A stretch of 64,000 nucleotides of DNA, from contig JADBKU010000009.1 of NCBI GenBank assembly GCA_014896235.1, forward strand, positions 116,536 to 180,535, written 5' to 3'. The notes beneath the pieces are model-generated. The model had not been told where the DNA came from. It saw nothing but the letters and a program-made list of their open reading frames with translations, and ran no database searches. Below, piece by piece: positions 1 to 64,000 of the stretch. The translations under genes and the position numbers were made by a program. Each line of letters starts with the position of its first letter. The first letter of the stretch is position 1. This DNA is from a bacterium. GTDB taxonomy: Bacteria; Desulfobacterota; Binatia; Binatales; Binataceae.

Positions 1-177
1 GCCTCGAAGCTCGCGCCCAAGGTTCTGCATTACAATCAGATGCTGCTCGCGTACGTGCCGCCCCAGGTCAAGGAAGAATACCAGCGCAAACGCGGCGAAC
101 TGTTGCGCAAGTGGGATCAGGAGATGGAAAACCCCGAAGCGCCACGCCATCCGGCGGCCACTCCGGGGCCTTCGTAA
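1..177 (+). CDS. 3' end of an unidentified protein (partial, ends ...ENPEAPRHPAATPGPS)
   Basis: Frame 1 is open from base 1 to TAA at 175-177; 58 codons visible. Confidence 0.55.
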   Translation, partial: ASKLAPKVLHYNQMLLAYVPPQVKEEYQRKRGELLRKWDQEMENPEAPRHPAATPGPS

Positions 178-193
178 ACGCGACAGCGCGCGC

Positions 194-526
194 TCAGGCG
201 ATCGCGTGTTCGACCGCGGCGACCAGATTTTTCTTCGGCACCGCGCCGACGATCTGTTCTTTCACCTCGCCGCCCTTGACGATCACAAGGTTCGGGATGC
301 CGCGGACTCCGAAGCGCGCGGGAGTCATCTGATTGTCGTCCACGTTAATCTTTACGACTTTAAGGCGACCCGCGTACTCATTGGCGAGTTCGTCGACAAT
401 CGGCGCAATCGCGCGGCAGGGCGCGCACCACGGCGCCCAAAAATCGATTAGAACCGGCTGTTCCGACTTCAATACTTCCTGCTCGAAGCTGGCGTCGGTC
501 ACATGATGAACTTTATCGCTGGCCAT
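194..526 (-). CDS. trxA: thioredoxin
   Basis: 110 aa with WCAPC active site and FxVRGIPNLVIVKGG region. Confidence 0.95.
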   Translation of the reverse strand: MASDKVHHVTDASFEQEVLKSEQPVLIDFWAPWCAPCRAIAPIVDELANEYAGRLKVVKINVDDNQMTPARFGVRGIPNLVIVKGGEVKEQIVGAVPKKNLVAAVEHAIA

Positions 527-561
527 CGGAACATTTCTCCTTGCCGAGGCGTTACCAGTTT

Positions 562-590
562 AACTTAAGGTCGCCCGACCTTACAGTCAA
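562..590 (-). promoter_or_regulatory. predicted sigma-70 promoter of trxA with palindromic operator in the spacer
   Basis: Minus strand TTGACT-N17-TAAGTT; spacer region holds TAAGGTCG-cc-CGACCTTA (566-583). Confidence 0.55.
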
Positions 591-805
591 GGTAAACTGA
601 GCCGCAACACCGATCCAAACGCACCACAGATGCGGCCGGTTTCCTTGACAATTCCAGCGTGCGCGTGTTCTACCACGGTCATCGTGCGGACGCCGTCGCG
701 CGGCCATTCGAGGCCGTCGCTACGACACCGCGCCAATGACGATCGACGCGGACGCGAGCCGCCGCTGCAACGCTCCGCCGCAAAGCCATCTGAAGGAGTT
801 CTGCG

Positions 806-1891
806 ATGAAAGCCGCTGTATTTCACGGGCCGAATCAGCCCTTGACGATCGAACAGGTGCAGATTGACAAGCCGCGCGAGCGCGAGGTGCTGGTGCGTAC
901 TGTAGCCAGCGGCGTATGCCACAGCGATCTGCACTTCGTTGACGGTCTTTACCCATACCCTGCGCCAGCCGTGCTCGGCCACGAAGCGGCCGGCGTGGTC
1001 GAAGCGGTCGGACGCGACGTCAGTTACGTCAAGCCGGGCGACCATGTAATCGCGTGCCTTTCGGTCTTTTGCGGCTACTGCAACGAGTGCATGTCCGGCC
1101 ATCCCAACCGCTGCTCGAACCAGCAGGCGACGCAGCGCCCCAAAGGCGAAACGCCGCGGCTTGCGCAGGGCGGCAAGCTGATCCGGCAGTTCGCCAATCT
1201 TTCGACCTACGCCGAACAGATGCTGGTGCATGAAAACGCGCTGGTGAAAATCACCAACGATATTCCGCTCGATCGCGCCGCGCTGATCGGATGCGGCGTG
1301 ACCACCGGCGTGGGCGCCGTGCTCAACACGGCCCGCATCGAGCCGGGCTCCACGGTCGCGGTTTTCGGATGCGGCGGCGTGGGACTCGCGGCGGTGCAAG
1401 GCGCGCGCATCGCCGGAGCCAGGATGATCATCGCGGTCGACCAGTTCGAGAACAAGCTCGCGATGGCGAAGAATCTCGGCGCCACGCATACCGTGGACGC
1501 CTCCCACAGCGACGCGGTCGAGGCGATTCGCGAGCTGACCGGCGGCGGCGTCGATTATTCCTTCGAGGCGGTCGGCGTCAAGAAACTCGCCGAGCAATGC
1601 TTCGACTGTATCAAGGCCGGCGGCACGGCGACGATTATCGGCATGATTCCGGTCGGCCAGAAGGTCGAAATCGACGGTCCGAAAATTCTCACCGAGCGGA
1701 AAATCCAAGGCTCGAACATGGGCTCGAACCGCTTTCGCATCGACATGCCGCGCTACGTCGATTATTACCTGCAGGGCCGGCTCAATCTCGACGACATGAT
1801 CAGCCGCCGCGGCAAGCTCGAGGACGTCAACGACGCCTTCGCCGCGATGAAGCGGGGCGAGGTCGCGCGCACCGTCCTGATGTTCGAATAA
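806..1891 (+). CDS. zinc-dependent alcohol dehydrogenase (MDR family), copy 1
   Basis: 361 aa; GHEAAG, Cys-rich structural zinc loop, GCGGVG Rossmann motif. Confidence 0.9.
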   Translation: MKAAVFHGPNQPLTIEQVQIDKPREREVLVRTVASGVCHSDLHFVDGLYPYPAPAVLGHEAAGVVEAVGRDVSYVKPGDHVIACLSVFCGYCNECMSGHPNRCSNQQATQRPKGETPRLAQGGKLIRQFANLSTYAEQMLVHENALVKITNDIPLDRAALIGCGVTTGVGAVLNTARIEPGSTVAVFGCGGVGLAAVQGARIAGARMIIAVDQFENKLAMAKNLGATHTVDASHSDAVEAIRELTGGGVDYSFEAVGVKKLAEQCFDCIKAGGTATIIGMIPVGQKVEIDGPKILTERKIQGSNMGSNRFRIDMPRYVDYYLQGRLNLDDMISRRGKLEDVNDAFAAMKRGEVARTVLMFE

Positions 1892-1942
1892 CCGTCGGCG
1901 CCGGCGAGCCGCATCAAATCGAAAGCATAGGAGCAAGCGAAA

Positions 1943-3028
1943 ATGAAAGCCGCCGTTTTTCACGGACCGAATCAGCCGCTCAAAATCGAACAGGTCGACG
2001 TCGACGAACCGCGCGACCATGAAGTGCTGGTGCGCACCGCCGCGACCGGCGTATGCCACAGCGATCTGCATTTTGTCGAAGGACTTTATCCGTTTCCCGC
2101 CCCCGCGATTTTGGGCCACGAGGCGGCCGGCGTGGTCGAAAAGGTCGGCAAGGCCGTGACCTACCTGGCGCCCGGCGACCACGTGATCTCCTGCCCGTCG
2201 GTCTTCTGCGGATATTGCGACGAATGCATGTCGGGCCATCCGAATCGATGCTCGAACCGGTGGGCGACGCAGCGCCGCAAAGACGACGCGCCGCGCCTCT
2301 CGCAGAACGGCAAGCCGGTCCGCCAGTTCTCGGACCTATCGACGTATGCCGAAAAGATGCTGGTGCATGAAAACGCGCTGGTGAAAATCACCAAGGACAT
2401 TCCGCTCGACCGCGCGGCGCTGATCGGATGCGGCGTGACCACGGGCGTCGGCGCAGCGCTCAACACCGCGAAGATCGAGCCTGGCTCGACGGTCGCGGTG
2501 TTCGGATGCGGCGGCGTGGGCATCTCGGCGATTCAGGGCGCGCGCATCGCCGGCGCCAGAATGATCATCGCCGTCGATCAGTTCGAGAACAAACTCGCGA
2601 TGGCGAAGAAATTCGGCGCCACCCATACGATCGACGCGTCGCACGCCGACGCGGTCGAGGCGATCGTCAAGATGACCGACGGCGGCGTCGATTATTCGTT
2701 CGAGGCGGTCGGCCTCAAGAAGCTGGCCGAACAGTGCTTCGACTGCATCAAGCCCGGCGGCACGGCGACGATCATCGGCATGATTCCCGTCGGCCAGAAA
2801 GTCGCGCTCGACGGGCCGAAGTTCCTCACCGAACGCAAACTGCAAGGCTCGATGATGGGCGGCAACCGTTTCCGGATCGACATGCCGCGGTATATCGATT
2901 TCTACATGCAGGGCCGGCTAAACCTCGACGACATGATCAGCAAGCGGGCCAGGCTGGAGAACGTCAATGAAGCCTTCGAATCGATGAAGAAAGGCGAGGT
3001 CGCGCGCACCGTCCTGATGTTCGACTAA
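1943..3028 (+). CDS. zinc-dependent alcohol dehydrogenase (MDR family), copy 2
   Basis: 361 aa, same length and very similar to copy 1 throughout. Confidence 0.9.
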   Translation: MKAAVFHGPNQPLKIEQVDVDEPRDHEVLVRTAATGVCHSDLHFVEGLYPFPAPAILGHEAAGVVEKVGKAVTYLAPGDHVISCPSVFCGYCDECMSGHPNRCSNRWATQRRKDDAPRLSQNGKPVRQFSDLSTYAEKMLVHENALVKITKDIPLDRAALIGCGVTTGVGAALNTAKIEPGSTVAVFGCGGVGISAIQGARIAGARMIIAVDQFENKLAMAKKFGATHTIDASHADAVEAIVKMTDGGVDYSFEAVGLKKLAEQCFDCIKPGGTATIIGMIPVGQKVALDGPKFLTERKLQGSMMGGNRFRIDMPRYIDFYMQGRLNLDDMISKRARLENVNEAFESMKKGEVARTVLMFD

Positions 3029-3052
3029 ATCGCGGCTGCGCTTCACGATTTA

Positions 3053-3088
3053 CGCGCCAGGGCTTATCAAGCCCTGGCGCGTTTTTTT
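3053..3088 (+). terminator. intrinsic terminator after tandem ADH genes
   Basis: CGCGCCAGGGCTT-ATC-AAGCCCTGGCGCG followed by TTTTTTT. Confidence 0.92.
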
Positions 3089-3107
3089 CGGGTCGCCAAC
3101 GATGCGG

Positions 3108-4922
3108 TTATTCCCGCTCCCAAATCCGCCATTGCGGCCCCGGCTCGATTGGTTTCCAGCCGTGGCTGAGATAATCCGGCGCGGGCCGCGCGACCGGAAT
3201 CGCGACAAACCGTACGTCAAACCGCCGAATTTCCGCGTCGAGATCGGTTCCGGTTTGCGCATAGGCCCGCATCATCCCGTTTTCCACTAAATCCGCCATT
3301 TGCCGATCGGCCGATTCCCCCCAGCCGTAGGACCGCGCGGCGGCAAGCGCTTTTTCGTGGAATTCGTTTTCGTTCAATCCCTCCAGGCGGGCATTGAGCG
3401 CGGTGCGCGTCTCCCAGTCCCGGTCGTTCAGAACCGCGCTAATGAACGCCGCATATCCGGCAAGCGGTCGCGTGCCGCTCACGATCGATTCGAATGCGCA
3501 GAATCCGGAATCGCCCGCAATCACGGCGCCGGCAGGAAACAGTCGCGGCTGGTTCGCCGAGGTCTGGGAAACAAATCGCAAGTAGCGATTTAACTCGAGT
3601 CGTGAATTGACGCCGCGTTCCACCTCGATCTTTCTGAGCGTCAATCCCGAAGAAACCTCGAGCAACATCACAACCGCCGCCAGCGTCGCCAACGCGGCTG
3701 GCCGCGCGCGCAAGCCGTAACGAACGATCTGCGCCGCCATCAGAATGATCAGACTCGACACGCCAACGCCCCAGACATAGCGCCAGTGCCCCGCCCGCAA
3801 ATCCATTCCAGTAAAAATGTGATTATTTGACAGAGCGATGGCGGCGACAGCCACGCACCATAAGTAAAAGCCCTCGCGACGCGGCTTCCGCCAAATCCAA
3901 ACAGCGATCAGTACGAGCAGGCCGAGGGCGATTTTAGGCAGCAGGAAAAAACCGAATCGAGGAACCGGCGCATAAACGCCAAGACGGCGCAGAGCATCCG
4001 GATTAAGTTGCGATTTAGTCAATAATTCCGCAACGATCGCAGGACCGCCGACCAGCAGAGCGAGGCCGAAAATCGCGGCGTATGAGTGACGATTCCTGCG
4101 ATCGATGAGGCAGGCCAGAATCAACGCGCCCGCCGCGGCGGTCCAGTAATAGAACCAGACATAAAACAGCGCGCCGGTCGCGACGCCGGCGGCCAATAGC
4201 GCTTTGCTATTTTTCTCGCCTTCCACCGCAATGCTCACCAGCAGAATCTGCAGCAACAGAATCGGCAGCCCGACCGCGGGATCGATAACCCTCCACTGAT
4301 TGAGCAAATCCTGGCCGTCGTAGAGCGTCGGCAAATGGCCAACGGCGGCCTGATAGGTCCGCAACGCCTGCAAAAAACCGGGTTGTGCGAGCGTAACGCC
4401 ACAATCCGCCAGCATCAGAATCGTGCAGAAGGCGCTTGCCCACGGCGATCGCAGCCAGTGAAAAAAGAGGCAGAACAACATGAGCGGAACGGCGATTCCC
4501 GCCCAGATGCGCCAGATCAAATTAACGTCCAGCACCGGCAGGCCGAGCACGCGAGCCAACGCTACGGCGGGAACGAATTGCGCGCCTTGATAAATCGTCG
4601 CGGCGGCGGGCACGGTCACGTCGCTCAAGGAAAAGCCGCTACCGAAATAGGCCTGCGATGCGAGCTGAAGATAATACTGATTGTCTTTGTCGGCGACGTA
4701 AGCGACGGAACCAGTGCTATGGAACCAGAGAGCATAAGGAAGAAGTGAAAAGATCAGCCCGATCGCGGCGGCTGCGATCGCCGCCAATATGAGAGCTGTG
4801 AGGGAGCAAGAGACCGGCTCGGCCGTTTGCATTCCGACGCAAAACTCATCCGCGCGCCTTAGCCAGTCCCGAGCGGTCATCTCGAATGGTATTCGCGGTA
4901 TCGGCGAACCGCGGTCAACCAA
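3108..4922 (-). CDS. polytopic membrane protein, possibly GT-C-like
   Basis: 604 aa with many hydrophobic segments; family not assigned. Confidence 0.6.
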   Translation of the reverse strand: MVDRGSPIPRIPFEMTARDWLRRADEFCVGMQTAEPVSCSLTALILAAIAAAAIGLIFSLLPYALWFHSTGSVAYVADKDNQYYLQLASQAYFGSGFSLSDVTVPAAATIYQGAQFVPAVALARVLGLPVLDVNLIWRIWAGIAVPLMLFCLFFHWLRSPWASAFCTILMLADCGVTLAQPGFLQALRTYQAAVGHLPTLYDGQDLLNQWRVIDPAVGLPILLLQILLVSIAVEGEKNSKALLAAGVATGALFYVWFYYWTAAAGALILACLIDRRNRHSYAAIFGLALLVGGPAIVAELLTKSQLNPDALRRLGVYAPVPRFGFFLLPKIALGLLVLIAVWIWRKPRREGFYLWCVAVAAIALSNNHIFTGMDLRAGHWRYVWGVGVSSLIILMAAQIVRYGLRARPAALATLAAVVMLLEVSSGLTLRKIEVERGVNSRLELNRYLRFVSQTSANQPRLFPAGAVIAGDSGFCAFESIVSGTRPLAGYAAFISAVLNDRDWETRTALNARLEGLNENEFHEKALAAARSYGWGESADRQMADLVENGMMRAYAQTGTDLDAEIRRFDVRFVAIPVARPAPDYLSHGWKPIEPGPQWRIWERE

Positions 4923-4932
4923 GATGAAAACA

Positions 4933-4956
4933 AGCCGGCCCCGTGCGGGGCCGGCT
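4933..4956 (-). terminator. intrinsic terminator after the amidohydrolase gene
   Basis: AGCCGGCCCC-gcac-GGGGCCGGCT then TGTTTTC on minus strand. Confidence 0.75.
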
Positions 4957-4987
4957 CTTTCATTGTTGGTGGCTTAAATCAGGAACG

Positions 4988-6235
4988 TCAGTTAATTGCG
5001 CTCGCGCGGCGGCTCAGCAGCGCGTTCACGTCGAACTTGAAGAACTTCGCGGCGTTAAGGCCCAAGATCTTCGCGCGCTGATCGTCCGTCAGATGGCCCA
5101 TCTGGCGTTCGATCGCAGCGGCCGAATGCGGCCACGAACCTTCGTGATGCGGATAGTCGTTGGCCCACATGAAGTTGTCGACCAGGTTGTACTTCACCGC
5201 CAAATCGAGACCGACGCGATCTTCCTGGAACGTGCAGGCGCCATTGCTGCGGAAATATTCGCTGGGCAGTTTCGGCAGTTTCGGAAACGCCCACATATGA
5301 TGTTTTCGGTAAGCCTCGTCCATCGCGTCGAGCGCCCACGGCACCCAGCCGATGCCGCATTCGATCGCGGCGAAACGGATTTTCGGAAACCGCTCGATCA
5401 CGCCCGACGCGCATAGGTTCGCGATCGGCTCGATCGTCGGCGAAAGCGAATGCGAAACGTAATTGATCACCGCGCCGCCGTCTTTCCGGGCCGCGCGCGG
5501 GTCGCGTCCGGTCGAAATATGGAAAGTGATCGGCAGGTCGCAATCCTGAATCGCCGCCCACATCGGGTCGTAGATCGGCAGGTTATAATTCGGATGGCGC
5601 GCATCGTAATTGCCGAAAATCGGTTTGCAGGGCAGTGAAATTCCGCGGAAGCCGATCTTCGCGACGCGTTTGATTTCCGCGATCGCGAGATTAACGTCGG
5701 CGGTCATGATCGCGGCCATCGGCGACATGAATTCGTTGTACGGTCCGAAGGTCTCCCACGCCCAATCGTTCCAGACCTTGCACTGCGCGGCGCCGAATTC
5801 GGCGTCCTGCGTCGCCCACATCAGCAAGCCCTTGTTGGGGAAAATGATCTCGGCGTCGATTCCGTCCAGCGCATGATCCTTGATGCGCTCGGCCACGGTA
5901 TAGCCGGTCTTGTTGCGCAGCGCGTCTTCACCCTCGAATTTGAACGCGTGTTCGGGCGCGCGCGAGCGCTGCCATCCCTCCGAGACCATCCACTTGACGC
6001 CCTTCTCATCGACCTCAATATGCGGCAGGCGCTTGCGATACTTTTCGTCCATCCGCTCCTGCCACAGGCCGGAAGGCTCGTTGCAGTGGCAGTCGGTGGA
6101 GATCATCAGGTATTTGTGCGGGTCGCCGGGGCGCGCCGTGCGCGTCCATCCCTGATGGCCGGGGGTTTCAAGACGCCATTGATTGTTGACGTCGACAGTC
6201 TGACTGGTTTCCTCGATCATCGCTTCCTCCGTCAT
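4988..6235 (-). CDS. amidohydrolase family protein (TIM-barrel metal-dependent hydrolase)
   Basis: 415 aa; STDCHCNEP N-terminus, ISLPCKP, NDYPHHEGSWPHS motif. Confidence 0.85.
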   Translation of the reverse strand: MTEEAMIEETSQTVDVNNQWRLETPGHQGWTRTARPGDPHKYLMISTDCHCNEPSGLWQERMDEKYRKRLPHIEVDEKGVKWMVSEGWQRSRAPEHAFKFEGEDALRNKTGYTVAERIKDHALDGIDAEIIFPNKGLLMWATQDAEFGAAQCKVWNDWAWETFGPYNEFMSPMAAIMTADVNLAIAEIKRVAKIGFRGISLPCKPIFGNYDARHPNYNLPIYDPMWAAIQDCDLPITFHISTGRDPRAARKDGGAVINYVSHSLSPTIEPIANLCASGVIERFPKIRFAAIECGIGWVPWALDAMDEAYRKHHMWAFPKLPKLPSEYFRSNGACTFQEDRVGLDLAVKYNLVDNFMWANDYPHHEGSWPHSAAAIERQMGHLTDDQRAKILGLNAAKFFKFDVNALLSRRASAIN

Positions 6236-6385
6236 AAGCGTGGCTGAATCGTAGGATCCGATAAAATTATCTATTCAAGACTATTCAGCGTTCCGCGCCG
6301 TGTCCAGCGAAGATTGCGCTGGCGAATTTCGGCATGGAATGCGAACGGCGCCGCCCAGACGCGAGCAGCCAGCCATACGCGGCGT

Positions 6386-7258
6386 TCAGATCAGGCCGGC
6401 CGTCTTCATCGCGGCGCGCAGTTTTTCGGCCGCCGGCGGCGTCATCGGCACTAGCGGCATCCGGACCTCGTTCGAGCATTTGCCCATCAACGCGCACGCC
6501 TGCTTGATCGGGATCGGATTCGTTTCGATGAACAATGCGCGCATCAGCGGCAGCATTCGGAAATGCAGATCTCGGGCGCGGGCGAAATCTCCTTCGAGGC
6601 CCGCCGCCGCCAGCTCGTGCATCTCGCGCGGCATGATATTCGTGATCACCGAAATCACGCCCTTGGCGCCCATCGCCATCAGCGGCAGGGTCAACGAATC
6701 GTCGCCGGCGAGCATCGTCAGCCGTTCGCCGCACAGCTTCAGGATGTCCGAGCACTGGTCCATCGAGCCTGACGCTTCCTTGATGCCGACAACATTGCGG
6801 ATGTCGCACATGCGGGCGAAGGTCTCGGGCGCGATATTCGAGCCGGTGCGTCCGGGGATGTTGTAAACGATCAGCGGGAGATCGACCGCCGACGCGATCG
6901 CCTTGTAATGGCGATAGATGCCGTCCTGGGTGGGCTTGTTGTAGTACGGCGAGATCAAAAGCGCGCCGTCGGCGCCGGCCTCGCGCGCGTAGGTGGTCAG
7001 CCGAATCGCCTCGGCCGTCGAATTCGAACCGGTGCCGGCGACCACCGGCACGCGCCGGCGCGCCTGGTCGATGACGACCTTGATTACCTGCTCATGTTCG
7101 GCGTGGCTGAGCGTCGCCGATTCTCCGGTCGAACCGCACGGCACCAGTCCGTCGATGCCCGACTGGATTTGCCATTCGACCAGTTCGCGCAGAGCTTTTT
7201 CATCGATCGCGCCGTCGCGAAACGGCGTGACCAGAGCCGAAAATGCGCCGTGAAACAT
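6386..7258 (-). CDS. dapA: 4-hydroxy-tetrahydrodipicolinate synthase
   Basis: 290 aa; GSTGE, YNIPGRTG, IKEASG motifs. Confidence 0.95.
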   Translation of the reverse strand: MFHGAFSALVTPFRDGAIDEKALRELVEWQIQSGIDGLVPCGSTGESATLSHAEHEQVIKVVIDQARRRVPVVAGTGSNSTAEAIRLTTYAREAGADGALLISPYYNKPTQDGIYRHYKAIASAVDLPLIVYNIPGRTGSNIAPETFARMCDIRNVVGIKEASGSMDQCSDILKLCGERLTMLAGDDSLTLPLMAMGAKGVISVITNIMPREMHELAAAGLEGDFARARDLHFRMLPLMRALFIETNPIPIKQACALMGKCSNEVRMPLVPMTPPAAEKLRAAMKTAGLI

Positions 7259-7263
7259 GCCGA

Positions 7264-8166
7264 CTACCTCCCGCCGGGTACGGCCGGAATCAATTCGGCG
7301 TCGTCGAGTTCAATCTCGCCGCGGAAAACCTCGACCGCTTCGCCAGTCATGAAGACGTGGTTCGCGCCAACGCCGCTTTCGCGCCATTCGATTTCCAGCG
7401 GTCCGCCGCGCAGTTCGACCGTCGCGCGCCGCGCGGATCGTCCGGTCAGGACGGAAGCGACCAGCGCCGCGCACGCGCCCGTGCCGCAAGCGAGCGTTTC
7501 GCCCGACCCGCGCTCCCATACGCGCATCCGCAGGCGATCGCGCGCGACCGGCAGGATGAATTCGGTGTTGACGCGCCGCGGAAAAAATGGATGGCGCTCG
7601 AACTGTGAGCCCAAGCGGGCGAATTCCACATCGTCGAGCGCGAAAATTCCTTCGTCCGCGACAAACGTCACGCAATGCGGATTGCCCATCGAGACCGCGG
7701 TGATGCGGTATTCGCGGCCCGCGACCTCAAGCGGAAAATCGATTATGCGGCCGTCGCGCGCGACGGGAATCTCGCGCCCCTCGAGAATCGGCTCGCCCAT
7801 ATCGACGGTCGCGGCGACGGCGCGGCCGTCAACCGTCTTGAGCACGATCGTCCTGGCGCCGCAATCGGTATCGACGACCAGCGGATTCTTTCGGCCGCCC
7901 GAAAGCTCGTATTGCAGGCGGGCGACGCAGCGGATCGCGTTACCGCACATCTCGCCGCGGCTGCCGTCGGCGTTGTACATCTCCATCCGCACGTCGGCGT
8001 GCGCGGACGGACAAAGCAGGATAAGCCCGTCGCCGCCGATTCCGAAATGCCGGTCCGACAATCGCTTCGCCAGCGCGCCCGGATCGGCCGGCCGCAGGGC
8101 GTCGGCCGCGACATAGATGTAGTCGTTGCCGCATCCGTGCATCTTGACGAACGCCAGCTTACTCAT
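7264..8166 (-). CDS. dapF: diaminopimelate epimerase
   Basis: Start MSKLAFVKMHGCGNDY; MCGNAIRC and ERGSGETLACGTGACA motifs. Confidence 0.95.
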   Translation of the reverse strand: MSKLAFVKMHGCGNDYIYVAADALRPADPGALAKRLSDRHFGIGGDGLILLCPSAHADVRMEMYNADGSRGEMCGNAIRCVARLQYELSGGRKNPLVVDTDCGARTIVLKTVDGRAVAATVDMGEPILEGREIPVARDGRIIDFPLEVAGREYRITAVSMGNPHCVTFVADEGIFALDDVEFARLGSQFERHPFFPRRVNTEFILPVARDRLRMRVWERGSGETLACGTGACAALVASVLTGRSARRATVELRGGPLEIEWRESGVGANHVFMTGEAVEVFRGEIELDDAELIPAVPGGR

Positions 8167-9427
8167 CGGGACCGCCCCGGAACGTGACCAGATGTTCGTT
8201 GCGGACAATGTCGTCGAAACTGTCGCGATCGCGGATCACATGAGCGTAATCGCCCTCGACCAGGACCTCCGCCGCGCGCGGACGGCTGTTGTAGTTCGAC
8301 GCCATCACGAACCCGTAAGCGCCCGCGCTCATCACCGCCAGCAAATCGCCGGATTCGACGGCGGGCAGTTCGCGTTCGCGGGCGAAGAAATCGCCGCTTT
8401 CACAGACCGGTCCGACCACGTCGGCGACCAATCGCGCGCCGCCCTTGCGCGGCGAGACCGGCGCGATTTCATGATACGCCTCGTACAACACCGGCCGGAT
8501 CAGATCGTTCATCGCGCCGTCCACCACGATAAAGCGCTTGACGTCGGTCTCCTTGACGTAGAGCACCCTGGTCAGAAAGACGCCGGCATTGCCGACCAGC
8601 ACCCGGCCCGGCTCGATAATGATCTTCAGGCCGATATTCTTGAGCGGCCCCAGCAGCGCGCGCGCATAATCCGCGGGCGACGGCGGCTGCTCCTGATACG
8701 GAATTCCCAGCCCGCCGCCCAAATCGAGATATTTGAGCGAAATTCCAGCTTCACGCAGTTCGGCGACGATTTTTGCGGTCTTCCGGCCAGCCTCCGCGAA
8801 GGGGTCGGTCTCGGTGATCTGCGAGCCGATATGCGTGCTCAATCCCGCCAGCTCCAGATTCGGCAGCGTGCGCGCCTCGGCGTAATATTCGTGCACTTGC
8901 GAAAGCGGAACGCCGAATTTGCTGTCGCGATGGCCGGTGGAGATGTGCGGATGGGTTCCTGGATCGAGATCGGGATTCACGCGCAGGCTGACCGGCGCCT
9001 TGAGCTTCATCCGCGTCGCGATCATGGAAATACGATGCAGCTCCGGGCGCGACTCGACGTTGATCATCAGGATTTTCGCCTTGAGCGCCGCCTCGATCTC
9101 CTCGTCGGTTTTGCCGACGCCCGAAAAGACGATTTTGCCGGCATCCGCGCCCGCCTTCAGGCATCGCATCAACTCGCCCACTGAAACGATATCGAAGCCC
9201 GCGCCCATCTCGTTGAACAGCTTGAGCACGCTCAGGTTCGACAACGCCTTCATCGCGAAACAGATCAGGCTGTCCGTGCCCTTGAAGGCGTCGGCCAGAA
9301 CCCGGTAATGGCGCCGCAAAGTGCGCGCGCTATAGACGTAGAGCGGAGTGCCAAGGCGCGCCGCAAGGTCGCTCAGCGAAACGTCTTCGGCATAAAGTTG
9401 GTTGTCGCGATAGGTGAAATAATTCAT
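8159..9427 (-). CDS. lysA: diaminopimelate decarboxylase
   Basis: 422 aa; PLYVYSARTLR, FAMKAL (PLP Lys), GGGLGIPY, PVCESGD. Confidence 0.95.
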   Translation of the reverse strand: MNYFTYRDNQLYAEDVSLSDLAARLGTPLYVYSARTLRRHYRVLADAFKGTDSLICFAMKALSNLSVLKLFNEMGAGFDIVSVGELMRCLKAGADAGKIVFSGVGKTDEEIEAALKAKILMINVESRPELHRISMIATRMKLKAPVSLRVNPDLDPGTHPHISTGHRDSKFGVPLSQVHEYYAEARTLPNLELAGLSTHIGSQITETDPFAEAGRKTAKIVAELREAGISLKYLDLGGGLGIPYQEQPPSPADYARALLGPLKNIGLKIIIEPGRVLVGNAGVFLTRVLYVKETDVKRFIVVDGAMNDLIRPVLYEAYHEIAPVSPRKGGARLVADVVGPVCESGDFFARERELPAVESGDLLAVMSAGAYGFVMASNYNSRPRAAEVLVEGDYAHVIRDRDSFDDIVRNEHLVTFRGGPDE

Positions 9428-9667
9428 TTCATTCGGCGCGGCCGGCAGTTCCGCCCTAAACCGCGGTAGACGACGTTTTTATCATACGCCGAGCCTTCCC
9501 CGAAACGCGCGCCCGGCTCGATTGCCGCATCGGGGGCATTTCGGTAGTGATGAATCCGGCGCGGGCGCGTTCTAACGGTTTTGGTCTTTAAGATGCATCC
9601 GAAGCGGCTGGCGCAGCGCGATTGGAGCGTATCGAATACCGCCTGAACACGCACACGGCGGGGCGAC

Positions 9668-10474
9668 GTGATGTTACTCGATTGGATTTACAGCAATCCG
9701 ACCTGGTTATGGGGATCGATTCTCGTTGCATTGTTCGTCAGCGCGGCGTGCGCCGGCCTCCTCGTGTTCGACCGGCTGGTGCATATCGAGGTGCGCCGCA
9801 CTCATAACGAACTTGCCGGCTTCACGATCGCGGTAATCAGCGTCACGTATGCCGTTTTGCTCGCGTTTATCGCGATCGCGACGTGGGAATCTTTCACCAA
9901 CGCGGAGCTGATCGTCGATCGCGAGGCGGATTACGTCGGCAGCATCTATCGCGACACGCAGGGCCTGCCCCCAGATATGGGCCGTGCGATCCGCGCCGAT
10001 ATGCGCGAATACGTGCGCATGGTGGTCGATGAAGAATGGCCGACGCAGCAACTCGGAAAGACTCCCTCGCAGGCGTGGGAGCCGCTGCGCAAAGTGCATA
10101 CGGCGATCGTCACGATGCAGCCGGCGACCCGCGGCGAAGCGGTGATTCAGGCCGAGCTGTTGAAGACGCTTAACGATCTCTATCGGGCGCGCGCCAGCCG
10201 CCTGGCCGCCGTGACCGGCCATATTCCGAGCGTGATTTGGTGGATTATCCTGATCGGCGGCGGCATCACCACCGGATACACCTATCTGTTCGGTTTTCAC
10301 GACTTCCGGATGCATCTGACGATGACGGCCGCGGTCTCGACATCGCTGGCGCTGGTGATCGTGTTGATTATCGCACTCGACTGGCCGTTTCGCGGCGCTG
10401 TCAGCATCTCGCCCGACGCTTTCATCAAAACGCAGCAATCGTGGCGGGATTTGCCCTTTGCAAAGGGCAATTAG
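9668..10474 (+). CDS. DUF4239-like membrane protein
   Basis: 268 aa; N- and C-terminal TM segments with DUF4239-like pattern (VTYAVLLAFIAIATWESFTNAE). Confidence 0.7.
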   Translation: MMLLDWIYSNPTWLWGSILVALFVSAACAGLLVFDRLVHIEVRRTHNELAGFTIAVISVTYAVLLAFIAIATWESFTNAELIVDREADYVGSIYRDTQGLPPDMGRAIRADMREYVRMVVDEEWPTQQLGKTPSQAWEPLRKVHTAIVTMQPATRGEAVIQAELLKTLNDLYRARASRLAAVTGHIPSVIWWIILIGGGITTGYTYLFGFHDFRMHLTMTAAVSTSLALVIVLIIALDWPFRGAVSISPDAFIKTQQSWRDLPFAKGN

Positions 10475-10526
10475 CCAACCCCGCCGAGCGCCGCAAGCGC
10501 AGGGGCGCGCGCCCGCCGCGCGGATT

Positions 10527-12101
10527 TCACGGAACCATGTTGAAGTCGTTCAGCACCAGCACAGTCAGGAATGGAAGTTCGGTCGTATGGTCGATCGGTC
10601 CCGCACTGCCAAGCGGAGCGGCCAGAAAGTCGTCATTTGGAACCAACGTCTCCGCATACGGTCCATGCGGACGTTGTTTTATGAAGTACGCGTACGCGAC
10701 GTCGGAATTCTTGCGCGTCACCACCGAATCCTGCTCCAGCGACACGAGATCAAGCGGAAACTGCGGCACAAACTTATAGGTATCGGCGCGTACAAGTTGG
10801 CTGTAAAGCGGATTCGTCCGGTCGCGCTGCATCAGCTGCTGCGCGTAGGTATCCGTCAACAGCGGCGTAACAGCGTTGTTAGTGATGCTCCATCCGGTCT
10901 GTTGGGCGAGCGCGAAGGTCAAAAACGCCACTTGGCTGTCGTAACCCGGAGACTGCGGCGCGGTGAAGTAAAGCCCATCGAGATTGTTGGACGGGCCGCA
11001 TGGCGAATTCGACGGACAATTATAGAAGTTCGCCGCCAGAATGTCGGTTGGCGCGATGCCCGAATAATTCGCGAAACTGAGCACCAGATAGGCGCTCAGG
11101 TAGGGCTTGCTGAGCGCGGAAACCGTGGGATTCAGAGAATACCAGTTGTTGTTTGTCGTGGAGATATTGTCGAACAAGTACGACACCCCCGTACCCGAAA
11201 GATCGAAGAAGCCCGACATCGGCGCGTCGGCACGCAGCGACAATCCAAGCGTCAAACCATATGCCGGATTGCTCTGCATCAGATGCGCCGCTTCGAGGGC
11301 ATACGCCCCGCCCTCCGAATAGCCGGTGATAAACAGCGGCAGACGGCCCATAACCTGATAATTCTGCGCCAGGTACGTGCGCGCCGCCTTGAGCATCGCC
11401 AGACCACACTGCGCGTTTTCGCGCGGATAAACGACGTAAGGATGGACATGCGATACGTCGTCGCCCAAACCAATATAGTCGGGCATCACCACTACGTATC
11501 CTTGCGACGCCCACAGCGCGGCGAGCAGGATGCCGTCGGTGTAACTCGATACGTTCGTCGTCGCCGTGAAGTTCGACGGCACGTTGGTGCGCTGCACGGT
11601 TGTGCCGTGAAAATAGAGAATCACGCCTTTCAGTTGATCAGGCGAAAGCTCGGGAATGGCGATTCCGCCGGAGACGGTGACCGCCGCATGATCGACATTG
11701 ATCGCGCCGTAATCGATCTTGACGGCGTCGACATCGGCAATGCCAAGGGGATTGTTGGCGATCGGATCGGAGCTGAGATCGAAGTTGCCGAACTGCGGCG
11801 TATTAAGATCGGCGATATTGGTCGCGCAATCCGTCTGGTTCAGGCCGGCGCAAATCAAATTGTTGTAGAAAGTGTCGAGGCCGGTCGTCGAATTCGACGA
11901 AGCGGTTGGATAAGTCGTAACCAGTTCGGAGTTGATTAGTCGGCCTTCGCCTTTCGCGCCATTGAACGGCGACGAAGTCGCCGCCGACGTTGGACCGGGG
12001 GAATCGGCGCCGCAGGCCGCCAGCGCAAACGTCATCGCCGCCAGCATCAGCGAAAAGGCGAGTCTTTTTGTCAGGTTTGCGCGCGGAACTTCAAATTTCA
12101 T
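10527..12101 (-). CDS. secreted alpha/beta-hydrolase (lipase-like lipoprotein)
   Basis: Start MKFEVPRANLTKRL with GGAGG RBS; LAACG lipobox; GYSEGG nucleophile motif. Confidence 0.8.
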   Translation of the reverse strand: MKFEVPRANLTKRLAFSLMLAAMTFALAACGADSPGPTSAATSSPFNGAKGEGRLINSELVTTYPTASSNSTTGLDTFYNNLICAGLNQTDCATNIADLNTPQFGNFDLSSDPIANNPLGIADVDAVKIDYGAINVDHAAVTVSGGIAIPELSPDQLKGVILYFHGTTVQRTNVPSNFTATTNVSSYTDGILLAALWASQGYVVVMPDYIGLGDDVSHVHPYVVYPRENAQCGLAMLKAARTYLAQNYQVMGRLPLFITGYSEGGAYALEAAHLMQSNPAYGLTLGLSLRADAPMSGFFDLSGTGVSYLFDNISTTNNNWYSLNPTVSALSKPYLSAYLVLSFANYSGIAPTDILAANFYNCPSNSPCGPSNNLDGLYFTAPQSPGYDSQVAFLTFALAQQTGWSITNNAVTPLLTDTYAQQLMQRDRTNPLYSQLVRADTYKFVPQFPLDLVSLEQDSVVTRKNSDVAYAYFIKQRPHGPYAETLVPNDDFLAAPLGSAGPIDHTTELPFLTVLVLNDFNMVP

Positions 12102-12544
12102 GGTCACTCCTCCACTACTCACGGGCGCGACATCCCTATCGAGGGCATTGCGCGAACGGCGCTTTCGCCGGACGCACGCCAACGCGACGCCGCGCCGTCA
12201 ATTGGAGGCGCGACGAATTGCGCTGACAAATTTCCAGGCGATCAGATGAATTTCTTCGCGAACCCGCAGGCGATCCAGACCGGCCCCCCGTTCTTTCAAT
12301 CCAATTGGCGCGGCTATTGTTTATACGCGCCGCCAAGCTTATCAACCGCAAATTATTCATTCATTCGCGGCGACGTATGACATTTAGACGAATTACTATT
12401 CGCTCGCAAGAATGGATGGCGCTGAACGTGCTCAACCGCGTTCGTACGCCCCGGCAGGCAATCGAAAAGCGGACGCCGCGCGGAGATTTCGCCAATCTCC
12501 AACGCGGCGCCTGACAGTGATGCGTGATTTGGGCTGCTTAGAAA

Positions 12545-13042
12545 CTATTCAGCAACCTGGGACGACGGCTGTGAATTGGACGACCCGGACCCGGCCGCCT
12601 GCGCCCGCGCCTGCTGGAAATAGCCATGGACCTGCTTATGGGTATTTTCGAGTTCGGTCAAAAGCTGGGCCGCGGCGGCGCGCTGCGAACTGTTCATTAG
12701 CGCGGCGACCTGTTGCGCAACGCTGATCTTCTCTTCCATCAGCGTTTTCTGCGCCGTTTCGAGATTCTGTTCGGCTGTCGTTACGTCTCCGCCGGAAATC
12801 AGCGCTTGCGCCAACGCTTCGCGCGAGGTGCGGACATTCTGGAAATCGGCCTTCAAAGTCGGGCGCGCGGTTTGGAAGATTTGCTTCACCTGCGCCTTTT
12901 GATCGGGCTGAAGCACCGTCCAGACCGCTTTCATGCCGGGCGTCCGAAAGCCGTGATGACCGGGATATGCGAACGCCGCCGTGGCGCAAATTCCGAACGC
13001 GAGCGCCGCTCCCGCAACTGCCGATAACGCTTTGAACTGCAT
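12545..13042 (-). CDS. Spy/CpxP-like periplasmic protein
   Basis: 165 aa with signal peptide and LQPDQKAQVKQIF (LTxxQ-like) helix. Confidence 0.65.
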   Translation of the reverse strand: MQFKALSAVAGAALAFGICATAAFAYPGHHGFRTPGMKAVWTVLQPDQKAQVKQIFQTARPTLKADFQNVRTSREALAQALISGGDVTTAEQNLETAQKTLMEEKISVAQQVAALMNSSQRAAAAQLLTELENTHKQVHGYFQQARAQAAGSGSSNSQPSSQVAE

Positions 13043-13184
13043 ACAAACCTCCTACGATAGCGAACCCCAAGGGTTCCAATGGCGCGCTTGGTCCGCGCTC
13101 GTTTTTTTCGGAACCCTATCCGCTTCTCGTAAGATCAGACGATTGGCCGAGCCGGCCGGTTATCAGCGGCGCGCGCGTGCGCTG

Positions 13185-13679
13185 TCAGTTGGTCGGCAGT
13201 GGGGATGGCTTCGGCAGCTTGAAATTTTCAGGATTGGGCGGGGACGGCGGAGGTTTGCGAATAAAATCAACCTCGTTCGAAGGCAGGCTGCGATATCCGT
13301 CGCGAGTTTCGGAGATCACGACATAACGATAGCGCTCGCCGATTTTGGTTTCGTTGTCGAGATAGCTGAATTGATGTTGCAACTGGAAGCGCTGCTGATC
13401 GGTAACGGGAATTTCGACCAGCGCCTTCATCTGCCCATCGCCTTCGCCGCGCAGAATCACAAAGTCGTTGAGATCGCGCATCACGTGTCCGCCGGCGTAA
13501 CGGGTCGGGCGTCCCCAGGTCAGATTGATTCCGCCGGCCGCGGCGCTGGCGCGCAGATTGAGGATACGCTGCGGACGCGCCATCTCCGGCGGCAGCGGCG
13601 CGCTCTTTACGCCGCATCCGGCAAGGGCGGCGGCGATCGCCAACGCCAACATCGATTTGCGGAAAATTCCGGCCGTCAT
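13185..13679 (-). CDS. lipoprotein with fibronectin-III-like region
   Basis: MTAGIFRKSMLALAIAAALAGCGVKSAPLPP lipobox; start codon overlaps the inferred argH stop (ATGA). Confidence 0.75.
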   Translation of the reverse strand: MTAGIFRKSMLALAIAAALAGCGVKSAPLPPEMARPQRILNLRASAAAGGINLTWGRPTRYAGGHVMRDLNDFVILRGEGDGQMKALVEIPVTDQQRFQLQHQFSYLDNETKIGERYRYVVISETRDGYRSLPSNEVDFIRKPPPSPPNPENFKLPKPSPLPTN

Positions 13680-15123
13680 CGCGATCGCTTCCTCGCGCGT
13701 CTCTTTTCCAGCGCGGCGGCGAGCCGCGCGATTCGCGCGCGCACCGTGCCTGGCGCGGGACCGCCCGGCAGGGCGCGCGCCGCGACCGAACCAGCGGCGG
13801 GTCGGTCGCGTCCCCCGGTGCGTTCGGACCGAATTTCGCCGAGTATTGGCGCAGTTCGCCAAGCGTCAAATCTTCCAGCGCTTTGCCGGCCGCTGCGGTC
13901 TCGCGCACCAACGCGCCGATCGCTTCGTGCGCCTCGCGAAAAGGCACGCCGCGCGCGACCAGGTATTCCGCCAGATCCGTCGCGAGCGCGAAGCCGCCGG
14001 CCGCCGCGCGCATCACGGGCGCCTTGATGCCCAGCCGCGGCCAGAATTTCGCCAGCAAATCGAGCGCCGGCTTGAGCGTATCGAGCGCGTCGAAAACCCG
14101 TTCCTTGTCTTCCTGCAAATCGGAATTGTAGGCGAGCTGCAATCCTTTCAGCGTGGCCAGAAGCGCCGTCAGATCGCCAATCACGCGGCCGCTCTTGCCG
14201 CGAATCAGTTCGAGCAGGTCGGGATTCTTCTTCTGCGGCATCATCGAGCTGCCGGTCGAAAATTCGTCGGGCAGTTCGGCAAAGCCGAATTCGGCGCTGG
14301 TCCAGAGGATGATCTCCTCGGCCATCCGCGACAGATGCACCGCCAGCAGCGCGCCGGCGGCCAGAAAATCGACCGCAAAATCGCGATCCGAAACCGCGTC
14401 GATGCTGTTCTCGGCGATGCGCGCGAAGCCCAGCTCCCGCGCGACCATCGCGCGATCGATCGGCAGCGTCGTGCCGGCGAGCGCGCCGGCTCCAAGCGGC
14501 ATCACGTCGGCGCGGGCGCGCGCCTGCGCGAACCGCTCGTCGTCCCGCTCGAACATCGCTACGTAGGCAAGCAGATGATGGGCCAGCGTCACCGGCTGGG
14601 CGCGTTGCAGATGAGTATAGCCGGGCATCACTGTTTCGAGGTGGTCGCCGGCGACGCCAAGCAGGGCCGCCCGCAGGCCGCCAAGCAGCGCGCGGAGCGC
14701 GTCGATTTCCTCGCGCAGAAAAAGCCGGAGGTCGAGCGCCACCTGGTCGTTGCGCGAACGCGCGGTATGCAGCTTGCGGCCGGGCGCGCCAATCAGCTCT
14801 GTCAGCCGCCGCTCGATCGCGAGATGGATATCTTCGTCAGCGACGACGAAACGGAAATCGCCGGATTCGATTTCGGTCCGGATCCGCTCGAGCCCTGCAA
14901 CAATCGCGCGCGCCTCCGACGGTTTGAGCAATCCGACTTTCGCCAGCATCCGGGCATGCGCGATCGAACCGCGGATGTCATGCGCATACAGGCGCCGATC
15001 GAACGGCAGCGACGCGGTGAACGCTTCGACCTCCGGGATGCGCTGACGTTTGAACCGGCCGCGAATCAAGTTCGCGGGGTCCGCTGGCGTACGGGATTTT
15101 TCGGTAGGTCGGCGCCGGCTCAT
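13676..15123 (-). CDS. argH: argininosuccinate lyase with apparent C-terminal frameshift
   Basis: SSMMPQKKNPD signature; frame breaks near 13785-13805. The shifted frame reads SVAARALPGGPAPGTVRARIARLAAALEKRR and ends at TGA 13676-13678. Confidence 0.88.
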
Positions 15124-15195
15124 CGGTGACGAAATGAAGTTGCCCGAAGCCCGGCGCGCCCACAAGCGGGCGAATGCGAATTCACGCGCGCGGAC

Positions 15196-15372
15196 TCATC
15201 GCGGGGGGCTCGACCGGCACAGGCATCCGCGCGCCGCGCAACTTGTCGCGCCATTGGGATGGGTGACGTGGACGTCCATCTTGTGGCCGCACTTTTGGCA
15301 TTCTCCCGAACGCACGCGCGGAACGAGCTTGGGCGTCGGGCGCGGCGGCTTGAATTGGATTACCTTGCCCAT
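15196..15372 (-). CDS. small Cys-rich (zinc-ribbon-like) protein, 58 aa
   Basis: MGKVIQFKPPRPTPKLVPRVRSGECQKCGHKMDVHVTHPNGATSCAARGCLCRSSPPR, between argG and argH. Confidence 0.6.
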   Translation of the reverse strand: MGKVIQFKPPRPTPKLVPRVRSGECQKCGHKMDVHVTHPNGATSCAARGCLCRSSPPR

Positions 15373-15403
15373 GGCCGGTTCGATCCGTGACGACGCGCGG
15401 CTC

Positions 15404-16633
15404 CTAAGAATCGCGGCGGCGATTCGCCTCCAGTCGCGCCAATGCCTTAAGACGCAGCGCGCCGAGGCGAATAAAACCCTCCGCATCGGCCTGATTGTAA
15501 CCGCCCGCTTCCTCGAAGCTCGCGATCGCGGGATCGTAAAGCGAATTTGGCGATTTGCGGCCGGCAATCCATACGCCGCCCTTGAACAACTTAAGGCGCG
15601 CCACGCCGCTCACGTTCTGTTGCCCCTCGTCGATCAAGGCTTGCAGAGCCTCACGCTCCGGCGCGAACCAATGACCGTTATAGACCATCTCGGCATATCG
15701 CGGCGCCAGGCTATCCCGAAGATGCATCACTTCGCGATCCAGCGTCAGTTGTTCGACCGCGCGATGGCCATGCATCAGCATCGTCACGCCGGGACTCTCA
15801 TAAACACCGCGCGACTTGATGCCGACGTAACGGTTTTCGACCAGATCGACCCGGCCAATACCGTGTCGTCCACCGATCTGGTTCGCGCGTTCGATAATCG
15901 CGGCCGGACCAAGCCGTTCGCCGGCGATCGCGACCGGATTGCCGCCGGCGTACTCGATTTCGACATATTCGGGCGCGGCGGGGGCGTTTTCGGGCGCTAC
16001 GGTCAGGCGAAACATGTCTTCGTACGGCTCCCGCCAAGGGTCTTCCAGGATTCCGCCTTCGTAACTGATATGCACAAGGTTGCGATCCATCGAATACGGC
16101 TTTTCCGCGGTAACGGGCACCGGAATTCGCTTTTCGCTTGCATAAGCGAGCATATCCGCGCGGCCTTTGAACGGCCAGTCGGGATTCCGCCACGGCGCGA
16201 TCACTTTCAGTTCCGGGCCAAGGCGCGCAAATGTAAGCTCGAAGCGCACCTGATCGTTGCCCTTACCCGTGGCGCCATGAGCGACCGCGTCCGCGCCCTC
16301 GCGGCGCGCGATTTCGACCTGCTTGCGCGCGATTACCGGCCGCGCGATCGACGTGCCAAGCAGGTAATACCCTTCGTAAACCGCGTTCGCTCGCATCATC
16401 GGAAAGACAAACTCGCGGGCGAACTCTTCGCGCAGATCTTCGATATAAAGCTTGCTCGCGCCGGTGCCGAGCGCTTTGGCCTCAAGCCCTTCGGTTTCGT
16501 CGCCCTGGCCGACGTCGGCGCAGTAGGCGACGACTTCGCATCCGTAAAAATCCTTTATCCATCGCAGGATTACGGAGGTGTCGAGACCGCCCGAATAGGC
16601 CAGAACCACTTTGCGGATCGCTTGTTTGGACAT
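15404..16633 (-). CDS. argG: argininosuccinate synthase
   Basis: 409 aa; [14 protein letters not shown]-loop. Confidence 0.96.
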
Positions 16634-16645
16634 GAAATAGATCTT

Positions 16646-17665
16646 CTACAAATTATCGCTCGCGACCGGCCCCTGATGAGCAAGAATTTCCGGGCGCAAC
16701 AGCCAGACCATCACGGCCTTCTGCGCATGCAGCCGATTTTCGGCCTGGTCGAGAACCACCGATTGCGGTCCGTCGATCACCTCGTCCGTAATTTCCTCGC
16801 CGCGATGCGCGGGCAGGCAATGCATTACGATCGCCTCCGGCCGCGCATGCTTCATCAGAACGCGATTAACCTGAAATTCCTTGAAGTCGCGCCGGCGCCG
16901 GGCGGCTTCGCGCTCCTGACCCATCGAGGTCCACGTATCCGTATATACCACGTCGGCGTCGCGGACGGCGGCGATCGGATCATGCGTCAGCAATCCGCCG
17001 CGCAAATCGCGCAGGCGGTTACGGAACTCTTTTCCAGGCTCGTAGCCGGCCGGACAGGCCAGGCGCAGTTCGAACCGGGCGATGGCGGCGGCCTCGATCC
17101 AGCTGTTCGCGAGATTGAAACCGTCGCCGACGAACGCGACTTTCAGATCGTGCAACGCGCCGAAGCGTTCGCGCAGCGTCAATAAATCCGCCAAAAGCTG
17201 GCATGGATGCAGCAAATCGGTAAGACCGTTGATAACCGGCACGGCCGCTTCGCGCGCCAGTTCGATGCAGGTGGCGTGGGCGAAGGTGCGAATCATGATT
17301 AGATCGACCCAACGCGAAAGATTGCGCGCGACGTCCTTGGCCGATTCCCGCTCGCCGATTCCGATATCCTGCGGCGCCAGATAGATCGCGTGGCCGCCCA
17401 ATTGCGCCATCCCGGTTTCAAATGTAATCCGCGTGCGCAACGACGGCTTCTGGAAAATCATCGCGAGCGTGCGCCCGCGCAGATACGGATGTTCGAGGCC
17501 GCTTTTAAGCTCCGCCTTCAGACGCGCCGCCAGGCGGAGCAGCCCGTCGAGTTCGCCCGCCGAGAGCGCGCCCAAGTCCAGGAAGTCGCGTTTTCTCGCG
17601 AGGGTTCCCGCGCGCGCCGGCAAAGCTTCGCGTTGGTTTTGAGTCGCTTGCGCCACGTCAGGCAT
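16646..17665 (-). CDS. argF: ornithine carbamoyltransferase
   Basis: KPSLRTRITFE, HPCQ, HCLPAHRGEEI motifs. Confidence 0.95.
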   Translation of the reverse strand: MPDVAQATQNQREALPARAGTLARKRDFLDLGALSAGELDGLLRLAARLKAELKSGLEHPYLRGRTLAMIFQKPSLRTRITFETGMAQLGGHAIYLAPQDIGIGERESAKDVARNLSRWVDLIMIRTFAHATCIELAREAAVPVINGLTDLLHPCQLLADLLTLRERFGALHDLKVAFVGDGFNLANSWIEAAAIARFELRLACPAGYEPGKEFRNRLRDLRGGLLTHDPIAAVRDADVVYTDTWTSMGQEREAARRRRDFKEFQVNRVLMKHARPEAIVMHCLPAHRGEEITDEVIDGPQSVVLDQAENRLHAQKAVMVWLLRPEILAHQGPVASDNL

Positions 17666-17692
17666 CCACCCCCGTATGCGATTCAGGGCGCA

Positions 17693-18901
17693 TCACGCCG
17701 CGTCCGCCGCCTTGCGCAGCGCGCGCTCGATAATTTCGAGTCCAGCGTCGGCCTCCTCGCGCGTAAGATTAAGCGGCGGCAGCAGGCGCAGCACAGTATC
17801 GGCCGTACCGTTGACGAGCAGCTTGTCGGCGAGGCAGTCATCCACCACGGCTTTCGCCGGATGGCTCAGCACCACGCCGATGATCATCCCCTGACCGCGC
17901 ACTTCCCGGACATTGCGGCAGCCTTTGGCGATTTCACGCAGACGATCGGCAAGATAGCCCCCGACCTCGGCGGCGTTGGCGATCACTCGATCCTGCTCGA
18001 GCGCGTCGATTACGGCAAGCGCGGCGGCGCATGCGATCGGGTTTCCGCCGAAAGTCGAACCATGCGTGCCGGGCGTCATCACCGATGCGATTTCCGCCCG
18101 CGCGACCATCGCGCCGATCGGCAGTCCGCCGCCAAGCGCCTTGGCCAGCGTGATGATGTCCGGTTTGACGCCGGCCTGCTGGTAGCCGAACATCTTGCCC
18201 GTCCGGCCCATTCCGACCTGGACTTCGTCGACAATCAGCAAAATCCCGGCCCGATCGCAGAGGTCGCGCAACCGTCCCAGATAGTCTGGCGCGGGCGTGA
18301 CCACGCCGCCTTCGCCCTGAATCGGCTCGACCATGACGGCCGCCGTCTGGGGCGTAAGCGCCCGCTCGACCGCCGCAACGTCATTGTAGGGCACGAGCTT
18401 GAAACCGGGAACGAGCGGCTGGAACCCCTGATGGTACTTCTCCTGACCCGTCGCGCTGAGCGTGCCGAGCGTGCGGCCATGAAAAGAACCCAGCGTTGCG
18501 ATAATTTCGAAGCGGCCCGAGCCGTGGCCCCATCGCCGCGCGACTTTGATCGCGGCCTCATTCGCTTCCGCGCCGGAGTTGGCGAAAAAAACCCGCCCGT
18601 CGCCGAACAGCGTCGCAAGCTTCTCCGCCAGCCGCGCCATCGGCTCGGTATGGAAAACGTTCGAGACGTGGGTCAGCTTGTCGGCCTGTTCCTTGATCGC
18701 GCGGACGACCCGCGGATGGCCATGGCCGAGGCTGGTCACCGCAAGGCCGCAGAAAAAATCGAGGTAGCGGTTGCCGTCGGCGTCGTAAAGATAGGCGCCG
18801 TGGCCGCGCACGAACGCGAGCGGCGTGCAGCCGTAGGTATTGACGAGGTGGCGATGGGCCAAATCGACAATTTCCACGTTATTCATCGCAGTTCCTTTCA
18901 C
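17693..18901 (-). CDS. argD: acetylornithine aminotransferase (start may be MNNVEIV at 18886)
   Basis: Class III aminotransferase; NSGAEANEAAIK and TLAKALGGG motifs, inside arg cluster. Confidence 0.93.
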   Translation of the reverse strand: MKGTAMNNVEIVDLAHRHLVNTYGCTPLAFVRGHGAYLYDADGNRYLDFFCGLAVTSLGHGHPRVVRAIKEQADKLTHVSNVFHTEPMARLAEKLATLFGDGRVFFANSGAEANEAAIKVARRWGHGSGRFEIIATLGSFHGRTLGTLSATGQEKYHQGFQPLVPGFKLVPYNDVAAVERALTPQTAAVMVEPIQGEGGVVTPAPDYLGRLRDLCDRAGILLIVDEVQVGMGRTGKMFGYQQAGVKPDIITLAKALGGGLPIGAMVARAEIASVMTPGTHGSTFGGNPIACAAALAVIDALEQDRVIANAAEVGGYLADRLREIAKGCRNVREVRGQGMIIGVVLSHPAKAVVDDCLADKLLVNGTADTVLRLLPPLNLTREEADAGLEIIERALRKAADAA

Positions 18902-18994
18902 TCAGCCGACGACGTTCCCCGGTCGGAACGACAAACCTGCGCCGCCGCCGCATGATCGTCAAGTCGCCGACGCTTTAGCAAACCCGCCGATTCG

Positions 18995-19921
18995 TCAGCG
19001 TGCCGCGGCCGTCCGGCGGGCGCGCGATATTTTGGCCGAACCCGTCCGCGCCAGAACCTCGGTGCCGATGCCGGCGTCCGTGAATATCTCCAGCAGGACG
19101 GCGTGACGCAATCGCCCGTCGATCACGTGGGCGCGGCTGGCGCCTGCGGCGAGAGCCTTGAGACAACACTCGACCTTGGGAATCATCCCCTCGCCGATCG
19201 AGCCGTCGGCGATCATCCGGCGGGCGCGCGCCGCTTCGAGCGACGGAATGAGCGCGCCTTTGGCGTCCTTCACGCCTTCGACGTCGGTCAGCAGAATCAG
19301 CTTTTCGGCCGCGAGCGCGCCGGCGATTTCGCCGGCCGCAACGTCGGCGTTGATATTGTAGGTTTCGCCGTCACGGCCGTGGCCGACCGGCGCGATCACC
19401 GGAATAAAGCCGGCTTCGCGCAGAGTCGCCAGCACGGCGGGATTGATCTCGGCGATTTCTCCGACCAGGCCGACATCGACGTTGGCCGCGCGGCCGGCGC
19501 CGTCCTTGACGACCATCTTGAGCTTGCGCGCGATCAGCAGATCGCCGTCCTTGCCAGAAATGCCGACGGCGCGGCCGCCCTTGCGCGAAATCAGCGCGAC
19601 AATCTCCTTATTGATCTTCTGCAGCACCATCTCGGCCGCGTCCATGGTCGCGGCGTCGGTCACGCGCATCCCGCGCACGAAATTCGATTTCAGGCCGAGC
19701 TTGCCGATCAACTCGGTGATTTGCGGACCGCCGCCGTGAACGACGACGACGTTGATCCCGACCGCCTGCAGCAGGATTACGTCTTCAGCGAAGCCGGCGC
19801 GCAGCTCCGGCGTGAGCATCGCGTGCCCGCCGTACTTGATGACGAAGGTCTTGCCGCGAAAACGCTGGATATAGGGCAGCGCTTCGATCAGAACGCTGGC
19901 TTTGTCGATCAGATTTTGCAC
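18995..19921 (-). CDS. argB: acetylglutamate kinase
   Basis: [30 protein letters not shown] motifs. Confidence 0.95.
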
Positions 19922-19995
19922 TGGTTTTTGAAGTCGCCGGTTCGGCGCCGGCCATTCCGGCCTGAATTGGCTGGAACCGCCGGAAGGTTGCCTCT

Positions 19996-21384
19996 CTAAA
20001 GGATGTATCGCGACAGGTCTTCGTTCTTCACGATCGGATCGAGCCGCTGATGCACATAGGCGTCATCGATCGAAATTTCGCGTCCGGCCATTTCCGGCGC
20101 GTCGAACGACAAGTCTTCAAGCAGCCGTTCGAGCACGGTATGGAGCCGGCGGGCGCCGATATTTTCCGAGCGCGCGTTCACCTGCGCGGCAATTTCGGCC
20201 AGCGCCGCGATCGCCTCGGCGGTAAATCCTATCCGCACCTTTTCCGTCGCCAGCAGCGCCGTATATTGCCGGGTAAGCGCGTTTTCGGGCTCGGTCAGGA
20301 TGCGGATGAAGTCTTCCTTGGTCAGCGCGTTGAGCTCGACGCGGATTGGAAACCGCCCCTGGAACTCAGGAATCAGATCCGACGGCTTCGAGGTGTGAAA
20401 GGCGCCGGACGCGACGAAAAGAATGTGATCGGTGCGGACCACGCCATACTTGGTGTTGACGGTCGAACCCTCGACGATCGGCAGCAGGTCGCGCTGCACG
20501 CCTTCACGCGAAACGTCGGGGCCGTGCGCCGATTCGCGGCCGGCGATTTTGTCGATCTCGTCGATGAACACGATGCCAGACTGCTCGGCGCGCGCGATCG
20601 CCTCGCGCGTTACGTTGTCCATATCGACCAGGCGCGCGGATTCCTCCTGAGCGAGAATTTCGAGCGCTTCCGGCACTTTGACTTTGCGCCTGCGGCTCTT
20701 GCGCGGCATCATTTGGCTCAGCAGGTCCTTCATGCTCGCGCCCATCTCTTCCATCCCCTGGGGAGTGAGCACTTCTAGCATGGGCGTCGCCTGCTGCGTG
20801 ACTTCGATTTCGACTTCGCGCTCGTTCAAATAGCCGTCGCGCAATAACCGGCGCAGCTTTTCGCGCGTTTCGTTGTGCGAATCGGACTCGGCCACGCGCA
20901 GCGCGCCTTCGGCGTCGACAGTCGCGGGCTTGCGGGTTTTGCCCGGCGAAGACGGGTAAAGGATATCGAGCAGGCGCTCCTCGGCGCTGTCGCGGGCCTT
21001 CACCGCGACGCGCTCGCGCTCTTCCTCGCGCACCATCTTGATCGAAATTTCGACCAGGTCGCGGATCATCGACTCGACGTCGCGGCCGACGTAGCCGACC
21101 TCGGTGTAGCGCGAGGCTTCGACCTTGACGAACGGCGCCTGAGCAAGTTTCGCCAGCCGCCGGGCGATTTCGGTTTTGCCGACGCCGGTCGGCCCGATCA
21201 TCAGGATGTTCTTCGGCGCGATTTCGTCGCGCAGGTCGGGCGCCACGTTCTGCCGGCGCCATCGATTCCTGAGCGCGATCGCGACCGCGCGCTTGGCGTC
21301 ATGCTGGCCGACGATATAGCGATCCAGCTCGGAGACGATTTCGCGCGGCGTCATTACATTCGGTGATCCCATCTCTCCAGCCAT
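19996..21384 (-). CDS. hslU: ATP-dependent protease ATPase subunit HslU
   Basis: [25 protein letters not shown]-terminal SRYIL. Confidence 0.96.
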
Positions 21385-21411
21385 GGCGCGGCCGCGCGCA
21401 GGCGGCCGCGC

Positions 21412-21981
21412 CTACAATTCTTCGATAACAAATTGATCATTGGTGTACACGCAAATCTCCGCCGCAACGCGCATCGCGCTCTCCGCGATCGTCCGCGCGT
21501 CGAGCGCGCCTCCGTGGCGAATCAGGGCGCGCGCCGCGGCCAGCGCATAGTTCCCGCCCGAACCGATTGCGATCAGGCCGTCGTCCGGCTCGATCACGTC
21601 GCCCGCGCCGGTGATTAGCAGCGAGCTTTCGGCGTCGGCCACGATCAGCATCGCCTCCAGCCGGCGCAGAATCCTATCGGTCCGCCAATCTTTCGCCAAT
21701 TCGACGGCGGCGCGCCGGAGATTGCCGTTCACCGACTGCAATTTGCTCTCGAATTTGTCGAACAGGGTCAGCGCGTCGGCGGTCGAGCCGGCGAATCCGG
21801 CCAGCACGGCGTTGTTGTGCAGGCGGCGGACCTTGCGCGCGCCACGCTTCATGATCGTCTGGCCGACGCTGACCTGTCCGTCGCCCGCCATCACCAGCTT
21901 GCCGCCGTGGCGCACGCAGAGAATCGTGGTGGCGCGCACCCGAACGTCGGGCGCGTCGGCGTCATGCGCGCGGATGGGCAC
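21412..21981 (-). CDS. hslV: ATP-dependent protease peptidase subunit HslV
   Basis: [11 protein letters not shown] catalytic Thr region, [11 protein letters not shown] start with AGGAGG upstream. Confidence 0.93.
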
Positions 21982-22897
21982 GGCGGTAGACCTCCTGCAG
22001 ATGTTTGACGCTGACGTGAGTATAGCGCTGGGTGGTGCTCAGGCTGGCGTGGCCCAACATCTCCTGAATCGCGCGCAGGTCGGCGCCCGCGTCGAGCAGG
22101 TGAGTGGCGAAACAATGGCGCAAACCATGCGGCGTGAGCGTGGAATCCAAGCCCGCGTCGCGCAGGCGGCGCCCGACCAGTTTTTGCACCCAACGCACGG
22201 ACAATCGGCCGCCGCGCAAATTGGTGAAGACGGGGCTGTCAGGCGCCGCCGCGGCCGGCACGGCGGCGCGCCACGCCCGGATCGCATCGAGCGCGACTTC
22301 GCCGATCGGCGCGATCCGATCCTTGTTGCCTTTGCCCGCCCGCACCGTGACCATCCCGAGTTCTTCGTCGAGATCGCGCCAGCACAATCCAACCAGCTCG
22401 CTGACGCGGAGTCCGGCCGAATAAAGCGTTTCCAGAATCGCGCGGTCGCGCGCCGCCGCGGCGCCGGCGACGCTCTCCGGCGCCTCGATCAGGCGCGCGA
22501 CATCCGCGGCGGGCATCACCTGCGGCAGCCGTTGGCCGACTTTGGGCGCGCGGATCGAACGGGCGGGATTATCGGCGCCGAGGTTCGTCTCGCGCCAGCG
22601 GAAATAAGCCTTGATCGCAAACAGGCGGCGCTGGGTGGTGGCGCGGCTCGCGTGCTTCATGGTTTCGGCAAGATAGGCGCGCACATGGTCGGCCGAAATC
22701 AGCCCGGGCGACACGTCGCGCCGCTCTTCGCCGCATACGGACGGCGCGCGTTCCAGCAGGTAAAGGCGGAAATCCCGCAGGTCGCGCAGATAGCTTTTGA
22801 CCGTGTTCGCCGCCGCCCGCGACGCCATTCCGAGCGCTTCGCCGAAGCGTTCAAGCTCGCGTTCCATCGGCGCCGCCGCCTCGCCCGTGCCCGTCAT
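21962..22897 (-). CDS. xerC: tyrosine recombinase XerC/XerD-like
   Basis: Phage-integrase R-HxLRH-H-Y pattern ([39 protein letters not shown]). Confidence 0.88.
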
Positions 22898-22958
22898 TCG
22901 GTTTATGCTATCAGCAGCTTCGGGCAGGCAAAAGGCGACGCCCGGACGCCCTGTGGCG

Positions 22959-23246
22959 ATGACCTGTTTTCATTGCGGCCGCGCGATCGCGGTGGACGAG
23001 CGGGTGGGCTTTCGCGATCGATGTCCCGGATGCGACCGGCCGCAACACGCATGCCTCAACTGCGCGCATCACGACCCCGCATATCACAACCAGTGCCGCG
23101 AAACGCAGGCCGATCTGGTGGCGGACAAGGACCGCGCCAATTTCTGCGAGTATTTCCGGCCGCGCGCCGCAGCGCCGGCGCGCGGCGTCTCCAGAACGGA
23201 CGACGCCCGCGCGCGGCTCGATGCGCTCTTCAAAAAGAAGTCCTGA
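22959..23246 (+). CDS. small zinc-ribbon-like protein, 95 aa
   Basis: MTCFHCGRAIAVDERVGFRDRCPGCDRPQHACLNCAHHDP...C; several Cys pairs. Confidence 0.6.
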   Translation: MTCFHCGRAIAVDERVGFRDRCPGCDRPQHACLNCAHHDPAYHNQCRETQADLVADKDRANFCEYFRPRAAAPARGVSRTDDARARLDALFKKKS

Positions 23247-23250
23247 AGCG

Positions 23251-24679
23251 ATGGAACGCCAGCTAGCCGCTATCGTGCTTGCCGCCGGGAGGGGAACGCG
23301 GATGCGCTCGGAGCGCGCCAAGGTCTCCCGAGATCTGGGCCGCACGATACTGCGCGCTTGAACCGATCGCGAGCCTCGCCCCGCGGCCGATCGTGGTCGT
23401 CGTCGGCCATCAGGCCGAGGCCGTCGAAAGCGCGGCGCGCGCCGCCGTTCCGAACGCGGCGATCGCCATCGCGCGGCAGGCGGAACAGCGCGGCACCGGC
23501 GACGCCGCGCGCGCCGCGCTCGGCGCGATCGATCCCGAATTCGCGGGCGAGATCCTGATCGGGTACGGCGACACTCCATTGATCAAGGCGGAAACGCTGC
23601 GCGAATTCGTCCGCGCGCATCGCGCGTGCGACGCGGAGCTTTCGTTCATCAGCGCCGAAATGAAGGATCCGGGGGCGTACGGCCGCGTGACGCGCGACCC
23701 GTCCGGCGCGGTCGCGGCAATCGTCGAAGCGCGCGACGCGACTCCGGCGATTCTGGCGATTCGCGAGATCAATACCGGCGTCTATCTGGCGGACGCCCGC
23801 TTGCTGCGCGCGGCGATCGCGGAATTGCGCGCCGACAATGCGCAGCGCGAGTACTATTTGACCGATATCGTTGCGATCGCGCGCCGCCGCGGCGCGCGCG
23901 TCAACGCCTGGCGCGCGCCCGACGCGGCGGAATTCGCAGGCATCAATTCGCGCGAGGAGATGGCCCGCATGGAAGAGTCGCTTCGCCATGAAGTGAACCG
24001 CCGCCTGATGGCCGCGGGAGTGACGCTGATCGATCCGGCGACGGCGTATATCGCGCCGGAAGCGGAAATCGGCCGCGACACGATTATCGGCCCCAACGTG
24101 CAGATTCTGGGCCGCTCGCGAATCGGCGCGGGCGTGATAATCGAAGGCACGGCATGGCTTAACGGCGTCGCCGTCGGCGACCGATCGCATCTCAAGATTT
24201 GCGTGCGCGCCGAGCATTGCGAAATCGGCCCGGATTGCGAAATCGGCCCGTTCGCCAACCTGCGCGAAGGCACGGAACTCGAGGGCCGCAACCGAATCGG
24301 GAATTTCGTCGAAACCAAGAAGGCGCGCATCGGCAGCGGCACCAAGGCGAGCCATCTGAGCTACCTCGGCGACGCGATCATCGGACGCGAAACCAATATC
24401 GGATGCGGCGTGATCACGGTCAATTACGACGGCTACGACAAGCACGTCACCCGCATCGGCGATCGCTGCATGGTCGGATGCGACACGCAACTGGTCGCGC
24501 CGGTAACTGTTGGCGACGACGTTTATGTCGCGTCGGGCACGACGATTTTGCGCGACGTCGGCGCCGGCGCGCTCGTCGTCTCGCATCATCCGCAACGCGA
24601 AAAGCCCGGATGGACCGCGGGCTGGCGCGCGCGCCACGCCGGGCATCCGAAAGCGCTGAAGAACGGCGCGGGCGAATGA
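23251..24679 (+). CDS. glmU: bifunctional N-acetylglucosamine-1-phosphate uridyltransferase/acetyltransferase, apparent N-terminal frameshift
   Basis: MERQLAAIVLAAGRGTRMRSERAKV (frame 1), then frame +1 from about 23365 (ALEPIASLAPRPIVVVVGHQAEAV); C-terminal left-handed beta-helix and NYDGYDKH. Confidence 0.9.
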
Positions 24680-24730
24680 TCGGCCGCGCCGGCAGATTCA
24701 TCGCGAACGGAAGATTAAAATAGGGTCGCT

Positions 24731-26563
24731 ATGTGCGGAATTATCGGATACGTCGGTTCGCGCGACGCCGCGCCGATCCTGATTGGCGGCCTCAGGCGGC
24801 TCGAATATCGCGGCTATGATTCCGCGGGCGTCGCCGCGCTCGACGGCGCCGGCCGGCTGGAAATCCGCCGCGCGGTCGGCAAGCTCGATAATTTGTGCGC
24901 GGCGCTGGAGCGCGCGCCCGTGCGCGGCCATATCGGGATCGGCCATACGCGATGGGCTACGCACGGCCGTCCGTCCGAAGAAAATGCGCATCCGCACAAA
25001 GCCGGTCCGGTCGCCGTAATCCATAACGGCATCATCGAGAACTACGTGGAGTTGCGCGCCGCCTTGCTCGCGCGCGGCCACAAACTCAGATCGGAAACCG
25101 ACACCGAACTGATTTCCCATCTGATCGAGGAGCGGCTCAAGGCCGGCGACGATTTGACCGAAGCGGTGCGCGCGGCGGTGCGCGAGCTTAAAGGATCGTT
25201 CTCGATCGTCGCGTTGGCCGAAAGCGATCCGGGCCGGCTGGTCGCCGCCAAAACCGCGACGCCGCTGGTGCTCGGCTTTGGCGACGGCGAAAATTTCGTC
25301 GCCTCGGATATTCCCGCGTTGCTGGAGCACACCCGCCGCGCGCTCGTGATGGAGGACGGCGAGCTGGCCGAAATTTCCGCCGACGGAATCCGTCTGACCG
25401 CGTTTGACGGCGCGCCGATCGCGCGCGCGCCGCGAGTCGTCGAATGGGACGCCGTGGCCGCGACCAAGGGCGGTTATCGGCATTATCTCCGCAAGGAGAT
25501 CGGCGAACAGCCGCAGGCGTGGATCGATACGCTGAGCGGCCGCGCCAGCGCGGGCGCGGCGGAGGTGCGCTTCGAGACGCCGATCCTGCCGCCGGCCGGT
25601 CCCGAGGCGATCGGGCGCATCGTGATGGTTTCGGCGGGCGCGTCGTGGATTTCCTCGTTGATCGGCAAATTCATGATCGAGGAGCTGGCCGGCATCCCGG
25701 CGGAGGTCGATTATTCGGCTGAATTCCGCTACCGCCGCCCGGCTATCGACGAGCGCACGCTGATCGTCGCCGTTTCGCAGTCCGGCGAAACCGCCGACAC
25801 GCTCGCCGCGATGGAAGAGGGGCGCCGGCGCGGCGCATGGCTGCTCGCGCTCACCAACACGGTCGATTCGTCGATCGCGCGCAAGGCCGACGCCCAGCTC
25901 TACACGCGCTGCGGTCCCGAAATCAGCGTCACCACCACCAAGTGTTTCCTCACGCAAATCGAGGCCTTCTACCTCTTCGCGATTCATCTGGCGCAGGCCC
26001 TCGGCCGCATCGATTCGCGCGAGGCCGAGGAGTTGCTGCGGCCCGCGTTCGCGATTCCGCAGCAAATCGAGATGGCGATTTCGCGCGAGCGCCAAATCGA
26101 GAAGATCGCGCGCAAGTACGGCAAGGCGCGCGATTTCCTCTATCTCGGCCGCGGCGTCAACTATCCCGTCGCGCTCGAAGGCGCGCTCAAGTTGAAGGAA
26201 ATTTCCTACATCCACGCCGAGGGCTACTCGGCCGGCGAAATGAAGCACGGGCCGATCGCGCTGATCGACGAGGAGATGCCGGTCGTCGTGATTATCCCGA
26301 ACGACAACGTCTTCGAAAAAACGCTGTCGAATCTGAAAGAGGTCGAATCGCGCAACGGCCGGATTATCGCCGTCACCGATCGGCGCACGCCCGAACTCGA
26401 AGAAGTCGCATGGGAAATTATTGACGTCCCCGCGACGAACCGCTTCCTGATGCCGGCGTTGACCACCGTGCCCTTGCAACTGCTCGCCTATCATATCGCG
26501 GTCTATCGCGGCGCCGACGTCGATCAGCCGCGCAATCTCGCCAAATCCGTCACCGTCGAATAG
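24731..26563 (+). CDS. glmS: glutamine-fructose-6-phosphate aminotransferase (isomerizing)
   Basis: MCGIIGYVGSRDA Ntn N-terminus, SIS domains, C-terminal DQPRNLAKSVTVE. Confidence 0.97.
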   Translation: MCGIIGYVGSRDAAPILIGGLRRLEYRGYDSAGVAALDGAGRLEIRRAVGKLDNLCAALERAPVRGHIGIGHTRWATHGRPSEENAHPHKAGPVAVIHNGIIENYVELRAALLARGHKLRSETDTELISHLIEERLKAGDDLTEAVRAAVRELKGSFSIVALAESDPGRLVAAKTATPLVLGFGDGENFVASDIPALLEHTRRALVMEDGELAEISADGIRLTAFDGAPIARAPRVVEWDAVAATKGGYRHYLRKEIGEQPQAWIDTLSGRASAGAAEVRFETPILPPAGPEAIGRIVMVSAGASWISSLIGKFMIEELAGIPAEVDYSAEFRYRRPAIDERTLIVAVSQSGETADTLAAMEEGRRRGAWLLALTNTVDSSIARKADAQLYTRCGPEISVTTTKCFLTQIEAFYLFAIHLAQALGRIDSREAEELLRPAFAIPQQIEMAISRERQIEKIARKYGKARDFLYLGRGVNYPVALEGALKLKEISYIHAEGYSAGEMKHGPIALIDEEMPVVVIIPNDNVFEKTLSNLKEVESRNGRIIAVTDRRTPELEEVAWEIIDVPATNRFLMPALTTVPLQLLAYHIAVYRGADVDQPRNLAKSVTVE

Positions 26564-26667
26564 CAGGCCGCGCAAGGGCGGCTTTGACGGCGGCGCCGAA
26601 ATCGGCGTAAATCGCGAGGATAGGTCCGCCGCGGCGGCGTCAGTCCGGCCGCCGCGCTATCCAGGAG

Positions 26668-27858
26668 TTGGCCATGCCCGAAAATCCACCGCTCGCCGGA
26701 ATCAAGGTCGTCGATTTCACCCGCTATCTCGCCGGACCCTTCTGCACTCAGATTCTCGGCGATTACGGCGCCGAGATTTTCAAAATCGAGCCGGTCGAAG
26801 GCGCGCGCGGCGAAATGGGCGACTACAGCGGCAAGGACACCTATTTCTTCCTGAGCACGAACCGCTCGAAAAAAAGCGTGCAGGTTTCGACCAAGACTCC
26901 CGAAGGGCGCGCCGTGTTGCAGCGGATGCTCGACAACGCCGACGTCGTCATCGACAATTTCCGCCCCGGCGTGATGGAGGCGCTCGGCTTCGGCTACGAG
27001 GCGCTCGCCGCGCGTAATCCGCGCATCATCGCCTGCTCGATCTCGGGCTTCGGCGCGAGCGGTCCGATGCGCGACTATCCCGGCTTCGACCAAATCGCGC
27101 AGGGCTTTTCGGGCCTGATGAGCGTGACGGGTACGAAGGAGAGCGGGCCGATGCGCGTCGGCATCGCGATCTGCGATCTGCTGGGCGGCATCTTCGCCGC
27201 GCAGGGAATATTGCTCGCGCTCGCAGCGCGCCATCGCACCGGCCGCGGCCAGAAGGTCGAAACCTCGCTGCTCGAGGCGATCGTCAGCATCCTGAGCTGG
27301 TCCGCCGGCATCTACTTCGACACCGGCAAAACGCCCGGGCCCGCCGGCAACCACCATCCGCTCTCCGCGCCGCACGGCGTCCATATGGCCGCCGATCGGC
27401 CCTTCAATATCTCATGCGGGAACGAAGCGATGTGGCGCACGTTCGTCAAGACGATCGGCCGGCCCGAACTCGCCGCCGATCCGCGCTTCGACAAACTCGG
27501 CCATCGCATCAAGCACCGCGACGCGCTCACCGCCGAAATCAACGCGGCGCTCAAGGACCATCCGGCGCAATACTGGATCGATCGCTTCAACGAAGCGGGC
27601 ATCCCCGCCGGCCCGATTCTGACGATCGAGGAGATGTTCAATCATCCGCAGGCCGCCGCGCGCGAACTGCTTTTGCGGATGCCGCATCCGGCGCTCGGCG
27701 AAATCAAGACCACGGGACTCGCGGTCAAGCTGGGCGAAACGCCCGGCCGGCCGTCGCGCCCGCCGCTGGTCGGCGAGCATACGGCGGATGTCCTCGCAGC
27801 GCTCGGCTACACGCCCGAGGAACTCGATCACCTCCGCAAAATCAAAGCCGTCCGTTGA
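26668..27858 (+). CDS. CaiB/BaiF family (type III) CoA transferase
   Basis: KVVDFTRYLAGPFCTQILGDYGAEIFKIEP; NRSKKSVQV. Confidence 0.92.
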   Translation: MAMPENPPLAGIKVVDFTRYLAGPFCTQILGDYGAEIFKIEPVEGARGEMGDYSGKDTYFFLSTNRSKKSVQVSTKTPEGRAVLQRMLDNADVVIDNFRPGVMEALGFGYEALAARNPRIIACSISGFGASGPMRDYPGFDQIAQGFSGLMSVTGTKESGPMRVGIAICDLLGGIFAAQGILLALAARHRTGRGQKVETSLLEAIVSILSWSAGIYFDTGKTPGPAGNHHPLSAPHGVHMAADRPFNISCGNEAMWRTFVKTIGRPELAADPRFDKLGHRIKHRDALTAEINAALKDHPAQYWIDRFNEAGIPAGPILTIEEMFNHPQAAARELLLRMPHPALGEIKTTGLAVKLGETPGRPSRPPLVGEHTADVLAALGYTPEELDHLRKIKAVR

Positions 27859-27923
27859 ATTCAGCGGAGACCTTTGCAAATGCTGATTCCCGATCTTGGA
27901 TTATTCGCGGAGTGGCGTCCTCG

Positions 27924-29570
27924 ATGAATCCGAAGCCCGGCCTATATCCCTCCGAACAGCCGCGTAATACCGATTCCAAGACTGAAATCGCTGTTTACAA
28001 TGCGCTCAAGGAGAGCCTGCCGAGCGGATGGTATGCGTGGCATTCGCTCAGGCTTATGGACGACGATGGAACATTCGGCGAGGGCGATTTCGTAATTGCG
28101 AATCCGGATCGTGGACTGCTCGTGCTCGAAGTCAAGGGAGGCTCTATCGAACAGCGCGACGGACGATGGTTTCAGAACGGCGCGCCGATGAAGATCGACC
28201 CGCTCGCACAAGCTCATCGCTTCGTTAGAAAGTTGATTCATCGGTTGGAGTTGAGCGGATGCTATCCGCCGGCCTACGGAGTCGCGACGTGCTTTCCCGA
28301 TACGGCATTCGAAACGCCGCCTGACCAGAGCGACCTTCGCGACACCACCATCGGCAAGAAAGAACTTGCCTGGCTGGAAAAAGCGTTGCCCGCTCTCTTC
28401 GACAAGGCGCTTCCAGCTTCACGGCGTCCGCGCGGGAAGTGGATCGAGCAGATTCACGGCCTTTGGGGCGACACGTGGATTCCCGCGCTCAGGCTCGGAA
28501 CACGCAGCGAAATCGAAGATTCGGACCGCGTCAAGCTCGACGCCGAGCAGATGCGCATCCTGCAGATGATCGAGCGCAACACGAACCTGCTGATCCAAGG
28601 CGGCGCTGGAAGCGGCAAGACCCTCGTCGCGAGGGAGGCGGCTGTTAGGTTCGCAGCCAGTGGCGAACGGGTGCTGTTCCTTTGCTTCACGCGGGCCTTG
28701 GCCGAATGGTTGCGCGGGAGGTTCACGTCGGCGAATCTGCAAGTTTCCACGCTCGGACAGTACGCATTGGATCTCGTTCGATTGGTTGAACCGGGATTGA
28801 AGGAACCTACCGATATGTCGGGATGGCGCGAGTTGATTTTCCGGGCCGCCGCCGAAGCCGCGCCGCAAGTTTCCGGTACCTGGGACGCAGTTATTGTTGA
28901 CGAAGCGCAGGATCTTGCCGAATTCGACTGGGAGCTGGTCTTCGAATTGGCGCGCAATAAACGTCTGTGGGTCTTTCATGATCCGGCACAGCACTTTTGG
29001 GATGACCGGCCGCTGCCAAAGCGTTTAACCGAGGCCAATTTCTTCAAGCTTGATTTGCCGCAGAACCATCGATGCGACCCGGCAATCATCGCGCTGGCCG
29101 ACTGTTATCGCATCCCCGAAAATCTGAAACCCTCGAAACCCATCCTCCGCGAGGGAATCGCGAACGAGACTATCGGCGTCGTAGAGTGTCCAAGCGAGAG
29201 CTCGGTTCCTGATCGAATTGCCAACGAAATCGGCAAGCTGCGATCGGCCGGATTCGCGCCCGATAAAATCGCTATCATATCCGTGCGTGGTCAGACCGGC
29301 GCGCGCACATTCGGCATGGACCGAATTGGCGCTTATCGGCTCGTCAAAGCCGACGATCCGAACGCGACTCGCGAAATCGTCGACGACACTTTTCTCCGCT
29401 TCAAAGGGCTCGAACGACCCGCCGTGATCGTCACGGACCTGAATCTTATCGCCGATCGGCGTGAGAAGCGGATGTACATCGCAATTACCCGCGCGCTAAG
29501 TACGGTTCGGGTTGTCGCGCCTGCCGAAGCCATTCGCAGCGATCCGATTTTAGCCGCGCTCATGAGCTAG
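27924..29570 (+). CDS. NERD nuclease-domain / UvrD-like helicase protein
   Basis: N-terminal NERD-like EGDFVIANPDRGLLVLEVKGG; GGAGSGKTLVA Walker A; VIVDEAQDL; C-terminal MYIAITRA. Confidence 0.82.
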   Translation: MNPKPGLYPSEQPRNTDSKTEIAVYNALKESLPSGWYAWHSLRLMDDDGTFGEGDFVIANPDRGLLVLEVKGGSIEQRDGRWFQNGAPMKIDPLAQAHRFVRKLIHRLELSGCYPPAYGVATCFPDTAFETPPDQSDLRDTTIGKKELAWLEKALPALFDKALPASRRPRGKWIEQIHGLWGDTWIPALRLGTRSEIEDSDRVKLDAEQMRILQMIERNTNLLIQGGAGSGKTLVAREAAVRFAASGERVLFLCFTRALAEWLRGRFTSANLQVSTLGQYALDLVRLVEPGLKEPTDMSGWRELIFRAAAEAAPQVSGTWDAVIVDEAQDLAEFDWELVFELARNKRLWVFHDPAQHFWDDRPLPKRLTEANFFKLDLPQNHRCDPAIIALADCYRIPENLKPSKPILREGIANETIGVVECPSESSVPDRIANEIGKLRSAGFAPDKIAIISVRGQTGARTFGMDRIGAYRLVKADDPNATREIVDDTFLRFKGLERPAVIVTDLNLIADRREKRMYIAITRALSTVRVVAPAEAIRSDPILAALMS

Positions 29571-29703
29571 ACCGTCGAGCAGGCGCGAATTTCGCCGATC
29601 CCGCGTCGGCGAATCCGTTCGAACAATCCGCCGGCCAATTCCTTGACGTTCGATTCGGGCCGCGCCAACGATCGATCATGGTCCGCAACGAAAGGAATCC
29701 GCG

Positions 29704-29877
29704 ATGCCAACCCTTGAACTGACCGCCGAGGATGCGGAAGAACTGCGTTTCGTATTGGAGAACTATTTTGCGGAGCTGCGGATGGAGATCGAGCGCACCG
29801 AAAGCGGCGCGTTCCGCAGCAAGCTCAAAGACCGCGAAAATCTGATCAAGCGCCTGCTCGACGATCTCTCGCGTTGA
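29704..29877 (+). CDS. small hypothetical protein, 57 aa
   Basis: MPTLELTAEDAEELRFVLENYFAELRMEIERTESGAFRSKLKDRENLIKRLLDDLSR, RBS-like aaagga upstream. Confidence 0.55.
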   Translation: MPTLELTAEDAEELRFVLENYFAELRMEIERTESGAFRSKLKDRENLIKRLLDDLSR

Positions 29878-29922
29878 AGAGATCTCTCGATCCGGCGAAC
29901 CTCCGGGTGACCCGCTTTGCGC

Positions 29923-31065
29923 CTAATTCGCTGGGGAGCGGGCGGCGATCAGATCGTCGATCTCCGACTTCAGGCGCGGGAGCACGTCGTCATATTTGAA
30001 GTTGCCGAGCTTCTGCGCCTTGCGCTTCAGGTTGACCGTGGTCGGACCGCACCAGAGTCCCAGATCGGCGTCGTCGGTCTCGCCCGGTCCGTTGACCCTG
30101 CAGCCCATCACCGCGATCGTAATCTTGTATTTCGCCGCGTAGGCCGTCAGCTCCTTCACCTGTTGCGCCAGCTCGACGAATTTCTCGTTCTCGACCCGCG
30201 AGCACGACGGGCATGAGATGATATTCAAGCCCGAGCCGAAATCGGGCGCGGAGATGAACCGGCCGGCCCGCACGTCCTCGACGATCTTGTGGCCGACCAG
30301 CACTTCCTCGTGCTTGCGCTCGTTCGGCAGCGTCAGCGAAACCCGAATCGTGTCGCCGATTCCCTGCGCCAGCAGTTGTTCGAAAGCGACGCGGGTCTTG
30401 ATAATGCCGTCGGGCGGAAGGCCCGCCTCGGTCACGCCCAGATGAATCGGCACGTCGGGGCGGCGCTGATGAAACCGCCGGTTGGCCTCCACCACCTTGG
30501 CCGGGTCGCTGTCTTTGAGCGACACCACAAAGCGGTCGAATCCGTATTCCTCCATCAGCGCGCAATGCCAGGCCGCCGACTCGACGATCGCGGTCAACTG
30601 ATCGCCGGGATATTTTTCCAGGAACGCGGGCGCGACCGATCCGCAATTGACGCCAATCCGGATCGCAAGGTCATGGTCGCGAGCCACCTCGACCAGCCAC
30701 TTGACCTTCTGCGGAATCGTTTTGGACTTCTCGATATGATGCAGATGGCCGGGGTTGTAGCGGATTTTGTCGACGTGCGGCGCGACCTTGTCGGCGATTT
30801 TGTAATTCTCCTGCAAATCGACCGAGAGGGTCACGCCCGTCGTCGCCGCGCGGATTTCCTTGAGCGCCGCGACCTCTTTTTCATTGTCGAGCGCGATTCG
30901 CACGATGCCCGCGCCGGCCGCCGCCAACTGCCGCGCCTGCGCAATCGTCGCGTCGATATCCATCGTGCGCGTCGCGCACATCGACTGCACCACGATCGGC
31001 GCGCCGCCGCCGACCTCGACGCCGCCGATCCGAATCCGCCTCGTCGTCCGTTCCGCTTCGCTCAT
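29923..31065 (-). CDS. ispG: 4-hydroxy-3-methylbut-2-enyl diphosphate synthase
   Basis: [18 protein letters not shown] and [10 protein letters not shown] motifs. Confidence 0.96.
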
Positions 31066-31069
31066 CGCC

Positions 31070-31420
31070 TCAGCCTTTGCGCTCCTCTGCCGCCGCGTTG
31101 ACCTGATCGGTCACGGCCATAGCCACGCACGCATGCGCGAAAGGCCCGCCGGCGCGCAGCGCCATCGCGACGAACGCGGCCTCCGCGATCTCCTCGTCGG
31201 TCGCGCCCTGCTTCTTCGCACGCTTCGTATGGTCCTCGATACACCACATGCACTGGGTGACGTGCGCCGCCGTCACCGCCATCAGTTCCTTGGTCCGCGC
31301 CGCGGCGCCGTCCTTGAACACGGCCTGGTCAAAATCCATGAAGCTCTTGAACAGGTCGGGCTTGAGCAGGCGCAGTTTGCGCAGGCTCTTGATCGTGTCG
31401 CGCGCGAACAGTTCGGCCAT
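31070..31420 (-). CDS. carboxymuconolactone decarboxylase/AhpD-like protein
   Basis: [18 protein letters not shown] motif. Confidence 0.85.
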
Positions 31421-31697
31421 CGCAGACCCTCCTTGGCCGGCCGCGTGCCGCGCCACAGCGTCCGGATGCCGTCGCGTCACGCTTTCGCCAACCGCCATCG
31501 CCGTGGCGCTTTGGCCAGCCCGATAAATATAGCAGACCGCGGCGCGACGGCCATCCGGAACCGCTCACCGCTCGATTCTGACCACGCCTACAGGCCGTAT
31601 CAAGGTTCGGCAGCAATGTCTCATTATGGGATATTCCGGTCTATTCTGGCCAGTTAGGCGCAAATCTACCATTGAATCCATACAGCATGGAATTGCG

Positions 31698-31757
31698 ATA
31701 AATCACAAAAAATTCGATGATTTATGACTTGTGTACATGTTATGTTAGTGCTAATAG
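31698..31757 (+). promoter_or_regulatory. promoter TTGTGT-N17-TAATAG preceded by inverted repeat ATAAATCA-N12-TGATTTAT
   Basis: IR at 31698-31705/31718-31725; -35 at 31729-31734; -10 at 31752-31757. Confidence 0.45.
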
Positions 31758-31866
31758 AGCTTTAGCGGTGCTTGAAGTCGTCAGACGTGTCCGAAGAGGC
31801 GGAGCCGCAACGCAGGGAGTTGGATCGGTTTTTGATATTGCAAATCGCTCGTTCAGGAAGGAGCGG

Positions 31867-32319
31867 ATGGCGATGGATCAGGCGAAACACGAAATGGACG
31901 CGACGGATTCGATCGGGTTTGCCGACATCATTCTTCCCAGTCAGTTCTACGGCGCGATGGGCGGGGGCGGTTTGTGCAGCGAACAACGCCTGATGCTCGC
32001 GGTGCTGGTCGACGCGATCAATATCCTGCAGGGATGGAACCGCACGGGGAGCGCGCGCAAGCGGCGGGCCTTTGCCGAAGCGGGACAATGGGTGGGGGCG
32101 CGTGGCACCTCTTATCCGTTTTCGTTCGACAGCGTCTGCGATGCCTTGGGAATCGATTCCGAAGTGTTGCGTGGCCGGCTTGGACCGCTGGCGATCGGTC
32201 ATGGCGGGATCGACCGGATGGGCGGACGGCTGCGCCTGAAGGAATCCAGCCGCGCGCAGCATATGACGGCGAATCGCGTCCGGCGGCGCAAACGCCACCG
32301 GATGGTCGCGGCGAGTTGA
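31867..32319 (+). CDS. conserved hypothetical protein
   Basis: Start MAMDQAKHEMDATDS; SEQRLMLAVLVDAINILQG and YPFSFDSVCDALGIDSEVLRGRL blocks. Confidence 0.6.
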   Translation: MAMDQAKHEMDATDSIGFADIILPSQFYGAMGGGGLCSEQRLMLAVLVDAINILQGWNRTGSARKRRAFAEAGQWVGARGTSYPFSFDSVCDALGIDSEVLRGRLGPLAIGHGGIDRMGGRLRLKESSRAQHMTANRVRRRKRHRMVAAS

Positions 32320-32418
32320 TGCGCTTGCGCGCCCGGCGCCAGCCGGGCGCGATTGACTGCTTCGCGCCGGCCTCCGTATGATCGCGATGGTCTGTTCCGG
32401 AGGCATCTTCCAGTGCGA

Positions 32419-32982
32419 ATGTTGTTACCGCCGATCGTGCGTCGCCGCGAGATGGATAAAGGTTTGGTGGAGTTCTTCCATAGCCATCGAAAAAGCGCGT
32501 TTCGGCGTGCGATAGCCGATTTTTGCGCATTTTATCATCTGCGCCGTCCTCGTATCGAATGGTACGAATACATAGATTGGGGTAAGACAGCCGGCCGGAC
32601 ATTCGAAGACGGCCGCATCCATCTGGTTCACCCTGAAAATTGGAAACGGGGCCGCGTCTATAATTCCGAGCGGATGTGGGTGCAAGCCGTCTATCACGAA
32701 TTGGCACACTATCTTTTCTGGACCGACGCCGAGCGCAAAGCTGAGGCGTTTACGCGGCGGATGGTGCGGGGTTTGCGCCGTCCGGCGCGGCGGACGGCCA
32801 AGCCCGCGGCCGCGCAAAGAACCACACGCATCGCGGGTGGCCGTCGGACCGCCACGGCGGCCCGTATCCGCACCGCCGGCGCCCGCCGCGCCGGACGCGA
32901 ACGAATTGCGCCGACGCGCGCCGCCAGAGCGCGCGCGGGTGCGCGTATCACTCCGCGCGCCGCCCGGCGCGCCGTGCGCTAG
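32419..32982 (+). CDS. HExxH (HELAH) putative metallopeptidase-like protein with Arg/Ala/Thr-rich basic tail
   Basis: VQAVYHELAHYLFW, then about 70 aa low-complexity R/A/T/G tail in the same frame. Confidence 0.65.
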   Translation: MLLPPIVRRREMDKGLVEFFHSHRKSAFRRAIADFCAFYHLRRPRIEWYEYIDWGKTAGRTFEDGRIHLVHPENWKRGRVYNSERMWVQAVYHELAHYLFWTDAERKAEAFTRRMVRGLRRPARRTAKPAAAQRTTRIAGGRRTATAARIRTAGARRAGRERIAPTRAARARAGARITPRAARRAVR

Positions 32983-33009
32983 GCAGCGGTGCGCGCTGGA
33001 TTATCGGCG

Positions 33010-33558
33010 ATGTCGCAAAAGCCGACCGTGGAAAATCGCTGGTGGGTCGAAACCAGCTTCAAAAAGCCGCGCCAGGCGCGCGCCGAAACCGAACTTCCGC
33101 AGTTGCCGATCGCGATGAGTTTTTACGCCGTCGCCAAGGATTACGATCAGGATCGCGCGAAGGACGACCTCACCGACAACAATCTCCGGATCGCGCGCGC
33201 CGCCAATCCGCCGACCGGCGATTGGGCCTACGTGCCGATGACCGAAGAACATTTTCCGCCCCGGATGATCAAGCGGATCAAAGAGGAGTTTCGCATCCCG
33301 CGCGAGGCGCGCGGCGTGATCCTCGACCATGGCCGGCTCTTGCGCCTGCTGATTTGCGGCCCGCAGCTAGAGGATTGGATGATCGATGTAACGCTCAGCG
33401 ACGAACCGTCGGTCGACGTTTACGTCTGGAGCGTGATGCATCGCGAACGGCTGTTCCGGCGCGCCGAAGACGCGCTCAAGCAGGCGCGGCGATGGGCGAT
33501 CAATCTGCTGCGGAACCCGCCGCCGCGCGACGAACCGTTTCGCGGCGCGCTGCTCTAG
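33010..33558 (+). CDS. hypothetical protein
   Basis: MSQKPTVENRWWVETSFKKPRQ...; intact ORF, no family recognised. Confidence 0.55.
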   Translation: MSQKPTVENRWWVETSFKKPRQARAETELPQLPIAMSFYAVAKDYDQDRAKDDLTDNNLRIARAANPPTGDWAYVPMTEEHFPPRMIKRIKEEFRIPREARGVILDHGRLLRLLICGPQLEDWMIDVTLSDEPSVDVYVWSVMHRERLFRRAEDALKQARRWAINLLRNPPPRDEPFRGALL

Positions 33559-33603
33559 CGCAGGTCAAAATATTCCGCGGCCGGGAGCGGAGTATCGACA
33601 ATT

Positions 33604-34029
33604 TCACGACGGCCGTATAGTCAGGACCGGACGTGGCGATTCGCGGATGACTCGTTCGGCGACGCTACCCAGCACCAGACGTTTGAGACCCTTGCGCCCG
33701 TGCGTGGCCATCACCACTACGTCGATCTCCTGACCGGCGGCGGCGTTCAGAATTTCCATCGCCGGATCGCCCGAAGCGACGGTGACGTCGTAGGGCGCGC
33801 GCTCCTTGATCCGTTCGGCCGCGACGCGCTCGAGTTGCTGGCGCGCTTCGTGTTCCGGTGGACTGAATTGTTCCAGCGGCACCGGCTCGCCGAACGATTC
33901 GCGCGGCGTCGGCACCACGTAAAGCAGATGCAGCTTGCCATGGTTGGCGCGGGCGAGATCGACCGCGGCGTCGAGCACGCTGAGCGATATCGGATCAAAA
34001 TTGACCGGACACAAAATATTCTGGAACAT
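33604..34029 (-). CDS. universal stress protein UspA family
   Basis: ILCPVNFDPIS; VVMATHGRKGLKRLVLGSVAERVIRESPRPVL. Confidence 0.92.
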   Translation of the reverse strand: MFQNILCPVNFDPISLSVLDAAVDLARANHGKLHLLYVVPTPRESFGEPVPLEQFSPPEHEARQQLERVAAERIKERAPYDVTVASGDPAMEILNAAAGQEIDVVVMATHGRKGLKRLVLGSVAERVIRESPRPVLTIRPS

Positions 34030-34257
34030 CGTTGTCTACCGCGATAATGATCGCGCCTCTATGCATCAACATCGCCGCCGCCGCGCGAAAATGGAAGCAA
34101 AAACGGTCCACGCTCCGGCCCGATCCGCTTTTGGGCAAAGCGTTTGGCCGGTAACTTCAGTCGCCGCGCCGCCGCCGGGCGGCCGCGGCTGGACGGCGTG
34201 TCGCGAACGGTTACGGCGGTTCGTTTGAAGCGGCGATTTTCACAGCGCGGGCTGGCG

Positions 34258-34647
34258 ATGGCCGCATCGTTGATCGCAATCGTCGCGTTTTCGTCTCCCG
34301 CGAAAAGCGCGGATTCCGTCGCGGCCCTTTACCGACAGCATTGCGCGCGATGTCACGGCGTGGATGGGGCCACGGATGGGGCGGCAGATGACGGTTACGT
34401 TAACAACAGCGCCTTGCCATCGCATAGTCTGCGTGATTGCTCCTGGATGAGCCTGATGTCGGACGCGACGCTGTTCCTTGCGATTAAAAGCGGCGGCGGC
34501 GCGGTCGGCATCCGATCGTCGATGCCGGCGTTCGGCGACCGCCTCACAAACGACGAAATCGCCGGATTGGTGAGCTATATCCGCGGATTTTGCGCGCTAT
34601 CCAACCGACAATCCGACTCCGGCATGGACGCCTCCATGCGCCGCTGA
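34258..34647 (+). CDS. c-type cytochrome (monoheme)
   Basis: Signal peptide then CARCHG heme motif; IRSSMPAFGDRLTNDEIAGLVSYIR. Confidence 0.8.
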   Translation: MAASLIAIVAFSSPAKSADSVAALYRQHCARCHGVDGATDGAADDGYVNNSALPSHSLRDCSWMSLMSDATLFLAIKSGGGAVGIRSSMPAFGDRLTNDEIAGLVSYIRGFCALSNRQSDSGMDASMRR

Positions 34648-34687
34648 GCGACGTTCGGGCGGTTTCTGTCAGCTCGATGCCGATTAC

Positions 34688-34864
34688 GGTCAAGCTTAAA
34701 CTTTGGATGCCGGTCCAGCTTAATCTGAATCAACTTGAAACAATTATGAGCCAAGATCGTCGATATTCTTAGAACGCTGCAAAAGGTCTTCAGGCCAGTT
34801 GAAGATGATGCTGGTTCCGCTTTCATGGAATTGCGGCACAAAACATGGTCAAAGCTTGAATTTG
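34688..34864 (+). repeat. three head-to-tail copies of a GGTCmA(A)GCTTrA motif
   Basis: 34688 GGTCAAGCTTAAACTTTG; 34712 GGTCCAGCTTAATCTGA; 34847 GGTCAAAGCTTGAATTTG. Confidence 0.55.
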
Positions 34865-34884
34865 CGACATGGACAGTCTATAAA
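34856..34884 (+). promoter_or_regulatory. predicted sigma-70 promoter TTGAAT-N17-TATAAA
   Basis: -35 at 34856-34861, -10 at 34879-34884; overlaps third repeat copy. Confidence 0.5.
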
Positions 34885-35063
34885 GGTCGCATAACGATTG
34901 ATTCAGAAGTATCGGAGAAAGACGCTAGGATGCCGCTGTAATTCGCGGCTTGTGGATAGAAACGGGCGAAAAGAGGCGAGATTTCTGGCAATTTGCATAA
35001 CGTCAACGATAAAATTAGATTTGGTTAATTCTTTTTCTACAAGGCCGAGAATAAGGAGATATC

Positions 35064-35315
35064 GTGGAAGAAAATCGGACAAAGAAACACGGGGCTCACG
35101 ATTTGCCGCCAAAGGTTCTTACAGTTCGCGAATTGTCGGAGTACCTTCGGGTTCATCCGACGACCGTTTATCGGTTGCTTCGCGCGCGGCAACTGCCGGG
35201 ATTTCGGGTCGGCAGCGAATGGCGCTTCAGCATCGATATGATCGAGCGTTGGCGTTCCGAGGAAGAGCAGTCCTCGATCGAGATTAAGGCGCGGCGCGGC
35301 AAGCGAGCCGGTTGA
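35064..35315 (+). CDS. excisionase/BldC-like helix-turn-helix DNA-binding protein
   Basis: GTG start with aaggag RBS; VLTVRELSEYLRVHPTTVYRLLRARQLPGFRVGSEWRF. Confidence 0.85.
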   Translation: MEENRTKKHGAHDLPPKVLTVRELSEYLRVHPTTVYRLLRARQLPGFRVGSEWRFSIDMIERWRSEEEQSSIEIKARRGKRAG

Positions 35316-35586
35316 TCGCACAACCGTCGGCGGATTTCTGCGATCGAACCGCGCCAAAACGGCGATGCCTGCGTGGCGGAGCGATCGAGAATCCGAAGGA
35401 TTGAAATGCCCGCTCGTTTAGCGTTGATCTGATAGTCCGCCAAGCGCGTCGTCGGCGCGGCTTATCGAGTTTTATCCAATCGTCTTGGCGATTCGCCGTA
35501 TCGCCAGAAATCGTTGAACGCAATCGCAAAGATTCGCGCCGCCGCATATTAGCGACCGGAACTTTTTCGAGTTGCCGGCTGATAAT

Positions 35587-37218
35587 ATGTTGATCAAGAC
35601 TGACGGCGCGATGATCTCCTCACCTGAAGCCGAACGTTTCCGCACCCTCTACGAGCTGGGCTGCGCTTTTTCCGCAAAGACCGAACTCGCCGAGCTGATT
35701 CCATACGTCATCGAAAAATGCCGCGAAACGCTGAACGCCGAAGCTGCTTCGGTGCTGCTGCTCGATCGCGACCGCGGTGAATTGTATTTCCCGTACGTCG
35801 CCGACTTGAATGAAACGGTGGCGAACGCGCTGCGCAACTTGCGTTTGCCCGCCGATAAAGGGATCGCCGGCGCGGCGCTGAGCGACAACCAAACCATCGT
35901 TGTGAATGACGCTCAGAATGACCCGCGTCTGTACCGCGCGATCGATCGCCAGACCGGAGCCGTGACGCGCAATCTCATCGCCACGCCGCTGCAAGGCCGC
36001 AACGGCGCAATCGGCGTGCTGGAAGTGCTCAACCGGCGCAGCGGCGCGTTCGATAGCAGCGATGTCGCGTTTCTCGAAGCGGTTTCCGAAAGCATCGCAA
36101 TCGCGATCGAAAATGCCAGCCTGTACGCGCAGCTTCGCGATTCCGAGGCGATCCTGCGCACTCAGGTCGGCGCGTTGCGGCGCGATCTGGCCAAGAACAA
36201 TCTCTTCACGGAAATCATCGGTTCAAGCCCGCCGATGCTCGAAGTTTTCCAACTCATGGAAGCGGCGGCCGCGTCGTCGATCGCGGTGATGATTCAGGGC
36301 GATACCGGAACCGGCAAAGAACTGGTCGCTCGCGGAATCCATCGCGCGAGCGCGCGCTGCGAAGCGCCGTTCGTCGCGGTAAATTGTGCGGCGATGCCGG
36401 AGACGCTGCTCGAAAGCGAATTGTTCGGCCATCGCAAAGGGGCCTTTACCGGCGCGATCCGGGACAACCCGGGCGTCTTCCGGGCCGCATCGGGCGGTGT
36501 GGTTTTTCTCGATGAAGTAACAGAGATGCCGCTTCGGATGCAGGCCAAGCTGTTGCGGGTCCTCGAACAGGAGGAAGTGATTCCGGTCGGCGAAACCTTT
36601 CCGGTGCGCGTTGACGTGCGAATCATCTCGGCCACCAATCGCGATTTGAAGGCCGAGGTCGCAGCCAACGCGTTTCGCGAGGATCTGTATTACCGGCTCG
36701 CGGCCTTCCCGATCGAACTGCCGCGGCTGCGCGACCGGCGCGAAGATATCGAGTCGCTGGCGAGCCGTTTCCTGGCTGTCTCCGCCGAGCGCCATCACAA
36801 GCGCGTGCTCGGTTTCGATCCTGCCGTGCTCGCAATCTTTGCGAACTATGATTGGCCGGGAAATGTGCGGCAGTTGCGCAATGAAATCGACCGAGCGGTC
36901 GCGATGGCGCGCGACGGCGACATCATTGGGGTCTCGCAGCTCTCTCCGGATCTGCGCGCCGCCGCAAACCGCCCCACGGCAATCAAAGCTGGCGCCGCGC
37001 CGGCGTCCGCGGCAATCACGGCCGCAGCCTCCGCCGACGCCGTTACGGGGCGCGACGGCCGCGTGCGGTCGCTGCGCGAAGCGCGCGCGGAGTTCGAGGC
37101 CGCTTTTATCAACGAAGCCCTCGCGCGCCATCATGGCAACGTCTCGCGCGCGGCGCAGGCGCTGGGAATCTCGCGCCCGGCGCTGCAGGAAAAGATAAAA
37201 ACCTATCACCTCCGATAA
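35587..37218 (+). CDS. GAF-domain sigma-54-dependent Fis-family transcriptional activator
   Basis: GAF region; [21 protein letters not shown], Fis-type C-terminal HTH. Confidence 0.92.
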
Positions 37219-37393
37219 GTTTTCCGGCAGCGGCCGGAAAGATAACTTTACGCCCGCGCGGAGGACGCCAGATGATTGGCGCCAGCGGGTCTATACAATC
37301 CAATAAATTCAACCCTTTATAGATATCCCAGTCGATCTGGCGGCTGGCATCCGAATTGCTCCATTTGGCTTTCGAGCAGTGGGGAGAATATCA

Positions 37394-37702
37394 ATGGCAA
37401 TTCGGCGCGTCAGAATCGAACATCGGGGACCAGCACATGCGACCGGTCGGCTATTTCGCTCGCCTCGGCGCCAGACCACGGACGTAGGCAGCGCGATTTT
37501 GCGCATAGCTCGATTGCGCTATCAGATTTTCCGCGAGCGATTTGGCCGCGACCCCGGACCCGACGATCCTTTGTTTTTTGACGTGTCTCAGGGCCGTCCA
37601 GTGATCGCGAATGAGACTGAAATGTTTCGACAGGTTTCGGACGCGGCCTTTGCGACCCGCGCCGATTTTCTTTCCGTCGTCAAATTTTTGGGGCTTGGAT
37701 GA
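37394..37702 (+). CDS. hypothetical protein
   Basis: MAIRRVRIEHRGPAHATGRLFRSPRRQTTDVGSAIL... intact short ORF. Confidence 0.45.
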   Translation: MAIRRVRIEHRGPAHATGRLFRSPRRQTTDVGSAILRIARLRYQIFRERFGRDPGPDDPLFFDVSQGRPVIANETEMFRQVSDAAFATRADFLSVVKFLGLG

Positions 37703-37758
37703 GCGTCAGAGCGGCTGGGACGGGGCAAGAGGGGGGGCTCTGACGCACCGCCCCAGCC
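37703..37758. other. interleaved inverted repeats and G-rich run (candidate structured RNA/DNA element)
   Basis: GCGTCAGAGC (37703-37712)/GCTCTGACGC (37737-37746); GGCTGGGACGG (37713-37723)/CCGCCCCAGCC (37748-37758). Confidence 0.5.
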
Positions 37759-38124
37759 ACAGGGGATGAACGCCACTTCCCGGAAGCGGCGCAGCCCGCA
37801 TCCTTAACCATCACGGACCTGATCTAAAGAATCAGCAAACGCCGGCCGACACGCCGATGACGGAATTACCCTGCCAGGTTCGTCGCGGCTGCCGGCCGGC
37901 GCCGTTTCAGCCAATCGCCTGTATCGAAATGGTCGGTGATGGACGCGCTTGTCGGCAATCCGTCTGATCGCCTATGAAAGGGAGGCGCGGCGCGTGCGCG
38001 ACCGGTTGGTCCGAGTTCCAAAACGCGGCCGCCCCGGCAGGGGACCGCATCGGGACATCGACAAGCCGCGCCAAGCCATTCGCTGACGCGCGCAAATTAT
38101 CTATCACGCGGAGGAATTTAGAAT

Positions 38125-38889
38125 ATGGCCGGCATACTCGACGGCAAAGTGGCGATCATCACCGGCGCCGCATCCGGAATCGGACGCGCGACTTCGCTCA
38201 TTTTCGCGCGCGAAGGCGCGAAGCTGCTGCTCGCCGATCTGCAGGAAGAGGGCGGCGCCGAAACGCTCAAAATGGTCAAGGCGGCCGGCGGCGACGCGAT
38301 CTTTTTCAAAGTGGACGTCTCGAAAGCGGCGGAGACCGAAGCGATGGTCGCCAAGGCGGTCGCGACCTACGGCAAACTCGATTGCGCGTTCAACAACGCC
38401 GGCATCGACGGCAAGGGCGGCCGCGTGCACGAGTGCACGGAAGAGAACTGGAACCGCGTGATGTCGATCAATCTGACCGGCGTATGGCTCTGCATGAAGG
38501 CTGAGATCACGCAGATGCTGAAGCAGGGCAAGGGCGGCGCGATCGTCAACACCTCGTCCGACGCGGGGCTGATCGGCGTCGCCGGATTGCCGGCCTACGT
38601 CGCGGCCAAGCATGGCGTCGCGGGACTGACCAAGGCCGCCGCGATCGAATACGGGCGGCACAATATCCGCGTCAATGCGGTCTGTCCGGGACCGATCCGC
38701 ACGCCGATGCTCGGCCGGCTGCTCAACGCGCGTCCCGAGGCCGAATCCAAAATGGCGCGGTCGGAACCGCTCAAGCGGCTCGGCGAACCTTCGGAGATCG
38801 GCGAAGCGGTGGCGTGGCTCTGCTCGGACCGCGCCTCGTACGTGCACGGATTGCCGATGCCAGTGGATGGCGGCTACATGGCGCAGTAA
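38125..38889 (+). CDS. SDR family oxidoreductase
   Basis: TGAASGIG, NNAG, YVAAK motifs. Confidence 0.92.
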   Translation: MAGILDGKVAIITGAASGIGRATSLIFAREGAKLLLADLQEEGGAETLKMVKAAGGDAIFFKVDVSKAAETEAMVAKAVATYGKLDCAFNNAGIDGKGGRVHECTEENWNRVMSINLTGVWLCMKAEITQMLKQGKGGAIVNTSSDAGLIGVAGLPAYVAAKHGVAGLTKAAAIEYGRHNIRVNAVCPGPIRTPMLGRLLNARPEAESKMARSEPLKRLGEPSEIGEAVAWLCSDRASYVHGLPMPVDGGYMAQ

Positions 38890-38921
38890 TCGCCAACCGC
38901 AAGCGGGCTCCAGCGAAAATG

Positions 38922-38957
38922 AACGGGGCGGCGAGCTTGGATGGTCGCCGCCCCGTT
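38922..38957. terminator. bidirectional terminator between convergent genes
   Basis: AACGGGGCGGCGA-N10-TCGCCGCCCCGTT followed by TTCG; A/T-rich both sides. Confidence 0.7.
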
Positions 38958-38985
38958 TTCGTTCGGTCAAAACGATTCGTGCGAA

Positions 38986-40113
38986 TCAGCCGAGCAGGGA
39001 TTTTGCCACCGTCTCGCGATGCACGGGGGCGTTGCCCAAATTCGCCTCTCCGGCCAGCGCGCGGCGATGGTACAGGTGCATGTCGTGCTCCCAGGTAAAG
39101 CCGATGCCGCCGTGGACCTGGATCGCCTCGGAGGTGACGTTTTTCGCCATGTCGGAGGCGTACGCCTTGGCCATCGGCACGGCCGACGCCGCCTCGGCGA
39201 CGCGTTCGTCCACCGTCCAGCAGGCGTAATAGGTCAGCGAGCGGGCGTTCTCGACCGCGACCATCATATCGACGCACTTGTGCTTGACGGCCTGAAAGGA
39301 GCCGATCGGCTTGCCGAACTGGACGCGGGTTTTGGCGTATTCCACCGCGATATCGAGCGCCTTCTGCGCCGTTCCCACCATCTCGGCCGAAAGGCCCGCC
39401 GTCGCGATATCGAGCGTGCGGCGCAGAATCGGCCATCCGCCGTCGGCGGCGCCGATAACCTCGCTGGCGGCGACGTTGTCGAATTTGACGTGGCACATCC
39501 GCCGCGTCATATCGACGGTCTTGAGCTGCGTAACCGTGACGCCTTTTTCCTTCGCCGGCACGCAAAGCAGTGTGATTCCGTCTTCGCCCGCGCCGCTGGT
39601 GCGCGCGGCGACGATAATCGCGTCGGCGACGTGCGCGTCGGGCACGAAGAATTTTTCGCCCGTAATCGTATAGCCTGAGCCCTTCTTCGCCGCCTTGACC
39701 TCGATTCCGGCGGCGTCGAAGCGGCCCGAGGCTTCCGCGATCGCGACCGTGGCGATAAATTTGCCCGCCGCGATCTTCGGCAGCAGGTCTTTTTTCTGCG
39801 CCTCCGATCCGCCTTCGATAATCGCCGGCCCGCCGAGCATCGTCGCGGCGAAGAACGGTCCCGGAATGATCGCCTTGCCGGCCTCTTCCGCGATTACGGT
39901 GAGATCGAGAAACGAACCGCCCTGCCCGCCGTAATTCTCGGGAATAATCAACCCAGGCCATCCGAGTCCCACCAACTTGTCCCAGAAAGCGGCGTCATGG
40001 GCGGTGTCATGCGCCATCATCTGGCGCACGAACTTGGTGGAACAGTTGTCGGCCAGGAACCGCTTGGCGGCGTCCCGCAGCATCTCCTGCTCTTCTGAAA
40101 ACCCGAAGTCCAA
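38986..40113 (-). CDS. acyl-CoA dehydrogenase
   Basis: DFGFSEEQEMLRD, QVHGGIGFTWEHDMHLYHRRA; TTG start preceded by GGAG. Confidence 0.92.
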   Translation of the reverse strand: MDFGFSEEQEMLRDAAKRFLADNCSTKFVRQMMAHDTAHDAAFWDKLVGLGWPGLIIPENYGGQGGSFLDLTVIAEEAGKAIIPGPFFAATMLGGPAIIEGGSEAQKKDLLPKIAAGKFIATVAIAEASGRFDAAGIEVKAAKKGSGYTITGEKFFVPDAHVADAIIVAARTSGAGEDGITLLCVPAKEKGVTVTQLKTVDMTRRMCHVKFDNVAASEVIGAADGGWPILRRTLDIATAGLSAEMVGTAQKALDIAVEYAKTRVQFGKPIGSFQAVKHKCVDMMVAVENARSLTYYACWTVDERVAEAASAVPMAKAYASDMAKNVTSEAIQVHGGIGFTWEHDMHLYHRRALAGEANLGNAPVHRETVAKSLLG

Positions 40114-40260
40114 GGCGATCTCCTTCTTGGCCCGGAGCGCACTGGCGTCCGGCCGCGTCAGCGCTGAGTTTTTCTCGAATTGGGGTAGCATTATCGTGCG
40201 CGGCGTCGCAAGCGAAAATTCAGCGGCGCGGCGCGCGCCGGACGCGAAAGGAGTCTCTCG

Positions 40261-41055
40261 ATGGCGAACGCATCAGCGGGCGAAACCGAACAACACAAGG
40301 CGGCGGTGCGCGACGAATTCACGCGCCAGGCCCCGGTCTATGCGACCGCGGCGGTGATTACCGACGCGCAACGGCTGGCGCGGCTGGTCGAGGCGATCGA
40401 TCCGCGGCCGGGCGACCGCGCGCTTGAAGTCGCGACCGGACCGGGACACGTCGCGATGGCGCTGGCGGCGCGATGCGGCGAGGTGGTGGGCGTCGATCTC
40501 ACGCCGGCGCCGCTGGAAATCGCGCGGCGCTTGAGCCGCGAGCGCGGCATCGCGAACGTCAGCTTCGAACTCGGCGAGGCCGACCGGCTCCGTTTCGCCG
40601 ACGGCGAATTTCAAATCGTTGTCTGCCGCTTCGCCTTCCATCATTTCGAAAATCCCGAGGCGATCCTCGGCGAGATGCGCCGGGTATGCGCGCCCGGCGG
40701 AACGATCGCGATCGAAGACCTGTTCGCCAGCGAGCATCCCGAACGGGCGCGCCGCTACAACCACGTCGAGCGCCTGCGCGACAGTTCGCATACGCGAGCG
40801 CTGGCGCCCTCGGAGTTGATCGCGATGACGGCGCGCGCGGGATTGGAAATCGAGCGGCTTTATTCGCTTGGCGGCAGAGTCGAGGCCGAGCCATGGCTGG
40901 CGGCGGCGCAAACCCCGCCCGAAAAGGCTCAGGAAGTGCGGCGACTGCTCAACGAAGACGCGCTGCGCGACCTCAGCGGCGCGCGGCCGGCGATCGAGAA
41001 CGGCCAGCTCACCTTCATCCAGCGCACGCTGGCCGTGGTCTGCCGCAAGCTCTGA
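40261..41055 (+). CDS. class I SAM-dependent methyltransferase
   Basis: ALEVATGPGHVAMALA motif I; AFHHFENPEAILGEMRRV. Confidence 0.88.
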   Translation: MANASAGETEQHKAAVRDEFTRQAPVYATAAVITDAQRLARLVEAIDPRPGDRALEVATGPGHVAMALAARCGEVVGVDLTPAPLEIARRLSRERGIANVSFELGEADRLRFADGEFQIVVCRFAFHHFENPEAILGEMRRVCAPGGTIAIEDLFASEHPERARRYNHVERLRDSSHTRALAPSELIAMTARAGLEIERLYSLGGRVEAEPWLAAAQTPPEKAQEVRRLLNEDALRDLSGARPAIENGQLTFIQRTLAVVCRKL

Positions 41056-41070
41056 GCCGGGGCGCGCCGC

Positions 41071-42258
41071 TCAATGCAGGCGGCGCGGCGAAAGCAGCGC
41101 GAGCACGCCGCAGTATTGCAGCAGTCCGGCGCGGTCCGCGAGCGGGCCGATTTCGAAGCCGGTGAAAAATCCGGCGAGCGGAAGATTCGGAAATTGCCGG
41201 CCGATATAGGCGGAATCGTGGTCCGCGATTCCGTACAGGCCGGAGCCGCGCGAGACGCAATCGAAGTAAAGTCCGAGCGCGGGCGGCGCGCCGGCGACTG
41301 TCTGTCCGAGGCGTTCGAGTTCGGCTTTAAGTTCTACGCGCGAGCGCTCGCCGTCGCGCAGGGCGAAACCGATCAAATCGCCCGCGCGGGGACGGTGCGC
41401 GATCGCGATCGCGCCGTGCTCGGGACTTGCGCCGACGACGTTGCGGACGAAAAAGCGGTTGCGTTCCAGCTTTTGCGCCTCCGGGTCGAGCGGAATCGCG
41501 GCGAAAACGTAGCCGAGCGCGCGCGGCAAATCGTCGGCGAGCGGACCGGCCGCGTCGGCGAACACTTCCCACGCGCGACGCTCGTCGAGTTCGAAAATCA
41601 CGTTGTCGCGCACGGCGGTCACGCGATGGAGCCGGCCCAGCGGCGCGCACGCGTTGGCCGCGCCGATGGCAACCTCGAAATGCCCGCTCAGCAGCATCCC
41701 GGCGACCGAGTTGGAACTCACGACGTCGCCGCAGAACTGAAACGTTTCACCGGCGGAGCCGTCTTCGGTGGCGCCGCCGCCGACGATCGCGACGCCCGGC
41801 AGCTCGCGCGCCAGCGCCGCCAGAAACGGCTCGGCTTCGAGGTTGTAGCTGTCGGGAAACAGGCAGAGGAGATTGTTCGGGCCGAGATGGGGCCGCGCGG
41901 CGGCGGCCAGTTCGGCCGCGGCTTCAGCGGCCCGTCCGCGCGCCGGCGCCGTGAACATCCGCGCCGCCTTGAGACTGTCGCCGCCAACCACCATCACCGC
42001 AAGCGATCTGCCAGACTCGAATTCGCGTCCGTTGGCGATCGCGCCCAGCGTGCCGCATCCCGCCACCTCGCGCGTGCCGGCGGCCTCCGCGACCGCCCGC
42101 ATAATCATCGGAAAGGCGCCGCCGTAGGCGCTCGCGGCGAAGCAGAGCGCCCCTGCGGCGGCTCTGAGACCGGCCTGCGCGAGCGCGGCGCCGGTCGCTT
42201 CGAGCGCCGCCGCCCGCGGATTCGCGGCGGTCGAATATCCCACGCCCGCGCGGATCAT
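41071..42258 (-). CDS. FIST-domain signal transduction protein
   Basis: FIST N/C pattern; VGGGATEDG and C-terminal GFFTGFEIGPLADRAGLLQYCGVLALL. Confidence 0.82.
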   Translation of the reverse strand: MIRAGVGYSTAANPRAAALEATGAALAQAGLRAAAGALCFAASAYGGAFPMIMRAVAEAAGTREVAGCGTLGAIANGREFESGRSLAVMVVGGDSLKAARMFTAPARGRAAEAAAELAAAARPHLGPNNLLCLFPDSYNLEAEPFLAALARELPGVAIVGGGATEDGSAGETFQFCGDVVSSNSVAGMLLSGHFEVAIGAANACAPLGRLHRVTAVRDNVIFELDERRAWEVFADAAGPLADDLPRALGYVFAAIPLDPEAQKLERNRFFVRNVVGASPEHGAIAIAHRPRAGDLIGFALRDGERSRVELKAELERLGQTVAGAPPALGLYFDCVSRGSGLYGIADHDSAYIGRQFPNLPLAGFFTGFEIGPLADRAGLLQYCGVLALLSPRRLH

Positions 42259-43736
42259 TGACGCCGCCCCTCCGTGGCGCGCGCGCGCCCGCCGATCAGC
42301 TCCAGCAGCTCGACCATCCGGCGAATTCCCGCGCCCAGTTCCTTCACCGGCATCCGCTCGTTGACGCCATGCACGCCCTTCATTTCGCCCGGCGTCAGTT
42401 GGATCGGAATAAAGCCGTAACAGTCGATATGTTTCTCGCGGAAATAATGGCTGTCGGTGAAGCCGGCGATCATCGTGGGCACGACGGCGGCGTGTTCGCG
42501 CGCCGCCAACTCCTGAATCGCCGTCATCATCCGGGAGTCGCGCGGGGAGGAGACCGACGGAAAATTCAGCAGCACCTCGGTCTTCAGGTTGGCATCGTCC
42601 ATCGCCTTGCGCACGTCCGCCATCGCCGTGACTGGATTCTCGCCCGGCAGCAGGCGCCCGTCAATTTCGGCCTCGGCGAACGGCGGAATGACGTTGGTCT
42701 TGTCGCCGGCGCGCAGCACTGTGGGCGTGAAGGTGTCGCGGACGAGGGCGTCGTGATGCGGGTCCGCGGTGAATTTGCGTACGAACGCGGGGTCGCGCAG
42801 CGCGCGCGCCAGACTGCGATATTGCGGCGGCCCGCCGTCGAGCGCGGCCATTGCGCGAAAATAGTCGCGCACCGGATCGACCAAGCGAATCGGCGCGCGC
42901 CAGTTGTCGAGCCGATCGAGCGCGCGCACAAGCCGCGTCACCGCCGTTTCGTCGGGCGGCGCCGCGGCATGGCCGGCCGGTCCGGCCGCGCTGACACGAA
43001 TCCAGAGCGGGGTCTTTTCGGCGATCGAAACGGCGAAATATTCTTTTCCGTTGGGCCGCTTCTCGATCGCTCCGCCTTCGTTCAACAGGTAGCCGGCGTC
43101 GGCGAAGACGTCGCTCTCGTGCGCGACGGTCCAGCCCGCGCCCATCTTGCCGCCCTCTTCCTCGTCGCCGGTCGCGATGAAAATCACGTCGCGGTTGAGC
43201 AGGATTCCGGCTCGTTTGATAGCCAGCATCGCCATCAGCTCGATCACGCCCGGACCTTTGTCGTCGAGCGAGCCGCGCCCCCAGATGTCGCCGTTTCTGA
43301 TCTCGCCCGAGAAGGGCGGGACTTCCCATTCGCTGGGATTCGCCGGCACGACGTCCATATGGCTCAGCAGAATGATCGACTTCGCATGGCGGCCGATTCC
43401 GTGCAGGCGCGCCGCGATCACGCCGCGCCCCGGCGCGGGTTCCCATACCGTGGCTGGCACGCCGTCGGAAAGAAACTTTTCTTTCAGCATCCGCGCCGCG
43501 GCAAGTTCGTTACCGGGCGGATTCGTGGTGTCGATCCTGATGTAATTCTGCAGCAGCGTGGTCGCTTCGCGCGTGAGTTGCGCGTAATCGATCGGCCGCG
43601 GAGGAGGCGCCGGCTCGACCAGCCGATGGCGGCCGTGAGGCGCGGCGGCGGCTGGAAGCGCCGGCCAGGCAACAGCGGCGGCGATCGCGATTAGCGCGAA
43701 CACAGGCGTGATTCGAGCCGGTGGAGACTTGGTCAT
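42255..43736 (-). CDS. M20 family metallopeptidase, exported
   Basis: ILLSHMDVVPA, WGRGSLDDKGPGV, GDEEEGG; signal peptide. Confidence 0.92.
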   Translation of the reverse strand: MTKSPPARITPVFALIAIAAAVAWPALPAAAAPHGRHRLVEPAPPPRPIDYAQLTREATTLLQNYIRIDTTNPPGNELAAARMLKEKFLSDGVPATVWEPAPGRGVIAARLHGIGRHAKSIILLSHMDVVPANPSEWEVPPFSGEIRNGDIWGRGSLDDKGPGVIELMAMLAIKRAGILLNRDVIFIATGDEEEGGKMGAGWTVAHESDVFADAGYLLNEGGAIEKRPNGKEYFAVSIAEKTPLWIRVSAAGPAGHAAAPPDETAVTRLVRALDRLDNWRAPIRLVDPVRDYFRAMAALDGGPPQYRSLARALRDPAFVRKFTADPHHDALVRDTFTPTVLRAGDKTNVIPPFAEAEIDGRLLPGENPVTAMADVRKAMDDANLKTEVLLNFPSVSSPRDSRMMTAIQELAAREHAAVVPTMIAGFTDSHYFREKHIDCYGFIPIQLTPGEMKGVHGVNERMPVKELGAGIRRMVELLELIGGRARATEGRRQ

Positions 43737-43776
43737 TCGATTCGTGCGGCGGCTGACAAGGCGGCTTCGCACAAGG

Positions 43777-44997
43777 CTAACGCTCGCCATAATTGAAGAT
43801 CTCGATCACCGTCTGCAGAAACGCCGCGGCCGGCGCGCCGTCGATCGCACGATGGTCGAAAGTCAGGCTGAGCGTCATCATCGAACGCCGCGTGATTTCG
43901 CCGCGCCACACCGCCGGCTTTTCGACGATCCGGCTGACGCCGAGAATGCCGGTCTCGCCGATGTTGAGAATCGGCGTAAAGGCGTCGATTCCGTAGTTTC
44001 CCAGGTTGGTGATCGTGAAAGTGCCGCCGCCGACTTCTTCAAGCGTGAGTTTGCCGGCGCGCGCGCGTTCGCCCAGCTCCCGGGTGCGCGCAGCAATCTC
44101 CTTGAGCGTCATCCGATTCGCGCCCGCGATCACGGGCACGATCAAACCCTCATCGAGCGCCACCGCAAGCCCGATGTTCACTTCGTCGTTGAGCAGGATC
44201 GCGCCTTCGCCGAAGCGCGCGTTCATCCGCGGATGGCGAATCAAGGCGCGCGCGACGGCGTGTATCAGCAGATCGGTATAGGTGAAGTCGAATTGCGGCT
44301 TCAGCCGTTCGCGCAGTTCCACCGCCGCGCTCACGTCGGCCTCGGTCGTAATCGTGAGCTGCGCCGAAGCGCTCAGGCTCGCATGCATGCGCTGCGCGAT
44401 CGTGCGGCGCATCGCGGTGAGCGGCAGCATGCGCACCGTGGGCTTTCCGGGGAAAGCGGATGGCGCGGCGGGCGCCGCCGGCGGTTCGGCGCCCTTCGTG
44501 GCCGCCGCGCGCTCCACGTCTTCGCGCGTGACCCGTCCGCCGGGTCCGCTGCCGGCGACCAAATCGAGATTCACGCCCAATTCGGCGGCGCGCTTGCGGG
44601 CAATTGGAGTAATCGCGCGGCGCGCCCCGGTTGCCGCCGCCTGATCGGCGGTCGCCGCGGCCGATCGTTCGGCGCCGCCGTTCGCCGCTGATTCTTGCGC
44701 GGCCCGCGCCGCCGGCGCGCCATCCCCGGCGCGGGCGGCGATCGCCGATACGTCTTCGCCGGGGGCGGCGATTAACGCGACCACGAGGCCGCACGCCACC
44801 ACTGCGCCCTCTGGATAGAGCCACGCCGCGAGCGTGCCGGCCGCGGGCGCTTCCACGACGTAGAGCACCTTTTCGGTCTCGACCTCGTAAAGCGGCTCGC
44901 CCGCCGCGACCGGCTCTCCCGGATGCTTGAAGAAACGCTGGATCGTCCCCTCATGCATCGTGAGGCCGAACTTCGGCATCGTGACTTCGACCGCCAT
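43777..44997 (-). CDS. 2-oxoacid dehydrogenase E2 (dihydrolipoamide acyltransferase)
   Basis: Lipoyl ETEKVLYVVEAP; E3/E1-binding ITPIARKRAAELGVNL; TFDHRAIDGAPAA. Confidence 0.93.
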   Translation of the reverse strand: MAVEVTMPKFGLTMHEGTIQRFFKHPGEPVAAGEPLYEVETEKVLYVVEAPAAGTLAAWLYPEGAVVACGLVVALIAAPGEDVSAIAARAGDGAPAARAAQESAANGGAERSAAATADQAAATGARRAITPIARKRAAELGVNLDLVAGSGPGGRVTREDVERAAATKGAEPPAAPAAPSAFPGKPTVRMLPLTAMRRTIAQRMHASLSASAQLTITTEADVSAAVELRERLKPQFDFTYTDLLIHAVARALIRHPRMNARFGEGAILLNDEVNIGLAVALDEGLIVPVIAGANRMTLKEIAARTRELGERARAGKLTLEEVGGGTFTITNLGNYGIDAFTPILNIGETGILGVSRIVEKPAVWRGEITRRSMMTLSLTFDHRAIDGAPAAAFLQTVIEIFNYGER

Positions 44998-45042
44998 GGC
45001 AGGATTTTCCGGTGCAAGCGGCGCGCGGCGCGACTCGTACCT

Positions 45043-46017
45043 CTAGCGGCCGACCGCGGCGCGGATCGCCGCTTCGATTTTCGCCTCGTTGGCCAGCGCG
45101 GCCTTTTCCAGCGGCGGGCTGAACGGAATCGGAACGTCGAGCGTGGTGACGCGCCGGACCGGACCGTCGAGGAAATCGAACGCTTTCTCGCCGATAATCG
45201 CGGCGATATCGGCGGCGGCGCCGCCGCGCCAATGGCCCTCGTCAACGACCACCGCGCGATTGGTCTTTTCCACCGATGCAAGGATCGCCGCTTCGTCGAG
45301 CGGAACCAGCGTGCGCGGATCGATCACCTCGACGCTGATGCCTTCTTTGGCGAGTTTCTCGGCGACGCGGAGCGTGCGCGGAACCATCGCGCCGATCGCG
45401 ACGACCGTCGCGTGCTCGCCCGCGCGCTTCACCGCGGCCTGCCCGAGCGGCGTTAGATATTCGCCGGGGGGAATTTCCTCGCGATGGCCGCCGAGGGCGC
45501 CATGCTCGAACACGATCACCGGATTGTCGTCGCGAATCGCGCTTTTGAGCAGCCCCTTCATGTCGGAAGGATTCGACGGTACGACCAGTTTGATTCCCGG
45601 CACGCTCAGGAATTGCGCGTAGACGGTCTCCGAATGCTGCGCCGCCGCGCCGCCCATCGCGCCATAAACGCAGCGAAACGTGATCGGCATCCGCGCTTGC
45701 CCGCCCGACATGTAGCGGAGCTTGGCGGCCTGATTGCAGACCTGATCCATCGCGCAATAGAAGAAGCTGGCGAATTCGACTTCGCAGATGGGGCGCGCGC
45801 CGGCCATCGCGGCGCCCACCGCCGCGCCGACGAATCCGGCCTCCGCAATCGGCGTATTGCGCACGCGGCGCGGACCGAATTTATCGATCAGACCCTTGGT
45901 CGCGCCGAAGGCGCTCAGCACCACGTCCTCGCCCATCACGAAGGTCAGCGGATCGCGCTCCATCTCTTCGCTAAGCGCCTGGTTGATCGCCTGAATGAAT
46001 GTTGTCGGCATCGCCAA
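45043..46017 (-). CDS. pyruvate/2-oxoacid dehydrogenase E1 beta subunit
   Basis: GEDV, RVRNTPIAEAGFVGAAVGAAMAG; adjacent to E1 alpha. Confidence 0.94.
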   Translation of the reverse strand: MAMPTTFIQAINQALSEEMERDPLTFVMGEDVVLSAFGATKGLIDKFGPRRVRNTPIAEAGFVGAAVGAAMAGARPICEVEFASFFYCAMDQVCNQAAKLRYMSGGQARMPITFRCVYGAMGGAAAQHSETVYAQFLSVPGIKLVVPSNPSDMKGLLKSAIRDDNPVIVFEHGALGGHREEIPPGEYLTPLGQAAVKRAGEHATVVAIGAMVPRTLRVAEKLAKEGISVEVIDPRTLVPLDEAAILASVEKTNRAVVVDEGHWRGGAAADIAAIIGEKAFDFLDGPVRRVTTLDVPIPFSPPLEKAALANEAKIEAAIRAAVGR

Positions 46018-46053
46018 TCGCCTCCGCCGCGCCTGATTCGTGAACTTGCCAAT

Positions 46054-47031
46054 TCAGCCGGAAAAAACGTCGTCGGTCACTTCCGCCGGATCGGGCAGCG
46101 GACTTTCGCGCGCGAATTTGACCGCGGCCTCCAGCTCCGCCTCGGTCTCTTCGCGGATTTTCTTGAGTTCCGCGGCGCTAATTTTGCCTGACTCGGCGGC
46201 GAACTTCTCGAAGCGAAGCAGCGGACATCGCGCCTTCCATTCCGCGACTTCCGCTTCGCTGCGATACGAAGCCTTGCCAAGGAACGCCTGCTCGCCGACC
46301 ACGTGCCCTTCCCAGCGATAGGTTTTGCACTCGATCAATGTCGGTCCCTCGCCGGCGCGCGCCCGCGCGATCGCCTCGCTGGCGCAACGATAGACCTCGA
46401 GCACGTCGTTGCCGTCGATTACGACTCCGGGAATCCCGTATGCCTGCGCGCGCACCGCGATATCGGTGACCGAAGTCACCGTCTGCATCGGAGTGAACTC
46501 GCCGAAGCCGTTGTTCTCGCAGACATAGATGACCGGCAGCTTCCACACTGCCGCAAGATTGAGCGATTCGTGAAAGGTGCCCTCGTTCGACGCGCCGTCG
46601 CCGAAAAAGCAGGCCGTCACCTCGTCGCGCTGCGCGATTACCGTAGCCAGCGCCGAGCCGGTCGCGATCGGGATGCCGCCGCCGACGATGCCGTTGGCGC
46701 CGAGAATCCCGAGCGAAAAATCGACGATGTGCATCGAGCCGCCCTTGCCTTTGCAGTAGCCGGTGCGCTTGCCGAAAATCTCCGCCATCATGCGATCGAG
46801 CCGGCCGCCCTTGGCGATCAGGTGGCCGTGGCCGCGATGGGTCGAAGTGATGCGGTCGGTCGGGCGCAAGGCCGCGCATACGCCGGTCGCGCTCGCCTCT
46901 TCGCCGATCGAAACGTGCACGAAGCCGGGGATTTCGTTGGCCGTCGCCAAATCGCGCACTCGCATCTCGAACAGCCGTATCCGCGTCATCATGCGGTACA
47001 TCTCGAGCATCTTGTCTTTGCCGAGATCCAT
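46054..47031 (-). CDS. pyruvate/2-oxoacid dehydrogenase E1 alpha subunit
   Basis: GDGASNEGTFHESLNLAAVWKLPVIYVCENN TPP motif. Confidence 0.94.
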   Translation of the reverse strand: MDLGKDKMLEMYRMMTRIRLFEMRVRDLATANEIPGFVHVSIGEEASATGVCAALRPTDRITSTHRGHGHLIAKGGRLDRMMAEIFGKRTGYCKGKGGSMHIVDFSLGILGANGIVGGGIPIATGSALATVIAQRDEVTACFFGDGASNEGTFHESLNLAAVWKLPVIYVCENNGFGEFTPMQTVTSVTDIAVRAQAYGIPGVVIDGNDVLEVYRCASEAIARARAGEGPTLIECKTYRWEGHVVGEQAFLGKASYRSEAEVAEWKARCPLLRFEKFAAESGKISAAELKKIREETEAELEAAVKFARESPLPDPAEVTDDVFSG

Positions 47032-47150
47032 CGGTCGTCACCTCGCTGGCGGCGTAACTTCGCGGCTACTTTGCGCCGATCCGGCGGCTGCGGTCAAACC
47101 GGCTTCGCCGATGGTTTGATCGCGCGGCGCGCAGCGCTAGAACATCGGCG

Positions 47151-47900
47151 ATGGCTCCCGAAACGACCGCAACCGATGCAGTTCAAGAGCGTTCGCGCGC
47201 CCGCTCGCCGCGACCCGCGGCCACGCCGCGGCGATCCCCTCCGCTCGACGCCGCGGCAGCCGGCCGCGCCCTGCGGATCCTGCGCCGCGAAGCGCGCAAC
47301 TGGAATGCTCCAGTGCTGACCCTGATGGCGGCGGAGAAGCACGACCCTTTTTTAACGTTGATCGGCTGCATCCTCAGTCTTCGCACGAAAGACGAAACGA
47401 CGGCGGTCGCCGCGCCGCGGCTGTTCGAGCGCGCGCGCACGCCGCAGGCGATGCTGAAGCTTACGGCCACGGAAATCGAACGCCTGATTTTCCCGGTCGG
47501 CTTTTACCGCACCAAGGCGCGGGTGATTCTCGGCATCTGCCGCGACTTGCTCGAGCGCTTCGGCGGACGCGTGCCCGACGACCTCGACGCGCTCGTCACG
47601 CTGAAGGGCGTCGGCCGCAAGACCGCGAACCTCGTTATCACGGAGTCGTTCCGCAAGCCCGGCATCTGCGTCGATACCCATGTCCACCGCATCGCGAACC
47701 GCTGGGGATTGGCGCGCACGAAAACTCCCGATCACACGGAGCAGGCGTTGCGCGCAGTCTTGCCGCGCCGCTATTGGCTCGAAATCAATCCGCTGCTGGT
47801 GGCGCTGGGACAGACGATTTGCCATCCCACTTCGCCGCGATGCTCGCAGTGTCCGGTCGCGCCAATCTGTCCGCGCATCGGCGTGACCCGATCGCGCTGA
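47151..47900 (+). CDS. nth: endonuclease III
   Basis: Hh[28 protein letters not shown]-terminal 4Fe-4S CysX6CX2CX5C. Confidence 0.94.
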
Positions 47901-47947
47901 AACCAATCCGCGCAACTTTCGAAAGATAGACCTTCAGGAGTCCAATC

Positions 47948-48835
47948 ATGGCGATCGAAGCAGGATTTATCGGATTGGGGGCGATGGGTGCGCCGATGGC
48001 GGCGAATCTGCTCGCCGCCGGCGTCAAGCTGACGGTCCACAACCGCACCGCCGCCAGGGCCGAACCATTGCGCGCGCAAGGCGCGGGCATCGCGCCGACC
48101 GCCGGCGACGCCGCGCAGCCGGGCGGCATCGTGATAACGATGCTGGCCGATGACGCCGCGGTGGAAAGCGTGGCCAGCGGGCCAGACGGAATCGCCGCGC
48201 GGCTCGGCGCCGGCGGCGTGCATGTGTCGATGAGCACGATCGCTCCGGCCACGGCGCGCCGCCTCGCGCGGATTCATCAGGCGCACGGAGGTTTTTACCT
48301 CGCCGCGCCGGTGTTCGGGCGTCCCGACAACGCCGCCGCCCGCCAGCTTGTCATATGCGTCTCCGGGCCGTCCGCGGCCAAGGAGCGAGCACGGCCATTG
48401 CTCGACGCGGTCGGCCGCGCCGTGTTCGATTATGGCGAAGACGCCGGCGCCGCCAACGTCGCCAAATTGACCGGCAATTTTCTGATCGCGGCGGCGCTCG
48501 AAGCGATGGGCGAAGCGTTCACGATGGCCGAACGCAACGGCGTCGAGCGAACCAAAGTCGCCGAGATGCTTGGCAAAACGCTCTTTGCATGTCCTGTCTA
48601 TCAGCGCTATGGCGAAGCGATTGCGAAAAAGGAACATCTCCCCGCCGGCTTCGCGCTGCCGCTGGGCCTGAAAGACGTTGAGTTGGTGCTCAAAACCGGT
48701 CGGGAGGTGAACGTGCCGATGCCCACGGCGTCGCTCGTCCGCGACCGCCTGATCGCGGCGCTGGCGCATGGCCGGGCTGGGATGGACTGGTCCGCCCTGG
48801 CGCTCGGCGTGCGCGACGACGCGGGCATCGAATGA
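47948..48835 (+). CDS. NAD(P)-dependent 3-hydroxyisobutyrate-dehydrogenase-family oxidoreductase
   Basis: FIGLGAMGAPMAANLL; KLTGNFLIAAALEAMGEA. Confidence 0.92.
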   Translation: MAIEAGFIGLGAMGAPMAANLLAAGVKLTVHNRTAARAEPLRAQGAGIAPTAGDAAQPGGIVITMLADDAAVESVASGPDGIAARLGAGGVHVSMSTIAPATARRLARIHQAHGGFYLAAPVFGRPDNAAARQLVICVSGPSAAKERARPLLDAVGRAVFDYGEDAGAANVAKLTGNFLIAAALEAMGEAFTMAERNGVERTKVAEMLGKTLFACPVYQRYGEAIAKKEHLPAGFALPLGLKDVELVLKTGREVNVPMPTASLVRDRLIAALAHGRAGMDWSALALGVRDDAGIE

Positions 48836-49056
48836 ACCGAATCGAAAATCGTCGAAACATCGGGAGAACTTTGCGCGCGGAGATTCGGTCGCGCGATAGG
48901 AATCGCGCGGCCTCGAATCCGAATCGCCGCGCGGTCCGTATATCCAGCGGATGTCGCACAATCGCTGCGCGGCGACATTTTGATTGCGAAACGAACTAGG
49001 CTAAATTAATGTTGAGACAAAATTCCCATTAACGATCGCACCTCCGATCAATTCAC

Positions 49057-50421
49057 GTGCCAGAATCCCGCCGCGACGAGCAAAAACTCTGGCTGATCCT
49101 CTTCCAGATCAGAAGCATACGGTCTCGCCTGAATTTGCTCGCCGCCCAGCAATGGCTGTTTACGACGCTCGCGCTGATGATTGGCGGTGCGGCGTTAATC
49201 CTGATCGCCGCCGCCAAATTAGGCCCGTTTGGCTTTTTGGGCGTTTCCTTCGCCGTATTTTTAGTCGTCGCGAGCGGAATCTTCGCCGCCGCACGGCGTG
49301 GATGGGCGGCGCGGGTTGACGTCGCACGTGCGGCCGGATTGGCCGATCGGCGCGCCGATCTGAAGGGCCGTCTGACGACCGTTCTCGCACTTTCAGAATC
49401 GGCTAAACAGGCTCAATTGTGGCCATTTCTGGTCGAAGACACCTATGCGATGCGTGACGATTTCGAGCCTCGGCGTATCGAACCACGCCTGGTTTCGCGC
49501 TCTCTGGGCGCGCTCCTGGCGGCTCTTTTGCTCGCCCTGCTGGCGCTGCCCGACCTGAATCGCGGCGGCGCCATGGCCCGCCAAATCGCTGCCGGTCGCG
49601 CCGCAGGCGGCCAAGTCACGGCCGATTTGAGCCAACTCCAGATCCAGCCCGCCGACCCCGCGCTGCAGCCCAACGCCCAAATCTATGCCGATCCCGAAAC
49701 CCTCCGCCGCCTGCAACAGAAGCTCGCAGCCGAGGGTTCGCCGCATCAGCGCAAGGGTCTGGGCGGGTTGATGGATAAAGCGCGGCGATTCGCCGACGCC
49801 TTTCAACATCAATTGACCGGACGCAATTCGGAATCCGGCGCGCCGCTCAATCTCCGCCTGACCGACCGCAATCCGGACCATACGCCGGGCGGGCGCAACG
49901 GCGGCGGCCAGCCGCGGCAGATGGCCAAAAATTCCGGCGACGCGGGCGCCCATCGCGGCGCCGCCGGAGCAGCCGCCAACGGTCGTCACGCAAAGCGATC
50001 AGGCGCTCCTCCGCCGGCTGCGATTCCCGGCTCGCAGGCCGATCAAATGGCGAAAGATAGCGCTGGCGCGACTTCACAACCGAATCAAAGCTCGAATTCC
50101 AATCAGGCCGGCGCCAACGACAACGCGAATCCGCCCGAGCAGGACGCCGCGAACGATTTCGGCGGCGCCAATCACGGCATCGGCGCCGACCCCGAACATC
50201 TGTTCGGTCCGCCCGCGCCGCAGCCGTTCGGTAGCGACAGCTTCAAAATCGCGATCGACGCCGAACCCTCGGACGAAGCCAGCGCGCCCGGCAGTCCGGC
50301 CTATCTGCCGCCCAAGGTGCGCGTGCCGCTCAACCCGAATCAGTTGCCAGACGAGCCGATCGCGCGCGCCGCGGTGCCGGCCGGCGAGCAAACGATTATC
50401 AAGCGAGTATTCGACCGATGA
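49057..50421 (+). CDS. membrane protein with low-complexity Gln/Asn/Gly/Ala-rich region, first gene of MoxR operon
   Basis: Three N-terminal TM segments, then about 120 aa N/Q/G/A-rich linker; ATGA overlap with next gene. Confidence 0.7.
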   Translation: MPESRRDEQKLWLILFQIRSIRSRLNLLAAQQWLFTTLALMIGGAALILIAAAKLGPFGFLGVSFAVFLVVASGIFAAARRGWAARVDVARAAGLADRRADLKGRLTTVLALSESAKQAQLWPFLVEDTYAMRDDFEPRRIEPRLVSRSLGALLAALLLALLALPDLNRGGAMARQIAAGRAAGGQVTADLSQLQIQPADPALQPNAQIYADPETLRRLQQKLAAEGSPHQRKGLGGLMDKARRFADAFQHQLTGRNSESGAPLNLRLTDRNPDHTPGGRNGGGQPRQMAKNSGDAGAHRGAAGAAANGRHAKRSGAPPPAAIPGSQADQMAKDSAGATSQPNQSSNSNQAGANDNANPPEQDAANDFGGANHGIGADPEHLFGPPAPQPFGSDSFKIAIDAEPSDEASAPGSPAYLPPKVRVPLNPNQLPDEPIARAAVPAGEQTIIKRVFDR

Positions 50422-51464
50422 GCGAAGCCCATACGGCGATTGCCCAGCCCACGATTTCGGACTTCGCCCGCACTTTTCGCCGGATTCAGGCGGAAATCCA
50501 CAAGGCGATTATCGGCCACGAAGAGGCCGTCGAAGAACTGCTTGCCGCGTTGTTCGCAGGCGGCCACGTTTTGATCGAAGGCGTGCCCGGCACCGGCAAG
50601 ACCACGCTGGTCAAAACGCTGGGACTCGCGCTCAACCTGAGTTTCGGGCGGATCCAGTTCACCGTCGATCTGATGCCGGCGGATATCACCGGCACCCGCG
50701 TGATTCTTTCCGCCGCCGACGGCCATCGCGAGTTCAGTTTTCAACCCGGCCCGATCTTCTGCCATATCCTGCTCGGCGACGAAATCAACCGCGCCACGCC
50801 CAAAACCCAATCCGCATTGCTTGAGGCGATGGCGGAATTGCAGGTGACGGTCGGCGCGACCACCTACCCGCTCGCGCCGCCGTATTTCGTGATGGCGACG
50901 CTGAATCCAATCGAGATGGAGGGCACCTATCCGCTGCCCGAGGCGCAGCTCGATCGCTTCCTGTTCAAGGTGCGGCTCGCCTATCCGGGCGAGGAAGAGC
51001 TGGTCCGCATCATCACCGCGACCACCGGGCCGGAGGCGTCCGGCGTCGAGCCGGTGTTTGCGGCCGGCGAGGCGGCGGCGAAAATCGAGAGTCTCAAACG
51101 GCTCGTGCGCGAGGTGCTGGTAGCGCCGCAAATCGAGCAGTACGCGGCGCGGATGGTCCGCGCGACGCAGCCGCACAATTCCCGGGCGCTCGGCGACCTG
51201 CGCAACCGCGTCAAAATCGACGCGGTCGATCGCTACGTATCGTTCGGCTCCAGTCCACGCGGCGCGCTCGCGCTGATCATGGGCGCGAAGGTCCGCGCGA
51301 TGCTCGACGGACGCGCCAACGTCGCTTACGACGATATCGATCGGCTCGCCCACGCCGCCCTCGAACATCGCATCATGCTCAACTACGCCGCCCATTCCGA
51401 CAACGTCGACGCCGCCCAGATCGTGGATCAGGTGGTCAGGGCCATACGCGCCACACGCGCGTAA
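50418..51464 (+). CDS. MoxR family AAA+ ATPase
   Basis: GVPGTGKTTLVKTL, GRIQFTVDLMPADITGTR, NRATPKTQSALLEAM. Confidence 0.95.
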   Translation: MSEAHTAIAQPTISDFARTFRRIQAEIHKAIIGHEEAVEELLAALFAGGHVLIEGVPGTGKTTLVKTLGLALNLSFGRIQFTVDLMPADITGTRVILSAADGHREFSFQPGPIFCHILLGDEINRATPKTQSALLEAMAELQVTVGATTYPLAPPYFVMATLNPIEMEGTYPLPEAQLDRFLFKVRLAYPGEEELVRIITATTGPEASGVEPVFAAGEAAAKIESLKRLVREVLVAPQIEQYAARMVRATQPHNSRALGDLRNRVKIDAVDRYVSFGSSPRGALALIMGAKVRAMLDGRANVAYDDIDRLAHAALEHRIMLNYAAHSDNVDAAQIVDQVVRAIRATRA

Positions 51465-51479
51465 TCCGGTCGTGCAGCC

Positions 51480-52385
51480 ATGCTCGCCGCGCGCGCGTTC
51501 GAGCCCGATTTTCTCCGCCGCCTCGACGGCCTGATGATTCAGGCGCGACGCAGCCGCGCGCCGCGCGCCGGGCGGCGCATCCTCGGCCGCAGCCAGGGCG
51601 CGGGAATCGAACTGGAGGATTTCCGCGAGTACGCGCCGGGCGACGATTTGCGCTTCCTCGACTGGAACGCGCTCGCCCGTCTCGACGATCTGAAAATCCG
51701 GACTTTTCGCCCCGAACGGCAAATCGAAGTCACGATCATGGTGGACGCGAGCGCCTCGATGGGCCTGCCGGCGGACGACGACAAGCTCGGCTTCGCGCTG
51801 ACGCTCGCGGCGGGACTCGCGTATATCGGGATGAGCGAGAACGACCCCGTGCGGATCGCGATTTTTTCGGGTCACGGGCCGGCGGCCCGCTTTGAGACGA
51901 CGCCCTTTTTCCGCCGCCACGAAAGCTATGCCGAATTCCGTCCGTTCTTCGCCACGGTGCGGGGCGGCGGCGAAACCCGCTTGAGCGAAGCCGCCGCCCG
52001 GCTCCTGGGCCAGCGGCGCGCGCCTGGAGTCGCGATGATCGTTTCCGATTTTCTGGTCGGTCCGGGCGATTACGAAACCGCCTTCAACGACCTGCTCGCA
52101 GCGGGCTTCGAAGCCAAGGCCGTGCACGTGATGGGCGATCGCGAAAGCGCGGTGGACTACCCGCCGGGCAACTATCGGGTACGCGATTGCGAAACCGGCG
52201 TCGTGCGCGACGTGAGTTTCGGGCCGCGCGAAATGGAGGCGTGCCGGCGGCGGATCGCGGCGCACGCCGACGCGCTCGCGGACTTCTGCAAGCGGCGCGG
52301 CGTGATGTATGCGCGGGCCTTCGGCGCGTCGAAGCTCGACGAGATTGTCGCCAGCGAATTTCCGCGGCTGGGAGTGATCGCCTGA
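51480..52385 (+). CDS. DUF58 domain protein
   Basis: ELEDFREYAPGDDLRFLDWNALARLDDLKIRTFRPERQ. Confidence 0.93.
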   Translation: MLAARAFEPDFLRRLDGLMIQARRSRAPRAGRRILGRSQGAGIELEDFREYAPGDDLRFLDWNALARLDDLKIRTFRPERQIEVTIMVDASASMGLPADDDKLGFALTLAAGLAYIGMSENDPVRIAIFSGHGPAARFETTPFFRRHESYAEFRPFFATVRGGGETRLSEAAARLLGQRRAPGVAMIVSDFLVGPGDYETAFNDLLAAGFEAKAVHVMGDRESAVDYPPGNYRVRDCETGVVRDVSFGPREMEACRRRIAAHADALADFCKRRGVMYARAFGASKLDEIVASEFPRLGVIA

Positions 52386-52387
52386 CG

Positions 52388-54268
52388 ATGGGCCTGCTCA
52401 ATCCCGCCAATCTGCTTTACGCGCTCAGCATCGCCGCGCTGATCGCCATCTACCTGCGCGCGCGTTCGCGGCCGACGATTGAAGTCTCGAGCCTGATTAT
52501 CTTCGAGGAGGCGCCCGCGCCCGTCGCCAACAGCCGCGTGCTGCGGCTCGACTTGCCGTTCTGGCTCGAGGCGCTGGCGCTGGGCGCGCTCTCGCTGGCG
52601 CTCGCCGGCCTCTATTTCCGGGTTTACGGCTCGGCCGACGGCCATCGCACGCACGCCCTGGTTTTCGATCTGGGCGCCGCGATGAACGCGCGGGGCGACG
52701 GCGGCACGGCGTTCGACGCCGCCCGCGCGGCGGCGCGGCGCGTGATCGCGAAAGCGCCCGAGGGCGATTCGTTCGCGATCGTCACGTACGCGCTCGCGGC
52801 CGGGGCCGCCGGCGCGCCCACTGCCGACCGCGCCGCGCTGAACCGCATCCTCGACGGCCTTAAACCGACCGACGTCGCGGCGAATCCCGCGGCGTTGCGG
52901 GCGGCGCTGGTTGACGCCCGCGCAGCCGACACGATCGACCTGTTCGCAAATCGGCCGGCGCCGCCGGTGATCGTCGAAGACGCGGGCCTGTCCGCGCCGC
53001 CGCGGTTCCATCGCGCGGGCGCATCCGCCGCGAATCTGGCGATCGTCTCGCTCGATCCGGGCGTGCCGCGAGCGAGCCTTGGCCGCGCGCTGATTCGCAA
53101 CTTCTCGTACCATCCCCAGACCTGCGAGCTTGAAATCACCGCCGGCGGGCGCGCCGTATTTCATTCGGGCTTTATCGTCGAGCCGCGCGCGGAGCTGGTC
53201 GTGCCGTTCGGGCCGGTGCATGACGGCGGACTGGTCGAGGCGCGGATCCTGACCCGCGACGGACTGGCGGCGGACAACGTCCGCTATGCCCTCGCACCCT
53301 CGATCGCGCAGATGCGCGCGCTGGTGTTGTCGCCCGATCCGGGCGTTCGCGACGATCTCGCGCGCATCCTGTTGGCGATCAATCCGAATTTCCTGGTCAC
53401 GGCGGCGGATCCGAACCTCGCCAACGCCTTCGATCGCCGGCAGCATTTCGCGCTTGCGATGCTGCACGATTGCAGCGGCGCCGGCGTCGCCGCCGACGCG
53501 CGGCTGTACATTTTTCCGGAACCGCCGCTGATCGGCGACAAATGGCCGCCGCTCGTGCCGGTGGCCGGTTCGGTCGCGGCGGCGGAGATGAGACGGCGCG
53601 CGGGCGTGGGCGAATTGGCGACCCCGGTGCTGCTAGGCCCGGCGCGAATCGTGAGGCTGCCGGGATGGATGGAGGCGACGTCGGAGGGCGGCGGCGCCGG
53701 CGGGCGCGACGAATTCGCGCTGACCGCGGCGGGGCGCGCGCGCGCCGGCGAGGTCGGAATGATCGCGTTCGACGTGCGCCATCATCTGCTGCTCGATCCC
53801 GACCGGCTCGACGCGCTTCTCGCGGCGATCGGAACGATTCGGCGCCTGATCGCTCCCCCGGACGTGATGATCGAGCCGACCGGCGCAATCGTCACGACGC
53901 CGGTTTTCGCGCGCGCCACGCTGGTCGCGCCCGACGGGAGCCGGCGCACGCTGACGCCGGATCGATGGGGCCGCGTGCGCTTCCAGCCGCTGCTGGCGGG
54001 GCGTTATACGCTGGCCGGCGGCGGCCAAACGATTTCCATCTACGCCAATTATTACGACGCCGGCGAATCCGACTTGAGCGGAGTTGCGGCGCCGGCGGCG
54101 GCAGCCGTGTCCAGGCCGCCGCACGCAGCCCCGGCGCCGGCGGGCGCGCGCCATTTCCATGCGCGCACGATCGGAACCCTGCTGGCCGCGATCGCGCTGC
54201 TGCTCTTCATGCTCGAATCGATCGTGCTGGCGCGGCGCGCGGCGCGATGGAGCGCGCGTCATGTTTGA
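52388..54268 (+). CDS. BatA/VWA-like membrane protein
   Basis: MGLLNPANLLYALSIAALIAIYL N-terminus; VWA-like fold region with degenerate MIDAS. Confidence 0.8.
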   Translation: MGLLNPANLLYALSIAALIAIYLRARSRPTIEVSSLIIFEEAPAPVANSRVLRLDLPFWLEALALGALSLALAGLYFRVYGSADGHRTHALVFDLGAAMNARGDGGTAFDAARAAARRVIAKAPEGDSFAIVTYALAAGAAGAPTADRAALNRILDGLKPTDVAANPAALRAALVDARAADTIDLFANRPAPPVIVEDAGLSAPPRFHRAGASAANLAIVSLDPGVPRASLGRALIRNFSYHPQTCELEITAGGRAVFHSGFIVEPRAELVVPFGPVHDGGLVEARILTRDGLAADNVRYALAPSIAQMRALVLSPDPGVRDDLARILLAINPNFLVTAADPNLANAFDRRQHFALAMLHDCSGAGVAADARLYIFPEPPLIGDKWPPLVPVAGSVAAAEMRRRAGVGELATPVLLGPARIVRLPGWMEATSEGGGAGGRDEFALTAAGRARAGEVGMIAFDVRHHLLLDPDRLDALLAAIGTIRRLIAPPDVMIEPTGAIVTTPVFARATLVAPDGSRRTLTPDRWGRVRFQPLLAGRYTLAGGGQTISIYANYYDAGESDLSGVAAPAAAAVSRPPHAAPAPAGARHFHARTIGTLLAAIALLLFMLESIVLARRAARWSARHV

Positions 54269-56846
54269 GCGGCCCGAATATCTTTGGCTGCTGGCGGCCG
54301 CGCCGCTGATCGCCGCGCCCGCGTGGCTGGCGTATCGGGCGGGCGCGCGTCTGGCCGGGGCGCTTTCGCTCGTGATGCGGCTGGGCGCGCTCGCCGCGCT
54401 GGTCATGATGCTGGCGGGCGCGCAGCGGCCGGGTACGACCGGAGCGCGCCGCATGTCGGTGGTGGCGGCGCTCGACCAGTCGGCGTCGATCGCGCCCGAT
54501 CAGGCGGCGTGGATGGCGCGGCAAATCGCGAACCTGCGTGCGGCGATGGATCCGCGCGATCGGCTGGGAGTAATCGGCTTCGGACGCGACGCCCGCCTGC
54601 TCGCGCCGCTGCGGGACCCGCGGCTGCTGGCGCTGGCGCGCGCCAGCGCCGACCCGGGCGCGACCGATATCGGCGGCGCGCTGACGATGGCCGCCGGCCT
54701 GTTCGCGCCGAATGCGGAAAAGCGCGTGTATCTGTTGACCGACGGCAATCAGACGGCCGGCGACGCGCGGTCGGCCGCCGCCAGTCTGGCGGAAGCCGGC
54801 ATCCGGATCTTCACGGCGGCGCCGCCGCCCTCGGCCAACGCGCGCGTCGCGCTGGTCAAATTCGCGGCGCCGGCCGCCGTTCACGCGGGCGAAAGCTTCG
54901 CGCTCAACCTGGAGCTCGACAGCGAAGCTCCGCATCCGGTCGCCGCGCGAATCGCGCTGGCGGCGGACGGCGAACGGCTTGGCGATCAAACCGTGGCGCT
55001 CCATCCCGGCATCAACCGCTTCAAACTTCCCTACCAGATCGATCGGCCGGGCGCGCATCTGATGACTGCGTCGGTCGCGGTCGATGCTCCCGAGGTAACC
55101 GTGAATCCATCGGCGACGGCGGCAGTCTCGGTAATCGCGCCGCCGCGCGTCCTGATGGTCGCGACGACGCCGCCGGAAAGCGTGCTCCGCGCGCTCAGCC
55201 TGCGCCATTACGAGGTTTCCAGCGCGCCGCCGCGCGGCTTGCCCGCCGATCCGCGCGCCTATCTGGCGTACCAGGCGGTGATCATCGCCAATGTGGCCGC
55301 GGACGCGATTTCGCCGGAGGCCGAGACGGCGCTGAACCGCTACGTCGCCGATTACGGCGGCGGGCTGATCGTCACGGGCGATACGCTGCGCGATTCGCGT
55401 TTTCACGGCACGCCGCTGGAAAAGGCGCTGCCGATCAAATTCGAGCCGCAACCGCCGCCGCCCACCCGCGAGCCGATCGCGGTCTATCTGTTGATCGATC
55501 GCTCAAATTCAATGAGCTACAACTCCCGCTTTCCAGCGGTGCGCGACGGCGAGCGGATCCGTTATGCGAAAGAAGCGGCGATCGCCCTGCTCAACCAGCT
55601 CGACGACACCGATTACGCGGGCGTTATCGCCTTCGATTCGGAACCCTACGTGCTGGGCCATCTGAAGCCCCTGGGAGAAGACCGCGCGGAATTGATCGGC
55701 CGGGTCGAACGGCTGGAGCCCGGCGGCGGAACCGACTTCAAAGAGGCGCTGGAGATCGCCGAGCGCGAAATCCTGGCGACCGGATTGCCGGTGCGCGAAG
55801 TGATTCTGCTGACCGACGGCGACACCAACCGCCAGTATCACGACCATGACCAGTTGATGGCCGATTACGCCAAGGAGGGCATCCCGGTCTCGACCATCCG
55901 GATCGGCCCGGACCTTGAGAATCTGCGCCTGTTGCAGGATTTCGCGCATGCGACCGGCGGAATTTTTTACCGCGTCGAGGACATCACGAAGCTTCCGCAA
56001 CTACTGGTGCATCTGACGCACGAAGCGCAGAACTTCAAGCATCACGAGCGCACCACGGTAGAGATGGCCTCGGCCAGCGCGATTCTGAACGGAATCGCGC
56101 CGCGCGAAGTGCCGACGATGGAGTTCTTCGCCGCCACGGAGCCCAAGGAGGGCGCCGAAGTTCCCCTGTTGATCCGCAGTCCGAACCGAAGCACTCCGCT
56201 GCTGGTGACCTGGCAATATCAGCTTGGCCGCAGCGCCGTGTTCGTGGCGGATCCGGATTCGATCGGTTCGCTGGCGTGGCTGCGCTGGGATCGTTACGCC
56301 GAGTTCTGGTCGCAACTGGTGGATTGGGTGGCGCGGCCGGGCGATTCGGGATTGTTCACGGTGCGGGTGCGGCCCGCCGCCAACGGCGCCTTGACGATCG
56401 AAGCGGATTCGGCGGACGCGTCGCCAGAGCCGAACCTCTATGCGCGGATCGCCGGCGGCGGCCACGCCACGGATATCGCGATGACGGAAGTCGGGCCCGC
56501 CCGCTATCGCGGCGAGTCGGCGCCGCTGCCGCGCGGGAAGTACGCCGTCACGCTGATGTTGAAAGTGGGCGACACCGAAAAGGCGCTGCTCGAAAGACCG
56601 ATCGCGGTGGCGGGTTCGGAACCTTCGGACACGGCTGAGATGCGCATCAGGCCGGTAAATCAGCGGCTGCTGCGTGAGATCGCAAGCGAATCGGGCGGCG
56701 CGTTCGCGCCGTCAATTGCCAGACTGGTGCGCCGTTCGGGCGCGACCGTGACCGGCTATCGTTCGCTCGCGCCGATTCTGCTGCCGCTGGCGATTCTGCT
56801 GATGCTGGGCGACGTGTTCGTACGACGTCGCATGATCGGCGATTAG
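54261..56846 (+). CDS. large membrane protein with two VWA-like regions and GATase1-like middle
   Basis: DQSAS...LLTDGNQT and DRSNS...LLTDGDTN; terminal TM segments. Confidence 0.88.
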   Translation: MFERPEYLWLLAAAPLIAAPAWLAYRAGARLAGALSLVMRLGALAALVMMLAGAQRPGTTGARRMSVVAALDQSASIAPDQAAWMARQIANLRAAMDPRDRLGVIGFGRDARLLAPLRDPRLLALARASADPGATDIGGALTMAAGLFAPNAEKRVYLLTDGNQTAGDARSAAASLAEAGIRIFTAAPPPSANARVALVKFAAPAAVHAGESFALNLELDSEAPHPVAARIALAADGERLGDQTVALHPGINRFKLPYQIDRPGAHLMTASVAVDAPEVTVNPSATAAVSVIAPPRVLMVATTPPESVLRALSLRHYEVSSAPPRGLPADPRAYLAYQAVIIANVAADAISPEAETALNRYVADYGGGLIVTGDTLRDSRFHGTPLEKALPIKFEPQPPPPTREPIAVYLLIDRSNSMSYNSRFPAVRDGERIRYAKEAAIALLNQLDDTDYAGVIAFDSEPYVLGHLKPLGEDRAELIGRVERLEPGGGTDFKEALEIAEREILATGLPVREVILLTDGDTNRQYHDHDQLMADYAKEGIPVSTIRIGPDLENLRLLQDFAHATGGIFYRVEDITKLPQLLVHLTHEAQNFKHHERTTVEMASASAILNGIAPREVPTMEFFAATEPKEGAEVPLLIRSPNRSTPLLVTWQYQLGRSAVFVADPDSIGSLAWLRWDRYAEFWSQLVDWVARPGDSGLFTVRVRPAANGALTIEADSADASPEPNLYARIAGGGHATDIAMTEVGPARYRGESAPLPRGKYAVTLMLKVGDTEKALLERPIAVAGSEPSDTAEMRIRPVNQRLLREIASESGGAFAPSIARLVRRSGATVTGYRSLAPILLPLAILLMLGDVFVRRRMIGD

Positions 56847-57054
56847 GGAACCACGGAGCGGCTCTGGAATCGCCTGACACGGCGCACTTGCAACAAAAGG
56901 AACGCGTCAGAGCCGAAAATAACGGCGTGACGGTTGAATAAAACTGCAAACTGCGTCGTCGAGCGGGGGCAAATTCCGCCCCCGCCCCCCTCTCTGGTTG
57001 TGAATTGCGCTATAGCCGCTGTCCACGAGCGCGCTTTAGTGCGTCGCGGAGGAG

Positions 57055-57264
57055 CTATTCACCGAGATTGCGCAGCTCTTCGAGTTGCGCGGCGCCTTGA
57101 TGCATCCGCCACTCGTCGATCGCCTCGACGTTGAAGCGCCAGTCGCTGCCGATTTTGAAGCCGGGCAACTGCCCCTTCTTCAGCAACCGGTAGATCGTCG
57201 AGCGATGGACGCGCAGATAATCGGAGAGTTCACCAACAGTTAGAACTTTTGCATCAGCCAACAT
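57055..57264 (-). CDS. excisionase/BldC-like helix-turn-helix DNA-binding protein, paralogue of 35064..35315
   Basis: KVLTVGELSDYLRVHRSTIYRLLKKGQLPGFKIGSDWRF; start uncertain, ORF open to 57429. Confidence 0.82.
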   Translation of the reverse strand: MLADAKVLTVGELSDYLRVHRSTIYRLLKKGQLPGFKIGSDWRFNVEAIDEWRMHQGAAQLEELRNLGE

Positions 57265-57580
57265 CGCAGATTTCTTCCTTTTCTGGGGTTCTTGCCGCAC
57301 ACCATCCGCCTCATCATGCCGCTGGAGGGCGGAATTTGGACGCGGGACACTGTTTTGCCTCGAATTTCGCATGATCAAACCGTCCGCCTCGATCGGTCTC
57401 TTGCGTCGCGCCAGCCGCACGGCGCTCACAGCCCGAATTAAAAACCATACCGTCTGTTGAATCTCGTTTTCGGCATTTTATCGACGCGGTTATACACAAT
57501 TGGATTAAGACATTCACAAGCCATGGTCAAGCCATCATTTGACGTTTTTTCAGGATGTATCGCTCAGTTTATAAAGTCAA

Positions 57581-58405
57581 TTGATGTTTTATTGGCGCAA
57601 ATTCCGCTATTCTGAACTAACCCGGAAAGCCATGGCTCGATTCAATGGCCTAATCGAGATGCTTACGCCTTATAAGACGCGCATTCTCCAGTTCGGTTAC
57701 AAAAATCTTTTCGGCGTGAATTGCGAGATAGGGATTGTTTATGGAGGTTCGACCGCGCTTGCGGCGCGACACGGGTTGCCGCGAAAATGGCCGAAACTCG
57801 CGATGCCGATACCGTACGGAACCTATCGCTACGAAATCTGGCGCGCAGGCGCGCTGGCCGCCGTCGAAGAAGCTGTTGTCGCGCTGGGGCAACTGCGCGG
57901 CGAGAGGCGTTCGTCCACAGGCGCCAATCTGCACGCGGTCGAGGCGACGCTGGCGGCGGACGGCGCGATCATGCGGATTGGGCTGCGCTATCAGCGCGGG
58001 ATGTTCAAACGCGACGCCGTTTACGAAGCCGTGGACGACACATTGCGAGGCAGTGTGAGCGCGATGGCCGGACGCAACGAAGTCATCGTCAAGCTGGGGC
58101 GTTTTCGTGAGCTCGATGCGGACTTGGTGGTATGCCGGGCGCTGATCATCGCGCGGACGCGCGCGCGCGGCCAGCGTCGCTTTACCGGGAGGGTGACGGT
58201 CATCGATCCGAATACGCTCGTCGCCGCATCTTACAAGCAAACCTACAGCCAAATTGATGATGTGGGCATGCGATGGCGTCGAGAGGCGCGGATGGGCGAA
58301 AGTGAAACGATCGAACTCGACGCCGACGGCCGGATCGTGCGAATTCGCGATGAGTGGGGAAGCGAAGCCCGTCTGGCGGAGTTCGCTCCCGCCAAGCCGA
58401 AGTAA
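57581..58405 (+). CDS. hypothetical protein
   Basis: 274 aa intact ORF; family not recognised; start may be internal. Confidence 0.6.
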   Translation: MMFYWRKFRYSELTRKAMARFNGLIEMLTPYKTRILQFGYKNLFGVNCEIGIVYGGSTALAARHGLPRKWPKLAMPIPYGTYRYEIWRAGALAAVEEAVVALGQLRGERRSSTGANLHAVEATLAADGAIMRIGLRYQRGMFKRDAVYEAVDDTLRGSVSAMAGRNEVIVKLGRFRELDADLVVCRALIIARTRARGQRRFTGRVTVIDPNTLVAASYKQTYSQIDDVGMRWRREARMGESETIELDADGRIVRIRDEWGSEARLAEFAPAKPK

Positions 58406-58408
58406 GGT

Positions 58409-58756
58409 TCAGGCCGCGGCTTTTTCCACCGGCATCTTGCAATCACCGTCGAAGATCGCGCCCTCGTTGAGCACCAATCGGGGCGTACTGATCGTGCATC
58501 GCAAACGCGCCGTGGGCAGCGCTTCGACGCGCTCGCGCGCGATAATCTCGCCGCTCAAGGTTCCCGCGATCGTGATTCGGTTGGCTGCGATGCGCGCGGT
58601 TACGATCGCGCCCTGCGCGATAACGAGGTCGTCGGCGCTGATCTCGCCTTCGACTTCGCCTTCGATTTTCGCCGGCGCCTTGAAGATCAGTTTGCCGGAA
58701 ACCTTGGCGCCCTTGCCGATGCGTGAATTGAAAGCGGTTTCGTCGATCGCAGCCAT
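58409..58756 (-). CDS. bactofilin (polymer-forming cytoskeletal protein)
   Basis: IGKGAKVSGKLIFKAPAKIEGEVEGEISADDLVIAQGAIVTARIAA repeat pattern. Confidence 0.88.
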   Translation of the reverse strand: MAAIDETAFNSRIGKGAKVSGKLIFKAPAKIEGEVEGEISADDLVIAQGAIVTARIAANRITIAGTLSGEIIARERVEALPTARLRCTISTPRLVLNEGAIFDGDCKMPVEKAAA

Positions 58757-58920
58757 CCGAGTCGGTCCCCCTTTTCGCGACTGAAGCGCAATGATGCCGG
58801 GAATGGATGAGCGGGGCAATCGAAATCGGCGCCTGCGGAATAATTCACGATTCCGCGGATAGGGACTTGTGTTATGCTGCGTGATACCGCTCTTTAACGG
58901 CGATTTCAGGGATCGTACGC

Positions 58921-59340
58921 ATGAATCGCGGATTGCTGGCGAAATTGAGCGCGATGCTGATCGGCGTGGCGGCGATCGTCGGCGCGGGATGCACGCGCAG
59001 GCCGGCGAATGCGCCGGGGAACGCCAGTTCCTCGATGGCGGCGCCCGCGCCGCCCGGAAGCGCGCCCGGAGATTCCGGCGTTTATGGCTTTTCGGGCGCA
59101 AGAGTTCCGGACAGCGATCCGCAGGGAGTCATCGGCGAATGTATTTGGATATACGACGCCGCTAATCGCAATCAGGTCGCCAAAGGCGACTGTATCGAGA
59201 GTGCGCCGGGAAGATTTCGCGTCCGGCTGAAGCCCGGCCGTTATGTCGTGCGCGGTCCGGGCGGAAGCAAACCGATCGAAGTAAAACCGGGCGGCTGGAT
59301 CAGGATCATGTCGATCGTCGCCCTGCCGATGGCGCCGTAG
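58921..59340 (+). CDS. hypothetical lipoprotein
   Basis: MNRGLLAKLSAMLIGVAAIVGAGCTRRP lipobox. Confidence 0.65.
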   Translation: MNRGLLAKLSAMLIGVAAIVGAGCTRRPANAPGNASSSMAAPAPPGSAPGDSGVYGFSGARVPDSDPQGVIGECIWIYDAANRNQVAKGDCIESAPGRFRVRLKPGRYVVRGPGGSKPIEVKPGGWIRIMSIVALPMAP

Positions 59341-59464
59341 AATCGATCGGCGGCCAATCGCGGTGATCCTGTCGAAGCGAATTGAATTCGACGGCGGAAG
59401 CGATTTATTTTCAATCCCTGAGGCACGCGCGGGCGCGCATCAAATCAGTTTACGGAAGGGCTGA

Positions 59465-60235
59465 ATGTTCGACTTCAAAGGCAAGGTCGCGCTGATCACT
59501 GGCGGAACGCGCGGACTAGGCCGCGCGATCGCGATGCAACTGGCCAAGGGCGGCGCTACCATTGCGCTCAATTACCGGCGCGACGAGGAAAGCGCCAAAC
59601 GCACGCTCGCCGAGGTGCGCGCCCATGCGCCGCGATCGATTCTGATCCGCGCCGACCTGGAGCACGACGCGGAAGTGCGCGCGATGGTCGCGGCGGCGGC
59701 GCAGGAATTCGGCCGGCTCGACTTTTTGATCGTCAACGCGGCGGCGACCGCGTTCAAGCCGCTGCTCGAAGCGAAACCGCACAACCTGACGCGCACCTTC
59801 AATCTGAGCGTGGGAGGTTTCGTCGCCGCGGTGCAGGAGGCGAGCAAGTTCATGGGCGAGGGCGGACGAATCATCATGATTTCCGGTATCGATTCTATTC
59901 GCCATCTGCCCGGACACGGCGTGCTCGGCGCCGCCAAAGCCGCGATGGAAGCGATGGTGCGCGACTTCGCGTTCGAGCTGGGACGCCGCGCAATTACCGT
60001 AAATGGCGTGAACTTTGGGATGATCGACAGTGATTCCTCGCGAATCTATTTCGGCGACGATTTCGAACGCGCGCTCGACGTAACTGCCGCGCGCACCGCA
60101 TTGGGCCGTCTGCCCGAACTGGACGAAATCGCTTCGGTGGTCGCGCTGCTGTGCACGCCCGAAGCGCGATATTTGACGGCGCAGACGCTGATGGTTGACG
60201 GCGGGCTGACGCTGGCGTCGCCGCTGGCGCGCTGA
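59465..60235 (+). CDS. SDR oxidoreductase, enoyl-ACP-reductase FabL-like
   Basis: TGGTRGLGRAIA, ISGIDSIRHLPGHGVLGAAKAAM. Confidence 0.85.
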   Translation: MFDFKGKVALITGGTRGLGRAIAMQLAKGGATIALNYRRDEESAKRTLAEVRAHAPRSILIRADLEHDAEVRAMVAAAAQEFGRLDFLIVNAAATAFKPLLEAKPHNLTRTFNLSVGGFVAAVQEASKFMGEGGRIIMISGIDSIRHLPGHGVLGAAKAAMEAMVRDFAFELGRRAITVNGVNFGMIDSDSSRIYFGDDFERALDVTAARTALGRLPELDEIASVVALLCTPEARYLTAQTLMVDGGLTLASPLAR

Positions 60236-60289
60236 CGAGGCGAGCGCTTCGATTCGCCAGCCCATCACTGGCACGGATGGAGTTTTAAT

Positions 60290-60655
60290 ATGGCGAGCGA
60301 AAATCAATCGACATGGACGGCGGGCGCGCCCGTCAACGGCGTCGTGCATCTCAAGACCGGCGACGAAATCGCGCGGCTGAAACAAAGCGCGCAATGGGCC
60401 AATGGCGATCGCGCCGCTGAGAGCCTGGCCAAAAACGGCGAATTGAGCGTGACGCTGATGGCGCTGAAACGCGGCGCGGCGCTCAAGGAGCATCACGCGC
60501 GCGGCACGGTCGCGGTGACGGTTCTTGCCGGCGCGATCCGGCTCAACGGCGCGGATTACGCGGCCGGCGACGTCGCGGTAATCGATCGCGAGATTCCGCA
60601 CGCGGTCGAGGCGCTCGAGGAAAGCGCGCTGCTGTTGACCGCCGCGCTCAAATAA
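60290..60655 (+). CDS. cupin domain protein
   Basis: LKEHHARGTVAVTVLAGAIRLNGADYAAGDVAVIDREIPHAVEA. Confidence 0.8.
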   Translation: MASENQSTWTAGAPVNGVVHLKTGDEIARLKQSAQWANGDRAAESLAKNGELSVTLMALKRGAALKEHHARGTVAVTVLAGAIRLNGADYAAGDVAVIDREIPHAVEALEESALLLTAALK

Positions 60656-60665
60656 GCCGAACGAA

Positions 60666-61463
60666 CTAGACGCGGCAGAGCAGGCCGCCATCAACCGCGA
60701 TCGCTTCGCCGGTTACGAAACTGGAAGCGGGCGAGGCCAGATAAAGCAGCGCGCCCGAAATCTCTTCGGGTTTGAGCAGGCGGCGATAGGGCAGATATTT
60801 AACCAGCCTTTCGCCGAATTCGCCCGCTTCCAGCGCAGGACTGCCGGGTTCCTCGGTCCAGCCGCATTCGAGCAGGTTGATTCGCACCTTCCGCCGCGCC
60901 CATTCGAGCGCAAGCGCGCGCACCAGGTTGCGAACGGCGCCCTTGGCGGCGCAATAAAGCGAAGCGTTGGGAACGCCCCGCTCCGCCATTACATTGGTAA
61001 TCGTAACGATCGATCCGCCGCCGCGCTGAAGCATCACGCGGCCGATCTCTTGAAGCGCCATCCAGACCGCTTTGAAGTTTTCGTCCATCACGCGGTCATA
61101 GGCAGAATCATCGATCGTTTCGACCGGCGCGTAGAGGGGCGCATCGAGCGCGGTGACAAGGATGTCGAGGCCGCCAAGTTCAGCGACGGCGCGGTCGGCG
61201 GTCGCCGCTAAATCGGCGCGGATCGAGGCGCGCTGCGTGCGCGCCGCCGCCTTGACGCCGAGCGCTTGCGCGGCCTTGGCAACCTGCTTCAGAGACTCGT
61301 CGGCGCCGACGTCCTGCGACGCAAGCATCACGTTCGCGCCCGCCTCGGCCAGGGTGAGCGCGGCGACGCGGCCGACCGGATGCTCCGCGCCGACGACCAG
61401 CGCCGCTTTGCCCGCGAGCGAATAATCCCGCAAACCGGGTGGAAGGTTTTTTTGATCAGCCAT
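60666..61463 (-). CDS. SDR family oxidoreductase
   Basis: VVGAEHPVGRVAA, YCAAKGAVRNL. Confidence 0.87.
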   Translation of the reverse strand: MADQKNLPPGLRDYSLAGKAALVVGAEHPVGRVAALTLAEAGANVMLASQDVGADESLKQVAKAAQALGVKAAARTQRASIRADLAATADRAVAELGGLDILVTALDAPLYAPVETIDDSAYDRVMDENFKAVWMALQEIGRVMLQRGGGSIVTITNVMAERGVPNASLYCAAKGAVRNLVRALALEWARRKVRINLLECGWTEEPGSPALEAGEFGERLVKYLPYRRLLKPEEISGALLYLASPASSFVTGEAIAVDGGLLCRV

Positions 61464-61494
61464 GGGCGACCTCGGATGATGCGCGGAGGCAGGG

Positions 61495-62289
61495 TCAGGC
61501 GGGCTTGCCGGGCGCCACGCCGGTCGGCACGATGCCGCCGGCCAAGCCGCCGCCGTCGATGATGATCAACTCGCCGTTGATATGGTCGGACGCATCGGAA
61601 GCGAGAAACACCGCAAGTGGTCCGACGTCCTCGTCGTTGCCGGGACGGCCGATCGGGATGAATTTGCCGCCCTTGAAGAACTTCATCATCGCTTCGTTGT
61701 GCGGAAAGATGCCGGGGACGATGCAGTTCGTCTGGATATTGTTGTCGGCATAGGTCAGGGCCAGCGAACGCGTGAGCTGAAGCACGGCGCCCTTGGAGCA
61801 GGCGTACATGTAGTTGTGCTTGCCGCCGCGCAGGCCGTATCCGGAAGCGACGTTGATGATTTTGCCGCGGCCCGCCTTGAGCATATGCGGAATCACGGCG
61901 CGCGCGCAGAAGAACTGGCTGGAGAGATTCACGTCGATGCCGCGGCGCCATTCGTCGTCGGTGATTTGATCGATCGGCTTGCCGAAGGAGTCCTCGCCGA
62001 TGCCGGCATTGTTGACCATCACGTCAATCCGGCCGAATTCCTTTATCGCCGCCGCGACCATCGCGTTGACGTCGGCGGAACGGCCAACGTCGGTCGGCAC
62101 GACCAGGCATTTGCGTCCGGCGGCTTCGACCAGCGCCTTGGTTTCGTTGAGTTGATCGAGCGTGCGCGACGCGGCGACGATATCGGCGCCGCAATTGGCG
62201 AAGCGCACCGCCATCGCGCGGCCGAGGCCGCGTCCGCCGCCGGTGATGATGGCGACCTTGCCGTCGAGTTTGAAGCGGTCGAGTATCAT
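61495..62289 (-). CDS. SDR family oxidoreductase
   Basis: TGGGRGLGRAMA, NNAG, YACSKGAV. Confidence 0.92.
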   Translation of the reverse strand: MILDRFKLDGKVAIITGGGRGLGRAMAVRFANCGADIVAASRTLDQLNETKALVEAAGRKCLVVPTDVGRSADVNAMVAAAIKEFGRIDVMVNNAGIGEDSFGKPIDQITDDEWRRGIDVNLSSQFFCARAVIPHMLKAGRGKIINVASGYGLRGGKHNYMYACSKGAVLQLTRSLALTYADNNIQTNCIVPGIFPHNEAMMKFFKGGKFIPIGRPGNDEDVGPLAVFLASDASDHINGELIIIDGGGLAGGIVPTGVAPGKPA

Positions 62290-62452
62290 GGAACCTCCGC
62301 GCGACGGGCGAACCTCCCAGTCCGCATTGGATTCAAACTTAGCCGGTTGGCGAAGAATGCGGAACGCCGGCCGATTCCGGCCGGGACGGCAAGGAAACTT
62401 TTGACGCAACCGTCGCAGCCGTTATATCGTTCGATCGAGGTCATCGGCGGCC

Positions 62453-63076
62453 ATGCCCTTAAAGCTCGAAATGTTCTCCGATTTCATTTGCCCCTTCTGT
62501 TACATCGGCTTTGAAGTCGTGCGCAAGCTCAAACCGGAATTCGATTTCGAACTCGAATGGAAGGGCTTTCAGATCCATCCGGAGTGGCCGGCCGAAGGCA
62601 TGCCGGCGGCGCAATGGCGCGGCGGGATGGATGCGGAGACGCGCAAGGCGATCTGGACGCGAATCGTGGGCATGGGCGAAGCCGCGGGAATCGCGATGAA
62701 GCCGCCGGAGACGTATGCGAATTCCCGGCTCGCGCTGGAAGCCGCCGAGTTCGCGAAATCAACCGATCGAGCGGAAGCTTTTGAAGAGCGAATTTATCGC
62801 GCCTATTTCAGCGAGGGGCTGAATATAGGCCAGATCGGCGTGATCAAGGAATTGGCGGCGGATGCCGGAATCGACGCGGCGGCGATGAGCGAAGCGATCG
62901 AATCGGGGCGTTATCAGGCGACGCTGAAAGAAACCGCGGCCGCGGCGCATCAGCGAGGCGTAAGCGGCGTGCCGACGTTTTTCGCCGGCGAATTCCCGAT
63001 GGTCGGAGCGCAAAGCGAAGACGTGATGCGGATGCTGCTCAAGCGCGCCAGCGAACGGTTTGGCGCGGCGAAATAG
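62453..63076 (+). CDS. DsbA family oxidoreductase (FrnE-like)
   Basis: MFSDFICPFCYIG; GVSGVPTFFAGEFPMVGAQSEDVM. Confidence 0.93.
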   Translation: MPLKLEMFSDFICPFCYIGFEVVRKLKPEFDFELEWKGFQIHPEWPAEGMPAAQWRGGMDAETRKAIWTRIVGMGEAAGIAMKPPETYANSRLALEAAEFAKSTDRAEAFEERIYRAYFSEGLNIGQIGVIKELAADAGIDAAAMSEAIESGRYQATLKETAAAAHQRGVSGVPTFFAGEFPMVGAQSEDVMRMLLKRASERFGAAK

Positions 63077-63082
63077 CCGGAG

Positions 63083-63301
63083 ATGGCGCAACGGCTGGAT
63101 TTGCGCGGCGTCAAATGCCCGCTGAATTGGGCGCATGCGAAAGTGCGGCTGGAAACGATGGCGCGCCGCGAAATCCTGGAGTTGCTGATCGACGATCCGC
63201 GCGGCGTGCGCGATATACCGCGCGCCGCCGAGGCCGAAGGCCATGCGGTGGTCGCGGTCGAAGCGTGCGCCGGGGGCTGGCGCGTGGCGATCGAAAAATA
63301 G
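63083..63301 (+). CDS. TusA/SirA-like sulfurtransferase domain protein
   Basis: LDLRGVKCPLNWAHAKVRLETM. Confidence 0.88.
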   Translation: MAQRLDLRGVKCPLNWAHAKVRLETMARREILELLIDDPRGVRDIPRAAEAEGHAVVAVEACAGGWRVAIEK

Positions 63302-63380
63302 ACCGCGACTGGATTCGCGCGCACCGCAGCGAAATAATCAGGCTCACGGAAATCGGGCGAAACCATAAAGGATTGCGGCG

Positions 63381-63824
63381 ATGAACGCTGAACAAAAGCG
63401 CAAAATACTGGAGTTGCTCGGACAGGAGCACGTCGCCGTGTTGATTACGCAAGGCGATCGCTGGCCGACCGGAACATTGCAGGCGTTCGCCGAAACCGAG
63501 GAACTCGACCTTCTGTTCATCATGCGTTACGGCGTCGAGAAATATCAGAACCTGGTAAAACATCCGCGGGCCACGGTGCTAGTGGATACGCGAGACGTCG
63601 GGAACGTTCCGACCTTCGAAATCACGCGCGCCTCGATTCAGGGCGAAGCGGCCGAGGTGCCGCGCGAGAGCGCCGACTGGGAGCGCTACAAGGCGATTTT
63701 CCTGAAGAAGAATTCTTTCGAAGCGCCTTTTTTCGGATCGGACACGCTCAGAATGATGCGCATCACGCCGCGGCGCATCTCATATGCGGCGGGCCTCAAG
63801 GACACCTTCTGGGTCGAGTTGTAG
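63381..63824 (+). CDS. pyridoxamine 5'-phosphate oxidase family protein
   Basis: LGQEHVAVLITQGDRWPTGTL...VEKYQNLVKHPRATVLVDT. Confidence 0.82.
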   Translation: MNAEQKRKILELLGQEHVAVLITQGDRWPTGTLQAFAETEELDLLFIMRYGVEKYQNLVKHPRATVLVDTRDVGNVPTFEITRASIQGEAAEVPRESADWERYKAIFLKKNSFEAPFFGSDTLRMMRITPRRISYAAGLKDTFWVEL

Positions 63825-64000
63825 TTGCTTGCGGCGCTTCCGCCGCGCCGCTTCCCGCAAATCAATAACTCTCCGCCGCGAATATAAGGGGCTCCGCCAC
63901 GTCTGCGTGGGTGGGGCCGTTCGCCTGCGCGCCCCCGCACCCGCGGCAAGGGCACACGACTTGCTGATCCGTCACGCTGAAAGCGGGCCGATGCCGCATC

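Follow-up and report, generated by a model that had tools for sequence, protein, structure and literature searches.

A constrained, genus-specific interleaved repeat behind a small bacterial gene, possibly part of a structured 3′ message tail

Positions 37703-37758 of the window (the whole 64 kb of DNA that was analysed) hold an interleaved inverted repeat, hereafter called element 1, which, judged by its retention in related genomes, is real, constrained and genus-specific. The interpretation that I consider best, at a probability of about 0.5, is that element 1 forms part of a structured tail at the 3′ end of the plus-strand message of a 107-aa ORF, a message that would perhaps include the upstream regulator gene as well. 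All four arms were read directly from the plus strand at the places proposed by a sequence-only reading of the same DNA: A, GCGTCAGAGC (37703-37712); B, GGCTGGGACGG (37713-37723); A′, GCTCTGACGC (37737-37746); and B′, CCGCCCCAGCC (37748-37758). A′ is the perfect complement of A (10/10), while B′ is complementary to B at 10 of 11 positions, with one A-C mismatch. The junctions likewise have the lengths claimed for them, 0 nt between A and B and 1 nt between A′ and B′. A conserved G-rich motif, AAGAGGGGG (37727-37735, plus strand), lies between B and A′. The window was scanned for interleaved dyads, defined as a perfect 10-bp A dyad combined with a B dyad of 11 nt in which 10 or more positions pair, and 37703-37758 was the sole site; the same scan found a site in one of 60 surrogate windows generated by a first-order Markov model. 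The rarity of the arrangement is unusual yet not extreme by itself, and conservation is the stronger evidence.

The order of the genes around the element is regulator, 107-aa ORF, SDR gene. The regulator gene (35572-37218), of the sigma-54 type and with a GAF domain, lies upstream of the ORF (37394-37702, plus strand, with 37394 as the probable start), whose TGA stop codon occupies 37700-37702; arm A begins at the very next nucleotide. On the other side stands an SDR-family oxidoreductase gene (38125-38889, plus strand; Pfam and NCBIfam matches), which is syntenic within the genus only. The spacer measures 422 nt from the ORF stop to the SDR gene, and 366 nt from the end of element 1 to the SDR ATG. 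The latter interval had been described as some 370 nt of empty DNA, a description that must be abandoned, since it carries a conserved hairpin (37840-37901, hereafter element 2) and a promoter-like block, TTGTCG-18-TATGAA (37949-37978, plus strand). This block, which is assigned to the SDR gene, sits downstream of both elements and is kept in 6/6 orthologous spacers. In relatives it reads TTGTC[GA]-18-TATG[AT]A, and it was missed by a consensus scan. A small hairpin, CTGAT-CTAAAGA-ATCAG (37819-37835), lies between the two elements in genomes G000 and G003 and is absent from G006.

Seven genomes of the genus were compared; six have an ortholog of the ORF, and in all six an SDR ortholog adjoins it. 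Element 1 can be recognised clearly in G000, G003 and G006, the orthologous spacers of two congeners thus keeping both helices, and the possibility raised at the outset that the element might lack conservation is answered by its retention at the orthologous spacer of relatives. A covariance search, which the sequence-only reading had proposed, found element 1 in the orthologous spacers of these three genomes (E ~1e-15 to 1e-17) and nowhere else in the genomes searched, the next best match standing at E 0.02. The high scores are expected, since the covariance model was built from these same three sequences; the informative point is that there are no other copies. In a pattern search, GTCAGAG-N10-40-CTCTGAC occurred once per genome in G000, G003 and G006 (A-arm spacings of 37, 38 and 40 nt) and gave 0 matches in controls. 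The G-rich motif is, in these comparisons, more independent evidence of constraint than the covariance matches. Each of four congeners (G000, G003, G006 and G004) has a single AAGAGGGGG-N0-2-CTCT in its genome, in every case in the orthologous spacer, and the reversed control gave 0 matches. AAGAGGGGG is also found in the orthologous spacer of G002, and AAGGGGGGG in that of G001; for scale, AAGAGGGGG has four copies in the whole 3.5 Mb genome, both strands included. The G004 and G002 spacers are otherwise hardly alignable, yet they keep the motif.

Within the three close genomes, 96.7% of the cells of helix A:A′ and 88.5% of those of helix B:B′ are paired, against 30-48% when the partners are slid by 1 to 3 columns as a control. 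The expectation of compensatory changes was borne out in part: in helix A both sides of one pair have changed together (C-G to U-A in G003), and substitutions in helix B mostly retain pairs as G-U wobbles on the plus strand, but covariation shuffle tests, with so few sequences (three to six; three for element 1), were not significant for element 1, nor for element 2. The arms of G001 are nested instead of interleaved, GACUGAUCGG/CCGAUCGUC enclosing ACCCGC/GCGGGU (p 0.001 and 0.018, shuffling either side). In G004, GCUUUGCGGAG can pair with CUCUUCAAAGC (p 0.012 and 0.22), which is suggestive for A:A′ only, the B:B′ pairing not being significant (p 0.12 and 0.44). Nothing in G002 clearly corresponds to element 1, and the copy of AAGAGGGGG there sits within another fold. 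The alternation is therefore seen in the three close genomes only. In one of them, G006, arm A can also add to the B stem by way of GCUUUGA, and the long hairpin that results is a further competitor.

Folded in isolation, the 56 nt of element 1 give -19.2 kcal/mol for A:A′ and -28.5 kcal/mol for the B:B′ fold, and the greater stability of the latter makes a co-transcriptional rearrangement from A:A′ to B:B′ plausible. AAGAGGGGG is unpaired in the A hairpin, and in the B hairpin it is partly within a small AGAG/CUCU cap. The assertion that the two long stems cannot coexist holds for stems of full length, while a shortened pseudoknot is possible, with 8-9 bp of A and the 7-bp GGCUGGG/CCCAGCC. 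The two-state switch that had been read into this geometry fares similarly: mutually exclusive helices are both kept in two relatives, whereas interleaving is absent from G001 and B:B′ fails to reach significance in G004. On these pairings, two folds compete for this short stretch, which makes it a candidate switch.

The G-U substitutions in helix B, the T tail that follows the hairpin of element 2, and the direction of both neighbouring genes suggest that element 1 likely acts as a plus-strand RNA. Its folding scores point the other way: on the plus strand they are unremarkable (z +0.1 to -1.8), and in G000, G006 and G004 they are better on the minus strand.

Element 2 (37840-37907, plus strand) is a long G+C-rich hairpin (37840-37901) followed by a short T tail, terminator-like, and is kept in four genomes. 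Its plus-strand folding z lies between -3.3 and -5.4 in the four, and its hairpin of about 60 nt has a strongly conserved inner sequence, GACGGAATTACCCTGCCAGGT; it is better conserved than element 1. The tails in the four genomes are CCGTTTC, TCGTTTC, TCTTTTTAA and TGTTTCC, short in three of the four, with runs of T ranging from TTT to TTTTT (CCGTTT in G000). A consensus terminator scan of 37200-38200 found no terminator, element 2 included, and no convincing score for element 2 was obtained elsewhere in the family genomes searched. By its form and position, element 2 resembles a terminator for the regulator/ORF transcript, and the conservation of its inner loop may mean more than termination.

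These features can be combined into a pathway. As RNA polymerase passes, A would pair with A′ first; once B′ emerges, the more stable B:B′ could replace A:A′, presumably in that order. The B:B′ hairpin would leave an AGAG-GGGG-CUCU cap exposing a run of G. Some 80 nt later the transcript would end at element 2 or close to it, where a long G+C-rich hairpin is followed by a short U tail, and most likely the two hairpins would end and protect the message ahead of the separate SDR promoter. Transcription, its end at element 2, the A-to-B rearrangement and the protective role are all putative steps, deduced from the sequences compared here. That no T run follows element 1, as the sequence-only reading had remarked, is confirmed, there being none after B′ in G000, G003 or G006 and the terminator scan being negative. 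The missing T run does not alone exclude an RNA end at that place, as judged from work on E. coli (PMC13289151).

Comparison with known systems places element 1 beside several of them. Element 2 resembles an intrinsic terminator in being a stable G+C-rich hairpin past the end of a gene with a short T tail, and departs from one in that its inner sequence is conserved beyond a terminator's need; element 1 departs further, having no T run and two alternative stems. Transcription attenuators, such as the amino-acid or erm leaders, work by 1-2-3-4 alternative pairing. Element 1 recalls them through its interleaved arms, its mutually exclusive hairpins and a first arm placed at a stop codon, but it lies behind a conserved gene some 100 codons long and not in a leader, and neither of its hairpins is linked to a terminator or start site that can be seen. 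The order A-B-A′-B′ is that of an H-type pseudoknot, except that junctions of 0 and 1 nt bar full-length stems and leave the shortened form only. The element is a lineage-specific case of a known kind, with a putative function. If the 3′-tail interpretation is right, it would be a structured RNA not described before, restricted to one genus of uncultured bacteria and carrying a conserved G-rich loop.

Several other explanations were weighed against the 3′ tail. The spacer may instead give rise to a putative small RNA, either cut from the tail of the ORF message or transcribed from a promoter of its own, with element 2 as terminator and the AAGAGGGGG loop pairing with C-rich targets. Within element 1, conservation is indeed highest in the exposed G-rich segment, and element 2 is terminator-like with its conserved inner sequence; the position past a stop, the exposed conserved segment and the terminator-like end are also those of 3′UTR-derived small RNAs, a likeness read here from sequence alone. 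No promoter is seen directly upstream, however, and synonymous changes are not reduced at the 3′ end of the ORF, which also led to rejection of a small-RNA promoter hidden there; a small RNA is accordingly judged unlikely, though it deserves some weight. A DNA-level binding site, for instance for the neighbouring sigma-54-type regulator acting through the inverted GCGTCAGAGC arms or AAGAGGGGG on the SDR promoter, would account for a perfect dyad adjoining a regulator gene and for the strict conservation of the motif. Such a putative site is distinctly unlikely, given that the arm spacing varies by 1-3 bp, that the arm sequences are lost in G001 and G004, that the distance from element to promoter varies by more than 100 bp among relatives and that the SDR promoter resembles the sigma-70 type. 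Since the A-arm spacing varies, and since a complementary upstream arm remains in G001 and G004 although the arms differ, RNA fits better than a fixed DNA site.

A translation-sensed switch, in which B:B′ would form at once while A is hidden by a ribosome halted at the stop codon, A:A′ would form first when the ribosome is absent, and the two states would alter decay or read-through of the transcript, draws on the start of arm A 0-1 nt past the stop in G000, G003, G006 and G001 and on the retention of both helices in three genomes. It seems improbable, because the G004 arm lies about 12 nt and the G002 motif about 145 nt from the stop, the G001 arms are nested, and neither arm overlaps element 2, which leaves the switch with no visible output. 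The fuller proposal, that the terminating ribosome would choose between the interleaved hairpins and so set the fate of the transcript 3′ end, with the G-rich loop as an effector site, is given little credence. Equally little is given to an absence of function, that is, to a chance arrangement in G+C-rich DNA shared through the closeness of the three genomes: the surrogate windows did produce one such site and the shuffle tests on three sequences were not significant, but the motif holds a fixed place in spacers that can hardly be aligned otherwise. A K+-dependent G-quadruplex, advanced by the sequence-only reading as a third state, is scarcely credible. The window sequence does match (G3+N1-7)x4, but among six genomes the pattern is present in G000 only; four G3 tracts occur in 0/5 orthologs, and a conserved G-quadruplex function was rejected on this ground. 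An interleaved repeat spotted by eye can therefore be truly constrained though its showiest extra, the G-quadruplex, is not.

Outside the genus, no copy of element 1 was found in the genomes searched. Elsewhere in the family, in other genera, the regulator and the ORF still stand together but are followed neither by the SDR ortholog nor by the two elements, and the regulator and the ORF therefore do not need the elements. Travel of the element with the ORF was rejected, as it was not seen downstream of the ORF in 18 loci of the family, and so was travel with the SDR gene, as it is absent upstream in those other-genus loci where the SDR start was located. Across the wider class, matches to the G-rich motif are scattered, and controls match too. 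Searches of plasmids found no similar DNA. Rfam gave 0 matches at the gathering score in the window, and its best match within 37600-38130 (E 0.16) was far under its threshold. A REP-like dispersed repeat was discarded because there is one copy per genome; 6S RNA, because RF00013 has no match in the genome (a model that detects only 5/14 controls) and because there are two hairpins, not one long bubble hairpin; and stop-codon readthrough or selenocysteine insertion, because the ORF ends with TAA in G003 and G006 and the motif lies at varying distances from the stop.

In another genus of the same family, g15, one AAGAGGGGGCTCT match occurs in 6/7 genomes. Four loci that were read (L119-L122) carry a classic U-tailed terminator around AAGAGGGGGCTCT, for example GGGAGAGCCCCCTTGAAAGAGGGGGCTCTTTCCTT, so that intrinsic terminators with this motif do occur elsewhere in the family; the cluster was rejected as a relative of element 1, being an unrelated U-tailed terminator. 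The product of the 107-aa ORF was without match in Pfam and NCBIfam searches, and its fold was without match in the PDB; it is predicted to form a small helical domain (block mean pLDDT at least 90 over residues 31-100). Its family, of about 100 aa, bears the motif RFGRxPxPDDPLFFD, is likewise encoded beside a sigma-54-type regulator gene at nine loci in other genera of the family, and has weak relatives in Streptomyces and other actinobacteria.
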